48,773 nt of DNA from a virus. The notes under the pieces were generated by a model, which was not told the origin of the DNA, searched no databases, and worked only from the letters and a program-made list of their open reading frames with translations. The first letter of the stretch is position 1. The number at the start of each line of letters is the position of its first letter. A program made the translations under genes and the position numbers. Positions 1 to 48,773 of this stretch are shown piece by piece. The stretch spans positions 1 through 48,773 of IMG/VR virus record IMGVR_UViG_3300046535_000240; one strand, 5' to 3'.

Positions 1-127
1 GACTAAGGTACTGACTGGAGTATTTTATATAGAGGCTACTTGGGAATGAAAAGAGATTAAATAGAGGTATTTAATATAAACGCAGCGATATAAGGGCTAA
101 CCCAAAGTTCTGCTCCGTACACAGTAC
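1..127. repeat. 134-bp duplicated control region, copy 1 (wraps the map end)
   Basis: With 48653-48659 from the other end of the map this forms a 134-bp sequence identical to 26208-26341. It is AT-rich against a GC-rich genome and lies between the divergent virion blocks (terS rightward, wedge gene leftward). Four related motifs are visible: CTAAGGTACT (3-12), ATAGAGGCTACT (29-40), ATAGAGGTATT (61-71) and ATAAGGGCTAA (90-100), 27-32 bp apart. TACTGTG at the left end is inverted as CACAGTA at the right end. Possible roles are a bidirectional promoter or activator region, or a replication origin. The repeat is seen; the function is inferred. Confidence 0.9.
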
Positions 128-135
128 CCCAGTAC

Positions 136-165
136 TTGACTAGGCAAGCTTCGGTTTGCGATAAA
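136..165 (+). promoter_or_regulatory. promoter for the rightward virion block
   Basis: TTGACT (136-141), an 18-bp spacer and GATAAA (160-165) lie just right of repeat copy 1 and about 40 bp before the terS start. CTAGGCAAG inside it (140-148) is also found right of repeat copy 2 (26353-26361). It carries no TTGCAC palindrome, unlike the 26.4 kb promoter, so it may depend on the repeat. Confidence 0.6.
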
Positions 166-202
166 TTGCGGCTATCGACTCGCACCGCTCAATTACGTTA
201 AG

Positions 203-700
203 ATGGCGCGCATGGAATATGCCCTCCAGCCCGTCAAGGCTTCCCTCATTGCCGATCTAGTCGAGTTGATCAACATCAACCTGGCGGACCTGTTGCAAGT
301 TACCTGCGTGACTTGCCCGGATTGTCACGGGCGGGGCGTCGTGGGCGGCGAGGCGCGAGAGGGCGCAGTGATCGACGACGGCACGCTGCAGACGTGCGCG
401 ACGTGCGGCGGCGTCGGCGCGATCGAGCGCTTCGTGCTCGACACGACGAAATTAAAGACGTACCGGTTCGGTCGGCTGATCGAGGGTTTCGAGTACAAGC
501 AAGGGCAAATCATCCCGAAGGTGCGCTCGAAAGACAAAGCCTTCGCGATGCTCGTGAAGCTGCTCGGCTTCGACAAGGCAATTGTCGAAATCGCCAATGC
601 TTCGTCGATCGTCGAAACCTTGTCGAACGAGCAACGTGACGCCTACGTTGAGCAATTGAAGGAAATGGCGCAAATGGGCCTTCTGGACGGCCCGAAATGA
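203..700 (+). CDS. terS: terminase small subunit with DnaJ-like zinc fingers
   Basis: Predicted DNA-recognition subunit of the packaging terminase, 165 residues, first gene of block A and overlapping the large subunit by 4 bases (ATGA). Two CxxCxGxG motifs, C38-x2-C41-x-G-x-G and C65-x2-C68-x-G-x-G, form a DnaJ-type zinc-binding core. Zinc-finger small terminases occur in this type of contractile phage. The C-terminal half (about 90-160) is helical and charged. The start at 203 has only a weak Shine-Dalgarno sequence; ATG at 212 is an alternative. The role rests mainly on position before terL and on the known zinc-finger TerS type. Confidence 0.75.
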   Translation: MARMEYALQPVKASLIADLVELININLADLLQVTCVTCPDCHGRGVVGGEAREGAVIDDGTLQTCATCGGVGAIERFVLDTTKLKTYRFGRLIEGFEYKQGQIIPKVRSKDKAFAMLVKLLGFDKAIVEIANASSIVETLSNEQRDAYVEQLKEMAQMGLLDGPK

Positions 701-2244
701 ATCAGACTACGTCGGCATCAAATGACCTGTACGAAGGGCACCGTGAGGCTGTACGCACGTCTGCGGACCCTTCGTACACGACAGCGACCGCGCAAATCGG
801 CCCGGTCGAGTTTCTGATCCAGTCTGCGCGTACCAACTTCGCCGCGTTCGTTGCCGCCGTGCATCGGCCGCGTTATTCGCATTCGGCGTTTTCCGCGAGC
901 GTGTGCCGCGCCGTCGATAAATTCGTTGACGACGTGATCGAGGGCAAACGGCCTGTGCTCGTGCTCACCGCGCCGCCGCAGCACGGTAAGTCGTCGCTGA
1001 TCGCGCGCTGCTTGCCGCCGTACCTGTTCGGCCGGCTGACGGGCCAATTGCCGGCGGTGCGCATCGCGAGCGCGAGTTACGCGCACTCGCTCGCGCAGCG
1101 CAATCGCCGCGACGCGCAATCGATCATGCGCGAACCGATCTACCGGGCGATCTTTCCCGCGACGACGCTGATCGGCTTTAACGGCATCGATAACGCGTCC
1201 GACGGCCTGCAGGTGCCCGGCGACGGTTGGTTAAAGGGCGTCGGTATCGGCGGCTCTCTTACGGGCTTTTCGGTCGACGTCGGTATCATCGACGACGCTG
1301 TGAAGAATGCGCAGGAAGCACTTTCCGAAGTCGTGCAGGCGCGCAATCGCGACTGGTACGATTCCGTCTTCTTGACGCGTCTACAGCAGCGCTCGGGCCA
1401 AGTCATCATTGGTACGCCATGGTCGGCGCAGGATTTGCTTGCGCACGTCAAAAAGACGTACGGCACGGATGCGAATTTCACGCTGCTGTCTTTCCCGGCG
1501 CTCAACGATCCGAACGACGTCGGCTACAACCCCGATTTGCCGGAAGGCGCGCTCGTGCCGCACCTGCACAGCGAAGCGAAGCTGCGCGACATCAAACGCC
1601 ACATCGCGCTGCTGTGGTGGGCGGCGATGTATCAGCAATCGCCGCTTGCGGACCTGGGCGCGATTTTCCCGCGCGCGAATCTGCAGCACTACCGGCGCGC
1701 CGATCTGCCCGTGCACTTCCAGCGCGTGATTATGAGCGTCGACGCGACCTTCAAAGACGGCGAGGCGTCCGACTTTGTCGCGTGTGGCGTATGGGGCAAG
1801 TCGCAAGCGCCCGACGAGCGCGTATGGCTGATCGATTATCGGCGCGAGCGCCTCGCGTTCATGGCAACTGCGCAGGCAATCGCCGATCTGCGCCGGAAGC
1901 ATCCGCGCATATCGCGCATCTACATCGAAGAAGCGGCGAACGGCGCGGCGCTCGTCGACATGCTCAAGAAGCACTTTGCCGGGCTCGAAGGCGTGCCGCC
2001 TATGGGTTCGAAAGAGGCCCGTGCGCACGCCGTTTCGTGGATGTGGAGCAACAACGCAGTCATGCTGCCGCACCCTGAAGAAGCGCCGGGCATCGCCCAA
2101 TGGGTATCGGAAATCACGTCTTTCCCTGACGTACAGCACGACGATACGGTAGACTGCATGACATTGGCTTTACACCAGCTATGTCTGCGCTCGCCTATCG
2201 GGTCGCTAATCACAAACGAAATTCTCAGGAGCGCGGCATTATGA
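697..2244 (+). CDS. terL: terminase large subunit
   Basis: ATP-driven packaging motor and headful nuclease, 515 residues, a normal length for the family. The Walker A motif is PPQHGKSS (93-100) and Walker B is VGIIDD (195-200). The C-terminal RNase H-like nuclease shows SVDATF (Asp349), IYIEE (Glu411/412) and HDDTVD (482-486), the expected acidic cluster. It works with the small subunit at the portal vertex of the prohead. Its ATG overlaps the terS stop and its own stop overlaps the portal start, so the three genes look translationally coupled. Confidence 0.96.
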   Translation: MNQTTSASNDLYEGHREAVRTSADPSYTTATAQIGPVEFLIQSARTNFAAFVAAVHRPRYSHSAFSASVCRAVDKFVDDVIEGKRPVLVLTAPPQHGKSSLIARCLPPYLFGRLTGQLPAVRIASASYAHSLAQRNRRDAQSIMREPIYRAIFPATTLIGFNGIDNASDGLQVPGDGWLKGVGIGGSLTGFSVDVGIIDDAVKNAQEALSEVVQARNRDWYDSVFLTRLQQRSGQVIIGTPWSAQDLLAHVKKTYGTDANFTLLSFPALNDPNDVGYNPDLPEGALVPHLHSEAKLRDIKRHIALLWWAAMYQQSPLADLGAIFPRANLQHYRRADLPVHFQRVIMSVDATFKDGEASDFVACGVWGKSQAPDERVWLIDYRRERLAFMATAQAIADLRRKHPRISRIYIEEAANGAALVDMLKKHFAGLEGVPPMGSKEARAHAVSWMWSNNAVMLPHPEEAPGIAQWVSEITSFPDVQHDDTVDCMTLALHQLCLRSPIGSLITNEILRSAAL

Positions 2245-4121
2245 CGCGACGCACGAAACGCCAGAATCGCGCGCAGAGCGCGCCCGCTACCGTCACGCCT
2301 ATTCGGCCCGAGCAGCCGCGCCGCGCGCTGCATCTAGCGCTCGACACTGCGCCGCATGACGGCCGCTCGCCGTCGATGATCGCCGCGACGCCGTACAAGG
2401 TCGACGAGGCGCGATATTCGACCGTCGAGAAGCGCGCCGCCGAAATGGCGATGGACTTCAACGGCACGACGACCAACGCGCTCACATTCACGGAAAGCCA
2501 GGGCTTTCCCGGCTTTCCGGCGCTCGCGCTGCTCGCGCAGTTGCCCGAATACCGCTCGATGCATGAGCGTCTCGCCGACGAATGCATCCGCAAATGGGGT
2601 AAGCCTACGTCTAGCGGCGAGAGCGATTCGACGAAGGTCGCGCAAATCGTTGCCGAACTCGACAAGCTCGATATCAAGTCAGCGATTCGCCAGATGGTCA
2701 TTCACGACCAGGCATTCGGCGGCGCGCATGCGTACTTCAAGCTGAAAGGCGACGACGATCTGCGCGAAATTCCACTTGTCATGAAACCGATCAGCGTGCC
2801 GCAAGGCGCGTTCATGGGGCTGCGCGTGATCGAGCCGTATTGGGTCACGCCGAACGCCTACAACAGCATCGACCCGAGCGCGGCCGATTTTTACAAGCCG
2901 TCGTCCTGGTTCATGATCGGCCAGGAAGTGCACGCCTCGCGCCTGCAGACGATCGTGTCGCGCCCGGTGCCCGACATGCTCAAACCGTCGTATTCGTTTC
3001 GCGGCGTCTCGATGTCGCAGCTTGCCGCGCCGTATGTCGACAACTGGCTGCGCACGCGCCAAAGCGTAAGCGATGCGATCAAGCAATACGCCGTCTCGGG
3101 CGTGAAGATGGACCTGCAGCAAATGCTGTCGCCCGGCGGTGCGCAGGATTTGCGCAATCGTATCGAACTGCTCAACCGCTATCGCGACAATCGCAACTTG
3201 CTCGCCGTCGATATGGCGACGGAGGAATTCTTCACGGTCGCGACGCCGATCAGCGGGCTCGACGCGCTGCAGGCGCAGGCGCAGGAACAAATGTCCGCCG
3301 TCTGTCACATTCCGCTCGTCGTGCTGCTCGGCATCACGCCGACAGGGCTGAACGCATCGAGCGAAGGCGAAATCCGCGTCTTCTACGATTACGTGAGCGG
3401 CTATCAGTCGAACGTGCTGCACGCGATCATGCTCAACATTCTGCGCATCATTCAGCTTTCGCTGTTCGGCGAGATTGACGAGTCTATCTCGTGGAAGTGG
3501 GAACCGCTGCACGAACTGACGTCGCTCGAAGCCGCCGACAAGCGCGCGAAGGACGCCGACACGGATTCGAAGTATGTCGAAATGGGCGTCGTTGCGCCTG
3601 AGACGGTCATGCGCCGGCTCAACGACGACCCGGACAGCGGCTATTCCGGGCTGCTCGAAGCGGGCGACACGCTCGACACGACGCCTGATGACGACATCGC
3701 GACGATCACTGAGCACATTTTGCAGATGCCGATCGACGGCGATGACAGCGGGCTCGAAGCTGCGCCCGTCGGCGGCGCGTTCTCGCAATTGACAGACGGC
3801 CAGGAAAGCGCGTCGACCGACCTGCTTGCGCTCACCGGCGGCGATCCGACGATCACGGACGAAGACGAACAATCCGACCCTGGCGTCTTGCCGACTGGTG
3901 CACTCGCCGACATCGGCGAGGCGATCATGCAGGGCGTACCTGTGCAGGCCGCCGGCACCGATGCGCCGCTCGCGCGGCAGCCTTTGGGCGGTGCGACGAA
4001 CGTGACGCATCCGTCGATCGACGCGCTCAATGCGACCGCTGACGGCATGGTCGGGCCCGCCGGCGACGAGCCCAAATTGACTGCGCTGCATGCGGCGATT
4101 CAGCAAGTCATGAGCGCTTGA
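2241..4121 (+). CDS. portal protein (DUF1073 type)
   Basis: Forms the dodecameric portal through which DNA is packaged and ejected; 626 residues. The start at 2241 overlaps the terL stop (ATGA) and is preceded by CAGGAG. The N-terminal region resembles the DUF1073 portal family: a conserved helical part around ALLAQLPEYR, then the core with the VVLLGITPTGLNASSEGE segment (about residues 366-383). The last 150 residues are acidic and Asp/Gly/Ala-rich and probably disordered. Databases sometimes label this family Acb1-like, but I see no paired HxT motifs of the anti-CBASS enzyme, so a portal role alone is called. Confidence 0.9.
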   Translation: MTRRTKRQNRAQSAPATVTPIRPEQPRRALHLALDTAPHDGRSPSMIAATPYKVDEARYSTVEKRAAEMAMDFNGTTTNALTFTESQGFPGFPALALLAQLPEYRSMHERLADECIRKWGKPTSSGESDSTKVAQIVAELDKLDIKSAIRQMVIHDQAFGGAHAYFKLKGDDDLREIPLVMKPISVPQGAFMGLRVIEPYWVTPNAYNSIDPSAADFYKPSSWFMIGQEVHASRLQTIVSRPVPDMLKPSYSFRGVSMSQLAAPYVDNWLRTRQSVSDAIKQYAVSGVKMDLQQMLSPGGAQDLRNRIELLNRYRDNRNLLAVDMATEEFFTVATPISGLDALQAQAQEQMSAVCHIPLVVLLGITPTGLNASSEGEIRVFYDYVSGYQSNVLHAIMLNILRIIQLSLFGEIDESISWKWEPLHELTSLEAADKRAKDADTDSKYVEMGVVAPETVMRRLNDDPDSGYSGLLEAGDTLDTTPDDDIATITEHILQMPIDGDDSGLEAAPVGGAFSQLTDGQESASTDLLALTGGDPTITDEDEQSDPGVLPTGALADIGEAIMQGVPVQAAGTDAPLARQPLGGATNVTHPSIDALNATADGMVGPAGDEPKLTALHAAIQQVMSA

Positions 4122-4122
4122 T

Positions 4123-5124
4123 ATGGAGCTTCGCGCACCGGGAAAGAAGGATACGACGCTCGCGCCGATCCGCGTCAATGCGGATCGCGAGCGCAACTAC
4201 AGCGCTGCGCTTCAGAATATGGTGCGCGCGATGTCGGCATCCTACGAGTATTGGATCGCGGGCAAGTACCGCGATGCCGTCGACGCGAACGCCGACGCCG
4301 ATCGTATCCCCGATATGGCGCAAGACGCGAAGAAAGGGGCCGGAAAGACAACGCGCGACATGTTCGCCGAGTTGACACGCCTGCGCAAATACTGGACGGA
4401 CTATTTCAACAAATACGCCGAGAAGCTTGCCGAGCAGGCGACGGACGCCTGGTACAAAGACAACGCGAACGCCTGGGGCGGCAAGCTTAAGCGCGCAGGC
4501 TTCGACGTCAAGCTGCAACTGACGCCGAGTCAGAAGCTAATTCTTAAGACGAAGGTGCGCGAGAACGTCGCGCTGATCAAGTCGATTCACGAGGATTATC
4601 ACAAAAACATCGAAGGCATCGTTTCACGCTCGTTTCTCGCCGGCCGCGACCTGTCGACGATGACGGACAAGATCAAGGATGCCGGCGGCGTCAGCACGCG
4701 CCGCGCTGCATTCATCGCGCGCGACCAGGCGAACAAGGCCACGGCGCAAATGAACGACGCGCGCCAGCGCGAACTTTCGATTCGTTTTTGTTATTGGGTG
4801 CACTCGTCAGCAGGCAAAGAGCCCCGCGCAGCCCATGTGCGTGCGGGGCGCGAACAATGGGTTTACGTCGTCGGCGAAGGCATCGATTTTAAAGACGGAT
4901 TCGGGCCGGTAAAACCTGGCGAAGCGATAAATTGCCGCTGCACGAGCCGATCTATTATTCCAGCGTTAGGGCGTGGGGACGTTCAATCACTCGATGACTT
5001 AGAAGCCGTGCCGGGTTTCCCTGGCGCGTATCGTGCAAAGAAAGGCAAGACTGCAGGCGCTAAAACGGGCATCGATGTCGTCGATACCCGCGTTCCGAAA
5101 GGCTCGCCCGTCAAGTATTCGTAG
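4123..5124 (+). CDS. minor head protein, Mu gpF-like
   Basis: Head morphogenesis protein of 333 residues placed, as usual, just after the portal. The C-terminal half holds the Mu gpF-like domain: an AAFIARDQANKATAQMND stretch, then WVHSSAGKEPRAAHVRAGRE and the signature GEAINCRCTSRSI near residues 265-278. In this family the domain sits at the portal vertex and assists assembly or ejection. The start follows the portal stop by one base and has no strong Shine-Dalgarno sequence, so coupling to the portal gene is likely. Confidence 0.88.
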   Translation: MELRAPGKKDTTLAPIRVNADRERNYSAALQNMVRAMSASYEYWIAGKYRDAVDANADADRIPDMAQDAKKGAGKTTRDMFAELTRLRKYWTDYFNKYAEKLAEQATDAWYKDNANAWGGKLKRAGFDVKLQLTPSQKLILKTKVRENVALIKSIHEDYHKNIEGIVSRSFLAGRDLSTMTDKIKDAGGVSTRRAAFIARDQANKATAQMNDARQRELSIRFCYWVHSSAGKEPRAAHVRAGREQWVYVVGEGIDFKDGFGPVKPGEAINCRCTSRSIIPALGRGDVQSLDDLEAVPGFPGAYRAKKGKTAGAKTGIDVVDTRVPKGSPVKYS

Positions 5125-5178
5125 TGATAAACCGTCGCTATTGCGTAACGGGATTCATAGCGATACTATACGGGCACT

Positions 5179-6588
5179 ATGCCCGATATCATTTTCGCCT
5201 TTGACAAGAAGACTGCTCGCACGCGCGACGCAGACGGCCGCATGCGCGTTCGCGACTGCATTCTGTCGACGGCCGAAATCAACCCGTATCGTGGGCGTGA
5301 GATTCCAAAGAATGACGAATTGGGCCTGGAGCCGAACAAGGTCTATGACCTGTACCGTGCGCCCGATGAGTTGAAGAAAGCGGCTTCGACCTTCGAAGGC
5401 GTGCCGCTCATGATCAAACACATTCCGCAGACGGCAGAAGCGCCGCGCAAAGAGTACCAGGCCGGCGCGGTGCATTCGATCACCTTCGACGGCGAGCACC
5501 TGCGCGGCGATCTGCTCGTGTCTGACGGCATGGCTATCGAATTGATCGAATCCGGCGAACTCGCCGATTTGTCTTGCGGGTATCGGTATAAGCCTGTCAT
5601 GCGCTCGGGCGACGCAGGCGGGCAGCACTACGACGGCGTGATGACTGAAATTCAGGGCAATCACGTCGCCCTCGTCGACGACGGCCGCGCGAGCGGTGCG
5701 CACGTCGCCGATAGTGCGCTTCGCAGTGAGTCCGACCAATCCATGAACGGAGATTCAAAAATGGCATTCCCGAACGAAAACGAAAAGCCGGCCGGCGGCG
5801 AAGAGCAGCCGAACGCCGGCGGCGCGCCCGATGCAGGTGCACCGGCGGAAGGCGCAGCACCGCCGGCCGCTGCCGCACCGGCTGCAGGCGCTGCGCCCGC
5901 ACCGGGCAACGCCGCAGGCGAGCAAAACGAGCAGATGAACATGGCCGCTATCGGCCAGGCGCTGAAGCACATCGCCGCGATTCTGCAGGACATTCACGGC
6001 AAGGTCGGCGGCGCTGCGGCGGCACCGGCTGCCGGCGCGATGGACAGCGAAACCGGCGAGAACGATGAAATTGTTCAAAACGGCGAAGCTGCGGATATGG
6101 AATTGCAGCCGGCCGTCGCGGGTGACAGCGAGGGCGGCGCGCCCGAAATGAACGCCGGCGGCGGTGACAATCCGAGCCTGCCCGCGCCGAACCAGGACGG
6201 CACCGGCGCACGCGGCAACCCGACGCCCTATGGCGCGATGGACGCTCGCACCGTGAAGACCGTGCAATCGGCCGTCGACGCAGCGCTGAAGCGCGAACGT
6301 GCGCGCGTGTCGGCACTGAACGAAGCGTGCCGCGACGTGCGGGGCGTGCTCGGCGACGTGTACGGCATGGACAGCGCGGGTGACGTGTACCGTGCAGCGC
6401 TCGAAGTCAAGGGCGTCACGGGCGTCGCAAAGGGCGCAGAAAAGGCCGCATGGCAAGGCTATATCAGTGGCGCAGCCGGCGCGCGCGGTGCCCGCAGCAA
6501 GGTCGAAATGGCCCTGGACAGCGACACTGTGAAACAGAATCAGTCGGGCGTGCTCGCGCACCTCGCGAAAATCTCCGTGAAGGGCTAA
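5179..6588 (+). CDS. prohead protease-scaffold fusion (DUF2213)
   Basis: 469 residues. Residues 1-175 match the DUF2213 prohead-protease type. Candidate catalytic residues are His81 (MIKHIP), Ser132 (LSCGY) and His162 (GNHVALVDD). Residues about 195-345 are Ala/Gly/Pro/Glu-rich and of low complexity, as in a scaffold. The end (about 350-469) is helical and basic and may bind the capsid protein. It sits between the minor head gene and the decoration gene, the usual order. An internal start at 5761 probably also makes the scaffold alone. Confidence 0.85.
   Translation: MPDIIFAFDKKTARTRDADGRMRVRDCILSTAEINPYRGREIPKNDELGLEPNKVYDLYRAPDELKKAASTFEGVPLMIKHIPQTAEAPRKEYQAGAVHSITFDGEHLRGDLLVSDGMAIELIESGELADLSCGYRYKPVMRSGDAGGQHYDGVMTEIQGNHVALVDDGRASGAHVADSALRSESDQSMNGDSKMAFPNENEKPAGGEEQPNAGGAPDAGAPAEGAAPPAAAAPAAGAAPAPGNAAGEQNEQMNMAAIGQALKHIAAILQDIHGKVGGAAAAPAAGAMDSETGENDEIVQNGEAADMELQPAVAGDSEGGAPEMNAGGGDNPSLPAPNQDGTGARGNPTPYGAMDARTVKTVQSAVDAALKRERARVSALNEACRDVRGVLGDVYGMDSAGDVYRAALEVKGVTGVAKGAEKAAWQGYISGAAGARGARSKVEMALDSDTVKQNQSGVLAHLAKISVKG
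5761..6588 (+). CDS. nested scaffold protein (internal start)
   Basis: In-frame internal ATG at codon 195 of the protease gene, preceded at good distance by ACGGAGAT (5747-5754), one of the stronger ribosome sites in the head operon. The product would be 275 residues beginning MAFPNENEKP. It would contain only the Ala/Gly-rich linker and the C-terminal helical part. This is the arrangement of lambda C/Nu3, where a protease gene encodes a separate scaffold at its 3' end. The start is seen; its use is inferred. Confidence 0.6.
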   Translation: MAFPNENEKPAGGEEQPNAGGAPDAGAPAEGAAPPAAAAPAAGAAPAPGNAAGEQNEQMNMAAIGQALKHIAAILQDIHGKVGGAAAAPAAGAMDSETGENDEIVQNGEAADMELQPAVAGDSEGGAPEMNAGGGDNPSLPAPNQDGTGARGNPTPYGAMDARTVKTVQSAVDAALKRERARVSALNEACRDVRGVLGDVYGMDSAGDVYRAALEVKGVTGVAKGAEKAAWQGYISGAAGARGARSKVEMALDSDTVKQNQSGVLAHLAKISVKG

Positions 6589-6628
6589 GGCCCGAATCGG
6601 ACAATTCCCTGTAACGGAGAAAACCACC

Positions 6629-7138
6629 ATGTTTCAGAATCAAGTCTACATCACGCCGGCGGAAGGTTTGCCGGGCGACTTCGCCTCGTCGAACCCGATG
6701 ATCTACAAGCTGTCGGGCGGCGGCAAAATGGTCGCTGACGCGACCGGCGTCAAGGTCGGCCAATTCGCCATCCTGAATTCGGACGGCACCGTCACGACGA
6801 TCCCCGGCTCGGCAGCGGCCGCGCCGACGTTCCGCATCGGCTTCGTGCACCGCGAAGACAACGCGCAAATCACGACGTTCCTGTCGGAAGCCGGCTACAC
6901 GATCCAGGCCGGTCAGCCGGTTTCGCTGTTCGGCGCGGGCGACTTCTACATCAAGGCCGATGCGATCACCGGCACGCCGGTTCGTGGCGCTGTGATCGGA
7001 TGGGATACGACGACGGGTCTGATCAACGTCGGCGCAACGATCACCGGCAACGTCGTCGATACTGGTTTCATCATGGTGTCGGAATCGGTCACGGCCGGCT
7101 CGACGATCGTAATGTCCCTCGCAACCCGTCGCGCTTAA
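6629..7138 (+). CDS. head decoration / structural cement protein
   Basis: 169 residues, with a strong ribosome site (CGGAG, 10 bases before ATG). It lies between scaffold and major capsid genes, the usual position of the decoration protein. The sequence is Gly/Thr/Val-rich with predicted beta strands and no membrane segment. It resembles the DUF2190/Gp24-type cement proteins that stud HK97-fold heads (VKVGQFAILNSDGT, then GFIMVSESVTAGS near the end). The name rests on position and general likeness. Confidence 0.72.
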   Translation: MFQNQVYITPAEGLPGDFASSNPMIYKLSGGGKMVADATGVKVGQFAILNSDGTVTTIPGSAAAAPTFRIGFVHREDNAQITTFLSEAGYTIQAGQPVSLFGAGDFYIKADAITGTPVRGAVIGWDTTTGLINVGATITGNVVDTGFIMVSESVTAGSTIVMSLATRRA

Positions 7139-7198
7139 GCGAACACGCAGGCCGGCGAGAGCCGGCCGCGAACGAACCCTGAAATCGGAGAAAAGAAA

Positions 7199-8206
7199 AT
7201 GCGTGATTCGCAACTTATCGAAAAGCTGGCTCGTGCAGGCGTCATCCTGCCGGGTTCGGTTTCCAACGTGTCGACGCCCGTCAGCGATTACGCGATGGAC
7301 GCGGCCGACTTGACGCCGCACCTCGTCACGACGCCGAACGCCGGCATCCCGACCTATCTGACGACCTACGTCGATCCGAAGGTTATCGAAGTGCTCGTCG
7401 CGCCGATGAAGGCTGCCGAGATTGTCGGCGAGTCGAAGAAAGGCGACTGGACGACGCTCACCGCTGCATTCATCCAGGCGGAACCGACGACCAAGGTCGC
7501 GACTTACGGCGATTACAGCGCCGACGGGTCGAGCGATTCGAACGTCAACTACCCGCAACGCCAGTCGTACTTTTTCCAGACGTGGACCCGTTGGGGCGAG
7601 CGCGAATTGGAAATGGCAGGCGCGGGTCGCGTCGACCTGGCTGCGCAGTTGAACTACTCCAGCGCCCTGGGCCTGGCGAAGTTCCTGAACGCCTCGTATC
7701 TGTTCGGCGTGTCGGGCCTGCAGAATTACGGCCTGACGAACGATCCGCGCCTGATCGCGCCGGTCGCATATGGCGTGAATTGGGCGACCGCTGCGCCGGA
7801 AGCGATTTTCAACAACATCAAGGACATGTACAAGGCGCTGCAATCGCAGTCGCAAGGCATCATCGAGCAGGATGACGAGCTTCGCCTCGCGATCCCGCCG
7901 ACGGCCGCCGGCGACTTGAACGCAGTCAACACCTACGGTCTGAGCGCCGCGAAGCTGCTGAAAGACGCTTTCCCGAAACTGGAAATCGTCACCGTGCCGG
8001 AATACGACACGGGCTCGGGCCGCCTCGCGCAGTTGTGGGCGCAGAAGGTCGAAGGCCAGGAGGTTGCAACCTGCGCCTTTACCGAAAAGATGCGCGCGCA
8101 CAGCATCGAGCGCTACTCGTCGTACTTCCGTCAAAAGAAGTCGGCAGGTACCTGGGGCGCAGTCGTGTTCCTGCCCTTCGCGATGGCTGCGGCGATCGGC
8201 GTCTGA
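7199..8206 (+). CDS. major capsid protein (DUF2184, HK97 fold)
   Basis: 335 residues, with a strong Shine-Dalgarno (CGGAG) and followed by a strong terminator, as suits the most abundant virion protein. It resembles the DUF2184 capsid family that accompanies DUF2213 proteases: an N-arm of about 50 residues, then TYVDPKVIEVLVAPMKAAEIVGE and the aromatic QRQSYFFQTWTRWGERELEMAG segment. The C-terminal part, ending FLPFAMAAAIGV, is the usual HK97 A/P domain region. No cleavage site is obvious from sequence alone. Confidence 0.9.
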   Translation: MRDSQLIEKLARAGVILPGSVSNVSTPVSDYAMDAADLTPHLVTTPNAGIPTYLTTYVDPKVIEVLVAPMKAAEIVGESKKGDWTTLTAAFIQAEPTTKVATYGDYSADGSSDSNVNYPQRQSYFFQTWTRWGERELEMAGAGRVDLAAQLNYSSALGLAKFLNASYLFGVSGLQNYGLTNDPRLIAPVAYGVNWATAAPEAIFNNIKDMYKALQSQSQGIIEQDDELRLAIPPTAAGDLNAVNTYGLSAAKLLKDAFPKLEIVTVPEYDTGSGRLAQLWAQKVEGQEVATCAFTEKMRAHSIERYSSYFRQKKSAGTWGAVVFLPFAMAAAIGV

Positions 8207-8211
8207 TTGAA

Positions 8212-8272
8212 AGCCCTACGAAAGTAGGGCTGAAACAGAGTGTTACAAACCCCGCTTCGGCGGGGTTTTTAT
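8212..8272 (+). terminator. double hairpin terminator after the capsid gene
   Basis: The first hairpin is AGCCCTAC-GAAA-GTAGGGCT (8212-8231). The second is AAACCCCGC-TTCG-GCGGGGTTT (8247-8268), followed by TTTATTT, a classic rho-independent form with a UUCG loop. They lie directly after the capsid stop codon and before a new promoter, so the head mRNA probably ends here in part. Confidence 0.9.
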
Positions 8273-8296
8273 TTACCGGGAATTTCGCTTGCGCAC

Positions 8297-8370
8297 TTGC
8301 ACACTTTACATTGGTACGATAGTATTGTGATAATGGCCTTAGTTTAGGCTATCAATATTGCGCTGCAATA
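8297..8370 (+). promoter_or_regulatory. internal promoter and leader of the 8.47 kb gene
   Basis: TTGCAC (8297-8302), a 17-bp spacer and TAGTAT (8320-8325). An overlapping alternative is TTTACA (8305-8310), 18 bp and GATAAT (8329-8334). Just downstream is a perfect hairpin TATTGC-GCT-GCAATA (8356-8370). The remaining leader up to 8472 holds no open frame I would trust. The -35 TTGCAC matches the half-site of the 26.2 kb operators. Confidence 0.6.
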
Positions 8371-8472
8371 GCGACAATCAATTTAACTTCCTGTTACCGT
8401 TTACCTAGACTTGTTTCTGAGGGGAGGCGCCCGGCAGCCCCGAAACCTGAAACCAGAATAGGACGAACGATC

Positions 8473-9111
8473 ATGAACCGCTCAAACCTGAAGGCTTTCA
8501 CGACCGCCCTTTCGAACGCCGCACTCTCCCGCAAGACGGCCTTGCAATATGAAGTCGCCGTAACGTTCGCGGTGCACCTGGACGCCAAGCAAGCGAAGCG
8601 CGTCTCGCGCGCACTGATGTGCGAGATTTTCGCCGAAGTCGGATACAAGAGCAGTCAGCCCGGCGACCTGGATTGGAAGTCCGTCAATCGACGCATCACG
8701 GCGGCCTTCGCGCTGTTCGAATTCCTCGGGCCTGAGGAAGTCGAAAAATGGGTCGAAGGCAAGTCGCGCATGGAAATTATCAACGCGATCGTCGCCAAGC
8801 TGGAGCCGCTGAAGATCAAGTCGACGAACGAGATTCTTGAAATTTGCGGCAAAGTTGGAAAGCAGGCGCGGCGCGAGCGCGGCGAGCGGCCAGAACCGGA
8901 AGGCACGCGCCACGTCAAGACAGCGAATCTCGACATCGTGATACCGCCGACGGCTACGCGCGCCGATCTGATTGAAGCGTCGCTCTCGCTCATGCGCATG
9001 GCTGAGCAGATGATGGCCGAAACGCTCGCCGAGCAGGGCTTCAAAGTAGGCGGCGACGGTCACATCGAGGAACTGGACGAAGACGAGCAGAAAGAGCGAC
9101 TTGCGGCTTGA
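8473..9111 (+). CDS. hypothetical protein between head and connector genes
   Basis: 212 residues, family not recognised. The N-terminal 120 residues are mixed helical and rich in Ala, Lys and Arg. A basic linker (RRERGERPEPEGTRH, about 135-150) follows, then a helical and strongly acidic tail (HIEELDEDEQKERLAA). It has its own promoter and long leader and a moderate ribosome site (AGGAC). Its stop TGA lies inside the -35 box of the next promoter. The separate control and non-structural look suggest an accessory or regulatory gene inserted in the head block. Confidence 0.75.
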   Translation: MNRSNLKAFTTALSNAALSRKTALQYEVAVTFAVHLDAKQAKRVSRALMCEIFAEVGYKSSQPGDLDWKSVNRRITAAFALFEFLGPEEVEKWVEGKSRMEIINAIVAKLEPLKIKSTNEILEICGKVGKQARRERGERPEPEGTRHVKTANLDIVIPPTATRADLIEASLSLMRMAEQMMAETLAEQGFKVGGDGHIEELDEDEQKERLAA

Positions 9112-9176
9112 CATTGTATTAACATCAGACTAACCTTAGTCCCGTAGTCACTCAAACCACCTACGGGGCTAAGGCA
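9108..9176 (+). promoter_or_regulatory. promoter with inverted repeat across the start site
   Basis: TTGACA (9108-9113), a 17-bp spacer and TAACCT (9131-9136). The -35 box contains the stop codon of the preceding gene. CCTTAG-T-CCCGTAG (9134-9147) pairs with CTACGGG-G-CTAAGG, ending near 9174, and spans the expected start near 9143. The second arm covers the GGGG/AAGG stretch before ATG 9179, so pairing could hide the ribosome site. Confidence 0.7.
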
Positions 9177-9178
9177 TC

Positions 9179-9436
9179 ATGTGCATGACGGAATACATCA
9201 AAGAGCGTATGCAGGCAATGGAGCGCGATGCGCTCAAAGAGATCGAAATTCTCGACGACCTGTCATCGCTGATCACCACCTATCAAACGGCAGCCGAAAA
9301 CCTGCCGCGAGCCGGCGCGCTCGTCGCGCTGCTGCTCGGCATGCGTGCCGAGATTGTCGGGCGCAAGGCTACCTGTCAGCGTGTCATCGCCGACGCGAAT
9401 GCCATTCAGCGCGAGACGAAGGAAGTCGCAGCATGA
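9179..9436 (+). CDS. small hypothetical helical protein
   Basis: 85 residues, almost wholly alpha-helical and charged (KERMQAMERDALKEIEILDD), without a signal peptide, zinc motif or membrane segment. It is the first gene of a four-gene small-ORF cassette (9179-10101) with its own promoter. ATG 9185 is an alternative start. Its stop overlaps the next ATG. Family not recognised; cassette position suggests an accessory role rather than a virion part. Confidence 0.6.
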   Translation: MCMTEYIKERMQAMERDALKEIEILDDLSSLITTYQTAAENLPRAGALVALLLGMRAEIVGRKATCQRVIADANAIQRETKEVAA

Positions 9437-9663
9437 GACGCGCTGACAAACCACACATTTGCATGCGGCACCTTGCCGACGACGTGCGCACGGTGCGCAG
9501 CCCCGGATTCATCTTTTCCGGCCGCTTCTACCCGTTCGGCACACTTGCGACCGTGCGCAGGGCGCTGAATAACCGTCACAAGCGCGGCGCGCCGTTACCC
9601 GGTAACTTCCAGCACACGCTGTTCATTGCCGAGCACGGAGCAGACTATGACCGTGCAAACTGA
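9433..9663 (+). CDS. small basic hypothetical protein
   Basis: 76 residues starting at an ATGA overlap with the previous gene. It is rich in Arg and His (MRRADKPHICMRHLADDVRT), with aromatic patches (FIFSGRFYPFG). No known domain is recognised. The following gene starts before it ends, so the cassette is tightly coupled. The basic charge would suit nucleic-acid binding, but nothing in the sequence proves it. Confidence 0.55.
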   Translation: MRRADKPHICMRHLADDVRTVRSPGFIFSGRFYPFGTLATVRRALNNRHKRGAPLPGNFQHTLFIAEHGADYDRAN

Positions 9664-9955
9664 AGTCGCCGTCTGCGTCGAGCACGTCATCATGGGCTAC
9701 GCGGCCGATATCCATTGGAGCAATGGCGACCGCGAGCAATCGTTCCTGACGCTCGAAGAGCGCACGGAGCACACGACGGACAGCCGCATGTATTCCGCCG
9801 TGTTCTCGCCGCTGATCGCCTGTGCGACGAATCAGGCGTGCGCGTGGCTCGTCGACGGCACGTCGCCCGGCCCGTTTATCACTGGCGACCGTGCGATAGC
9901 TATGCGCTATCTCGATATCGGCTGCGACGTCACGTCACTCGGGAGGCCGCAATGA
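9647..9955 (+). CDS. small hypothetical protein
   Basis: 102 residues with start ATG 9647, chosen because GGAG lies 7 bases upstream; it overlaps the end of the previous gene by 17 bases. Mixed alpha/beta composition with three cysteines, no obvious metal site and no membrane segment. Its stop overlaps the next start (ATGA). Family not recognised. Confidence 0.55.
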   Translation: MTVQTEVAVCVEHVIMGYAADIHWSNGDREQSFLTLEERTEHTTDSRMYSAVFSPLIACATNQACAWLVDGTSPGPFITGDRAIAMRYLDIGCDVTSLGRPQ

Positions 9956-10101
9956 AGCCGCACATCTTCTTCGACGGCGAGAAGTGGTTATGGACGGTGC
10001 GCCCGTCGGCCTTCGTTCAGCCGACTGCGTGGTATGTTACAACGCAATTCTGTCGCGTCATGAACGAGAAACGCGCGATGCAGTATTTTACGAAAGGGTA
10101 A
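9952..10101 (+). CDS. very small hypothetical protein
   Basis: 49 residues (MKPHIFFDGEKWLWTVRPSA...), beginning at an ATGA overlap with the gene before it. It is aromatic-rich and likely a small folded domain of unknown role. Its 3' end contains the -35 box of the next promoter. Coupling and codon use support it as a real gene despite its length. Confidence 0.5.
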   Translation: MKPHIFFDGEKWLWTVRPSAFVQPTAWYVTTQFCRVMNEKRAMQYFTKG

Positions 10102-10138
10102 CTTTCCGCTAAACTTACCGGGCCGCTACGTGCGGCCC
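10087..10138 (+). promoter_or_regulatory. promoter followed at once by a GC hairpin
   Basis: TTTACG (10087-10092), a 17-bp spacer and TAAACT (10110-10115), with an expected start near 10122. The hairpin GGGCCGC-TACGT-GCGGCCC (10120-10138) would form the very 5' end of the mRNA. It is followed by a T-rich stretch and GGAG for the gene at 10162. It could also act as an intrinsic terminator for read-through from upstream. Confidence 0.6.
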
Positions 10139-10161
10139 TTTCACTTTTGGAGAATCGAATA

Positions 10162-10560
10162 ATGGCAACCGCAAAGAAGCGCGCCGGCAACGACACGGTT
10201 CGTGTCGCCTGCAAACTGCCCCAGGGCATCACCGTTCGAATTCCGCCGGTCGGCGACTATCGCGAGCGTTTCATCAAGCTACACGGGCGCTATTCGCGCT
10301 TTGCCGTCGCCGAGCACGGCATGACGAACATTTCGGCCGATGACTGGCTGGCGATCCAGATGTGCCACGCCGACGCGCTGTGGCTGCAGAACGAGCACGT
10401 CTTCGCGTTGCCCGACGCTGATAGCGTCGCAGACAAGGCCGAAGAGCGCGCGGACGTCAACGCCGGATTCAACAAAATCGATCCGAAGAATCCGAACGAG
10501 ACGCGCGGCGCGAGTATCATTCAGCCGGAAGGCGCAGCCGATTTGCCCCCGACGCGTTAA
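10162..10560 (+). CDS. hypothetical protein of the connector region
   Basis: 132 residues with start ATG 10162 behind GGAG. The first 70 residues carry a beta-strand pattern (VRVACKLPQGITVRIPPVGDYRERF) and a helical DDWLAIQMCHADALWLQNEHVF stretch. The tail is acidic and Asn-rich. Similar short proteins stand just before the DUF4054 connector gene in related phages, so a small virion or assembly role is plausible. Not identified from sequence. Confidence 0.6.
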   Translation: MATAKKRAGNDTVRVACKLPQGITVRIPPVGDYRERFIKLHGRYSRFAVAEHGMTNISADDWLAIQMCHADALWLQNEHVFALPDADSVADKAEERADVNAGFNKIDPKNPNETRGASIIQPEGAADLPPTR

Positions 10561-10586
10561 GCGCAACATCACGGAGATAGGCCGCT

Positions 10587-11054
10587 ATGGCTGTCATCAC
10601 ATTCGACCCGTCTGACTTCAAAGCGACCTATCCCGAATTCGCCGCAGTGAGCGACGCGCGCTGTACGATCATGTTCACGATCGCCGAGCAATCGATTCTC
10701 GACAACACGGACGGATCGCCCGTGATGGACGTCGACTATCGGACGCAGCTTTTCTACATGCTGATCGCGCACTTGCTGCTGATCTTTGGCGTCTCTGATA
10801 CGCCGACGGCGAACAACACGCCGCCGGGTCGCATCAGCAACGCGACCGAAGGCACGGTTAGTTTCGCGTCAGAATACAAGGTGCCGGAAGGGTCAATGAT
10901 GGCTGCCTGGTTCCTGCAGACGAAGTACGGCGCGATGTTTTGGACCGTTACAGCACGCTTCCGCTCGGCGACGTATATCGCCCTGGGCGGTTCGGGCGTC
11001 GGCTTCTCAAAGGCGTTCGGCGTGCCGGTTCCGAACGTGCCTGGGGGCATTTGA
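10587..11054 (+). CDS. head-tail adaptor (DUF4054)
   Basis: 155 residues with a good ribosome site (CGGAG). The opening TFDPSDFKATYPEFAAVSDA and the helical YRTQLFYMLIAHLLLIFG are typical of the DUF4054 adaptor family, whose members bind under the portal like HK97 gp6/SPP1 gp15. The C-terminal half contains the usual VSFASEYKVPEGSMMAAWFLQTKYG segment. It begins the connector set that continues to 12622. Confidence 0.82.
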   Translation: MAVITFDPSDFKATYPEFAAVSDARCTIMFTIAEQSILDNTDGSPVMDVDYRTQLFYMLIAHLLLIFGVSDTPTANNTPPGRISNATEGTVSFASEYKVPEGSMMAAWFLQTKYGAMFWTVTARFRSATYIALGGSGVGFSKAFGVPVPNVPGGI

Positions 11055-11140
11055 TGTTTCAGTTGCTCGACGCCCTGCGCAAACTTCAATCCCTGATCGC
11101 GGCTTTCGGCCGCTTTCAGCGTTGGTTGTCACGCAAATGA
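11054..11140 (+). CDS. 28-residue linking peptide gene
   Basis: MFQLLDALRKLQSLIAAFGR... is an amphipathic basic helix of 28 residues. Its ATG overlaps the stop of the adaptor gene (TGATG) and its stop overlaps the next ATG (ATGA). It may be a true small protein or a coupling device carrying ribosomes to the gene at 11137. Only coding-like overlaps support it. Confidence 0.4.
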   Translation: MFQLLDALRKLQSLIAAFGRFQRWLSRK

Positions 11141-11616
11141 GCGTCACGCGTCGCGGGCTCAACTTGCCTGATAGTCTCGACTATCAATCGATGGGCGTGA
11201 AAGCGGGCGTGCTCGCGAACGCGACCTATCCGCCGTTGATGGTGCGCAACGCGAAGACGGGCGCAGACTTCCCTGATCCGCGTGCCGGCATGCACGTCGC
11301 GACGATCGCCGCCTCGCTCGAATACGGCACGTCCAAAGCGCCCGCCAGGCCGTTCATGCAGACGACCGTCGCAGCGCATAGGCAGGAATGGGTCGACGGC
11401 GTGGTGACGCTCCTGACGAACGGAATGTCGCTCTCTGAGGCGTTCATGACGATCGGCCAGGTGATGAAAGAAGACATTCAGCACACAATCAATTCATGGC
11501 CCGCCGACAACAAAGAAGACTGGGCCGAAGTGAAGGGCTTCAATAAGGGCTTGATTTGGACATCGCACTTGCTGAAGTCGATCGAATCCGAAGTCTATGA
11601 CGTGGACGAAGAATGA
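11137..11616 (+). CDS. neck protein, HK97 gp10-like
   Basis: 159 residues. The VATIAASLEYGTSKAPARPFMQTTVAAHRQEW segment (about 54-85) is the conserved core of HK97 gp10-type connector or tail-completion proteins. Position after the DUF4054 adaptor agrees. It starts at an ATGA overlap and overlaps the following gene in the same way. In the family it joins the filled head to the tail. Confidence 0.72.
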   Translation: MSVTRRGLNLPDSLDYQSMGVKAGVLANATYPPLMVRNAKTGADFPDPRAGMHVATIAASLEYGTSKAPARPFMQTTVAAHRQEWVDGVVTLLTNGMSLSEAFMTIGQVMKEDIQHTINSWPADNKEDWAEVKGFNKGLIWTSHLLKSIESEVYDVDEE

Positions 11617-12059
11617 ATCTCAACATGCACGACATAATTCGTGGCGCAATCACTGCGATCAACGAAGATACGCCCGGCACGGTCTACGTCTCGACCGGCC
11701 GTACGAACGTGCGCGGCATCCTGACGCCGACATTCGCGCCCGTCGCGGCTATGCTGCAGATGCAGGCGCAGAAGCACGACCCACTGCGGCACGAGGAAGG
11801 CGTACAGCGCGACGCGTCGTATCTGACGGTCTATGCCTATGGCAACTTTTCCGACCTGGATCGGCCGTCAAACAATGGCGGTTCCGTCGTGTACGTGCCG
11901 GGGCCGTCTAATCGCGCCGGCTGGTATCTGGTGACGCAAATTTTGGAGTGGTGGGGCGAGAATCAACCGTCTTGGTGCGCGCTTGAAGTGACGCAGCAGC
12001 TTAACGCGGCGACGATCGCCGATTACGTCAAGAATATCGCGAACGGAGCGAATCCATAA
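11613..12059 (+). CDS. head closure / neck protein (putative)
   Basis: 148 residues of a beta-rich small protein (GTVYVSTGRTNVRGILTPTFA, then RDASYLTVYAYGNFS). It is coupled to the gp10-like gene by ATGA and shares one base with the next start. Its place between gp10-like and tail-terminator-like genes suggests a stopper or closure protein. Sequence alone does not place it in a named family. Confidence 0.55.
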   Translation: MNLNMHDIIRGAITAINEDTPGTVYVSTGRTNVRGILTPTFAPVAAMLQMQAQKHDPLRHEEGVQRDASYLTVYAYGNFSDLDRPSNNGGSVVYVPGPSNRAGWYLVTQILEWWGENQPSWCALEVTQQLNAATIADYVKNIANGANP

Positions 12060-12622
12060 TGCCCGCCATTCTCGCCAATACTGAAGACCAGGCGTTCGAT
12101 GCGCTGTGGGGCTTTATCGCCTCGCTGTTTGATCCGAGCTACGCGGCGAACATTTTCAAGGGCTATCAGAATCAGACCGCGACGCCGAACCAGTCGACGG
12201 CCGGGCTCGGCTCTTACATCGTGATCAATCCCGGCATCAAGCAGCGCCAGGACCAGGCGCGGCGCGATTACGTGCCGTCGACGCTCGACCCGACGACGGG
12301 CGTCGTCAACGTCACGCGCGGCACGACATACAGTTATCAGGTGGATTGTTACGGGCAAGACGGCGCGAACAACGCCGACATCATCACAATTGCGTGGCGC
12401 TCAATGTGGGCGTGCGATCAGCTTGACGGCTCGATCATTACGCCGCTGTACGCCGACGAGCCCGATCAATTGAATCTCGTCAACGGCGAAAATCAGTATG
12501 AGCAGCGCTTCATGTGCAAGCTGTACCTGCAGACGAACACTGTCGTCAGCCTGCCGCAAGACTTCTTTGTCGACGCCGTGCCGACGGACATCATCGTCGC
12601 CGACGATCTACCGCTGCAATGA
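12059..12622 (+). CDS. tail terminator-like protein
   Basis: 187 residues and the last connector gene before the tail sheath. It is beta-rich and begins with a helical segment (TEDQAFDALWGFIASLFDP). It ends with FMCKLYLQTNTVVSLPQDFFVDAVP, a pattern seen in tail completion/terminator proteins of related phages. A strong terminator follows directly. The role is inferred mainly from order. Confidence 0.6.
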   Translation: MPAILANTEDQAFDALWGFIASLFDPSYAANIFKGYQNQTATPNQSTAGLGSYIVINPGIKQRQDQARRDYVPSTLDPTTGVVNVTRGTTYSYQVDCYGQDGANNADIITIAWRSMWACDQLDGSIITPLYADEPDQLNLVNGENQYEQRFMCKLYLQTNTVVSLPQDFFVDAVPTDIIVADDLPLQ

Positions 12623-12623
12623 G

Positions 12624-12650
12624 AAACGGCCCTTTCGGGCCGTTTGTTTT
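12624..12650 (+). terminator. rho-independent terminator after the connector genes
   Basis: AAACGGCCC-TTTC-GGGCCGTTT (12624-12645) followed by GTTTT. It starts two bases after the stop at 12622 and ends the connector transcript. Confidence 0.88.
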
Positions 12651-12973
12651 GACATCTAGCAGAATCGCGGGCCGCTTCGAATCAGCCTAGCTTGCGCACG
12701 CATCGGCGTTCTCTCCGGGCACTCAAAGCCCGACTGCGGTCGACACGGTTACTAGGGCTCACGCAGTCCCGTTCTCCTAACGCTGCACGTCGGCGCGGTG
12801 CTTGCGCTTTTGCCCGCCGTGCGCGCGTCGTCGGATTCTTTCTTGACGCTTGGTTGAATTGTAGCCTAATGCTTGACGCTATCTCGCTTTTCCGTTAATG
12901 GTTTTGCTGATAGAATCGCCGCAGCAATAGCCTTTATCAATCGGGCGCGCGCCCGCTCACGGAGCATCAAAGA
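12651..12973 (+). promoter_or_regulatory. 323-bp non-coding leader of the tail sheath gene
   Basis: I see no credible gene here. Tandem promoters lie at TTGACG (12843-12848)-18-TAATGC and TTGACG (12873-12878)-17-TAATGG, inside a repeated CTTGACGCT 30 bp apart. A perfect 14-bp palindrome CGGGCGCGCGCCCG (12942-12955) lies just before the ribosome site. Upstream, GACTGCG and CGCAGTC form a long-range stem, as do CGGGC and GCCCG. A small untranslated RNA from 12.68-12.8 kb is possible but unproven. Confidence 0.6.
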
Positions 12974-14470
12974 ATGTCCACTATCCCGATCAGTCAGGTT
13001 GTATCCATCCTGCCAGGCGTGATCGCGGCCGGCGGCGCGCCTTCGCGTCTTTCTGGCCTCGTCTTCACGCAAGACGCCAGCATCCCGCCCGGCACGCCGA
13101 AAAGTTTCTTCACGGCCGCCGACGTCTCGAAATGGTTCGGCCCGAACGCGCCGGAAACGACGATCGCGAACGGCTACTTCCCTGGCATCGTCAACGGCGG
13201 CCAATTGCCGTACGTGCTGAAGTTCTCGGGATACGCCCTGACGGCGACGCCGGCCGGCTCGTATGGCGCGCAGCTTGGCGCGCTCACGCTCGCGCAGCTT
13301 CAGGCATTCACCGGCACGCTGATCGTCACCGTCGGCGGCACGCTCGCGACGTCGAGCAGCATCAACCTGTCCGCCGCAACGTCGTTCGCGAACGCCGCGA
13401 CGATCATGCAGGCCGCTTTCACGTCGCCGAATTTCTCGATCGCCTACGACGCGCAGCGCGGGCGCTTCACGCTGCTCTCGACTGCGACCGGCAACGCCGC
13501 GACGTCGACCGATGTGAGCGGCACGCTCGCGGCGAATGTCGGACTGTCGCAAGCGTCGGGCGCGACGATCGTAACAACCGGCACGAACGCCGACACGCCC
13601 GCGACCGCGCTGCAACGCACGATCCAACTCGACACGAATTGGGGCACCTTCACGACGGCCTGGGCTGCGATCATCGCCGATCGTCAAGCGTTCGCGACCG
13701 CAAACAGCGGCCTGAATTATCAGTTCATGTACGTCGCCTGGGATACCGAAGCCGCTTCGATTCAGGCGAACAATGCCGCATCGTTCGGCGCAATCGCGTT
13801 CGCAACGCCATATCAGGGCACCTGGCCGATTTACGGCACGCAGTTTCTGGCGGGCGCAGCAATGGGGTATGCCGCGTCGATCAACTTCAACGTCGCGAAC
13901 GGCCGCACGACCGCCGCTTTCCGCCAGTTCAATGCAGGCGTCCCGGCGACCGTCAGCGACCTGACGACCGCAAACGCGCTACTGTCGAACAAGTACACGT
14001 ACCTGGGCGCATACGCGAACGCAGCGAACACCTACACCGTGCTTTACAACGGCGCGGCGTCGGGCTCGTTCCTTTGGGTCGACACTTATCTCGACCAGAT
14101 TTACCTGAACCGCGAACTTCAGCGCGCGTTTTGGGAAGCCATGCTCGCTTACAACTCGATCCCGTACAACCAGGACGGCTACACGGAGTTGTACCGCGCC
14201 GGCGAGGACGTGATCAATGCAGCGCTCACGTCGGGCATCATTCGTGCAGGCGTCACGCTCTCGCAAAGCCAGGCGCAGCAAATCAACACGCAGGCCGGCC
14301 GTCAGGGCGTCTCAGACGTTGTGCAGAGCAACGGCTGGTATCTGCTGATTGGCGACCCGGCGAACGTCGCGCAGGCGCGCCAACAGCGCACGAGCCCGCA
14401 AGCTACGCTCTGGTACACGGACGGCGGCAGCGTGCAGCAATTGAACGTCAACAGCATCGCTGTAATCTAA
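12974..14470 (+). CDS. tail sheath protein (DUF3383)
   Basis: 498 residues, matching the DUF3383 family, which is the contractile sheath in this phage type. The MSTIPISQVVSILPGVIAAGG opening and LSGLVFTQDASIPPGTPKSFFTAADV segment are typical. It has a strong ribosome site (CGGAG) and its own tandem promoters, in keeping with high expression. The C-terminal region (GWYLLIGDPANVAQARQQRT) is the conserved sheath core. It pairs with the tube gene directly downstream. Confidence 0.9.
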   Translation: MSTIPISQVVSILPGVIAAGGAPSRLSGLVFTQDASIPPGTPKSFFTAADVSKWFGPNAPETTIANGYFPGIVNGGQLPYVLKFSGYALTATPAGSYGAQLGALTLAQLQAFTGTLIVTVGGTLATSSSINLSAATSFANAATIMQAAFTSPNFSIAYDAQRGRFTLLSTATGNAATSTDVSGTLAANVGLSQASGATIVTTGTNADTPATALQRTIQLDTNWGTFTTAWAAIIADRQAFATANSGLNYQFMYVAWDTEAASIQANNAASFGAIAFATPYQGTWPIYGTQFLAGAAMGYAASINFNVANGRTTAAFRQFNAGVPATVSDLTTANALLSNKYTYLGAYANAANTYTVLYNGAASGSFLWVDTYLDQIYLNRELQRAFWEAMLAYNSIPYNQDGYTELYRAGEDVINAALTSGIIRAGVTLSQSQAQQINTQAGRQGVSDVVQSNGWYLLIGDPANVAQARQQRTSPQATLWYTDGGSVQQLNVNSIAVI

Positions 14471-14483
14471 GGAGTCGACGAAA

Positions 14484-14915
14484 ATGCCGGCAACTCTCAC
14501 AAACGCCAATTCGTCGATGGCTATGACGACGGAAGCGCTCTACCCGAGCGCGCAGCGAATCCAGGGCTACGCGACCGATGACGCCTACGAGGGCGCAGCG
14601 GTCGAGAATGGCGAATACCTCATGGGCATCGATGGCAAGCTCTCAGCGGGCTTCGTCTTCAATGCCGCAGGGCTCACCATGACCCTGCAGGCCGATTCGC
14701 CCTCGCTTCTGCTGTTCGAAAACATCTATCAGTACGAGCAGACGAACCGGACGAAGCTGCTTCAGCAAGTCACGATCAGCATTCCGGGCCTGGGCCGCCG
14801 GTACTCCTACAAAGACGGCTACATGACGTCTTACAAGGTGCCGGCGGGTAAGAAAATCATGCAGCCGGCCGTCGTCGAATTCACGTTCGCGCGCGCCGTC
14901 ATGACCCCGCTGTAA
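14484..14915 (+). CDS. tail tube protein (DUF3277)
   Basis: 143 residues with a strong ribosome site (AAGGAG), right after the sheath gene and followed by a terminator. It matches the DUF3277 tube type: YEGAAVENGEYLMGIDGKLSAGFV, then LTMTLQADSPSLLLFENIYQYEQ and a beta-rich end. It should polymerise as hexamer rings around the tape measure. Confidence 0.88.
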   Translation: MPATLTNANSSMAMTTEALYPSAQRIQGYATDDAYEGAAVENGEYLMGIDGKLSAGFVFNAAGLTMTLQADSPSLLLFENIYQYEQTNRTKLLQQVTISIPGLGRRYSYKDGYMTSYKVPAGKKIMQPAVVEFTFARAVMTPL

Positions 14916-14920
14916 TGGCA

Positions 14921-14946
14921 AAGGCCCGCTTCGGCGGGCCGTTTGA
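14921..14946 (+). terminator. terminator after the tube gene
   Basis: GGCCCGC-TTCG-GCGGGCC (14923-14940) followed by GTTTGAC, six bases after the tube stop codon. The short T-run makes it likely partial, with read-through into the next small gene. Confidence 0.8.
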
Positions 14947-14963
14947 CTTCTGGAGCATTCGCT

Positions 14964-15152
14964 ATGCCTTCCACGTCAGAAGCACAGCATCGCGCAATGG
15001 AAGCGGCCGCGCACGGTAAGTCGACGCTCGGCATTCCAAAGAGAGTCGGGCGAGAATTTGTCGATGCGGACAAACACGCGCACGACAGCGCCGATCCAAT
15101 CAGAATGGCGTTCGATTGTCTGAACCAAATCGCGATGGATTGCATGAAGTAA
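14964..15152 (+). CDS. small conserved phage protein (MPxxSxAQ type)
   Basis: 62 residues ([20 protein letters not shown]..., then [15 protein letters not shown]). Short proteins beginning MPxxSxAQxRxM, with the GIPxxVGxEFVxAD pattern, are widespread in phages; their function is not known to me. It has a clear GGAG ribosome site and sits between the tube and glycosidase genes. No membrane or metal motif is visible. Confidence 0.65.
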
Positions 15153-15159
15153 AAAAGAC

Positions 15160-15180
15160 GGCCGCCATATGCGGCCTATT
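15160..15180 (+). terminator. weak hairpin terminator
   Basis: GGCCGC-CATAT-GCGGCC (15160-15176), followed by TATTCTTC. The stem is strong but the T-run is broken, so it may attenuate rather than stop transcription. Confidence 0.55.
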
Positions 15181-15207
15181 CTTCATACGAAATATTTAGG
15201 AGTGGTA

Positions 15208-15405
15208 ATGGCTATCGTCTACGTTCCGTCTGTCGGCTACATCGAGACAGAAGCTGTCCCGCACACCTACGCCTATAACCCCGACGGCACGCTGCTGTCT
15301 GACACGATGTCGTTTCAGGGTCAGACGGTCAAGCAGACCTACACCTACACGACGGTCAACGCGACGCAAGTCGTGCAATCGACGACGGGGTGGATCAAGC
15401 AATGA
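15208..15405 (+). CDS. small beta-rich hypothetical protein
   Basis: 65 residues (MAIVYVPSVGYIETEAVPHTYAYN..., ending STTGWIKQ), with start ATG 15208 behind AGGAG. It is Thr/Tyr/Val-rich and likely a single beta domain. It overlaps the glycosidase start by ATGA, so the two may form one virion appendage or share expression. Family not recognised. Confidence 0.6.
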   Translation: MAIVYVPSVGYIETEAVPHTYAYNPDGTLLSDTMSFQGQTVKQTYTYTTVNATQVVQSTTGWIKQ

Positions 15406-16481
15406 ACTTCGCCGAATTCCTGAAGCACGCGCGCATGGCGGGGCTGCTGAACAATGTGCCGGCGGGCACGAACGCCGCCAATAAGTGGTTGTGGGGCATC
15501 AACGGCCACATCACATGGTCGACGAACGCTGCGCCGTACTATAAGGCGAATTGGGCGTTTTCCATTATCCGGCTGCTGGAACTCGGCGCGACGCACTACC
15601 GCAACGCCTACGCCTGGACAGAAGACGCGACGACGGGCGCAATCACGGGCTCGGACGCGGCGACTTTCATCGACTTCATTGACAACTTCGCAACGCCGGC
15701 CGGCATCGTCGTGCACCCTGTGCTCATGGCAACCTACTCGCACCCGTCGTTGACGACCGAAGCGAAAGCGTACACCTTCGGCTTTAATCGAGGTGTCGAG
15801 GCCGCGACAGCGCTGCGCGGGCGCGTGCTGCGCTATGAACTCGGCAACGAGTTAGAAGTGTGGGGGCTGAAGTCGGCTCAGGGCGCTTGGTGGCAGGATT
15901 ACGACAATACGAAATTCTCGATTCAGCGCGGCATGATTTGCGGCATGGCGGCCGGCATTCGCTCGATCGACACGGTAGCGAAGATTATGTCGCCCGGCGG
16001 GACGTGGATGCACACGGGCTTCTACGACAATCTGTTCATGGGGCGCGGCCCTGACGGATCGACGGGCAATCAGGCGCTTGTCGTCGACGAAATTTCGTGG
16101 CATCACTACGTGAATAATTACGTGCCGAACGACAACCCCGAGTTGATGGCCGATCAGGGTAACTTCAATCTGTTCGGGCACCTGGCGACCTGGGGAAAGC
16201 CGATCATCATCACGGAGTGCGGCGCGGTCGCGAGCAAGTACAGCAACGACGAGACGCAGATTCGCCAAGCGCTCTTTGGCAGCTATTGCCTGGCGCGTTA
16301 CTGGCAAGTGCGCAAGACATATAACATCGTCGGCGCGATGCCATATCAGTTATTCGATGCAGCGCCGAACGGCGCGGCCGCCGATGAAATGGCCTATGGC
16401 ATGATCGGCAGCGACGGAGCGACGAAGAAAGCGCGCTACGCGGACCTGCAAAGCTTCGTGCGCGGGCATCAGTTCATGTAA
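15402..16481 (+). CDS. glycoside hydrolase, clan GH-A-like (probable depolymerase)
   Basis: 359 residues with the look of a TIM-barrel glycosidase of clan GH-A. The acid/base candidate is Glu150 in YELGNELE and the nucleophile candidate is Glu272 in PIIITECG, with a His-rich strand ISWHHY (230-235) between them, which is the clan order. There is no signal peptide. It is the last gene of the virion block behind sheath and tube and is coupled to a small beta protein. It could be a virion-bound enzyme that cuts host exopolysaccharide or capsule. The substrate cannot be told from sequence. Confidence 0.75.
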   Translation: MNFAEFLKHARMAGLLNNVPAGTNAANKWLWGINGHITWSTNAAPYYKANWAFSIIRLLELGATHYRNAYAWTEDATTGAITGSDAATFIDFIDNFATPAGIVVHPVLMATYSHPSLTTEAKAYTFGFNRGVEAATALRGRVLRYELGNELEVWGLKSAQGAWWQDYDNTKFSIQRGMICGMAAGIRSIDTVAKIMSPGGTWMHTGFYDNLFMGRGPDGSTGNQALVVDEISWHHYVNNYVPNDNPELMADQGNFNLFGHLATWGKPIIITECGAVASKYSNDETQIRQALFGSYCLARYWQVRKTYNIVGAMPYQLFDAAPNGAAADEMAYGMIGSDGATKKARYADLQSFVRGHQFM

Positions 16482-16485
16482 TGCA

Positions 16486-16509
16486 AAAGGCCCGCTTGCG
16501 CGGGCCTTT
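16486..16509. terminator. bidirectional terminator between blocks A and B
   Basis: AAAGGCCCGC-TTGC-GCGGGCCTTT (16486-16509), flanked by T-runs on both strands. It lies between the glycosidase stop (16481) and the stop of the convergent small gene (16513) and would end both operons. Confidence 0.9.
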
Positions 16510-16512
16510 CGT

Positions 16513-16794
16513 TTAATCAACCACCTTTACACCGTCGAGAAATTCAACGCAGAAGGCTCGGCCGAACGTGCCGTCTTTCTTCTGCCTGTAGCATCGCAAC
16601 ATGACGGTATGCGAGCCTCGCAGGTTGACTGCATACACCTTGCGACGCTCGCCTTGCTTCGTCTCGACCACATCGCCGACTTTCACGGGGCATTTGCTGC
16701 GCCGGTAATCGTCTAGCTCTTTCTCCTTCGCGCGCACCGCTAGCTTCATGTTTGCAAGTTGCGACATCAGCGCGTCTTCGTGTTTATCGATCAT
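16513..16794 (-). CDS. small hypothetical protein
   Basis: 93 residues; start at 16794 chosen for its GAGGAAAGC ribosome site and four-base overlap with the upstream gene. The N-terminal half is helical (DALMSQLANMKLAVRAKEKELDDY). The C-terminal half is beta-rich (VGDVVETKQGERRKVYAVNLRG), like a small SH3-type barrel. It is the last gene of leftward block B. Family not recognised. Confidence 0.65.
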   Translation of the reverse strand: MIDKHEDALMSQLANMKLAVRAKEKELDDYRRSKCPVKVGDVVETKQGERRKVYAVNLRGSHTVMLRCYRQKKDGTFGRAFCVEFLDGVKVVD

Positions 16795-17105
16795 GCTTTC
16801 CTCATTCTGCGCCGCGCCCACAAAGCGCGCGCGATGTAACGCCGTTGCCAGCGCCAGTAATAACCGAACCACCAGGCGTAGAGCCTTTGGGCTGTTGCGA
16901 CCTGCAGGCGAATGAACGCGCGCCAGGTGATGCGCGCCAGATGCGTCGACGCGCCGCCAATCCACCAAGCGAGGCGCGCGAACAGTCGCACGCCGCCGAC
17001 TAACCCATTCAGAAGCTCATTCAGCGCGCGGTACGCGAGATTCATCGCGAACAGCGCGACGCCGCCGAACACGAGAAAGACGAGCACCGCGAGCAGAATG
17101 ACCAT
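16791..17105 (-). CDS. small membrane protein with a basic tail
   Basis: 104 residues. Residues 1-28 form one strong membrane segment (VILLAVLVFLVFGGVALFAM), and a second hydrophobic stretch lies near 34-50. The tail is rich in Trp, Arg and Tyr (YAWWFGYYWRWQRRYIARAL). It overlaps the following gene and lies just after the Ala-rich early gene. It could alter the host membrane early in infection; no family is recognised. Confidence 0.65.
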   Translation of the reverse strand: MVILLAVLVFLVFGGVALFAMNLAYRALNELLNGLVGGVRLFARLAWWIGGASTHLARITWRAFIRLQVATAQRLYAWWFGYYWRWQRRYIARALWARRRMRKA

Positions 17106-17111
17106 GACGGC

Positions 17112-17885
17112 TTAGGCCCAATCGAGGAAGTCAAGCGCCGCAGCGTGCAGCGCGCGCTGCTCTTGCGTGAAGCCCATGATGTTATTCGACAGCCCGACGA
17201 GCCCGAACGATTCGTTATAGCCGCTCATGCCCTTCGCCGCGATGAAATTCTTAGCCAAGTTCATGTGATCGACGGGCGTGATCGCATTGAATTTGCCGAC
17301 GGCCGTCATTTCGATCCATGCGCGAGTCTCTTCCGGGCCTTGCGGCTTGGCGACCGGCGGCAGCGTGCCGGCGGGCTGCACGGGCTCATTAGCAAGTACG
17401 TCCGCGCGTACCTGATCCGCGCTACGGATTGCGAAGGGGCTGTCGCCGAGCGGCACGTTCGCGAGGGCTGCGGCAGCGCCTACGGCATCGCCAGCAAGCG
17501 CTGCCTGTACGGCTGCATTTCCGGCCGTTTCAGGCGTCGATGAGCCCGGTTCGGTGCCTTGCCCTTCCGGCAGCGCGCCGGGCTGCTGCAGGCCCGTTTC
17601 GCGCTCTGCATCGGCTTGCATTTCGGCCTTCGTGCGGCGCTTGCGCTTCTGCGGTTCAGCGGCCATTTCTGCCCGCACTTCGGCAACGTCGATATGCGCC
17701 GTGCGCAATGCCTGTTCGGGCGTCTCGGCTTCGTCCGCTGCGATTTTGTCAGCCCACTCGCCGCGAAGCAGTTCCGCCGCGAGCGTGGCCTGCGGCGCGA
17801 GCACCGGTAGTAACGGAGCAGTGCCGTTCGCTACCCATTTCAGGAATTCGTCGAGTTCGCCGAGATTGTCGAAAGAGATATGCAT
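17112..17885 (-). CDS. hypothetical early protein with disordered middle
   Basis: 257 residues behind a strong ribosome site (AGGAG). The N-terminal 60 residues are acidic and helical. A basic KRKRRTKAEMQADAERE stretch (about 80-95) follows, then a Pro/Ala/Gly-rich linker. The C-terminal 70 residues form a folded helical domain (AWIEMTAVGKFNAITPVDHMNL onward). Proteins with such a KRRTKAEMQA linker often sit in phage replication regions, but I cannot name a function. Confidence 0.65.
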   Translation of the reverse strand: MHISFDNLGELDEFLKWVANGTAPLLPVLAPQATLAAELLRGEWADKIAADEAETPEQALRTAHIDVAEVRAEMAAEPQKRKRRTKAEMQADAERETGLQQPGALPEGQGTEPGSSTPETAGNAAVQAALAGDAVGAAAALANVPLGDSPFAIRSADQVRADVLANEPVQPAGTLPPVAKPQGPEETRAWIEMTAVGKFNAITPVDHMNLAKNFIAAKGMSGYNESFGLVGLSNNIMGFTQEQRALHAAALDFLDWA

Positions 17886-17919
17886 CTGTGTTTCTCCTAG
17901 TTGAATGTGAGTTCGTCAG

Positions 17920-18213
17920 TTACGCGGGTTGTTTCTCTGCGCGCGCGGCTTGGCGCGCGTCGTGCATTTTCTTCATGATGCCGAGTTTGTAGCGGCAGGC
18001 CACTTCTTTCGAGCGCACGGCTTCGATCAGCGTCATGACGCGCGCGGCGCTCAGGACGTTCGTGTTGCGGATCGTGTAGATCGCGCGCGCCGACGTGTTG
18101 AGCAGTTCGGCGGATTCGGTCACGCCGAGCGCATCGGTCAATTCGGCGATCGTCAAGTCTTCAAGCGCGACCGTCTGATAGTCGATGTCACGCAATTTCT
18201 TCGCGGCTTTCAT
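17920..18213 (-). CDS. putative helix-turn-helix regulator (Cro-like size)
   Basis: 97 residues and basic. Residues 21-55 (TIAELTDALGVTESAELLNT..., then SARAIYTIRNTNVLS) read as a helix-turn-helix, followed by a helical, lysine-rich end. It is the first gene behind its own promoter at 18.25 kb and leads a four-gene leftward group. It is a candidate for the protein that binds the TTGCAC palindromes at 26.2 kb, but there is no direct evidence. Confidence 0.55.
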   Translation of the reverse strand: MKAAKKLRDIDYQTVALEDLTIAELTDALGVTESAELLNTSARAIYTIRNTNVLSAARVMTLIEAVRSKEVACRYKLGIMKKMHDARQAARAEKQPA

Positions 18214-18225
18214 TTCATTCCTCGT

Positions 18226-18278
18226 ATTTGGTAATTGGTACGTGAGGCGAGTGTAACGATAGCCGCGCTCTATGTCAA
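18226..18278 (-). promoter_or_regulatory. promoter with inverted repeat before the HTH gene
   Basis: On the minus strand TTGACA (18278-18273), a 17-bp spacer and TACACT (18255-18250). CCTC-AC-GTA just past the -10 pairs with TACGAGG, with a two-base bulge. The second arm includes the GAGG ribosome site of the gene starting at 18213, so the leader could hide it. Confidence 0.65.
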
Positions 18279-18292
18279 CACAAGGTAAAGTT

Positions 18293-18493
18293 TTATTCGC
18301 GGGGTTTCTCGTCGGGCAGATTCATCGCGTTCCATGTTGTCGACGCGACGGCCTCGCTATCGGCGTGCACGCCGTGACAGTTGCACTTTATTTCGATGAT
18401 CGGACCTCGATGTGTGCCCGCCGTGCGGTAGCCGTATCGCGGGTAGCTGCCGCAAAGTTTGCACGGGCGCAGGCTATAGGTTGTGCTGCTCAT
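18293..18493 (-). CDS. Lar-like restriction alleviation protein
   Basis: 66 residues with start ATG 18493 behind AAGGTG. The layout LRPCKLCGS (Cys pair), then IEIKCNCHG (Cys pair) and the C-terminal TTWNAMN matches the Lar family zinc-ribbon pattern (LxPCPFCG ... C..CG ... A...WN). Rac-prophage Lar dampens type I restriction in E. coli. It is a small early gene after the DNA polymerase, a sensible place for a counter-defence gene. The fold is supported; the activity is inferred. Confidence 0.7.
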   Translation of the reverse strand: MSSTTYSLRPCKLCGSYPRYGYRTAGTHRGPIIEIKCNCHGVHADSEAVASTTWNAMNLPDEKPRE

Positions 18494-18609
18494 TTGATCA
18501 CCTTTACGCAAGTAACATAGCGCGTCGCGCATTCGAAGCTTTCAGAGTCGGTCTTCGCCCACAGCACCATGAGCACAAGCCAAGCGGCAAGTAACAGAAC
18601 GAGGCGCAT
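18490..18609 (-). CDS. 39-residue membrane peptide
   Basis: MRLVLLLAAWLVLMVLWAKT begins a peptide with one membrane segment (residues 2-18) and a short tail with two cysteines. It has a very strong ribosome site (GGAGG), starts across the polymerase stop codon, and overlaps the Lar-like start. Function unknown; the translation signals make it a likely real gene. Confidence 0.6.
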   Translation of the reverse strand: MRLVLLLAAWLVLMVLWAKTDSESFECATRYVTCVKVIK

Positions 18610-20570
18610 CAGTCTTTCCTCCAACGCGGGTTGACATATCCGGCCGCATCGAGCGGCAGGCCAGGAGCCCATGACGGAGCCATGCGCATACGCGCGATCA
18701 GTTGATCCAGGCGCAACTCGGCGCGATCGGCCGGCACTTCTAGCAGCACTTCGTCATACACGTGATGCACGATCGGCTCGACCGGATCGACGTCACACAT
18801 GATCCCCCAAAACAAATCGCGCGCGAGCCCCTGCGTCAGATTGTTCGAAAGTATCTTTCGATCCAGCGTCTCGACGTAGCCTTCCGGCTTGTCATAGATC
18901 GCGATCGGCACGTGCGCGCCGGGCTCCAGGTGCAAGCGGGCGTTGTGATAGCTGATCGTGCGGCCCGACGGCATGCGCATGCGCAGCGCGCGATCGTCGC
19001 GCACGAACACGACTTCAGTGCACAGCCCGCGCCCAATCGGCACAGTCACCTCGCGTCCTGGCTGATCGAGCGCAACTAGCACGCCGTATTCGAGCACGCT
19101 CCACCAGCGTTCAAACGCCGGGCGCGCGGCGCGCCAGTTGAAAACGATGTCGCTCACTTCGTCGGGCGGAAGGTGTACGCCGTAGTTCGCGGCCATGCTG
19201 GCGAATGCGCCGTCACCGCCGCCGAAACCCAAGGCCAAGTCTGCAACCTTGCCGACCTGGCGTTGATCCTTCGTCACTTCCTCGTATTCGACGTGATAGA
19301 TATTCGTTGCGGCCTTCTTGTAGCCGTCAATACCTTTCTCGAAGTCCGTGAGTTTGTCTTCGTCGTTCGCGAGCCACGGAGCCATACGCGCCTCGATGCC
19401 GCTCAGGTCTGCGCCGACAAGCGTCATGCCTTCGCCCTTCGCCATGAACAGCGGGCGCTGCGCATCGGCGAGCGCGGCGAGAATCGGACCTACTTTCGGA
19501 TCGGCGAGATAAGCCGTATCACGTCGCTTAACTGCGGCGAGATAGTCTTCACAATCCTCGGCTTTCCGTCCGGGTCGCGGACGAGCAACGTTGAGTAATT
19601 GAGCGCCGCCGGCACCGGACGCGGTAGAGCGTCCCGAAAGAGCCCCGTGGAATTTAGTAGAGTGGCTAATACGGCCGCCGACGTGGGCGCGAAGAATAGC
19701 GGCGCTTTTCTTCGGCGCACGTGAAGCGTCCAGGCGCAAATCGAGAATGTCACGAATCTCTTTCGGCACGTCTTCGCGCGCCGTGATCTTTTTGAGCGCT
19801 TCTTTTCCTGCATCGTCAATCTCTTCGCCGAAGCTCTTTGCGTATTCCTTGATTTTGGCGATTTCGGTGACGGCGAGAATTCCACCTTGCGATAGGACAG
19901 TGATTTGGTAGTCAAGCTGCACCTCTGCTAATTCTTTCAATTCTTCCATTGCCCGCGCCGCTTCAACGTCGACGCCGAAGCCGCGCGCGTTGATGCGCAT
20001 GTCAAGCTCGAATTCGCGCTGCAGTTGCGGCGTGAGTGGTTGCGTCGCGTGCCACAACTCATACATCGCGTCTGTGTCAGTCAGCGCGTATTTGTAGATG
20101 CGCGCGAATAGCTCGGGGTGCGTGCGCTCATTCTTGTCGAGCGCGTTCATAACCTGCTTCATGATCGCGCCGCCTTCGACGTCTTTCTGAATCGACAGAT
20201 TCATTGCTGCGCAAGCACCTTCGAGCGAGCCCGGCAAACCGTTATAGCGGGCGCGTGCGGCGCTGCAGCGCACCTGCTCGATGCGAATCTCAGGCAGCGT
20301 CGGGCAAAGCCGTCTATGGGCTATATTCCAGATCCAGAAGTCGAACGGCGCATTGTGCGCTACGAACAGGCCGCCGCGCTCGATGTGCCGCACGACTTGC
20401 GCGGGCACCGGCTGAAACTCTGTCCAAATATCGGCGCTCGTCATGCCGGGCAAACGAAACGTGAAGCAGTAAGGCGCGGTCGTCGGATCGGCCAAATACT
20501 TGCCGAGCCCTTCGGCAGGTAGGTCTGTGCTACTGCGCGTCTCGAAGTCGAGAAACAAGAGATTTTCCAT
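18609..20570 (-). CDS. DNA polymerase, family A
   Basis: 653 residues and the replicative polymerase of the phage. The 3'-5' exonuclease motifs are DFET (8-11), HNAPFDFW (72-79) and YALTDTDAM (161-169). Polymerase motif A is GADLSGIEAR (Asp388). Motif B is the RQVGKVADLALGFGGG stretch (438-452) and motif C is HHVYDE (Asp606). There is no 5'-3' exonuclease domain. It has a strong ribosome site (AAGGAG) and lies downstream of the helicase and zinc-finger genes. Confidence 0.96.
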   Translation of the reverse strand: MENLLFLDFETRSSTDLPAEGLGKYLADPTTAPYCFTFRLPGMTSADIWTEFQPVPAQVVRHIERGGLFVAHNAPFDFWIWNIAHRRLCPTLPEIRIEQVRCSAARARYNGLPGSLEGACAAMNLSIQKDVEGGAIMKQVMNALDKNERTHPELFARIYKYALTDTDAMYELWHATQPLTPQLQREFELDMRINARGFGVDVEAARAMEELKELAEVQLDYQITVLSQGGILAVTEIAKIKEYAKSFGEEIDDAGKEALKKITAREDVPKEIRDILDLRLDASRAPKKSAAILRAHVGGRISHSTKFHGALSGRSTASGAGGAQLLNVARPRPGRKAEDCEDYLAAVKRRDTAYLADPKVGPILAALADAQRPLFMAKGEGMTLVGADLSGIEARMAPWLANDEDKLTDFEKGIDGYKKAATNIYHVEYEEVTKDQRQVGKVADLALGFGGGDGAFASMAANYGVHLPPDEVSDIVFNWRAARPAFERWWSVLEYGVLVALDQPGREVTVPIGRGLCTEVVFVRDDRALRMRMPSGRTISYHNARLHLEPGAHVPIAIYDKPEGYVETLDRKILSNNLTQGLARDLFWGIMCDVDPVEPIVHHVYDEVLLEVPADRAELRLDQLIARMRMAPSWAPGLPLDAAGYVNPRWRKD

Positions 20571-20579
20571 ACATTCTCC

Positions 20580-20813
20580 TTAGAAAATTGCGACGTTGAA
20601 TTTACGTCCGTTATCGTTGCTTGTCAAGTGCACACCGGCACAGTGCGGGCACTTGTACCACCACAGCTTCTTAGGCGCGTCGTGCTCGTAGTGGTCGATG
20701 TAGTGCATGCCGGCGGCGCGCGCCGTCAACTCGTCGGGATAGCGCAGTTTCTTGATGCAAGCACGCTCGACTTTCTCGACGGCGTGCCCGTGTTGGCGTT
20801 TAGGTGCGGTCAT
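20580..20813 (-). CDS. small zinc-finger protein
   Basis: 77 residues with start ATG 20813, one base after the helicase stop. YKCPHCAGVHLTS near the C-terminus is a treble-clef-like zinc motif; the front is basic and helical. It lies between helicase and polymerase and may be a replication accessory factor. Family not recognised. Confidence 0.65.
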   Translation of the reverse strand: MTAPKRQHGHAVEKVERACIKKLRYPDELTARAAGMHYIDHYEHDAPKKLWWYKCPHCAGVHLTSNDNGRKFNVAIF

Positions 20814-20814
20814 A

Positions 20815-22644
20815 TCAATAGCTCGGGTCGTATCTAAAGCTTGCCATTTGCTCCTGGCGGACGAAGCGCAACTCCGTGATGTACACACGCCCGTCTTCGT
20901 ACTTCGTGAGCGTGATATCAAGCGGCTTCGGAATAATTTCGCGCATCAGCAGCGCGCGATATGCCTCGCTCGGCGGGTTGTTGCCCGTCGCCGCTTTCCA
21001 CAACTTGCGCGACTGTGCATAGAATTTGTTGTCTGCCGTCGATCGGTCAAAGTCCAGGCGCAGCGTGTACGGGCCGAAGTCCGTCACAAAGTCGAACGTG
21101 AGGATGCTGTTGCCCGATGGCGTCACGCGCATTTCGTTGACGGGCAGCTGGCGCTGCTCACGGCATGCTTCGTCTTTGAGCACGACGCTTTCTTCGTCGT
21201 GAATCTCGTACCCTTCGCCATCACCGATGCCGCGCTTGGCCGAATCACGCTTCTGGCGCAGCGCTAGAAAGCCCTGGCGCGGCCGGCCGCACTGGCGGCA
21301 CGTCATGTGCTCGGCATCGTTCAGGAAGCCGCAGGCAGCCGCGTCGGGTTCCATAAGCGACAGAATCAGCCGGATATCCGTCTCGGGCTGATCCGGCGAA
21401 TTGACCGGGAAACGAATGCTCGACTTTTCGCGTTTTGGACGATCGCGCCCGCCGGCAGCGACGGGCGTTTCGATCACGGCGTCTGTGCACTCCCACAAAC
21501 CCAGGCGTGAATCACCGCTACCGATTTCCTCGTTGATCGCGCCGTGACGCGCGAAGTTGCCGCCGGCGTCGAGCACAAGAATGTTTTCTTTGTCGGGATA
21601 GGGGCGCAGACCGCGCCCGACGATCTGTCGCCAGAGCACGAGCGAGCGCGTCGGGCGCAGCGAGACGATACAGTCGACAAACTTTGCGTTGAAGCCCGTC
21701 GTGAGCATGGCAACGCTCACGATGTGCCGATGTTGCTTCTTGAGATAGGCTTCGATGCCGTCGACGCGCTCGCTCTTTTCAAGCTGGCCGTGAATGATCA
21801 CGACGGATTCGCCGGCGTCGCGCAACGCGTCTTCGATCATGCGCGCATGGTCGATGTTGACCGCGAACCACATGAAGTGCTTGCGATCCGGTGCGTTTTC
21901 GAGCGCGACCGTCACGCACTCGCGCGTCACGCGCATCGCGACTTCGGCAAGCTGCGCCTCGTCGAAGTCGCCGCCCTTCGTCTTGACTTCTGACGTGTCG
22001 ATCTGCGGAAAGCGCAGCGACGGCGCAACGACTGGCGAAATATAGCCTTCGCGCACGAGACGGTTAAAGTTGCGCCCGGCCGTCAAGTCGTACACCTTCG
22101 CATCGAACAGGCCGCATTCCGTCAAGGGTACGACTTTCAAACCCTTCATGCGAAAGGGTGTCGCAGTCAGGCCAATGAAACGGACGTGCGGGTTAGCCTT
22201 GCGTAGTTCGTTGACGATCGCCGCGCCCGTCTTCATGCCGATGTCGAAGACGTGCGCCTCGTCAATCAAAACAAAATCGATCTTGCCAAAGCGTTTCGCC
22301 TGGCGCGCGACTGACTGCGGCGTGCCGATCGTGATCTGCTGCAGGCGCTCTTTCATGCCGAGCCCTGCGCAGTAGATGCCGACACGCGACGTCAGCGCCG
22401 GCGAGAGATAGCCGTAAGCCTCGTCGGCATTTTGCTTGACGAGTTCCATCGAAGGCGCGAGCACCATCGTGCGCGCGCCGGGCCATTGCTGCGCGATGCG
22501 CTCTGCGATCATGGCGCACATGAGCGCCTTGCCGCCGCCGGTAACAATCGCGGCGAGTGGATTGACGTTCGCCGCCGTCATGAGTGCATCCATGATCGAG
22601 TCGACGGCTTCTGATTGATACCAACGCGGGGTAAGACGTGGCAT
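20815..22644 (-). CDS. superfamily 2 DEAH helicase
   Basis: 609 residues. Q-motif-like WYQSEAV (8-14), Walker A TGGGKA (35-40), DEAH box (128-131), motif III-like GLTATPF and motif VI QIVGRGLRP are all present. A Cys pair (CGFLN, then CRQCG) near residue 435-455 may bind zinc. This type unwinds DNA in phage replication or repair. The start at 22644 has no Shine-Dalgarno sequence and follows a strong leftward terminator, which is odd for a core gene. Confidence 0.93.
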   Translation of the reverse strand: MPRLTPRWYQSEAVDSIMDALMTAANVNPLAAIVTGGGKALMCAMIAERIAQQWPGARTMVLAPSMELVKQNADEAYGYLSPALTSRVGIYCAGLGMKERLQQITIGTPQSVARQAKRFGKIDFVLIDEAHVFDIGMKTGAAIVNELRKANPHVRFIGLTATPFRMKGLKVVPLTECGLFDAKVYDLTAGRNFNRLVREGYISPVVAPSLRFPQIDTSEVKTKGGDFDEAQLAEVAMRVTRECVTVALENAPDRKHFMWFAVNIDHARMIEDALRDAGESVVIIHGQLEKSERVDGIEAYLKKQHRHIVSVAMLTTGFNAKFVDCIVSLRPTRSLVLWRQIVGRGLRPYPDKENILVLDAGGNFARHGAINEEIGSGDSRLGLWECTDAVIETPVAAGGRDRPKREKSSIRFPVNSPDQPETDIRLILSLMEPDAAACGFLNDAEHMTCRQCGRPRQGFLALRQKRDSAKRGIGDGEGYEIHDEESVVLKDEACREQRQLPVNEMRVTPSGNSILTFDFVTDFGPYTLRLDFDRSTADNKFYAQSRKLWKAATGNNPPSEAYRALLMREIIPKPLDITLTKYEDGRVYITELRFVRQEQMASFRYDPSY

Positions 22645-22663
22645 AGTTGAATGTCAAGTAAAA

Positions 22664-22706
22664 ATAAAGAAAGGGTTAGTCGATTCTACATCGAAACTAA
22701 CCCTTT
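22664..22706 (-). terminator. leftward terminator inside the replication block
   Basis: Arms 22670-22680 and 22696-22706 (AAAGGGTTAGT inverted) are joined by an inner CGAT/ATCG pair. On the minus strand a T-rich run CTTTATTTTTA follows. It stands between the small membrane genes and the helicase and should lower expression of helicase, polymerase and the genes beyond. Confidence 0.8.
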
Positions 22707-22721
22707 GTGAAGGTTTGCGGC

Positions 22722-22772
22722 TTACGCTGCGTGTGCGATTGCGACGACGAGCCAGAAGACGAGTTCGATCAT
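22722..22772 (-). CDS. 16-residue hydrophobic peptide
   Basis: MIELVFWLVVAIAHAA starts one base into the stop of the previous gene, giving a TAATG overlap. It is a single short membrane-like helix. It could be a real micro-protein or just a coupling remnant before the terminator. Confidence 0.3.
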   Translation of the reverse strand: MIELVFWLVVAIAHAA

Positions 22773-22873
22773 TATGCGTCTCGCATGATGTCGGCAGACG
22801 CGAGCAGCCCCAAGGCAACGCTGCCATATAGCGCCGCCGTGCCGATGAATTGATAAAGCTCGAGCAGCGTCAT
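22772..22873 (-). CDS. 33-residue membrane peptide
   Basis: MTLLELYQFIGTAALYGSVA begins a peptide with one membrane segment (about 10-27). It starts at an ATGA overlap with the upstream gene. It is too small to assign to a family; it could act on the host membrane early in infection. Support is translational coupling and hydrophobic pattern only. Confidence 0.45.
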   Translation of the reverse strand: MTLLELYQFIGTAALYGSVALGLLASADIMRDA

Positions 22874-23202
22874 TTCGGTATGTAATCCTTCACGTTCGGG
22901 TTGGCTGCGAATACTTCCTGAATCACTGCCGGCGGGTAGGCGCGCTCGTTCGGCCACGCCTTGCCGGGCGTCGGGCGCAGCGTCCATTCGATTTTGCGCA
23001 CCTTGCTTAGCATCGAGCAGTCGCGACCTAGTTGCTGCAGGATTTTCAGGTCGACGGGCTGTGCGCAGGTCAACCAGCGCGACGCCTCTTCGACCGTGAA
23101 ATTCGGATCGTTCAGGATTGGTGCGCCTTGCGGCGTCTGCCCTATGCGGCCGATCAGCGTCGGCGGCCGTGTGTACTCGTGCACGTGTTTAGTGTTATGC
23201 AT
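22870..23202 (-). CDS. hypothetical early protein
   Basis: 110 residues, starting directly after the primase-helicase stop (TAA-ATG). The basic N-terminus (MHNTKHVHEYTRPPTLIGR) leads to a mixed fold with EEASRWLTCAQPVDLKILQQLG. No known domain is recognised. Its stop overlaps a small membrane gene. Close linkage to the primase-helicase suggests a replication-period role. Confidence 0.6.
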   Translation of the reverse strand: MHNTKHVHEYTRPPTLIGRIGQTPQGAPILNDPNFTVEEASRWLTCAQPVDLKILQQLGRDCSMLSKVRKIEWTLRPTPGKAWPNERAYPPAVIQEVFAANPNVKDYIPK

Positions 23203-25698
23203 TTATGCTATCGCCTCTTTGTTGTTAAACGGATTGTTGACGAATGGTAAAACATTTGTCTCGTCTTCGTCAATATATTCTTTCGGCGCAATGTACATCG
23301 GGTAGCCGTGGCCGTCTACCTTTCTTTCCCATCCGCGCGTCTTCAACCAAGCCGCGATCTGCTGCGCCCGGAAGGTGCGCCCGCTCGGCGACGCATCGAG
23401 CGCCTTGCGCACCTCGCCCGACATCACACGGCGCTTGCCACTCTGTGCGGTCAGCGTGCGCAGAATCGGCGGCATCAAATCGTCCAGGTCGGACGCCGGC
23501 GTGCCCTCGCCGCGCAGCATGGCCGCGTCGTTGTATTCCTTCACCGCACCGGCGCAGTCGTCGACGAGTTTCAGATAAACGTCCAGGTCGCGACAAAAGC
23601 GCTCGCGCGCTTCGGCGAACACCTGCAGACCTTCGGCACGCCAGGCCGGGAGAATTTCTTGATTCACGAACACGGGAAACAAGCGGCGCTCGCCAGTCGC
23701 GTCGCGGTTCAACTCGTATTTGTTCGACGTGCCGATGCAGACGAACCTGCGCAAGTGGCGCTCGGCATACTCGCCGTAGGGCGCGCGATAGACGTCTTCG
23801 GTATCCGTAATCCACGTCTTGACGTCTTCGTTATCGCGCTTGCTCAGACCCGACATTTCGGCGAGTTCCGCGATCGGCGATACGCACGCGGCCTGACACA
23901 TTTTGATCGAATCGCCGAACGTCACGGCGGCCGGGCGCGGGAAGTCGAGCAGTTCGGCGAGTTGGTGCACGAATCGCGTTTTGCCAAGTTTGCCTGCGCC
24001 GATCAGCACCGGCACGACGGGGCACTGCGCGCCCGGCTGCAATTGGCGCATGATGATGCCGGCGAACAGCAATTGACCCGTCAGCACGAGCGCATCGCAC
24101 GGCAACGAGCCCATATTGTCTTGAAAAAACGTGTCAAGACGCGGCACACCGTCCCATTTCGGAATGGTCGCAATTTTGTCTTTCCACGGGTCGAACGTGT
24201 TCGTTTTAGCCATGTTTTTCATGACTTTCTCGATCGCGTCGATGCTTACGCCGATGCAGCCGATGTGCGACGCGGCATCCTGCAGCGCGATCATAGACGG
24301 CAATTCGTCGCTCACTTCGCGCCGGCCGGTCGTTGCGTCCGTGCGAGGCATGCAGTCAATCGCTTCGAGCAAAAGGCGCATAGCCATCGTCAGGTTGCGC
24401 TCAGTCGGGCCGCGCTTGCTCATGGGCTCAGGATACTCGACGCAGCCCGCCAGGCGCTCAGCGGCCTGATCCAGCGGCGAGGCGATGTTTGCCGCAGCGT
24501 CTTCTGTGAACTCAAAGAAGCGTTGCAGCTTGTGCGACCACACGCCGACCTTATCGCCCTGCATCACGATTTCGGCCTTCGTGCAGTGCGCGGGCGTCAA
24601 GTCGTCGCGCCATGAATCGAACGGGTCAGCGCACTGGTGCCCGAGCGACGCCGGCAGCGCGTCGATCACTTGGCGCACGGTCTGCACGCCGATATCCTTG
24701 ATGAACAGCGCCCAATCAGTCGGAAGTTTTTCATCGCCGAGCGCGCGAATAGCCATCAGGCCGCGCCGCTCGCCTTCGACTGCATCGTAGCCGCTCGCGA
24801 TAGCCTGCTCTTTCTGATAGTTCAGGGCTATCGCCTTCGCCTGCTTGCGTTGCGCATTGCGCGCGTCTCGCACGGCGGCATAAAAGCGCCGCGATTCAAT
24901 CTCGCGCACTTTCGGCATTGCGCCGGCGTCGAGCACGCCGTCAACGACGTAGTTATACGGCCGGCCGCGCCCGCCGTCGGGCCCGCGCTCGACGAAGTGC
25001 TGATCGATCGGAATTTCGCGCTCGACGCCTTTAAGCACCGGGCTCGATTCAAACATCAGGCGCGAAGGTTGATACACGAGCGCATCGCTAATCTGACGCA
25101 CGAGCAACGCGCCAGATTTTGAAATTTTGATCCAGCCTTTGTTTTTAGCCCATTGCTCGATCTGCACGCGATCGGCAAGCGCTTTGATGTCGCTGCCTGC
25201 CGTCACGGCGAAATAGACATGCACGCCGCGCAGGCCGCGCCCGGCGACATACGACGACGACGAAGGGCGCGCGACGCGATGCAGTGCGCGCATCCATGGA
25301 TGACAGTCTTCGAGCGCATCGAGTGCGTCTTGCACGGTCGCAAAGCGTGCGTGCTTGTCGTCGACATCGATGTCGATCGGAAAGAGCGTGGGGCCGTTCG
25401 GAAAGGTAAAAGACTCGTTCGTTCGTGCGACTGCATCGGAGCGCACTTCCGCGCCGGCGCGCGTCGTGAGCGGCGTATCGCCCGCATAGGGTACGCCGCA
25501 GGTGATCGCCTGATTCGGCTGCAGCAACGGCAGCAAAGAACAAAGTTGTCCGACGTGATCAATCTCGACGACGCGCGCGACGCCCTGCGTCATGTGTGCG
25601 ATTGCCGTGCTTTCGATGTTGCCGTGCGCGTCCCGTGAAAATGTCTTCGTCAGTTCGCAGTCAGTCGATGTGATCTGCGTAAATTTAATCTTTGTCAT
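23203..25698 (-). CDS. primase-helicase, AEP-like N-terminus with VirE-type ATPase
   Basis: 831 residues. The N-terminal third looks like an archaeo-eukaryotic primase: LFPIDIDVDD (105-114) offers the catalytic acidic pair and SSSYVAGRGLRGVHVYF (147-163) the partner His strand. The C-terminal half is a VirE/D5-like ATPase with Walker A GAGKLGKTR (567-575), then ELAEMSGLSKRDNEDVKTWI and RFVCIGTSNKYELNRDATGERR, typical of that family. It should prime and unwind DNA at the fork for the downstream polymerase. The ribosome site is weak. Confidence 0.85.
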   Translation of the reverse strand: MTKIKFTQITSTDCELTKTFSRDAHGNIESTAIAHMTQGVARVVEIDHVGQLCSLLPLLQPNQAITCGVPYAGDTPLTTRAGAEVRSDAVARTNESFTFPNGPTLFPIDIDVDDKHARFATVQDALDALEDCHPWMRALHRVARPSSSSYVAGRGLRGVHVYFAVTAGSDIKALADRVQIEQWAKNKGWIKISKSGALLVRQISDALVYQPSRLMFESSPVLKGVEREIPIDQHFVERGPDGGRGRPYNYVVDGVLDAGAMPKVREIESRRFYAAVRDARNAQRKQAKAIALNYQKEQAIASGYDAVEGERRGLMAIRALGDEKLPTDWALFIKDIGVQTVRQVIDALPASLGHQCADPFDSWRDDLTPAHCTKAEIVMQGDKVGVWSHKLQRFFEFTEDAAANIASPLDQAAERLAGCVEYPEPMSKRGPTERNLTMAMRLLLEAIDCMPRTDATTGRREVSDELPSMIALQDAASHIGCIGVSIDAIEKVMKNMAKTNTFDPWKDKIATIPKWDGVPRLDTFFQDNMGSLPCDALVLTGQLLFAGIIMRQLQPGAQCPVVPVLIGAGKLGKTRFVHQLAELLDFPRPAAVTFGDSIKMCQAACVSPIAELAEMSGLSKRDNEDVKTWITDTEDVYRAPYGEYAERHLRRFVCIGTSNKYELNRDATGERRLFPVFVNQEILPAWRAEGLQVFAEARERFCRDLDVYLKLVDDCAGAVKEYNDAAMLRGEGTPASDLDDLMPPILRTLTAQSGKRRVMSGEVRKALDASPSGRTFRAQQIAAWLKTRGWERKVDGHGYPMYIAPKEYIDEDETNVLPFVNNPFNNKEAIA

Positions 25699-25725
25699 TT
25701 CTAGCCGTTTTGTGTGCGGAAAGTA

Positions 25726-25779
25726 AGTCTTTCAAGTATCGCGCGAAACCGGAAAGACTGTCCAATAGCGTCAAGCTAT
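25726..25779 (-). promoter_or_regulatory. paired inverted repeats before the primase gene
   Basis: Arms AGTCTTTC (25726-25733) and GAAAGACT (25752-25759) face each other. A second hairpin, ATAGC-GTCAA-GCTAT (25765-25779), overlaps the stop of the upstream gene. A TTGACG lies in its loop on the minus strand, but no good -10 follows at the normal distance. A leader control or attenuator is likely; a promoter is doubtful. Confidence 0.45.
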
Positions 25780-26139
25780 CGCGCCAGGTTCGGCGATTGC
25801 GCGCGCCGCGTCTGCTTCGTTGAGTTCCACGGCACGCGCACTGCGCACCGCATCGGCGACGAAGGCCGCAAAACGGCGCGCGGCGGCTACGTCATAGCAA
25901 GTCCACCACTTTGCCGTGTCGCTACGAACGTAGCCTGAGCGCATGCGCCACGAAAGGCCGCAGTCTGCGACGGGAGTCGCTAGCTCGACGTACCGCAGGA
26001 CTTTGTTGCCGGTCTTTGCGTAAGTCTCGTAGTGAGCGCGGTAGATGAATCGGGCATCGCCGTCGTTGACGTCTTTGCGAACGGAACAATCCCGAAACTT
26101 GGCGTGATCGTGAATTTCGAAGTGCTCGGCGTAGGGCAT
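25771..26139 (-). CDS. first leftward early protein, hypothetical
   Basis: 122 residues; start ATG 26139 chosen for the TGAGG ribosome site eight bases before it. The sequence alternates basic and aromatic stretches (MPYAEHFEIHDHAKFRDCSV) and ends in an Ala-rich helix. As the first gene behind the early leftward promoter it may be a host-takeover or regulatory protein. Family not recognised. Confidence 0.65.
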   Translation of the reverse strand: MPYAEHFEIHDHAKFRDCSVRKDVNDGDARFIYRAHYETYAKTGNKVLRYVELATPVADCGLSWRMRSGYVRSDTAKWWTCYDVAAARRFAAFVADAVRSARAVELNEADAARAIAEPGAIA

Positions 26140-26160
26140 TAGGTACCTCATGAGTGAAGC

Positions 26161-26193
26161 GTGCAAGATACACAATTTGTGCAAGTTGCACAA
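26161..26193 (-). promoter_or_regulatory. early leftward promoter with palindromic operator
   Basis: On the minus strand TTGTGC (26193-26188), a 17-bp spacer and TATCTT (26170-26165). The -35 and spacer are covered by the 17-bp perfect palindrome TTGTGCAAGTTGCACAA (26177-26193). A second palindrome, CACAATTTGTG (26171-26181), overlaps it. A further half-site GTGCAA is at 26161. This is a likely binding region for a repressor or activator. Confidence 0.7.
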
Positions 26194-26207
26194 GTTTCGT
26201 CACGGCG

Positions 26208-26341
26208 TACTGTGGACTAAGGTACTGACTGGAGTATTTTATATAGAGGCTACTTGGGAATGAAAAGAGATTAAATAGAGGTATTTAATATAAACGCAGC
26301 GATATAAGGGCTAACCCAAAGTTCTGCTCCGTACACAGTAC
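26208..26341. repeat. 134-bp duplicated control region, copy 2
   Basis: Identical, base for base, to 48653-48659 plus 1-127, in the same orientation. It lies between the divergent early blocks B and C. GTACTGTG (26207-26214) and CACAGTAC (26334-26341) are inverted ends. The same four spaced AGG motifs are inside. Full identity of 134 bp at two divergent sites implies functional selection, recent copying or gene conversion. Confidence 0.95.
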
Positions 26342-26373
26342 ACAGTAGCTGCCTAGGCAAGTTTCTGACCAAA

Positions 26374-26405
26374 TCTTGCACATTCTGCAAGACTTGCGCT
26401 AAGAT
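26374..26405 (+). promoter_or_regulatory. early rightward promoter with operator
   Basis: TTGCAC (26376-26381), an 18-bp spacer and TAAGAT (26400-26405), 32 bp before the nuclease gene start. The inverted repeat TCTTGCACATTCTGCAAGA (26374-26392) covers the -35 and half the spacer. It shares the TTGCA half-site with the operator on the other side of the repeat, so one protein may control both. Confidence 0.7.
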
Positions 26406-26437
26406 GCCGCGACATACCCCTAACATGAGGCTAAGAA

Positions 26438-27625
26438 ATGTCGAATCCCGTCGTGATTCACTCGAAATTGTCGTTTTCGGGGCGCGAAAGGTGGGCTGCA
26501 TGCCCTGCGTCCGTGCATCTTTCCGAAGGCGTGCGCGATACGAGCGGGCCGGCCGCTGCCGAGGGCACCTGCGCGCATACGGTAGCCGAGTTCTACGCTC
26601 GTCAGGCGTTCAACCTGGACGGCGCACAACCCGGCGTTGCCCCGCTGCAGCACTTCCCGGAAGGCTTCGACCCGCAAGGGCAGACGTTGGAGCAATGGAA
26701 TGACGACTTGCGCACGCACGGCATGAACTACGCTCGCTTCATCGCAGCGCAAATTGTCGCAGTCGGCGCGGCGCCCGCCGAGGCGTTCATCATGCTCGAA
26801 CTGAAAGTCTCGATTCCGTCGATTCACCCTAACCTGTTCGGCACCGCCGATTGCGTCGTCTGGATTCCACGTCTACGCCTGCTGATCGTGATCGATTACA
26901 AGTACGGCTTCGGCTATGTTTCGATCGGCACCGTCGACGACACGAACCCGCAATTGTCCGCGTATCTCGTCGCCGCTGCCGAGAAGCTGCCGGAACCCCC
27001 GCTCGCGATGCGCGTCGCAGTCTATCAACCGCGCTTGCCTGGCGAACCCACAAAGCCGCTCGACTTGCCGGCCGAATGGTTGCAGCGCGAGCGCTTGAAG
27101 TTGCGCGACGAGTCGAGCGCCGTCGACGCGCCGAACGCCGTGCAAAACGTCAAGCCCGGCGATCACTGTCGCTACTGCAAAGGCAAGACGAAGTGTCCTC
27201 AGACGCACAATGCCGTTTCCACGGCAATACAGGCGCATAGCGGGCTTGTTGACCTTCGGACAATACCCGACGACCTAGTAGCGCAATTGTGGGCTTCTAG
27301 AACCGCATTTAAGGCTTTTTGGGAAGACATCGAAGAGCGCGTCGAAAAGATGGTCGCGACGGGTTCGCCGAAATTCACCGTGAAGGTGAGCGAAGGCCGG
27401 CAAATGTGGGCTGATCCGAAGAATGCCGCGCTGTACCTGCTCGCGATGAATCGGCATGATCTGCTCGCGCCGGTTGCAATCAGCGAAGCATTGCCGCACC
27501 TGCCGGCCGAACTGCGCGCCGCGCTCGTCAAGCGCTCAAAGGGCGCGCGAACGATCGTCGCCGTCGAAGGCGATCAGCCGCACGTGCTCGCGTCGACTTT
27601 TGCCAAGTTCGCGAAGAAAGATTGA
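26438..27625 (+). CDS. RecB/Cas4-like nuclease (DUF2800)
   Basis: 395 residues of the PD-(D/E)xK type. Glu121, Asp138 (GTADCVVW), Asp153 and Lys155 (VIDYKYG) form the active site pattern. Cys22 with Cys244, Cys247 and Cys253 (HCRYCKGKTKC) give the four-cysteine arrangement that holds an iron-sulfur cluster in AddB/Cas4-like nucleases. In phages this family is usually linked to the DUF2815 SSB, here three genes downstream. It is the first rightward early gene; DNA processing for recombination or replication is likely. Confidence 0.85.
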   Translation: MSNPVVIHSKLSFSGRERWAACPASVHLSEGVRDTSGPAAAEGTCAHTVAEFYARQAFNLDGAQPGVAPLQHFPEGFDPQGQTLEQWNDDLRTHGMNYARFIAAQIVAVGAAPAEAFIMLELKVSIPSIHPNLFGTADCVVWIPRLRLLIVIDYKYGFGYVSIGTVDDTNPQLSAYLVAAAEKLPEPPLAMRVAVYQPRLPGEPTKPLDLPAEWLQRERLKLRDESSAVDAPNAVQNVKPGDHCRYCKGKTKCPQTHNAVSTAIQAHSGLVDLRTIPDDLVAQLWASRTAFKAFWEDIEERVEKMVATGSPKFTVKVSEGRQMWADPKNAALYLLAMNRHDLLAPVAISEALPHLPAELRAALVKRSKGARTIVAVEGDQPHVLASTFAKFAKKD

Positions 27626-27684
27626 TGATATGACGAAACGGGACTAAGATACGCGCTCAGTCCCGTTTAAACACTTTGACCGCC

Positions 27685-28803
27685 ATGAACGAACAAATCA
27701 CGCAGAGCATTGTTTCGCAAGTTGCACTCCTGGACACTTCCGACCTCGACAGCCTTGTCGAGTCGCTCAACGCCGTGCGCGCAGCGCTGCACGAAATTTC
27801 GCCGTTTAAGACCGAACCAGTCGACTTCGTGAAGTGGGTCAAAAACACGACGGTCTACGCGAATGACTACAATCCGAATAGCGTCGCGCCGCCGGAAATG
27901 GAATTGCTGCGCCTGTCGATTGAAGCAGACGGCTACACGCAGCCGATCGTTGCGATGCCAGACGGCGATGGACAACACGAAGTGATCGACGGTTTCCACC
28001 GTCACCGCGTCGGCAAGGAGATGCCCGACATTCAGCAGCGTGTCAGAGGCTACCTGCCGTGCGTGATGATTAAAGAAGATCGCAAGGACAAGGCCGATCG
28101 AATGGCGTCGACCGTGCGCCACAACCGCGCGCGCGGCAAACACGCTGTCACGGCAATGTCGGACATCGTGATCGAACTGAAGCGCCGGAACTGGACGGAT
28201 AACAAGATCGCGAAGAATCTCGGTATGGATGCCGACGAAGTTTTGCGCCTTTGCCAAATCAGCGGCCTGAGTGAACTGTTCGCCGATCAGGAGTTCTCAA
28301 AGTCCTGGGACGTGGAACATTTCGAAGAGGCGTTTGTTCCGCTCGCAGAAGAAGACGGTACGGCCACGCCCGAACTAGAGCCCGGCCGCATCCTGCACAC
28401 GTTTGAGCATTGGGAATGCTATCCGGCGGGCTTCTACAACGATCACCCGCCGGAAGGTATGACGCGCGAGGATTGCGAAGAGACATACCGCAAGCTGCTT
28501 GCAGACATTCCTGCATTTGAAGCGGCATTGTCAACAGTCGTGCTCACCTGGGAAAAGAGTTGCGAGCATTACTTGACGAACGAACGCATGAATCGTATCG
28601 CGTGGCTCGGACAAGCGGCGCTGTGTGTCGCGCACGGCATCCCGTCGACGTTTCGCGGAGGCTATAACCTTCTCACTCCCGATCAACAAAAACTAGCGGA
28701 CGAAGCGGCGTTGCGGGCTTTAAACTTCTGGCGCGCTCTCAATGGGCGCAGCGAACTGACAATGGGCGACGTCCAATCCAAGACTGAAGCTAACCTCTAC
28801 TGA
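27685..28803 (+). CDS. ParB/Srx-fold protein, IbrB-like
   Basis: 372 residues; ATG 27685 chosen over an upstream TTG at 27676. Residues about 60-115 hold the ParB/Srx core, with GYTQPIVAMPD and the EVIDGFHRHRVGKE motif. A helix-turn-helix-like WTDNKIAKNLGMDADEVLRL follows (about 173-192). The last 150 residues form an additional helical domain I do not recognise. It precedes a PAPS-reductase-like gene, exactly the IbrB/IbrA pairing known from E. coli and many phages. The reaction is unproven. Confidence 0.82.
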   Translation: MNEQITQSIVSQVALLDTSDLDSLVESLNAVRAALHEISPFKTEPVDFVKWVKNTTVYANDYNPNSVAPPEMELLRLSIEADGYTQPIVAMPDGDGQHEVIDGFHRHRVGKEMPDIQQRVRGYLPCVMIKEDRKDKADRMASTVRHNRARGKHAVTAMSDIVIELKRRNWTDNKIAKNLGMDADEVLRLCQISGLSELFADQEFSKSWDVEHFEEAFVPLAEEDGTATPELEPGRILHTFEHWECYPAGFYNDHPPEGMTREDCEETYRKLLADIPAFEAALSTVVLTWEKSCEHYLTNERMNRIAWLGQAALCVAHGIPSTFRGGYNLLTPDQQKLADEAALRALNFWRALNGRSELTMGDVQSKTEANLY

Positions 28804-28808
28804 ATGCT

Positions 28809-30008
28809 ATGAAACTGAAGAAATATAACGAGACAGACGTACTGACGGCCGCGCGCGAACGCATCGCGTACACCTTCGACAACTTCGAAAAAGTGTACGT
28901 GTCGTTCAGCGGCGGCAAGGATAGCTCCGTCATGCTGCACTTGGTGCTCGACGAAGCGAAGCGGCGCGGGCGCACTGTCGGCGTGCTCGTGATCGATCTC
29001 GAAGCGCAGTACAAGGCGACGATCGCGCACGTCGAGCAAATGGCGGAGTTGTACGTGGATAACATCGACCTGCATTGGGTCTGTGTGCCACTGCTGCTGC
29101 GCAATGCCGTAACGCACTTCGAGCCGCGCTGGATGTGCTGGGACCCTGCGAGGAAAGACATTTGGGTCCGCGACATGCCGAAGTGCGCGAAGACCGAACG
29201 CGATTACCCCTGGTTCGTGCCGGGCATGGAATTCGAAGAACTAACGATCGCTTGGGGTTTGTGGTATGCCGGCGGCGCGCGCACGGCCGGTTTCGTTGGC
29301 ATCCGCGCCGACGAGAGTCTGAACCGATTCCGCACGATTGCGGTTTTCACCAAAGAGACGTTTCAAGGGAAACGCTTTACAACGAAGATTGACGAGGAAC
29401 TTTACAATGTCTACCCCATCTACGATTGGCGCACCGAAGACATCTGGCGATTTCACGCACGATTCCCCGAGCTTCCTCACAATGAAATTTATGATCAGAT
29501 GCAAAAGGCCGGTGTCAGTATTCACCAGCAGCGACTTTGCCAGCCGTATGGAGATGATCAACGGCGTGGACTGTGGCTTTATCACATTCTCGAGCCCGAC
29601 ACCTGGTTCAAACTGATTGCGCGCGTCAATGGTGCGAATTCGGGCGCGCTGTACATCAACGAAACCGGCAACATGACCGGCTACAACAAGATCAGCAAGC
29701 CCGACGGGCACACCTGGAAATCGTTCTGCAATCTGTTGTTGCAGTCGATGCCAGAAAAGACGCGCGAGCACTATATCTCGCGGTTCCGCTCGTTCATGAA
29801 GGGCTGGCGCACGCGGGGTTATGCCGTCATCCCTGATGAAGCGCCGAAGGTGCTAGAGGACAAGCATTGGGCTCCGTCCTGGCGTCGCATGTGCAAGGTG
29901 CTGCTGCGTAACGACCACTGGTGCAAAGGGCTCGGCATGACGCAGCCAAAGAGCGAAGCATACGGGCGCTATCTCGAAATGAAGAAAGGCCAGAAAGAAA
30001 ACGCTTGA
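28809..30008 (+). CDS. PAPS reductase-like PP-loop protein, IbrA-like (DUF3440)
   Basis: 399 residues. The PP-loop SFSGGKDSS (32-40) binds and splits ATP; GFVGIRADESLNRFR and YPIYDWRTEDIWRF follow in the order seen in DUF3440/IbrA proteins. There is no ferredoxin or sulfite-reductase partner, so normal sulfate assimilation is unlikely. The start lies 5 bases past the partner's stop and is preceded by a three-codon frame (ATG CTA TGA), with no clear ribosome site, so coupling is likely. With the ParB-like partner it could modify DNA or a nucleotide. Confidence 0.85.
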   Translation: MKLKKYNETDVLTAARERIAYTFDNFEKVYVSFSGGKDSSVMLHLVLDEAKRRGRTVGVLVIDLEAQYKATIAHVEQMAELYVDNIDLHWVCVPLLLRNAVTHFEPRWMCWDPARKDIWVRDMPKCAKTERDYPWFVPGMEFEELTIAWGLWYAGGARTAGFVGIRADESLNRFRTIAVFTKETFQGKRFTTKIDEELYNVYPIYDWRTEDIWRFHARFPELPHNEIYDQMQKAGVSIHQQRLCQPYGDDQRRGLWLYHILEPDTWFKLIARVNGANSGALYINETGNMTGYNKISKPDGHTWKSFCNLLLQSMPEKTREHYISRFRSFMKGWRTRGYAVIPDEAPKVLEDKHWAPSWRRMCKVLLRNDHWCKGLGMTQPKSEAYGRYLEMKKGQKENA

Positions 30009-30119
30009 CTTTGTTTTAGCTAATCCTTAAAGTTTCGTTACCGCAGCACGGAACACGACTCTCCTAGTTCGGTCAACCGACATTGTCTGGACCTAGCCCG
30101 TGCTGCGGATTCTGAAACT
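30005..30119 (+). promoter_or_regulatory. promoter and large structured leader of the SSB gene
   Basis: TTGACT (30005-30010, containing the preceding stop codon), a 17-bp spacer and TAAAGT (30028-30033), with a start expected near 30040. CCGCAGCACGG (30041-30051) pairs perfectly with CCGTGCTGCGG (30098-30108). An outer AGTTTC/GAAACT (30031-30036, 30114-30119) and an inner TCGG-TCAA-CCGA hairpin add to it. The mRNA would open with an 11-bp stem closing a 46-base folded loop. Confidence 0.7.
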
Positions 30120-30146
30120 TAAACTCTTGATTCTAAAGGTATCTCA

Positions 30147-30848
30147 ATGTCTCAAATCGCCGAACACGTCGCAATCCTCGCCTCGCACTCGCTCGCGCAG
30201 GCAACGCCGAACAAAATGAAGGGCGGCAAGCTCGAATACTACGCCGTGCTCGCTTTCCCGCCGGCCGCTGGCGCGGATCTGTTCGCGCTCATGACGTCCG
30301 TTGCCGCTGGCGGCGACGTCTCGAAGTACGAGCACAGCGTGAAGCAAAATCAGCACACGTCGAAGCCGATCGCAGGCATTCCGGGCGACTGGCTGATCGT
30401 GCGCGCCGCGACGCAATTTCCTCCGTATCTCGCCGACACAACCGGCGCGCAGTTGGCGCAAGGCTCGCAATCGGGCGAGACGCTGATTCGTCAAACGTTC
30501 TACGCCGGCAAGCGCGTTCGTGCTGCGCTGAACGCTTTCACGTGGGAATTCAAGGGTAAGCACGGCATTTCGTTCAATCCCGACGGTATCATGGATGCGG
30601 GCGAAGCGGGTGAACGCCTGAACATCGGCGGCGGTGCGACGGTCAACGCGTTCCAGAAGTACGCGAATCCGAACGCCGCGCCGGCCGTTCAGCCCGGTGC
30701 GAATGCTCAGGAAGCCAGCGCGCCGGTGCAGCAAGGTAACCCGTTCGGCACCGTCGGCGGCAATACAACGAGCGCAGGCACGGCCGGTGCCGACCCTTTC
30801 GCGCAGCGCCCGCCGGCAAACGCGAACCCGTTCGCCCAGCAAGCCTGA
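30147..30848 (+). CDS. single-stranded DNA-binding protein (DUF2815)
   Basis: 233 residues. The N-terminal 150 residues follow the DUF2815 SSB pattern, an OB-fold protein usually partnered with DUF2800, as here. The Pro/Gln/Ala/Gly-rich tail contains NPFGTVGG, DPFAQRPPA and ends NPFAQQA. This is a low-complexity linker with repeated (N/D)PF motifs in place of the acidic tip of bacterial SSB. It should coat DNA made by the phage replisome. Confidence 0.82.
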   Translation: MSQIAEHVAILASHSLAQATPNKMKGGKLEYYAVLAFPPAAGADLFALMTSVAAGGDVSKYEHSVKQNQHTSKPIAGIPGDWLIVRAATQFPPYLADTTGAQLAQGSQSGETLIRQTFYAGKRVRAALNAFTWEFKGKHGISFNPDGIMDAGEAGERLNIGGGATVNAFQKYANPNAAPAVQPGANAQEASAPVQQGNPFGTVGGNTTSAGTAGADPFAQRPPANANPFAQQA

Positions 30849-30865
30849 CGAAGTTCACTGATGCA

Positions 30866-30949
30866 ATGATCGAGCGGGAATTTCGCAGAGTCGTTGCGCG
30901 TGAACTGCGTGATATTCAGAAAGACATGAATATCTGGGATACGTTCTAG
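30866..30949 (+). CDS. 27-residue charged peptide
   Basis: MIEREFRRVVARELRDIQKD continues to MNIWDTF. It is a single charged amphipathic helix between the SSB and RusA genes. GATGCA precedes the start but there is no clear ribosome site. It may be a small real protein; support is codon use and composition only. Confidence 0.35.
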   Translation: MIEREFRRVVARELRDIQKDMNIWDTF

Positions 30950-30956
30950 CCTATCA

Positions 30957-30978
30957 GCCCGCCTCGCGCGGGCTGTTT
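30957..30978 (+). terminator. hairpin before the RusA gene
   Basis: CAGCCCG-CCTCGCG-CGGGCTG, followed by TTTCATTT. It is a probable partial terminator between SSB and RusA genes. Confidence 0.6.
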
Positions 30979-30988
30979 CATTTCGATC

Positions 30989-31378
30989 ATGAAAAAACTA
31001 AATCTCACGCTGCCCTGGCCCCCGTCGCTCAATCGTATCTATCGGGCCGTGTCGGGCCGCGTCGTGCTGTCCGAAGAGGGCCGAAAGTACGCGCTCCAGG
31101 TTTCCAATGCGCTGCCGACAGGCCACGTCGAACCGCTCGAAGGGCGACTGCACGTCTCGATCGTCTTCTGCCCGCCCGAGAAGCTCGCTGGTAAAAAATG
31201 GGACTTGTGCAATCGTGAAAAAATATTTTGTGATGCACTCACCAAGTGCCGCGTATGGCTCGATGATGAGCAAGTCGACAGCATCGAAATGCGGCGCGGT
31301 CAGCACGTCTCGAATTTCCCGAGCGGCGTTGTTTTTCTGTCGATACATGAACAAGCAAAAGATTTGACAATTGCTTAA
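30989..31378 (+). CDS. rusA: RusA-type Holliday junction resolvase
   Basis: 129 residues. The family motif appears as WDLCNREKIFCDALTKCRVW (71-90) followed by LDDEQVDSIEMRRG. Candidate metal ligands are Asp72, Asp82, Asp92 and Asp93, with Lys78 in the expected place. It would cut branched DNA before packaging. The opening LTLPWPPSLNRIYRA is typical. The ribosome site is weak. The next promoter lies inside its 3' end. Confidence 0.88.
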   Translation: MKKLNLTLPWPPSLNRIYRAVSGRVVLSEEGRKYALQVSNALPTGHVEPLEGRLHVSIVFCPPEKLAGKKWDLCNREKIFCDALTKCRVWLDDEQVDSIEMRRGQHVSNFPSGVVFLSIHEQAKDLTIA

Positions 31379-31411
31379 TGTTTGATTAGTCTTATCTTTA
31401 CCTAATCAAAC
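31364..31411 (+). promoter_or_regulatory. promoter with 10-bp inverted repeat for the outer-membrane gene
   Basis: TTGACA (31364-31369), a 17-bp spacer and TAGTCT (31387-31392). GTTTGATTAG (31380-31389) and CTAATCAAAC (31402-31411) are perfect inverted arms flanking the -10 and the expected start near 31399. The position suits a protein operator or a DNA cruciform. Confidence 0.72.
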
Positions 31412-31425
31412 TTTGTGAGTCAGTC

Positions 31426-32106
31426 ATGAAACGTATTTGCGCCGCAGCCGTTATCGCCCTGGCGTTCGCGCCTGCGGCGCGCGCCTGGCAATTTGAAGCA
31501 GGCGTCGGCATCAACTTCTACGAGACGACGGACGGCCGCTGGTATCAGCGCGCCGCGACGCACGCACTGCAGGCGCGCACACCTGCCGTCTCGTTCGGCG
31601 TCACCGGCGATATCTACACGAGCGGCACCTATGGCGTCGCGTGGCACGCCGATTACGTCAATCTCGGGCACGCGAGCGCTGATTGCGTCTGCACGCCGAT
31701 GGACGAGAATTACGACGCAGACCATCATCGCATGGTGACGCCGCGCCCGTATGACGTGCCTGACGCATTCTTCAGCGGCGCAGGCAACGCGCAAGGTGTG
31801 ACGCTGACGCTGGAGCCCTATTACGTCACGCACGGCTGGCGCTTCGCCGCTGAAGCGGGCGTCTTTGGCTACTTGCCAAAATGGGACGAAACGGTCACGA
31901 ATTGGCGAGTGGGCGGCGTAGCCCCGCGCACGTTCAATGTGTCGACGCCTCGCAAGCTGTCGCTCGTGCCAGTCGTCGGCGCGTCGATCGGGCGTGATAA
32001 CTGGTCGCTCTCATATCGTCACTACTTCATGCGCATGGCAAACTATGGCGACACGCCGCCGGTATGGACTGACGCCGACGTTCTCGAATACAAACTGAGA
32101 TTCTGA
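31426..32106 (+). CDS. outer-membrane beta-barrel protein with signal peptide
   Basis: 226 residues. A Sec signal peptide MKRICAAAVIALAFAPAARA (1-20) is followed by alternating hydrophobic strands (WQFEAGVGINFYET, VSFGVTGDIYTS, YGVAWHADYVNLGH, GWRFAAEAGVFGYL, WSLSYRHYFMRMAN). It ends in Phe (LEYKLRF), the C-terminal signature of barrels handled by the BAM complex. It resembles small acyloxyacylhydrolase- or OmpW-type barrels in size. It has its own promoter. It could block superinfection by masking a receptor or change host lipid A; the exact role is open. Confidence 0.75.
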   Translation: MKRICAAAVIALAFAPAARAWQFEAGVGINFYETTDGRWYQRAATHALQARTPAVSFGVTGDIYTSGTYGVAWHADYVNLGHASADCVCTPMDENYDADHHRMVTPRPYDVPDAFFSGAGNAQGVTLTLEPYYVTHGWRFAAEAGVFGYLPKWDETVTNWRVGGVAPRTFNVSTPRKLSLVPVVGASIGRDNWSLSYRHYFMRMANYGDTPPVWTDADVLEYKLRF

Positions 32107-32115
32107 GGTGACATC

Positions 32116-32265
32116 ATGTGCTGGTTGCCCTATGTGATTTTCCGCGAAGCCTATCTCATGTCCGTGCGCGATCTGGCTAAATTTAAGGTCGAGCGCGGTG
32201 ATTGGGGCTGGTCGCATTGTCATCCTGCTGGCACGCAGGTCATTCCTAACATTCCGGGTTGCTAA
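32116..32265 (+). CDS. 49-residue hypothetical protein
   Basis: MCWLPYVIFREAYLMSVRDL begins a small Trp-rich protein ending with HPAGTQVIPNIPGC. GAGGTGA gives a good ribosome site. It follows the outer-membrane gene by 9 bases and precedes the next start by two. Family not recognised. Confidence 0.55.
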   Translation: MCWLPYVIFREAYLMSVRDLAKFKVERGDWGWSHCHPAGTQVIPNIPGC

Positions 32266-32267
32266 CT

Positions 32268-32498
32268 ATGAAACTTGCATCACTCTCAAACGGAGAATTG
32301 GTCGCACGGCTACGTGCAGGCGACGCCACGACTCAGGGCGTATGCGACACGTACAACGAAATCATGTTTAGGTTGCGCAACGGCCGCGCCGTACTCGCTG
32401 AGCCCGGTGAGTACTTTACTGGCGAGACACTGCACATTGATTGCCCTTCTTGCGGCGAAGGGTTTTGGGTTTGCGCCGACGGCTCGACTGTGTATTGA
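32268..32498 (+). CDS. small zinc-ribbon-like protein
   Basis: 76 residues; start ATG 32268, with an in-frame TTG at 32259 also possible. The N-terminal half is helical (SNGELVARLRAGDATTQGVC). The C-terminal half, HIDCPSCGEGFWVCADG, has a CxxC plus Cys pattern that may bind zinc. Its stop TGA is inside the -35 box of the next promoter. Family not recognised. Confidence 0.6.
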   Translation: MKLASLSNGELVARLRAGDATTQGVCDTYNEIMFRLRNGRAVLAEPGEYFTGETLHIDCPSCGEGFWVCADGSTVY

Positions 32499-32541
32499 CA
32501 TTTAGCTGATATTCTGTTAACTTTCTGTTGCCTTTCGGCAA
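32495..32541 (+). promoter_or_regulatory. promoter with start-site hairpin
   Basis: TTGACA (32495-32500, contains the previous stop codon), a 17-bp spacer and TAACTT (32518-32523). The hairpin TTGCC-TTTC-GGCAA (32528-32541) starts at the expected transcription start near 32530. A GGAG ribosome site follows. Confidence 0.72.
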
Positions 32542-32564
32542 ATAACCCCCTCGGAGTCAATCAA

Positions 32565-33206
32565 ATGTCTTTCCTCGATGAAATCAAGCAGCGCGCGCTC
32601 GACGTGCTGCACGCAACGACGAACGCGGTGCACGCACAATTCGCCGCCTCGCTCATGCAGGCCGGTCACGACGTCACGCCCGACGATCACGCCGACGTGC
32701 TCATGACGTCCGCGCTGAACGCGGCAGCCGCGACCGGCAAACCCGTCGGAACGGCCGCGCCGAACTATGCCGATCATGCGGTCGCGACGTTCTCGACCAA
32801 CATGAGCGCTGCGCTGATGCAATTTGCTTCGGCGTTCCTGCCGGCGAAGTTTCAGCCGGTCGTCGCAGGCGCGGCGCAAGCTGTGAGCGACGCGACCGCT
32901 GACGGCAAAGTCACCGCAGGCGAAGCCGTCGACGCCGGTCTGAAAATCGCGGCCGCTGCGGCCGCAGCCGTGTCACCCGCTGCCGGCGCAATCGCCGCGA
33001 TCGTCGAACCGCTCGCCGAAAGCGTTGCCGACAAGGTCGCATCGGGCACGAGCGTCAGCGATGCCGCTGCGCCTGTCGTACAGGCCGCTGCCGCCGCTGT
33101 TCAGCCCGCCGTGACAGAAGCTGTCACCCAGGCGACCGAAGCCGCTAGCGAGGCTGTTTCGGCTGCTGTTACGTCGGCGTTCGGCAAACTGACCGGCGGT
33201 CTGTGA
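32565..33206 (+). CDS. Ala/Val-rich helical protein
   Basis: 213 residues. After a charged 90-residue front, the rest is extremely rich in Ala, Val, Ser and Thr. Repeated AAAAAV-type helices carry few charges (DAGLKIAAAAAAAVSPAAGA, then VQAAAAAVQPAVTEA). It could form long amphipathic helices that touch membranes, or a fibrous coiled bundle. There is no signal peptide. It has its own promoter and a good GGAG. Family not recognised; it lies five genes before the endolysin. Confidence 0.65.
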   Translation: MSFLDEIKQRALDVLHATTNAVHAQFAASLMQAGHDVTPDDHADVLMTSALNAAAATGKPVGTAAPNYADHAVATFSTNMSAALMQFASAFLPAKFQPVVAGAAQAVSDATADGKVTAGEAVDAGLKIAAAAAAAVSPAAGAIAAIVEPLAESVADKVASGTSVSDAAAPVVQAAAAAVQPAVTEAVTQATEAASEAVSAAVTSAFGKLTGGL

Positions 33207-33520
33207 TGGGTCGGCGCGCGCTTACGCAAGAAGAGTTTGTCGCTAAAGCGCGCGCCGTGCATGGCGCGCGCTACGACTATTCGCGGGCGATATACAGCGG
33301 AATGCACGTCAATCTGACGATCGTCTGCCGCGAGCATGGCGAGTTCTACCCTCAACCAACGAACCATCTGCAGGGCACCGGCTGCCCGCAATGCGCAAAT
33401 GCCGAGCGTTCGGCAAATATGAGTGCGCAGCAAAAGGGCGAAAAGCGCGGTGAGTATGCAACCCGACGCACGACCGCGTCTTTTGGCGGTATGGTCGCTT
33501 TACCGTTTTGGAGCAAGTGA
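33206..33520 (+). CDS. zinc-ribbon DUF723-like protein, paralogue 1
   Basis: 104 residues starting across the stop of the preceding gene (GTGATGG). FVAKARAVHGARYDYSRAIY, then CREHGEFYPQPTNHLQGTGC and CPQC follow the pattern FxxKAxxxHGxxYDYSxxxY...CxxHGxF...HLxGxGCPxC known from DUF723-like domains attached to phage homing nucleases. No nuclease domain is attached. The end is LPFWSK. A second copy lies at 33826-34170. Confidence 0.7.
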   Translation: MGRRALTQEEFVAKARAVHGARYDYSRAIYSGMHVNLTIVCREHGEFYPQPTNHLQGTGCPQCANAERSANMSAQQKGEKRGEYATRRTTASFGGMVALPFWSK

Positions 33521-33521
33521 A

Positions 33522-33821
33522 ATGACCGATAACGAATACATGAAACTGTGGCAATACTTAAACAATAATTTCATGCGCGCCGGCGCAGACCGCGACACGC
33601 CGTTGATTGTACAGTTTGCGCACGCCGTCCGCGACGCAGCGACGAAAGCCAGTGCGCCCGCCAAAGACACGTACACCGTCGAAGTGAATACGTGTCAATG
33701 CCATCCTGAAACTTGCGCCTGCAACGATTGGCGCGTAGTGACAAAGGGCGGCCGGAAAGTTAGCACGCACTATCTCAAAGAAGACGCTGAGCGCATGGCC
33801 GCTGCGTTAAACGGGAAATGA
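33522..33821 (+). CDS. hypothetical protein between the two paralogues
   Basis: 99 residues with start ATG 33522 behind GGAG. TCQCHPETCACNDW in the middle is a dense Cys/His patch that may bind metal. The ends are helical (MTDNEYMKLWQYLNNNF, and KEDAERMAAALNGK). Flanking genes are paralogues of each other, so this gene may be an insertion or part of a duplicated unit. Confidence 0.6.
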   Translation: MTDNEYMKLWQYLNNNFMRAGADRDTPLIVQFAHAVRDAATKASAPAKDTYTVEVNTCQCHPETCACNDWRVVTKGGRKVSTHYLKEDAERMAAALNGK

Positions 33822-33825
33822 CATC

Positions 33826-34170
33826 ATGGGCCGTCGAGCATTGACACAAGAGCAGTTTGTGACGAAGGCGCAGGTCATTCACGGCGAGCGCTATGACTAC
33901 AGCGAAACCGTGTTCCGCTTCGTCGACGAAGACGTGAAAATCATTTGTCGCGAGCACGGTAAATTCTGGATGCGCGCCGGGCATCACCTGTATCTGAAGC
34001 AGGGCTGCCGACACTGCGCAAACCAGGCGCGCGCGAAGCACCTGTCGAGCGACATTCACGGGCGTCGCATATCCGAAGGTCGCGCCGCTGCGAAAGCCGA
34101 ACGCGACCGCAAGCAGCCTTTCGGCGAGACGCCTACGCTAACCGCATTGCCTTTCTGGACGCCAGCATGA
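33826..34170 (+). CDS. zinc-ribbon DUF723-like protein, paralogue 2
   Basis: 114 residues. It begins MGRRALTQEQFVTKAQVIHG, nearly the same as the first copy, and keeps ERYDYSE, CREHGKFW, HHLYLKQGCRHC and the terminal LPFW. The second Cys pair differs (CRHC against CPQC), and a longer basic linker (RAAAKAERDRK) precedes the end. It overlaps the endolysin start by ATGA. Function unknown. Confidence 0.7.
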   Translation: MGRRALTQEQFVTKAQVIHGERYDYSETVFRFVDEDVKIICREHGKFWMRAGHHLYLKQGCRHCANQARAKHLSSDIHGRRISEGRAAAKAERDRKQPFGETPTLTALPFWTPA

Positions 34171-34694
34171 CTCCCGACATATTCCAGCGCGCGACCGGCT
34201 GCAGCATCGCGCTCGCCGACAAATGGGCCGATCCAGTATCGGCCGCGATGCAGCTTTGGGGCATCGACACGCCGCTGCGCCAAGCGCACTTTCTCGCGCA
34301 AGTCGGGCACGAATCCGGCGGGTTTGTGTACGTGCGCGAGATTTGGGGACCGACGCCGGCGCAGGCGCGCTACGAAGGCCGCGTCGACCTAGGCAACGCA
34401 CAGCCAGGCGACGGCAAGTTGTTCATGGGGCGAGGGTTGATTCAGGTGACGGGCCGCGCGAATTATGCCGCCGTGTCGAAGGCGCTGAATGTCGACTTTG
34501 TGAATTCGCCTGCGCTGCTCGAAACGCCGACGAATGCGGCGCTCTCTGCTGCCTGGTTCTGGCAATCGCACGGGCTCAACGCGCTCGCCGATGCCGATGA
34601 CGTGATCGCCGTGACGAAACGCATCAACGGCGGTGCGAACGGCTTAGAGGATAGGCAGTTGCGCACGGTGCGCGCAAAGCAAACGCTCTGTTAA
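34167..34694 (+). CDS. endolysin, GH19 family
   Basis: 175 residues and a peptidoglycan hydrolase of the GH19 (chitinase-like) fold. FLAQVGHESGGF (42-53) holds the catalytic Glu49, and Glu58 in YVREIW is the second candidate. GDGKLFMGRGLIQVTGRANY (81-100) is the family core. There is no signal peptide or anchor segment, so release needs the holin. It is the last rightward gene of block C. Its stop overlaps the end of the convergent leftward gene, while the holin lies on the other strand. Confidence 0.92.
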   Translation: MTPDIFQRATGCSIALADKWADPVSAAMQLWGIDTPLRQAHFLAQVGHESGGFVYVREIWGPTPAQARYEGRVDLGNAQPGDGKLFMGRGLIQVTGRANYAAVSKALNVDFVNSPALLETPTNAALSAAWFWQSHGLNALADADDVIAVTKRINGGANGLEDRQLRTVRAKQTLC

Positions 34695-34918
34695 TGCTTG
34701 TCACTGACGGCCTGCACGTCGCAGGCCGTGCCGTGCTGTTGACAAAGGGTCGTCGTGATCGCGGTCAATCGCTCGATTGCCGCGTCAACTTTCTCAAGAT
34801 GTGGCGCAACTGCGCGCTCACTACGAACGGCGTGCAGCGCCGCGAATGATGCCGCCAGGTTGCAGAGCGTAAGGATCAGCAGCAAGGCGACGATATTGCG
34901 TACGATGTGATGTGACAT
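34691..34918 (-). CDS. membrane-anchored lysis-region protein (spanin or second holin candidate)
   Basis: 75 residues. Residues 8-30 form one membrane segment (IVALLLILTLCNLAASFAAL). The rest is a soluble helix (HLEKVDAAIERLTAITTTL) with two cysteines. N-in, C-out topology and place after the holin would fit an inner-membrane spanin (Rz-like), though it is short and no lipoprotein partner is visible. It converges on the endolysin with a 4-bp overlap of stops. Confidence 0.6.
   Translation of the reverse strand: MSHHIVRNIVALLLILTLCNLAASFAALHAVRSERAVAPHLEKVDAAIERLTAITTTLCQQHGTACDVQAVSDKH
34707..34729 (+). terminator. hairpin at the C/D convergence
   Basis: ACGGCCTGC-ACGTC-GCAGGCCGT, a 9-bp perfect stem inside the 3' coding end of the leftward gene, 12 bases after the endolysin stop. 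No T-run follows. It is the only candidate to stop rightward block C transcripts, since the two operons overlap here. Confidence 0.5.
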
Positions 34919-34924
34919 GGTCTG

Positions 34925-35323
34925 TTACTTCCCGTCGACGTCTGGAGTATCTTTCAGCGTAGCACTTCCTCGCGCATCTTGTGCGTTACTTTGTGTAACG
35001 TCTGACAATTTAGAGTCTTTCGTCACACTAGGGAAACGAACGCCGAGACGCCCCTCGATCAGTTTTTCGAGATAGTCGATCGTGCGCGCCGCGCCGAGCC
35101 AGCCCGAGACGCCGACAAACACGAATGTCAGGTCGTCGGACATACCGGTCGCGTGACATAACTTCGCCACGAGCAGCCCGACGAAGCCCGCACCAATTGC
35201 GCCGAGCATCGCTGTTTGCCAGTTCGATGCCTCTTTGCGCATGAGCGCGCCTATTAGGCCGCCAAAAAACGCGAGCCCTACTTGACTCGCGCTCTCGACC
35301 CATTTTTCCCCGTCGATCTGCAT
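34925..35323 (-). CDS. holin
   Basis: 132 residues with three predicted membrane segments: about 15-28 (VGLAFFGGLIGALM), 38-55 (AMLGAIGAGFVGLLVAKL) and 65-80 (LTFVFVGVSGWLGAA). A hydrophilic, charged tail follows. The pattern fits LydA-like phage holins. It should time membrane opening so the cytoplasmic endolysin reaches the wall. It is next to the spanin-like gene and behind the fibre gene, so lysis control is tied to late block D while the endolysin is in block C. Confidence 0.75.
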   Translation of the reverse strand: MQIDGEKWVESASQVGLAFFGGLIGALMRKEASNWQTAMLGAIGAGFVGLLVAKLCHATGMSDDLTFVFVGVSGWLGAARTIDYLEKLIEGRLGVRFPSVTKDSKLSDVTQSNAQDARGSATLKDTPDVDGK

Positions 35324-35331
35324 ATCCGCCC

Positions 35332-36795
35332 TTAGATCGTGTAGCTATTCACGTTGATATTGAACGTGACAGCACCGCCGCCGATGATCGTGCTGTAACC
35401 GATCGATTGGTTTTTCACAATCGCACCGTTGTAGGGCACGACTGAGGCCACATTGGAAAGACAGTACAAATCGAACGGGTGCGTCAAAATCCCGCTGCTC
35501 GGCGTACCTGACGTCCACAAGTTGATAATCATCACAACTGTGGCAGTTGACAGAACGGAAATATAACCGCCGTACCAACGCGCATTCAGCGGCACCGCTG
35601 CAGCGATACTGAGCGACGTTTGCCCGACAGCAGACGTCGAGTTCAGCACTTGCACCGCCGGGCCGATGAATGTCCGATCGCGCCATTCGCCAAGCACAAA
35701 CTGCGAACTCCCGTTCGTGGGCCAAATCACGAGCAGGGCGCTTGCTGTGTAACCTGCAGGCATGTTCGCGCCGCTGTACACCTGCGTGCGGATGGCGTTA
35801 GCGTTCTGCGCCAGCAACGCCGCCGTGCCTGTCGTGGGGTTGTAGATCGCATAGACAGCCACAAAGCCCGAAACGGGCGCGGTGCCCGTATCCATGCCGC
35901 CCGCACCAGTCGTTGCAAGGTTGATCGTCTGAGTGAAAGACGAAAGGCAGTAGCGCACGCCGCCAAGTGCCGTCTCGACGATAATTTCGTCTGCCGTGAT
36001 CGTCTGCGACGCACCGACAGTGACCGTCGACATCACCAAGTTGCGCGTCGAGCCGACGACGCCGGCGATCTGCGACATCGGCGCAACCTGCGACACACTC
36101 GTCGCTGCGGGCACGTTTTCCGCGACTTGCGTCACGTTCGTGCCGTCACCGCTGACGCGCGTCGGCGCGCCGTTTTGCGGGATCGTGACGCCCGAACCTG
36201 CCGCCGTCTTGACGATCGTCACGAATGCGCCGCTCGTGTTATTCGTGATCGTCCAATTCTTCATCCAGGTCGGCACGACGACGGTAAGCGCGCTGCCGAG
36301 CGTGCCGGAAAGTGTGATGCTGTTCTTAGCTGCCTGCGCGGGCGTAAGCGTGACAGTGCCGCCAGTCAGACCGGTAACGGCCGTCGTGCCGTACTGGAAG
36401 CCAGGAACCCAACCCGTACCGTTTGTGTCGGGATTGTTCTGATTGTTGTCAGCAATACTGAGCCAATCGCCCTTCAGGTCCGCCGACTGCAGCTTCGCGC
36501 CGTTCGGGTAGCCGCCGATATTCGAGTTCGTCGCAAACGTCGCGTCATACGTCCAGCCGCCGCCGAGCAAAACCCACCAGGCCACGCGCGCGACCTGGTT
36601 CATGCCGCCGTTAAAGTCTTCGCCCTGGGGCGGTACGCCGCCGGATTCCGGCGGTTGCATCGTGAGTGGAGGAAACCCGAGCGTCTGCGATGCGCGCGTC
36701 GGGTCAGCAGTCGTCACGGGCAACTCGACGCGCGAGGCGTCGCCGTTCGCAAACGGTACGTACCATTTCAGCGGGATTTGCGATTGCGTTGTCAT
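35332..36795 (-). CDS. tail fibre / receptor-binding protein
   Basis: 487 residues. The first 110 residues (IPLKWYVPFANGDASRVELP, then GEDFNGGMNQVARVAWW and NSNIGGYPNGA) form a conserved virion-attachment domain common in phages of this host group. The middle is Thr/Val/Gly-rich with beta repeats. The C-terminal third (VLNSTSAVGQTSLSIAAAVPL onward) is likely the receptor tip. It is the last large virion gene, before the holin, the usual fibre position. Confidence 0.78.
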   Translation of the reverse strand: MTTQSQIPLKWYVPFANGDASRVELPVTTADPTRASQTLGFPPLTMQPPESGGVPPQGEDFNGGMNQVARVAWWVLLGGGWTYDATFATNSNIGGYPNGAKLQSADLKGDWLSIADNNQNNPDTNGTGWVPGFQYGTTAVTGLTGGTVTLTPAQAAKNSITLSGTLGSALTVVVPTWMKNWTITNNTSGAFVTIVKTAAGSGVTIPQNGAPTRVSGDGTNVTQVAENVPAATSVSQVAPMSQIAGVVGSTRNLVMSTVTVGASQTITADEIIVETALGGVRYCLSSFTQTINLATTGAGGMDTGTAPVSGFVAVYAIYNPTTGTAALLAQNANAIRTQVYSGANMPAGYTASALLVIWPTNGSSQFVLGEWRDRTFIGPAVQVLNSTSAVGQTSLSIAAAVPLNARWYGGYISVLSTATVVMIINLWTSGTPSSGILTHPFDLYCLSNVASVVPYNGAIVKNQSIGYSTIIGGGAVTFNINVNSYTI

Positions 36796-36826
36796 ATCAG
36801 CACCTGAATTTGATAGGCGGATTGTA

Positions 36827-37930
36827 TCAGTTACCCGTGCAGCGGTATTGGACTGTGTGCGTGCCGGTACCCGCGATCGTGAATGACGTGCCCGACGCCT
36901 GCGTCACCTGAACCGCGTTGCTGCCTGCCGTGTCGACCGCGATACAGACATAGCTCGATGACGACGTGAATACCGCCCCATTTGTAAGCGTGATTGTCGC
37001 AGTGCCGCCCGACAGCGTAGCTGTACCCTGAACGCCGTGCCCGTTCCCGATCGTGACGCCTGCGGCCGTGTAATTCGGCATCGTGCCGGCGGTCTCGTTC
37101 CAGACGTCAGTTGTGCCGTTCGTGTACAGCGTCATCGACGTGTTGTTTGCGACGCCCTGCGGCAGCACGACGCCCGTGCCCGTCGAGCCGCCGGAGCCAT
37201 TCGTGAGCTTTACCGTTACCGTAAAATTGCCCGTCGTGTTGTTTTGGAAGCCGATCCGGCGCGCGCCGGCGAGCAGCGTCCCGCCTGGAATGACGATGAG
37301 CGCGTTGCTTGTGAGCGTGCCTGTAATCGCACCCGAGCGTGAGCCCGGCGGCAGCGCCTGACCGGAAAGCTGCGGCGTCCCGCTATATCCCGTGCCGCCG
37401 TAGAAAATGCTCGCAGTCGCAACTGCGCCGCTTGCCACGGAGTTGACGTACACGAGCCCATCGCCGTTACCGCCGACCATTGTTAGCACGTCGCCGACCT
37501 GGTATCCCGTGCCACCTGCAACGATCGACGTCACGCTTGCCAGCGCACCGCCGCTCGTCGTCACGCCGAAAATCGCACCGGTGCCTGCTGACGCGAAATT
37601 GTACGTGCCGCCCGTGAGCGTCATCGGAATGGTTGCCGTTGCCGCGAGTAGCGCGCGCTTCGTGAATTGCGTCGTCGCGACGAATGTCGAATTGTCGAGA
37701 TAGCTTTGCGTCGTCGCGCTCGTGAGCGCTCCCAGGTTGCCCGTACCCGTGAGCGTCACTGTCCCAGTCGTGTTGATCGTCGTCGAGCCGTTGATCGAGC
37801 CGGCCGTGATATTTGGCGCAGCAAGCGCCGCATTCAGCGCCGCCGCCGTGAGCACCGTATTGGGCGAGAATTGCGCCTGCGCGCAAATGCTCGACGCCAG
37901 AAGCAGGATTGCGAAAAGTGTGCGTTTCAT
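36827..37930 (-). CDS. fibre-like protein with a signal peptide
   Basis: 367 residues. MKRTLFAILLLASSICAQA (1-19) is a clear Sec signal peptide with an AQA cleavage site. The remainder is Gly/Thr/Ser/Ala-rich with short beta repeats (INTTGTVTLTGTGNLGALT, VAGGTGYQVGDVLTM, FYGGTGYSGTPQL), typical of phage fibres. It sits between a DUF2612 baseplate gene and the main fibre gene. A virion fibre should not be exported, so either it is a periplasmic or surface protein built on fibre repeats, or the leader has another use. Confidence 0.7.
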   Translation of the reverse strand: MKRTLFAILLLASSICAQAQFSPNTVLTAAALNAALAAPNITAGSINGSTTINTTGTVTLTGTGNLGALTSATTQSYLDNSTFVATTQFTKRALLAATATIPMTLTGGTYNFASAGTGAIFGVTTSGGALASVTSIVAGGTGYQVGDVLTMVGGNGDGLVYVNSVASGAVATASIFYGGTGYSGTPQLSGQALPPGSRSGAITGTLTSNALIVIPGGTLLAGARRIGFQNNTTGNFTVTVKLTNGSGGSTGTGVVLPQGVANNTSMTLYTNGTTDVWNETAGTMPNYTAAGVTIGNGHGVQGTATLSGGTATITLTNGAVFTSSSSYVCIAVDTAGSNAVQVTQASGTSFTIAGTGTHTVQYRCTGN

Positions 37931-37933
37931 GGC

Positions 37934-38689
37934 TTACCCGAGTTGCGATTGATTGAGAACGAACGTGCCGCCGATGTTGTTAAGCATCGTGTCGGACGGT
38001 GAGCCCGGCGCGTAGAACGGGCCTTGATTCCAGCCGGTGACGAATCTCGGATTCGCGCCAGTGTTTGCGCCCGCGAAGCCGAACGGCGAATACGTCAGCG
38101 TCATGTAAATGTATTCGACGGTCGTGCCGGCCGGCTGCGGAAATAGGCCGCTTTCGATGATCGACTTCTCGACCGCCGTCGGAAAGAATTCGAAGTGATA
38201 GCCGATGTGCATCGGATTGGCCGGGTCATAGCCTACATAACACCGCCCACGATCACCGAACATGGCGCGCATGAGATAGTTGATCGACGGGCAGTCGCAC
38301 GCCGCAATGTTCGCGGCAGCCTTGACGAGCAGCAGTTTTCGATAGTAGTCGTCCTGCAGCGGAAAGGCGACTGTCGCGCTGCTTGACCCGTTGTAGAACG
38401 GCGCTTGACTCCAGGGCTGCCACTGCGTACCGGGCGCGGCGTTGATGTTGAAACCGAAGTTAAACCCGGGTGTCTGTTGCACCTGCAGGTAACGCGACTG
38501 TCCGAGAATGCGCCCCCAAATGTCAAGCCCGAACCCTTGCGCCGTCGTGATATCCCACACGTATGAAAGGAACTGCGCCGAGAATTCGGTCGTGTCGCAC
38601 CATTGGTCGAAGTCGTCAAGCAGCGCGAGCAGCGTCGGCGAGTTGCTGTACTCTTTCTGAACCGTCGGCCCGAGATATCCCGTCGTCAT
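37934..38689 (-). CDS. baseplate protein (DUF2612)
   Basis: 251 residues; start ATG 38689 overlaps the stop of the baseplate J gene (ATGA). LLALLDDFDQWCDTTEFSAQ and the FLSYVWDITTAQGFGLDIWGR segment are typical of DUF2612, which follows gpJ in these phages and probably links the wedge to the fibres (gpI-like). The C-terminal part is beta-rich, with repeated PFYNGSS/PFYAPGS motifs. Confidence 0.83.
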   Translation of the reverse strand: MTTGYLGPTVQKEYSNSPTLLALLDDFDQWCDTTEFSAQFLSYVWDITTAQGFGLDIWGRILGQSRYLQVQQTPGFNFGFNINAAPGTQWQPWSQAPFYNGSSSATVAFPLQDDYYRKLLLVKAAANIAACDCPSINYLMRAMFGDRGRCYVGYDPANPMHIGYHFEFFPTAVEKSIIESGLFPQPAGTTVEYIYMTLTYSPFGFAGANTGANPRFVTGWNQGPFYAPGSPSDTMLNNIGGTFVLNQSQLG

Positions 38690-39963
38690 ACGCTCACCGG
38701 ATTTACGGTTACGTTGAGCACGGGGCAAACCGGCTGCTGATCCAGGCCGCACGTAAAGGCTGCGCCGCTCGACGGCGCGGCGCTCGTGCCGATGAAAATC
38801 GAAACGGGCGTGATGTTGTTGCCGAGTGCGATGATCGGCGCGGCGTACTCGGTCGCGATGATCTGCCCGCCGATGCGCGCACGCGTAACGTTGATTGTGC
38901 CATCGGGTGAGAGATAGCCGTTCGCGAACGCGTCGGCAACCGCATTTTGTACCAGGCTCACATACGTCGCCGGCAGATTCGGCACGTTCGCGACATTGAC
39001 GGTGATGTAAAGCGTCTTCGTTTGCGGGCGCACAAAGCGCACCTGATACGTCGGGTACGGCGGCGCGTAGTTGACCGTATCGGGCGTGATCGTGACAGTC
39101 GTCAGCGTGCCGAGCCCGGCCGATGTCGGCAACCCGCAGCCGCAATCGAGCTTCGTATTGATCGCGGTCGCAATCGCCGTATCATCGCCGCCAGAGACGG
39201 AAATGCCGATCGAGTGCGCCGGAATTGGATAATTCGTCGCGCCGTAATTGATTGCCGCGTCGCTGCCGTTGTTGTACACGAAACAGTCTGTGACGCCCGT
39301 CACGTTTGCGACGGCGGCGCGCACGGCTTCGAACGTGCCGACGCCGCCGATCTGCACAGACTCCGACCGGCGCTGTTCGAACGATTGACGCGACTCGACG
39401 TCAGTGCCAGGCACAGACGGCGCGGCGTTCGAAATGCCTTGCCAGTTCGTCAACTGCTGGTAGATCGTCAGGTCATTAATGCCCGCGATTGGGCCGGTGC
39501 CTGCGACGGTCGCTGTGAAGATTGCCGGCGACGTACCGCCCGCGCCATATGTGATATCGGTCGACGTCGCCCAAATCGAGCCATCGCTAGATTTAGCTTG
39601 CGCGCCGGCCGGCAGCACGGCACCAGGTACGCCGGTAACGACCGCGTTGACGAACGCGAATGTCGCGGCCTGGCGCGTCAGAAAATAGATGCGCCCGAGC
39701 GCATCTTGAAAGATGCCTTGCGCGGTGAGCGGGTCAACCTGGGAAATGAGATAGGCGAGCGCGGCTTGAAACGCTTCGACCATATACGACTGAGACGACG
39801 AAAGCTGCCCCTGGGGCGTCGTCAGTGCGGTCGTGAGGGTCTTGCCAGAGAGGGCGAAGGCCGCGACATAATCGGCCTGTACGCCTTGCAAAATCGCCTG
39901 TTCGCTCGCGATGACGAGCCCGGACGGCGTGAATTGCGGTAACGGTACGTTTGTGGTCGACAT
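38686..39963 (-). CDS. baseplate J-like wedge protein
   Basis: 425 residues matching the baseplate_J family: an N-terminal helical part (EQAILQGVQADYVAAFALSGK), then the QAATFAFVNAVVTGVPGAVLPAGA segment. The core has the motif VESRQSFEQRRSESVQIGGVGTFEAVRAAVANV broken over two helices. It forms the ring of wedges that closes the contractile baseplate. A promoter-like element with a 9-bp inverted repeat stands directly before its ATG. Confidence 0.92.
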   Translation of the reverse strand: MSTTNVPLPQFTPSGLVIASEQAILQGVQADYVAAFALSGKTLTTALTTPQGQLSSSQSYMVEAFQAALAYLISQVDPLTAQGIFQDALGRIYFLTRQAATFAFVNAVVTGVPGAVLPAGAQAKSSDGSIWATSTDITYGAGGTSPAIFTATVAGTGPIAGINDLTIYQQLTNWQGISNAAPSVPGTDVESRQSFEQRRSESVQIGGVGTFEAVRAAVANVTGVTDCFVYNNGSDAAINYGATNYPIPAHSIGISVSGGDDTAIATAINTKLDCGCGLPTSAGLGTLTTVTITPDTVNYAPPYPTYQVRFVRPQTKTLYITVNVANVPNLPATYVSLVQNAVADAFANGYLSPDGTINVTRARIGGQIIATEYAAPIIALGNNITPVSIFIGTSAAPSSGAAFTCGLDQQPVCPVLNVTVNPVSV

Positions 39964-39966
39964 GGC

Positions 39967-40018
39967 GATAGGCGCGATAAATTGCGCCTATCTTAATGCT
40001 TTATCGCATAGCTGTCTA
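39967..40018 (-). promoter_or_regulatory. promoter and inverted repeat abutting the baseplate J start
   Basis: On the minus strand TAGACA (40018-40013), a 17-bp spacer and TAAGAT (39995-39990). GATAGGCGC and GCGCCTATC (39967-39975, 39984-39992) form a 9-bp inverted repeat that begins inside the -10 and ends three bases before the ATG. The start near 39983 lies in the loop, giving a leader of only about 20 bases. Confidence 0.65.
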
Positions 40019-40354
40019 TCAGCGAGCGTAGTACACGCCGGTTTGACGGAAGCGCGCCTCGTCGGCTACAAACTGCGCATAGCCGCGTTGCCGCATGCGC
40101 TGATCACGCTTGCCCTGCCTCGATTTCTTGCCGAGCTTGCCGTGTGCCATCGGGCGAAACTTCAGCAACATTTCGGGCGAATGCATGCCGCGTGTGCCGG
40201 CTGTTTTGCTGCCCGCCGGGTTACGGGTTGCCGATGCGATGCGCGAGGGCGCACGGCTGTAACCGATCGCGCGAGCGCCCGCGAGCACAGATCCGAAACG
40301 ATGCTGCATGAATGCGCCGAGAATGAGCGACGCGCGCGAGATTTTCTGAAGCAT
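40019..40354 (-). CDS. small very basic protein of the baseplate region
   Basis: 111 residues, with many Arg, Lys and Gly (RASLILGAFMQHRFGSVLAG, then HGKLGKKSRQGKRDQRMRQR). A strong ribosome site (AGGAG) stands before the start. It is separated from its neighbours by promoters on both sides. It could bind nucleic acid or be a small virion protein; no family is recognised. Confidence 0.6.
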   Translation of the reverse strand: MLQKISRASLILGAFMQHRFGSVLAGARAIGYSRAPSRIASATRNPAGSKTAGTRGMHSPEMLLKFRPMAHGKLGKKSRQGKRDQRMRQRGYAQFVADEARFRQTGVYYAR

Positions 40355-40382
40355 GTGTTTCTCCTAGTGGTTAGATTGAGCA

Positions 40383-40414
40383 CTTATCTTAACGAAAGAT
40401 AAGCGCCGTGTAAA
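40383..40414 (-). promoter_or_regulatory. promoter with 8-bp inverted repeat
   Basis: On the minus strand TTTACA (40414-40409), a 17-bp spacer and TAAGAT (40391-40386). CTTATCTT (40383-40390) and AAGATAAG (40396-40403) form an inverted repeat over the -10 box. It would drive the small basic gene starting at 40354. Confidence 0.65.
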
Positions 40415-40415
40415 G

Positions 40416-41132
40416 TTAATTGTGCGGGCCGCCGGAATTGCCGCCGCCGGTCTGGACGCCGCCGTGCACGTGCGTGCTCTGCGTGACGCCGTTGATGATC
40501 GCGTCAGGCGCTGCGATCGGCGCGGCGAACGTGTTGACGCCCGAGCCAGTCTTCGTCGACGAGACGTTTTTATTGAATACGACGTCGGCATCGAAAATTA
40601 CGGTCTGCGCCTGGAAGTGCACGTTGCCGGTCGTCTGCACGTTGATCGTGCCTGACGGGCTCACGATGTCGATGCCGCTCGCGTTGAAGCGCAAGTACTG
40701 CGTCGGATCGGTGTTCAGCACGCCGCCGATGTACAGCCCGTCGGCGCTGCTGTGTGTGCGCATCGTGTTCGGCGGGCCGCCGGCCTGCGTCTGCTTGACG
40801 TTCGTTATGTCGACTTCGGCGAACATGCAAAGGCCGATGTCGCCGACGACTGGCGCAAGAATCACCGCGCTCGCGCCGCCCTGATACTGCATGTAGGGCA
40901 CGTTATAGACGGGACTCTGCTCGATGACTTGCCCGTTCGTGTCGGTTTCCTGCACGAGCGGTAACACATCGACAAAGCCGACCTTGCCGCTCGTCGGGCG
41001 CACGGCTGTCACCTTCACGAGCGCGCACGTGTGCACCTGGCGAATGAGCGACTTGATAATGAATTCCTGCGCGCGCCCGGCGTCGAATTGATCTTCGAAT
41101 TTGGAATTGTAGAGAAATCCGTCGCTGCTCAT
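40416..41132 (-). CDS. baseplate spike (Gp138-like)
   Basis: 238 residues. The N-terminal OB-like domain (LIRQVHTCALVKVTAVRPTS, then VGDIGLCMFAEVDI) is followed by beta-helix repeats and the tip motif STHVHGGVQTGGGNSGG near the C-terminus. The HxH pair is the iron-binding apex seen in trimeric spikes of P2 gpV/Gp138 type. It pierces the outer membrane on contraction. Its start overlaps the stop of a 50-residue gene. Confidence 0.85.
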   Translation of the reverse strand: MSSDGFLYNSKFEDQFDAGRAQEFIIKSLIRQVHTCALVKVTAVRPTSGKVGFVDVLPLVQETDTNGQVIEQSPVYNVPYMQYQGGASAVILAPVVGDIGLCMFAEVDITNVKQTQAGGPPNTMRTHSSADGLYIGGVLNTDPTQYLRFNASGIDIVSPSGTINVQTTGNVHFQAQTVIFDADVVFNKNVSSTKTGSGVNTFAAPIAAPDAIINGVTQSTHVHGGVQTGGGNSGGPHN

Positions 41133-41281
41133 GCCGCACCTGCGTCGCGAAGTTCAACGATGACATATTCCGGGTAGCGATCGGCGACTGCCGCGCGCGC
41201 CGCCGCTTCGTCGTCGGCATTCACCGCGATCCAGCGGTGAAAGATGCCAGGTTTTGCAATTTGAATCAGAAATTTGTTCAT
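41129..41281 (-). CDS. 50-residue hypothetical protein
   Basis: MNKFLIQIAKPGIFHRWIAV begins a compact alpha/beta protein ending VIVELRDAGAA. It starts at an ATGA overlap with the upstream gene and ends at an ATGA overlap with the spike gene, so it is tightly coupled on both sides. Family not recognised. Confidence 0.6.
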   Translation of the reverse strand: MNKFLIQIAKPGIFHRWIAVNADDEAAARAAVADRYPEYVIVELRDAGAA

Positions 41282-41502
41282 TTGCCTGTCCGCTTAATTC
41301 GGGTTAGCACGGCCTGTTTGCGCGCCACGTAAGCGGCAAGCGCCGACGACTGCGCAGCCTTGATGATAGCTGCGTCAGTCGCAGCTGCGACGGCGCGCGC
41401 AAAGTGCGTCTGCGGCAGCCAATAGCACGCATCGTTACCCTCGCCGGGGCTGAAATAGACGCCCGGTTGCCAGGGCGTGCGCTCGACGTTATTGCGGGCC
41501 AT
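41278..41502 (-). CDS. small hypothetical protein
   Basis: 74 residues (MARNNVERTPWQPGVYFSPG, then an Ala-rich helix ending TRIKRTGK). It overlaps genes on both sides. It belongs to a four-gene accessory cassette with its own promoter set between the hub and spike genes. Family not recognised. Confidence 0.6.
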   Translation of the reverse strand: MARNNVERTPWQPGVYFSPGEGNDACYWLPQTHFARAVAAATDAAIIKAAQSSALAAYVARKQAVLTRIKRTGK

Positions 41503-41722
41503 GATTGCGTTCCGTCTTGACTGCGCAGGCGCTCGTCCATGAGGCTGTCATGATTGCGCGACGCGCCGTGTAGATCGCATACGCCTCGGGCGCATTGGAC
41601 CATGGAACGATAGGCTGCGTGAGCGTGATCGGCTCACCGCGCACGATCGTGCACAGTAAGTGCTCAGGCATCCAGGGCGTAAAGCGCGCATCCTGCGCGC
41701 GTTCGAACTCTTCAGGTGTCAT
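41489..41722 (-). CDS. small hypothetical protein
   Basis: 77 residues, with a strong ribosome site (AGGAGA). MTPEEFERAQDARFTPWMPE begins a mixed helical protein with many Thr, Trp and Ala. It overlaps both neighbouring genes by a few bases. Family not recognised; likely accessory. Confidence 0.6.
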   Translation of the reverse strand: MTPEEFERAQDARFTPWMPEHLLCTIVRGEPITLTQPIVPWSNAPEAYAIYTARRAIMTASWTSACAVKTERNHGPQ

Positions 41723-41910
41723 GCTTGTCTCCTATCAATCTCAGTCGCCCCGGTCGTGTGCAATGCTGCGCGCGCGGCTTTGATCGCAGCGTTGTTCTTT
41801 TGCATGAACGAAACCGGAATGTATGCGGTGCCCTTGTCCCAACTTTGATGCAGTTGCACCAATGTCTCCAACGCTTCGCGCAGTTGCTTGATTTGTTCCG
41901 CTTCGTTCAT
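41719..41910 (-). CDS. small helical protein, first gene of the 41-kb cassette
   Basis: 63 residues, largely helical (MNEAEQIKQLREALETLVQL, then NNAAIKAARAALHTTGA). A strong GGAGG ribosome site is itself one arm of the inverted repeat in the leader. It may form a coiled coil. Family not recognised. Confidence 0.6.
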   Translation of the reverse strand: MNEAEQIKQLREALETLVQLHQSWDKGTAYIPVSFMQKNNAAIKAARAALHTTGATEIDRRQA

Positions 41911-41916
41911 GACTGC

Positions 41917-41966
41917 CTCCGTTAAGTGTTAAGACGGAGTTTAGGGAAACTTAAACACAATGTCAA
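41917..41966 (-). promoter_or_regulatory. promoter whose inverted repeat covers the ribosome site
   Basis: On the minus strand TTGACA (41966-41961, contains the stop codon of the hub gene), a 17-bp spacer and TAAACT (41943-41938). CTCCGT and ACGGAG (41917-41922, 41934-41939) pair, with TTAA/TTAA inside. The second arm is the GGAG ribosome site of the gene starting at 41910, so a hairpin would hide it. Confidence 0.75.
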
Positions 41967-42862
41967 GTCTGATTGTTGCCTTTCGGCCCCCAATTGTTAG
42001 CCCCGACGCTTGTATGCCACTTGCCGCCGGGCACGTTCGGTTCTAGTTCATGTGCGATGACTGCCGCGACCCATTTCGTATTGTTGACCAAATCGAATAT
42101 CCCCGACTCGATGTCGACGTAGACGCCTGGCGCAAGCTGCGGGTTGTAGATCGTCGCGAACTGCAGGCCCGATGTCGAATATACGGGATTCCCGACCAGG
42201 CCATTGTCTGCCGCCACACGAACAGGGTCTTGCGCGAATGGCGCATCCGTCGGAAACACAATCAGGCGCTGCAGGTTGACGAGCCAACGCAGCTTCGGAA
42301 AGGCATTCATGATCGCCGACACTTGCGTCAGCGGCGAGCCCTGTATGCGCGTGTCGACAAGTTGAATCTCAGGCAGCGCGGCCGAATAGTCGACCGTGAA
42401 GCCGACGGGTGAGACGATCGACGTCAACGTGTCTTTGAGCGTGATAGGCCCGGCGTTCGCGTATGGGCTCGCTGTGGCGTTCGCGAGCGCAAAGGCAGCG
42501 TTAGCCTCAACGACAAGTTTGACGGCCGGCATACCGCTCGCATCTACCGCGCTCCAGGTAATGACACCCTGAAAGAGTGACACAAACGCTGTGCCATCCC
42601 ATACGGCAATTTCGAGCGTGTCTGTGTTCTGCGGTTTCAGCGCGTCCAGCCAAAGCCGCGCAATCTGGTTCATCGCATCGAGCGGCATGCCAAAAATCTC
42701 GACGTGCGCGTTGCCGTACTGGTTGCCGCCCTGGCGCACGGATATGCGCATGCGATGTTGCTGAAAGCTAAACGACAAGTCTTGCATCGCGCCGGAATTG
42801 TCCGGGCGCTGCACTTTGATGTCGACGCGCGCGATACGCTCGATGAAAGGCTGGAATGTCAT
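41963..42862 (-). CDS. baseplate hub-like protein
   Basis: 299 residues; start ATG 42862 fits the ATGA overlap with the previous gene. It is beta-rich (IARVDIKVQRPDNSGAMQDL, then FSFQQHRMRISVRQGGNQYG and NAHVEIFGMPLDAMNQIARL), a pattern of the phage hub family similar to gpD/gp27-like proteins. It should join the tail tube to the spike. The cassette at 41 kb separates it from the spike gene, which it normally neighbours. Confidence 0.75.
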   Translation of the reverse strand: MTFQPFIERIARVDIKVQRPDNSGAMQDLSFSFQQHRMRISVRQGGNQYGNAHVEIFGMPLDAMNQIARLWLDALKPQNTDTLEIAVWDGTAFVSLFQGVITWSAVDASGMPAVKLVVEANAAFALANATASPYANAGPITLKDTLTSIVSPVGFTVDYSAALPEIQLVDTRIQGSPLTQVSAIMNAFPKLRWLVNLQRLIVFPTDAPFAQDPVRVAADNGLVGNPVYSTSGLQFATIYNPQLAPGVYVDIESGIFDLVNNTKWVAAVIAHELEPNVPGGKWHTSVGANNWGPKGNNQT

Positions 42863-43041
42863 TGCGGTGCCTCGTATTCGTCGTCCCAATCGCCGATTTC
42901 ATGCCTGCAAAGTGGCGCGGTGCAAATCCATTGACAGCGAATGCAGGGCACTTCGTCATAGCCGCCCTCGCCGCCATCGATGGTGATCCAATCAGTGTAT
43001 TCCGCGTGATACATTGCGGTGCCGCACTTGGTGCATTTCAT
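42859..43041 (-). CDS. small zinc-ribbon protein
   Basis: 60 residues: MKCTKCGTAMYHAEYTDWIT, then VPCIRCQWICTAPLC. CxxC pairs at residues 3/6 and 33/36 make a typical zinc ribbon. It is coupled to both neighbours by four-base overlaps. It lies in the accessory stretch between the tape measure and hub genes. Role unknown. Confidence 0.65.
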   Translation of the reverse strand: MKCTKCGTAMYHAEYTDWITIDGGEGGYDEVPCIRCQWICTAPLCRHEIGDWDDEYEAPQ

Positions 43042-43511
43042 GCGACCCCCAATTTGCGCGGCACCACAGTCGATTTGCGCTGCGCGACGGCGGCGCGCAC
43101 GAGCGCCGATGTCAGGTAGCCGTAACCGTGTGCGTGCGTTTCACGCAGCGCGGGCTCACAGCGATCGAGCATCGCTAGCGCGACGTCGGGCGCAGGGAAT
43201 TCAGCGGCAATCGCTTCAGCCATGCGCGAGACGTCGAGCGGCGTCGCGCGCCGGCCCTGCACATCGCGGCCGCGCATCAGCGTCACGTCAAGCTGCGTCA
43301 CGGCAAAGCGCAACGCGACTTCGGTCGTGATCGCAACACCATCAGGCGCGCACGAGACGACAGGCAGCACGCGCACCGTCTGCGGCTTTGCGGGCGCTGC
43401 CGGCGGCGCGCATCGGGCGTAGTCACCGACCATGTAGACGAGCCCGCCGAGCGCCACGACGCACGCGATAGCCATAACCAGCATCAGAAAGTAATCCATG
43501 ATCGTTTTCAT
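43038..43511 (-). CDS. membrane-anchored hypothetical protein
   Basis: 157 residues. One N-terminal membrane segment (about 7-28, YFLMLVMAIACVVALGGLVYMV) is followed by a soluble part with several Cys, ending in a helical basic tail. The start overlaps the stop of the preceding gene (ATGA). It and its upstream neighbour are both membrane-targeted, unusual within a tail block, and may work together. Confidence 0.6.
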   Translation of the reverse strand: MKTIMDYFLMLVMAIACVVALGGLVYMVGDYARCAPPAAPAKPQTVRVLPVVSCAPDGVAITTEVALRFAVTQLDVTLMRGRDVQGRRATPLDVSRMAEAIAAEFPAPDVALAMLDRCEPALRETHAHGYGYLTSALVRAAVAQRKSTVVPRKLGVA

Positions 43512-44140
43512 TGTCCGTCGATGTAAAAGCGCGGGTCATGACCGCCGTGATATCGGGAAACCTGCTGAAGCATTTGTTGCATGATAGCCGAACCGCCGGG
43601 CGCGATCTGCCGAAATGCTTGCTCGTTGTTATTCCAGATTGCAAACATGACGTCATCGGGCATACGGGCGTGCAGGCGCTGATAAGCCGTCGGGATCATC
43701 GTATAGACGCTCTGCGTCGCGAGCGCGGCCGGGATATCCATCTGCGACTGCGCGAGCACTTCGACAAAATCGTCATATTGCGCATGCGAATACCAGACGT
43801 CGTGATTCGCGAGCGACCAGCCTTGCGCGTACAGCTTGTTTGCGATCTGCCCGGCGCGCTTGCATGCCGGATTCTTTGACGGCTCGATTTGCGCGCCGCG
43901 ACAGCCGTCATTCTCTTTCTGCCATTGCGCGATGTATGCGCTTGCCGACGTCACAGCGGCCGCCGGCGCGCTAACGTTCGTGATGCCGCTCACGCGCTGC
44001 ACGCCGTTGACGTAAGTCACGGTTTGCGCATCGGCAGGTGCGCTCGTGACGAGCAGCGCGATCATGCAGACCACGAAAGCGACGGTCGAGATTACGGCGC
44101 GAATGAACGCGCGGCGATGGAGCGTGTCAAGGGTCGTCAT
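43508..44140 (-). CDS. membrane/periplasmic protein sharing a motif with the tape measure
   Basis: 210 residues; start ATG 44140 chosen for GGAGAC. Residues about 12-38 form a membrane segment or uncleaved signal (AVISTVAFVVCMIALLVTSA, then ADAQ). Next comes VTYVNGVQRVSGITN (about 41-55), of which VNGVQRVSGITN is identical to the last part of the tape measure. The remainder is helical and Gln-rich (AQWQKENDGCRGAQIEPSKN). The shared 12-residue motif implies a common partner or a short duplication. Confidence 0.7.
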   Translation of the reverse strand: MTTLDTLHRRAFIRAVISTVAFVVCMIALLVTSAPADAQTVTYVNGVQRVSGITNVSAPAAAVTSASAYIAQWQKENDGCRGAQIEPSKNPACKRAGQIANKLYAQGWSLANHDVWYSHAQYDDFVEVLAQSQMDIPAALATQSVYTMIPTAYQRLHARMPDDVMFAIWNNNEQAFRQIAPGGSAIMQQMLQQVSRYHGGHDPRFYIDGQ

Positions 44141-44150
44141 TTCAGTCTCC

Positions 44151-44297
44151 TTATTTGAGGCGAGCGGCGCGGCCGGCTGCTGCGTCTTTCCAGCCGAACA
44201 TGTAGAAGATGCCTGCAAACTGGTCGCGCGAGCGCCCGGACATGCAGTCGTTGAATCCACGTTGGTACTGTGCGATACGTTCTGCTTCTGTGCTCAT
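44151..44297 (-). CDS. 48-residue hypothetical protein
   Basis: MSTEAERIAQYQRGFNDCMS begins a peptide ending GWKDAAAGRAARLK. GGGAG lies before the start, and its stop runs into the ribosome site of the next gene (TAAGGAG). It is the first gene of the cassette driven by the 44.33 kb promoter. The QRGFNDCxxG...FxxGWxDA pattern is common in small phage proteins of unknown role. Confidence 0.6.
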   Translation of the reverse strand: MSTEAERIAQYQRGFNDCMSGRSRDQFAGIFYMFGWKDAAAGRAARLK

Positions 44298-44308
44298 TTG
44301 GATTTACT

Positions 44309-44357
44309 CCCGTCGTTAAGTTGTTCTGATACTAGACGGGCGTAAATAGAATGTCAA
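44309..44357 (-). promoter_or_regulatory. promoter with inverted repeat after the tape measure
   Basis: On the minus strand TTGACA (44357-44352), a 17-bp spacer and TAGTAT (44334-44329). CCCGTC and GACGGG (44309-44314, 44335-44340) are inverted arms either side of the -10; the downstream arm includes the GGGAG ribosome site. It lies five bases after the tape measure stop. Confidence 0.7.
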
Positions 44358-44361
44358 GACT

Positions 44362-46182
44362 TTATCGCGTCGCGGTATTGTAATTCGTGATGCCACTCAC
44401 ACGCTGAACGCCGTTCACAAATTCCGAATTCTGGTTCGCCTGCACCGTAACGGGGCCATTGATGTTGATCTGCGGACCTGCGGTCTGCGCGCCACTGCCA
44501 GGATATTGCGCCTGAAGTTGCGTCGCGCGCGTTGCACGTCGCGCGGCTTCGCCGACAACGCCGTTGACTTCGAATTTGTTGTTGACGCCTGCGGCATATC
44601 CGCCCGCCGTCGTGCCGCCCGCCAAGCTGCGGCGCAGCTGTCGCCCTTCTGCGCCAGACGTGGCGAAGTCCAATTGTTCTTCTGGCGTCGCTTGACTCGG
44701 CAACTTGCCGTAGCGCGTTTGAAACGCCTTCAAGCGGTCGCCGCGATACTGGAAATAGCCGTGCGCGCCGTTACCGCCGCCTTTGTTGTTGACTGCGGCC
44801 GGATTGTATGTCGATTCACCTTCTATGTTCGCGACGATGCCGGCGGCCTCGGGCAAACTGAACCCGCGTTTAATCAACATGCCGATCAGATCGTTAGCCG
44901 TCGGGTTGCCGCGCGCGCCACCGGCAGGTGTAGGTGCTTTCCTCGTGGGTGGCAGTGATGACGTGACGTCCTCTTCGCCTTCGTCGAGCGACCCCGTGCG
45001 CGCGGCAGCACCCGCCGACAGCTTGGCACCACCCTCGCCGGTCGCGCGCGCGGCGTCCTGTACGAGTTGATTCCATTGCTGCTTAAACCAATCGCTGATA
45101 CCGCCGGTCACGTTCACACCGGTGATCTTATTTACCCAATCGCCTAGCGCGCTCAGACCCTCACCGAGTTTCTGAAACCCGAACACAATAATATTCACGG
45201 ATTCGGCGAGCACGTTGAACGCGACCGTTGCGGCACGAATTTTTTGTGCTAGTTCGGGGTTCTCGCGGTCTAGAACGCGATACAGGCCGTCGAGCCCACC
45301 GCCGGCTGCCGCTACCTTGTCGGCGAACTGCGAAAGCGTCTGCGCGCCGTTTGACGCGAATTTGGCGAATTGTTCGATGTACGGCATCGCGATTGACGCG
45401 ATGCTGTTTGCCAGGTTGAGCGCGGCGTTCTTGACGGCTTCCATCGCATCGCTGACGCCATCGAGCGCCTTTCGGTTCTCCGTCGTCGATTCCGCGAGCG
45501 ATTGCGTGAATGCCTCGCGCACGTCTTTCTCGGATTTGATCGCGACAATCAAGTCGGGCGAGACGCCCGACGCTGACAAGACGTTTTCCATCTGTGAGCG
45601 CTGCCCCTCGGGCGCAGCGCGATAGCGTTGCTGCGCCTCGGCGAGCACGTCGACGATGTTGCTATTCGGCCCGGCATTGACGCCGATACGCTGGAATGCC
45701 TGGAGTGTCGGCGCGTTGCCCGTGAGCGCGAATTGCTTCTGCTCTTTCGCGAGTGCGGCGATAGCCTGCGTGCCCGCCTCGGCGTCGCCGCCGAGCCGTT
45801 TGATCGTGCTGCCGTATGCTTGCAGTTCTCGGTTGCTGAGCCCCGTAGAGACGCCCGTTTTGCGCAGGTTCGTTTCGAAGCCCGCGAGCGCCGTGACGGC
45901 CGCGATAAGTCCGCCCACGCCGCCGCCCACGCCTAGCACACTGCCGACAGTGAGCGCCAGTTTGCCGAGCGAATTGCCGAATTCCTTGACGGCCTTCGTC
46001 GACTCTTTCCAGCGCTTGTTTTGCTGGTTGTCGCGCTCTTTGCGCTTCTTGTCTACCGCCGTTAATTGTTTCTCCGTCTTGTTGATAATGACGGTAATAT
46101 TTTTCTCTTTCTTCTCGTACTCGTCGGCGTCGAGCGTCAGCTTGACGACGAGTTCATCGATCACACTTCCGTTAGCGGCCAT
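44362..46182 (-). CDS. tape measure protein with lysozyme-like domain
   Basis: 606 residues. The N-terminal 120 residues are charged coiled coil (KLTLDADEYEKKEKNITVII), then a hydrophobic stretch (about 75-100). The C-terminal part (about 435-560) has a tail-lysozyme domain: LIKRGFSLPEAAGIVANIEG with the Glu-containing GESTYNPAAV, then GYFQYRGDRLKAFQ. It sets tail length and probably opens the wall at entry. The last residues EFVNGVQRVSGITNYNTATR carry a motif repeated in the gene at 43508. Confidence 0.88.
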   Translation of the reverse strand: MAANGSVIDELVVKLTLDADEYEKKEKNITVIINKTEKQLTAVDKKRKERDNQQNKRWKESTKAVKEFGNSLGKLALTVGSVLGVGGGVGGLIAAVTALAGFETNLRKTGVSTGLSNRELQAYGSTIKRLGGDAEAGTQAIAALAKEQKQFALTGNAPTLQAFQRIGVNAGPNSNIVDVLAEAQQRYRAAPEGQRSQMENVLSASGVSPDLIVAIKSEKDVREAFTQSLAESTTENRKALDGVSDAMEAVKNAALNLANSIASIAMPYIEQFAKFASNGAQTLSQFADKVAAAGGGLDGLYRVLDRENPELAQKIRAATVAFNVLAESVNIIVFGFQKLGEGLSALGDWVNKITGVNVTGGISDWFKQQWNQLVQDAARATGEGGAKLSAGAAARTGSLDEGEEDVTSSLPPTRKAPTPAGGARGNPTANDLIGMLIKRGFSLPEAAGIVANIEGESTYNPAAVNNKGGGNGAHGYFQYRGDRLKAFQTRYGKLPSQATPEEQLDFATSGAEGRQLRRSLAGGTTAGGYAAGVNNKFEVNGVVGEAARRATRATQLQAQYPGSGAQTAGPQININGPVTVQANQNSEFVNGVQRVSGITNYNTATR

Positions 46183-46185
46183 GCT

Positions 46186-46785
46186 TTAAGCCCCGATGAA
46201 AGACGACGCGTTGATAAGCGCCGTCTGTGCGGACGAAGCCGCATTGCTGAAGACGTTGCCGATTTGCGAAATGGGCGTGCTTTTCGCTTCGAGCACATTT
46301 GAGAATGCGCCCGCGCTCGATGTGATCTGCGGCACCTGCACGAACTGCAGCGTCAGGTACAGGATATTACTTCCCTTATCAGGCCGCGTCTCGTAGCTGT
46401 AGCCCTGCAGGGTGTAATCGACATAGACGCCCTGAGGCGAAACCAGGGTGTATAAGGCTGTTGGGAACTGCGCTTCTTGCTGCTGAATCGCCGTCAGCCA
46501 GGCGAAGCGGGCGACGTCCGAGCCCGTCTTGACCATCGTCACGGATACGCCGATCGGCCGGCGTACCTTGTTATACGCGGCGAACGCGCCATTCTCGACC
46601 GGGTAATCGCTCACCTGTGACTCGTACCGCGGCGCGAATTCGCCCCACGAATCAGGGATCGTGAGCGGCAGCAAATTGTCGCTTGACACGATCGCGTAGA
46701 TCGGCACTGGCGGATTAACCTTCGGCAGCAACGAAGCCGCCGCCGCGAGCGTATCGAGAATCGCTACTGTCGAAGAAATAGGCAT
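46186..46785 (-). CDS. tail protein, Dit-like (putative)
   Basis: 199 residues next to the tape measure. VPIYAIVSSDNLLPLTIPDS and YPVENGAFAAYNKVRRPIGV, followed by a beta-rich segment, resemble the Dit-like N-terminal domain found in short baseplate hub proteins of contractile phages. The last 50 residues are Ser/Ala-rich and helical. Placement by the tape measure supports a tail-tip or baseplate role. Confidence 0.62.
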   Translation of the reverse strand: MPISSTVAILDTLAAAASLLPKVNPPVPIYAIVSSDNLLPLTIPDSWGEFAPRYESQVSDYPVENGAFAAYNKVRRPIGVSVTMVKTGSDVARFAWLTAIQQQEAQFPTALYTLVSPQGVYVDYTLQGYSYETRPDKGSNILYLTLQFVQVPQITSSAGAFSNVLEAKSTPISQIGNVFSNAASSAQTALINASSFIGA

Positions 46786-46787
46786 GG

Positions 46788-47201
46788 TCAGAATGCGAAG
46801 TGAAGTTTAGCGAATCCGGTCAAAATCTCGCCAAGCGTGCGAATCTCGCGAATGTCTTCGCTCACCATGATCGCGCGCAGCGCGCCCGGATGCTTCGGAT
46901 CAGGCGCGATCGAGACATAGCCCGCGACGAGTTCCGAGATTAGCTCATGCACGGCTTTCGGGTCTGCACCGCGCAGCACGCGCATAACGGCGTCGATTGG
47001 CGCGCCGCCGTCTTTGCGCTCGCTCGCCGAGCGGAACTCGTCAATCATTGCCTCGTAGCTCTCGACGCGCAGCGCCGACACCAGCCGCAGCACGTAACCG
47101 CTCAGGCTCAGCGGGTCAATTTCGCGGATGATAAACGTCCTGCCGGCGTCGCGCCCGTGCGCGGCGTAGATGCTTAGGGATTTGGCTTCGTCAGTGATCA
47201 T
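46788..47201 (-). CDS. tail assembly protein (second chaperone candidate)
   Basis: 137 residues, mostly helical, coupled to the upstream chaperone-like gene by ATGA. GYVLRLVSALRVESYEAMID and the ISELVAGYVSIAPDPKHPGA part fit small tail assembly factors that stand before the tape measure. No slippery site for frameshifting is visible at the overlap. The role follows from position. Confidence 0.6.
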   Translation of the reverse strand: MITDEAKSLSIYAAHGRDAGRTFIIREIDPLSLSGYVLRLVSALRVESYEAMIDEFRSASERKDGGAPIDAVMRVLRGADPKAVHELISELVAGYVSIAPDPKHPGALRAIMVSEDIREIRTLGEILTGFAKLHFAF

Positions 47202-47773
47202 TGTGCGTCCTTATGGGCTTGCCAGGTCTGGATTGCATCGACGTTCAGAATCTCGACCAGGTTATAGGCGTCTTCGGTCGATAGCACCGTTTCGAGTTCG
47301 CGATATGTCGCAAGCTTCGATTGTATAACGGTCGCGATGAATCCAGAGCAGAATGTAACGGAAATATCGGACGAGTCGCGCATGATCTGCTCAGCGCGAA
47401 ATGAAACGGGCACATCAAGCGACTCGCGTTCGAACAGGAACCCGACATGCAGGTGCAGCGCGTATTGCTGCACGCGCTCGACGTTGCGCCAATCCTTCAG
47501 GTCACGCGCGACGTCGAAGGCATGCGAGCGCCCGTCATGCTCGACCGTACCTTCGACGAACGGCATCAGCAAATCGAGGCCGGCGGGGCCAAGCTTGCGA
47601 ACGTCGGCGAAGTGCTTCAGCGCCAGCGCTACGATGCCCGTCGTCTTGTCTGCGCCGAGCGTGTCGAGCGCGGCGCGCGCATGGCGGTCGGCGACGAGCG
47701 CCGGCAACTCGTGCAGGCGCAGCTTGAGCCCTTCGTCCTTGCCGCCGAGCCGAATGATTTTGGATTTGAGCAT
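47198..47773 (-). CDS. tail assembly chaperone-like protein
   Basis: 191 residues; start ATG 47773 is preferred over 47836 because a terminator hairpin lies between the two. KIIRLGGKDEGLKLRLHELP opens the protein and RELETVLSTEDAYNLVEILN ends it, a pattern of tail chaperones that coat the tape measure during assembly. Overlap with the next gene (ATGA) suggests coupled synthesis of the pair. Confidence 0.65.
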   Translation of the reverse strand: MLKSKIIRLGGKDEGLKLRLHELPALVADRHARAALDTLGADKTTGIVALALKHFADVRKLGPAGLDLLMPFVEGTVEHDGRSHAFDVARDLKDWRNVERVQQYALHLHVGFLFERESLDVPVSFRAEQIMRDSSDISVTFCSGFIATVIQSKLATYRELETVLSTEDAYNLVEILNVDAIQTWQAHKDAQ

Positions 47774-47786
47774 GACCGGACCAAAA

Positions 47787-47815
47787 AAGAACGGCCGCAC
47801 GAGGCGGCCGAAAGT
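47787..47815 (-). terminator. leftward terminator before the tail chaperone genes
   Basis: On the minus strand CGGCCGC-CTCGT-GCGGCCG followed by TTCTTTTTT. It ends the two-gene transcript from copy 1 of the repeat at least in part, just before the chaperone start. Confidence 0.82.
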
Positions 47816-47879
47816 GCGAAGGCTGACGAAGGCCATTCACTAGGAGACGGTCCGAATATAGGCCGTCTATCGTGGCGAG

Positions 47880-48203
47880 TCAACCGATAGTCGAACCGCC
47901 GTTCGCGTCCGGGTCGCCGTACACAAGCACGTAGCGCGTGCCGAAGCCGGTATAGACGGGGTCGCTCGTGCCTTGCAAGTCGGCGAAGAATAGCGCCTGG
48001 GGTAGCCCGAGATAGCGCGCGGGGTTGATATCCGTGCGGTCGAGGCACAAGCGGCTGTTCGCGACGGGCGCACCGTCGTACAGCACATCGGCGAACAGGC
48101 CGAAATTTGTCGTCGTGAGCGAGACTTGCGCCTGCTTGCCGTCGAGTACGCATTGAAAGACGGGATTCGGCGTCGCCGGCACGGGAATGATCGTGTAGCT
48201 CAT
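47880..48203 (-). CDS. small virion-region protein
   Basis: 107 residues: beta-rich, VFQCVLDGKQAQVSLTTTNF, then LCLDRTDINPARYLGLPQAL and FFADLQGTSDPVYTGFG. Proteins with this pattern (DUF6983-like) are found beside baseplate wedge genes in related phages. It overlaps the wedge-like gene by ATGA. A structural role is likely, not shown. Confidence 0.62.
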   Translation of the reverse strand: MSYTIIPVPATPNPVFQCVLDGKQAQVSLTTTNFGLFADVLYDGAPVANSRLCLDRTDINPARYLGLPQALFFADLQGTSDPVYTGFGTRYVLVYGDPDANGGSTIG

Positions 48204-48589
48204 GTGATCTGCACGCTGCCGCTCGTGCCGTTGATGTCGGAAACCGTGATCGTGCCGCCGACTTTGCGCGACGAACCCGCCGTGAAGTCGAAGTTAGCGA
48301 TTGCCGTCTGACACAGCGGCACCTTCAGCGCTTCCGTGCTGAAAGCGTTATTCATGAGCGCGAGATTTGGCGGATAGCCAAGAATTGTCTCGTAGCGCAC
48401 GCCCTGCGTCGTGTCGTAATACACCTCGCCGCGCCAGGCCATGCAGCGAGTCGCGACGTCTTGAGCCAGTCGCATGCCGGGGCCGGTCAAGTCACCGGGC
48501 GTCGCGTCACCGAACGTCGCCCAATTTCCGTATTGGTCGACGGTCAGGTCAGGTGAGCCGGTAGAGAAATCAAGGGCGAGGGTATCCAT
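48200..48589 (-). CDS. baseplate wedge protein (gp25/W-like)
   Basis: 129 residues from ATG 48589; an upstream in-frame GTG at 48640 is possible, and neither has a clear ribosome site. DLTGPGMRLAQDVATRCMAW followed by RGEVYYDTTQGVRYE is typical of gp25-like wedge proteins in this phage group. It is the first gene of leftward virion block D, read from repeat copy 1. Confidence 0.65.
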   Translation of the reverse strand: MDTLALDFSTGSPDLTVDQYGNWATFGDATPGDLTGPGMRLAQDVATRCMAWRGEVYYDTTQGVRYETILGYPPNLALMNNAFSTEALKVPLCQTAIANFDFTAGSSRKVGGTITVSDINGTSGSVQIT

Positions 48590-48652
48590 GCGCGCAATGA
48601 TAGCCGACGTTCGAACGCCGGGCAAACGCATTTCTGGCACGCTGCTTGCTTA

Positions 48653-48773
48653 TACTGTGGACTAAGGTACTGACTGGAGTATTTTATATAGAGGCTACTT
48701 GGGAATGAAAAGAGATTAAATAGAGGTATTTAATATAAACGCAGCGATATAAGGGCTAACCCAAAGTTCTGCT
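48653..48773. repeat. right map end: same sequence as the left end
   Basis: 48660-48773 equals 1-114 exactly, so the map closes into a circle or carries a terminal overlap. 48653-48659 (TACTGTG) extends repeat copy 1 on its left, matching 26208-26214. On the minus strand, TATAAG (48655-48650) offers a -10-like box for block D, but no good -35 lies behind it. Confidence 0.92.

Follow-up and report, generated by a model that had tools for sequence, protein, structure and literature searches.

Matched repeats at the two divergent operon boundaries of Bcep781-like phages as putative iteron replicators

Closest described systems and the phage under study

Satellite phage P4 has two separate cis-acting sites, ori and crr, for one primase-helicase initiator. 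PICI/SaPI islands with pri-rep initiators have origins of an arm-core-arm plan, and in Gram-positive islands these are found immediately 3' of the gene for the initiator (PMC6092414). The genomes of Bcep781-like phages are described, in the passages of PMC2771037 on their layout, as circularly permuted, with four gene clusters on alternate strands; those passages mention neither repeats nor the other block pairing found in the branch studied here. The window, i.e. the whole stretch of DNA that was analysed, is a 48,773-base virus record, the first 114 bp of which repeat the last (1–114 equal 48660–48773). It belongs with the Bcep781-type phages (Naesvirus and its relatives). Its closest named relatives are Burkholderia phages Bcep781, Bcep43, Bcep1 and BcepNY3 (Naesvirus); several Xanthomonas phages, including Beograduvirus members (Kantovirinae), are likewise near. 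Like the published genomes, the window has four clusters on alternate strands, namely the head, tail, replication and exonuclease/lysis blocks, which are homologous to those of the Bcep781-like phages and place it in this group. Within the exonuclease block, a ParB-like gene precedes a PAPS-reductase/DUF3440 gene (27676–30008). Scans of the window for Rfam families (gathering thresholds) and tRNAs gave no matches.

What the window phage shares with the PICI/SaPI islands is a primase-helicase that matches PriRep1 (PDB 7pds) in its helicase and C-terminal part. By contrast, it has two copies of a repeat element, half a genome apart, and the element lies upstream of the initiator operon, not directly 3' of the gene: ~510 bp separate copy 1 from the start of the gene (25698), and copy 2 is half a genome away. 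Since it is not directly 3' of the initiator, we do not file the element as a PICI origin, only as one that may work like one, its function in the window being putative. The pair also resembles P4 ori and crr, there being two separate cis-acting sites (with a putative role in the window) per primase-helicase initiator; the phage and the protein differ, and the likeness is drawn without sequence comparison.

The presumed initiator has 831 residues, and its relatives are annotated as DNA primases. By sequence, 7pds is its sole solved relative. In a model built from 28 sequences (mean pLDDT 81, pTM only 0.53), the top Foldseek match is PriRep1 with dsDNA (5.5e-17), aligned with Z 23.6 and rmsd 5.2 over 373 residues (model residues 420–811), followed by the NrS-1, SaPI5 and ASFV primase-helicases. 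No primase domain was recognised in the N-terminal half by Pfam or NCBIfam. The C-terminal helices and strands of the model are read as a winged helix. An initiator of the pri-rep helicase kind is accordingly encoded in the same genome as the element. The most divergent parts between the window and BcepNY3 are the C-terminal part (40% identity) and the linker before the helicase (29%), versus 65% in the N-terminal part and 59% in the helicase, as would be expected, although this is no proof, if DNA recognition changes. In one relative, G013 (IMGVR_UViG_2974786762_000001), the primase-helicase match at 9244–11729 is split over two reading frames meeting near residues 526–531.

The passages searched in the literature on these phages (PMC6123377, PMC13168109, PMC11324598, PMC2771037 and PMC13190192) do not mention the repeat pair; the founding Bcep781 paper, where the repeat of the Bcep phages may already be in print, was outside the scope of this search. 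Within the literature searched, the group-wide rule, the turnover of the elements and the inversion at their sites appear to be new.

The repeat pair in the window and its relatives

The 134 bp at 26208–26341 recur at 48653–48659 plus 1–127 with no mismatch and in direct orientation, as reported in an earlier note made from the sequence, and the match is far beyond chance. Since the record ends overlap by 114 bp, the element is present twice, not three times, and no third copy was found in the window. Each copy sits between divergent blocks, also in agreement with that note: replication (−) and exonuclease/lysis (+) at 26.2 kb, tail (−) and head (+) at 0/48.7 kb. An assembly error, which the note had named as a possible source of the second copy, is very unlikely, since a sibling contig, 93.9% identical to the window over 45 kb, has both copies in its interior with unique flanks, its own ends falling in the tail block, and cultured relatives have pairs of their own. 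The sibling copies differ from those of the window at 0 and 2 of 134 positions. A search of phage records with the window element and its flanks gave no match, and among viral contigs an exact 31-base word of the element was found in the sibling only.

Table 1. Positions in the window of the repeat copies, their parts, the presumed initiator gene and promoter-like sequences
Feature	Position	Strand	Remarks
Primase-helicase with VapE-like domain, presumed initiator	23203–25698	−	Pfam VapE-like 8.5e-36; PDB 7pds 3.3e-24; PriRep1 fold match
Repeat element, copy 1	26208–26341	+	Identical to copy 2; replication block on one side, exonuclease/lysis block on the other
Left arm, copy 1	26207–26227	+	GTACTG at 26207–26212 and 26222–26227
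AT-rich core, copy 1	26232–26320		Between the arms; limits by eye
Right arm, copy 1	26334–26347	−	CAGTAC at 26336–26341 (GTACTG on − strand), then degenerate CAGTAG
Repeat element, copy 2, right record end	48653–48773	+	Between tail and head blocks
Repeat element, copy 2, continued over record ends	1–127	+	1–114 repeats 48660–48773
Left-arm word, copy 2	8–13	+	GTACTG (same bases as 48667–48672); outer left word degenerate, ATACTG
Right arm, copy 2	122–135	−	CAGTAC at 122–127 and 130–135, the second just beyond the perfect repeat
Sigma70-like, toward exonuclease block, outside element	26376–26405	+	TTGCAC-18-TAAGAT by eye; best of scan there, TGCACA-17-TAAGAT, no better than shuffles (51/200)
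Sigma70-like, toward head block, outside element	136–165	+	TTGACT-18-GATAAA; 9/200 shuffles as good
Sigma70-like, toward tail block, outside element	48597–48625	−	TTGCCC-17-TATCAT; 2/200 shuffles as good

The element is AT-rich, as had been noted (62% AT over its whole length, in a genome of ~60% GC). Other details of the earlier description hold in part. Copy 1 has the 8-bp inverted ends GTACTGTG/CACAGTAC (26207–26214 and 26334–26341), but copy 2 starts with ATACTGTG, and inverted ends alone are not significant (14/60 shuffles). The four AGG-centred motifs are visible, but a four-fold motif of equal quality occurs in 20/200 dinucleotide shuffles and thus they carry no evidential weight. The word GTACTG is found twice on the left and once, plus one degenerate word, on the right of copy 1; copy 2 has one plus one degenerate on the left and two on the right, the outer right-hand word, just outside the perfect repeat, being retained in the sibling.

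Comparison with relatives extends the pattern. The survey comprised 37 records, 30 of which (22/27 plus 8/10), the window and sibling included, have both divergent boundaries readable; G003, G004, G005, G007, G011, G038 and G039, in which the two sites are not both whole, were left out of the 30. Candidate relatives amounted to at least 80 plus 30 loci, from which 27 and 12, mostly longer contigs, were taken; 9 and 10 records were surveyed, along with six controls. The two boundaries share a repeat in all 30 genomes, which are not independent and represent ~13 lineages. Most repeats are ~115–430 bp long with 91–100% identity. G032 has a repeat of 519 bp (82%), the repeats of G008 (50 bp, 86%) and Xhv1 (79 bp, 95%) are weak, and the record end truncates one of the XapPhi3 copies (127 bp). 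The elements of different lineages appear mostly unrelated to each other: between the Bcep and Xhv5 elements, nothing longer than 13 bases was found among the matches listed. The comparison proposed in the earlier note yields a shared repeat at the two boundaries in each of the 30 genomes, with mostly unrelated sequence between lineages. Six distant terminase relatives (G019, G020, G021, G023, G026 and G028) served as controls. Among the repeats listed for them (at most 12 per record, and 12 in G019 and G021; blocks called mechanically), there is no pair at two divergent boundaries. These controls also have no close relative of the primase-helicase, G026 having a 25% match over part of it.

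Short words are clustered in both arms, in opposite directions, in many lineages, with a clarity that varies by lineage. G009 has three tandem 9-base units per side, the arms of Bcep781 and G008 contain clusters of TGACAGAT and ATCCCACC, respectively, and the elements of G029–G033 have a common GTACGGAGG-type word in their arms. For 17 stretches, the best 6-base word common to the left arm and the reverse-complemented right arm was compared with dinucleotide shuffles. With limits set by eye after viewing the sequences, so that the figures are generous, the best word beats shuffles in 15/17 stretches (≤20/400), including both copies of the window (1/400 and 7/400) and of the sibling (0/400 and 3/400); XapPhi1 (253/400) and G013 (41/400) are above the cut-off, and the best word of G034 is the low-complexity TATATA. 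The number of 6-mers shared between the arms of the same stretches beats shuffles in 13/17, among them window copy 2 (8/400), and fails to do so in window copy 1 (22/400), KPhi1 (109/400), Xhv7 (40/400) and G033 (97/400). One long inverted repeat exceeds all shuffles in 8/13 sequences, with limits likewise set by eye; in the window, 14/60 shuffles are as good. The words are also concentrated at the two sites, with TGACAGAT 14/15 in Bcep781, ATCCCACC 10/10 in G008, TTAACAA 8/8 in G012, GTAGAGCTC 5/5 in G013, ACAGACG 8/11 in G009 and GTACTG 6/14 in the window; the concentration is lower in KPhi1 (4/9) and Xhv7 (6/22). An arm-core-arm plan is thus found in most lineages tested, and the iteron plan fits less clearly in KPhi1, Xhv7, XapPhi1 and G013. 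A core motif common to the lineages did not stand out: the most widespread 6-, 7- and 8-mers of 10 lineages were equalled in one or more of 15 shuffle sets.

Several other repeats were observed in these records. Tandem arrays in controls G020, G023 and G028 were considered as iterons and rejected, their 15-base units resembling coding pentapeptide repeats (consensus reading). Xhv5 has further repeats of ~50–80 bp at or near the 3' ends of its polymerase, helicase and primase genes (18210–18283, 20904–20960 and 26910–26979), and KPhi1, phiXaf18, G012 and G038 have repeats resembling them. Exact 127-bp tandem duplications are present in Xhv5 (29926–30179), Xhv28 (29305–29558) and Xhv1 (11012–11265); they may be assembly artefacts, 127 being a usual assembler k-mer length.

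Gene order, constraint and turnover

Two pairings of the gene blocks are found: head/exonuclease with tail/replication in 21/30 genomes, and tail/head with replication/exonuclease in 9/30, including the window. They differ by an inverted half that carries the head and replication blocks, and the breakpoints are the two elements. The copies are in direct orientation in 22 genomes and inverted in 8 (n = 30; G008 was scored on 50 bp). On a midpoint-rooted six-protein tree, with FastTree support of 0.93–1.00 on between-lineage splits, two or more half-genome inversions altered the block pairing, and the copies switched their orientation relative to each other four times or more. The Bcep phages group (support 0.99) beside G009, which has inverted copies and the pairing of the window. 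These changes suggest that the function of the element is independent of copy orientation and flanking blocks. The earlier note had envisaged that recombination between direct copies would split the circle. In principle it could; the event seen in the relatives is half-genome inversion at the element sites.

Within lineages, the elements change little. Those of the window and sibling differ at 0–2/134 sites, as against 78–87% identity in three genes at their four-fold sites. For Bcep781 and BcepNY3 the difference is 3 of ~260 positions at each site (four-fold sites 76–89% identical), and for G012 and G035 it is 2–4 of ~188 (80% in primase and helicase), the terminase alleles of the latter two being far apart. 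Between Bcep1 and BcepNY3 there are 0 differences at each site and 3 between the sites. Thus, among the Bcep phages, a site may resemble its counterpart in another phage more closely than the second site of its own genome, which argues for constraint and not constant gene conversion there. The perfect identity of the window copies had been ascribed to gene conversion or strong selection. Perfect identity is not general (0 to ~6% difference in relatives), and in the Bcep phages it is constraint, not constant gene conversion, that accounts for the likeness. Copies within one genome differ at 0 positions (window, BsXeu269) to 24/385 (G030), in a comparison where Xhv28 and Xhv1 did not align over their full length.

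In three comparisons of phages that are 90–99% identical in aligned parts (XapPhi1 vs XapPhi3/4, Xhv7 vs Xhv5 and G012 vs G035), large-terminase genes share only 63–68% identity beside a near-unchanged element. The pattern is suggestive of an element that may follow the primase and not the neighbouring terminase allele.

Replicators and alternative readings

The earlier note had offered either an iteron-bearing origin or a two-way promoter or activator region that links early with late control. Of the two, the iteron origin fits better, as both the encoded primase-helicase and the arrangement of arms and core agree with island origins in the literature. We lean towards reading the two 134-bp copies as paired iteron replicators. 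We infer that a protein, most probably the primase-helicase that the phage encodes, would bind the GTACTG words in the inverted arms, open the AT-rich core and load itself, so that replication would start from both points; both copies would then be origins, not one origin and one helper site. Since all four gene blocks run away from the two points, transcription would go with the forks, at least nearby. Replicators are favoured by the architecture and constraint of the element, by its insensitivity to orientation and flanking blocks, and by the encoded protein. Against them, one origin suffices, and two copies at both divergent boundaries are more simply explained by a transcription function. 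Replication strand bias at four-fold sites has no step at the mid-points when orthologous genes only are used (14 genomes). A step at the arc mid-points, considered as origin support, was rejected, since it arose from mechanical ORF sets and vanished with orthologous genes.

The strongest competitor, which we regard as somewhat unlikely, is shared transcription control: a phage or host regulator would bind the words and govern four divergent operons, each boundary needing its copy. The fixed place between divergent operons, seen in 30/30 genomes, and the presence of two copies favour such a role, and it accounts directly for there being two. Promoter-like sequences are found at the edges of some elements, so that a bound protein could act both ways. 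In the window they are seen on three sides (Table 1); the head and tail flanks are significant (9/200 and 2/200 shuffles), the exonuclease and replication flanks (51/200 and 113/200) are not. Across 28 hand-cut flanks of 11 genomes, sigma70-like sites are significant at 5% in 3/11 exonuclease-side and 3/8 replication-side flanks, with two more of each close, and a TTACACT-like sequence, absent from the window, is present in 7/9 head or tail flanks. In XapPhi1 and Xhv7 a promoter-like site is inside the longer repeat, outside its core. Inside the elements themselves, none of 26 scans (13 elements) found a sigma70-like site at the 5% level; as the scan covers the sigma70 type only, the argument against internal promoters is of moderate strength. 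Neither does the early-late switch of the earlier note sit well with copies of the window type that are identical although one faces the replication and exonuclease/lysis blocks and the other the head and tail blocks, whose early and late timing we infer from gene content. Moreover, no regulator was found among 17 window proteins scanned, which gave ParB-like, RusA, PAPS-reductase-like, Gp2.5-like and enzyme matches only. A combined role in replication and transcription is possible.

The remaining readings are far less probable. A site kept for genome rearrangement by recombination or inversion would account for the two or more half-genome inversions with breakpoints at both sites and for the inverted copies of 8/30 genomes. 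We consider it very improbable, because copies are direct in 22/30, where recombination would split the circle and not invert it, no site-specific recombinase was found among the 17 window proteins scanned, and ordinary homologous recombination between repeats is enough. Slightly less credible still is a packaging (pac) site: one copy is beside the terminase genes in both arrangements, but the other is half a genome off. For Beograduvirus relatives, passages of PMC13190192 report that neither terminal repeats nor cohesive ends were detected by PhageTerm, a result that speaks against the reading and with which a pac site is nevertheless compatible. The sharp ends of the element at short inverted repeats (CTGTG/CACAG), with TA beside the ends of both copies, recall a MITE-like non-autonomous insertion element that landed twice; this is the least probable reading of all, as other lineages have unrelated pairs at the same two places and the window contains no further copy.

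Returning to the replicators, a wider picture can be drawn only tentatively. The phages may form a group with two orientation-free matched replicators from which the gene blocks run outward, kept within lineages and replaced outright between lineages at both sites, with inversion breakpoints at the replicators and their turnover shaping gene order. If true, this picture would allow a joint test of two origins, the initiator that serves them and the direction of all transcription in one compact system that has members in culture (Bcep781, KPhi1 and others), and it would account for the two block pairings in these phages. It would also raise the evolutionary question of how a sequence under strong constraint within lineages gets replaced at two sites.

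A sequence of another type, TGGCACG-N4-TTGCW, which we take to be sigma54-type, occurs once each in the window (48635–48650, +), the sibling (46840, −) and G011 (14705, −), where it abuts the element at the tail/head boundary. It is on opposite sides of the element in the window and G011, and in two more of the 17 genomes scanned, G032 and Bcep781, it is found away from the element.
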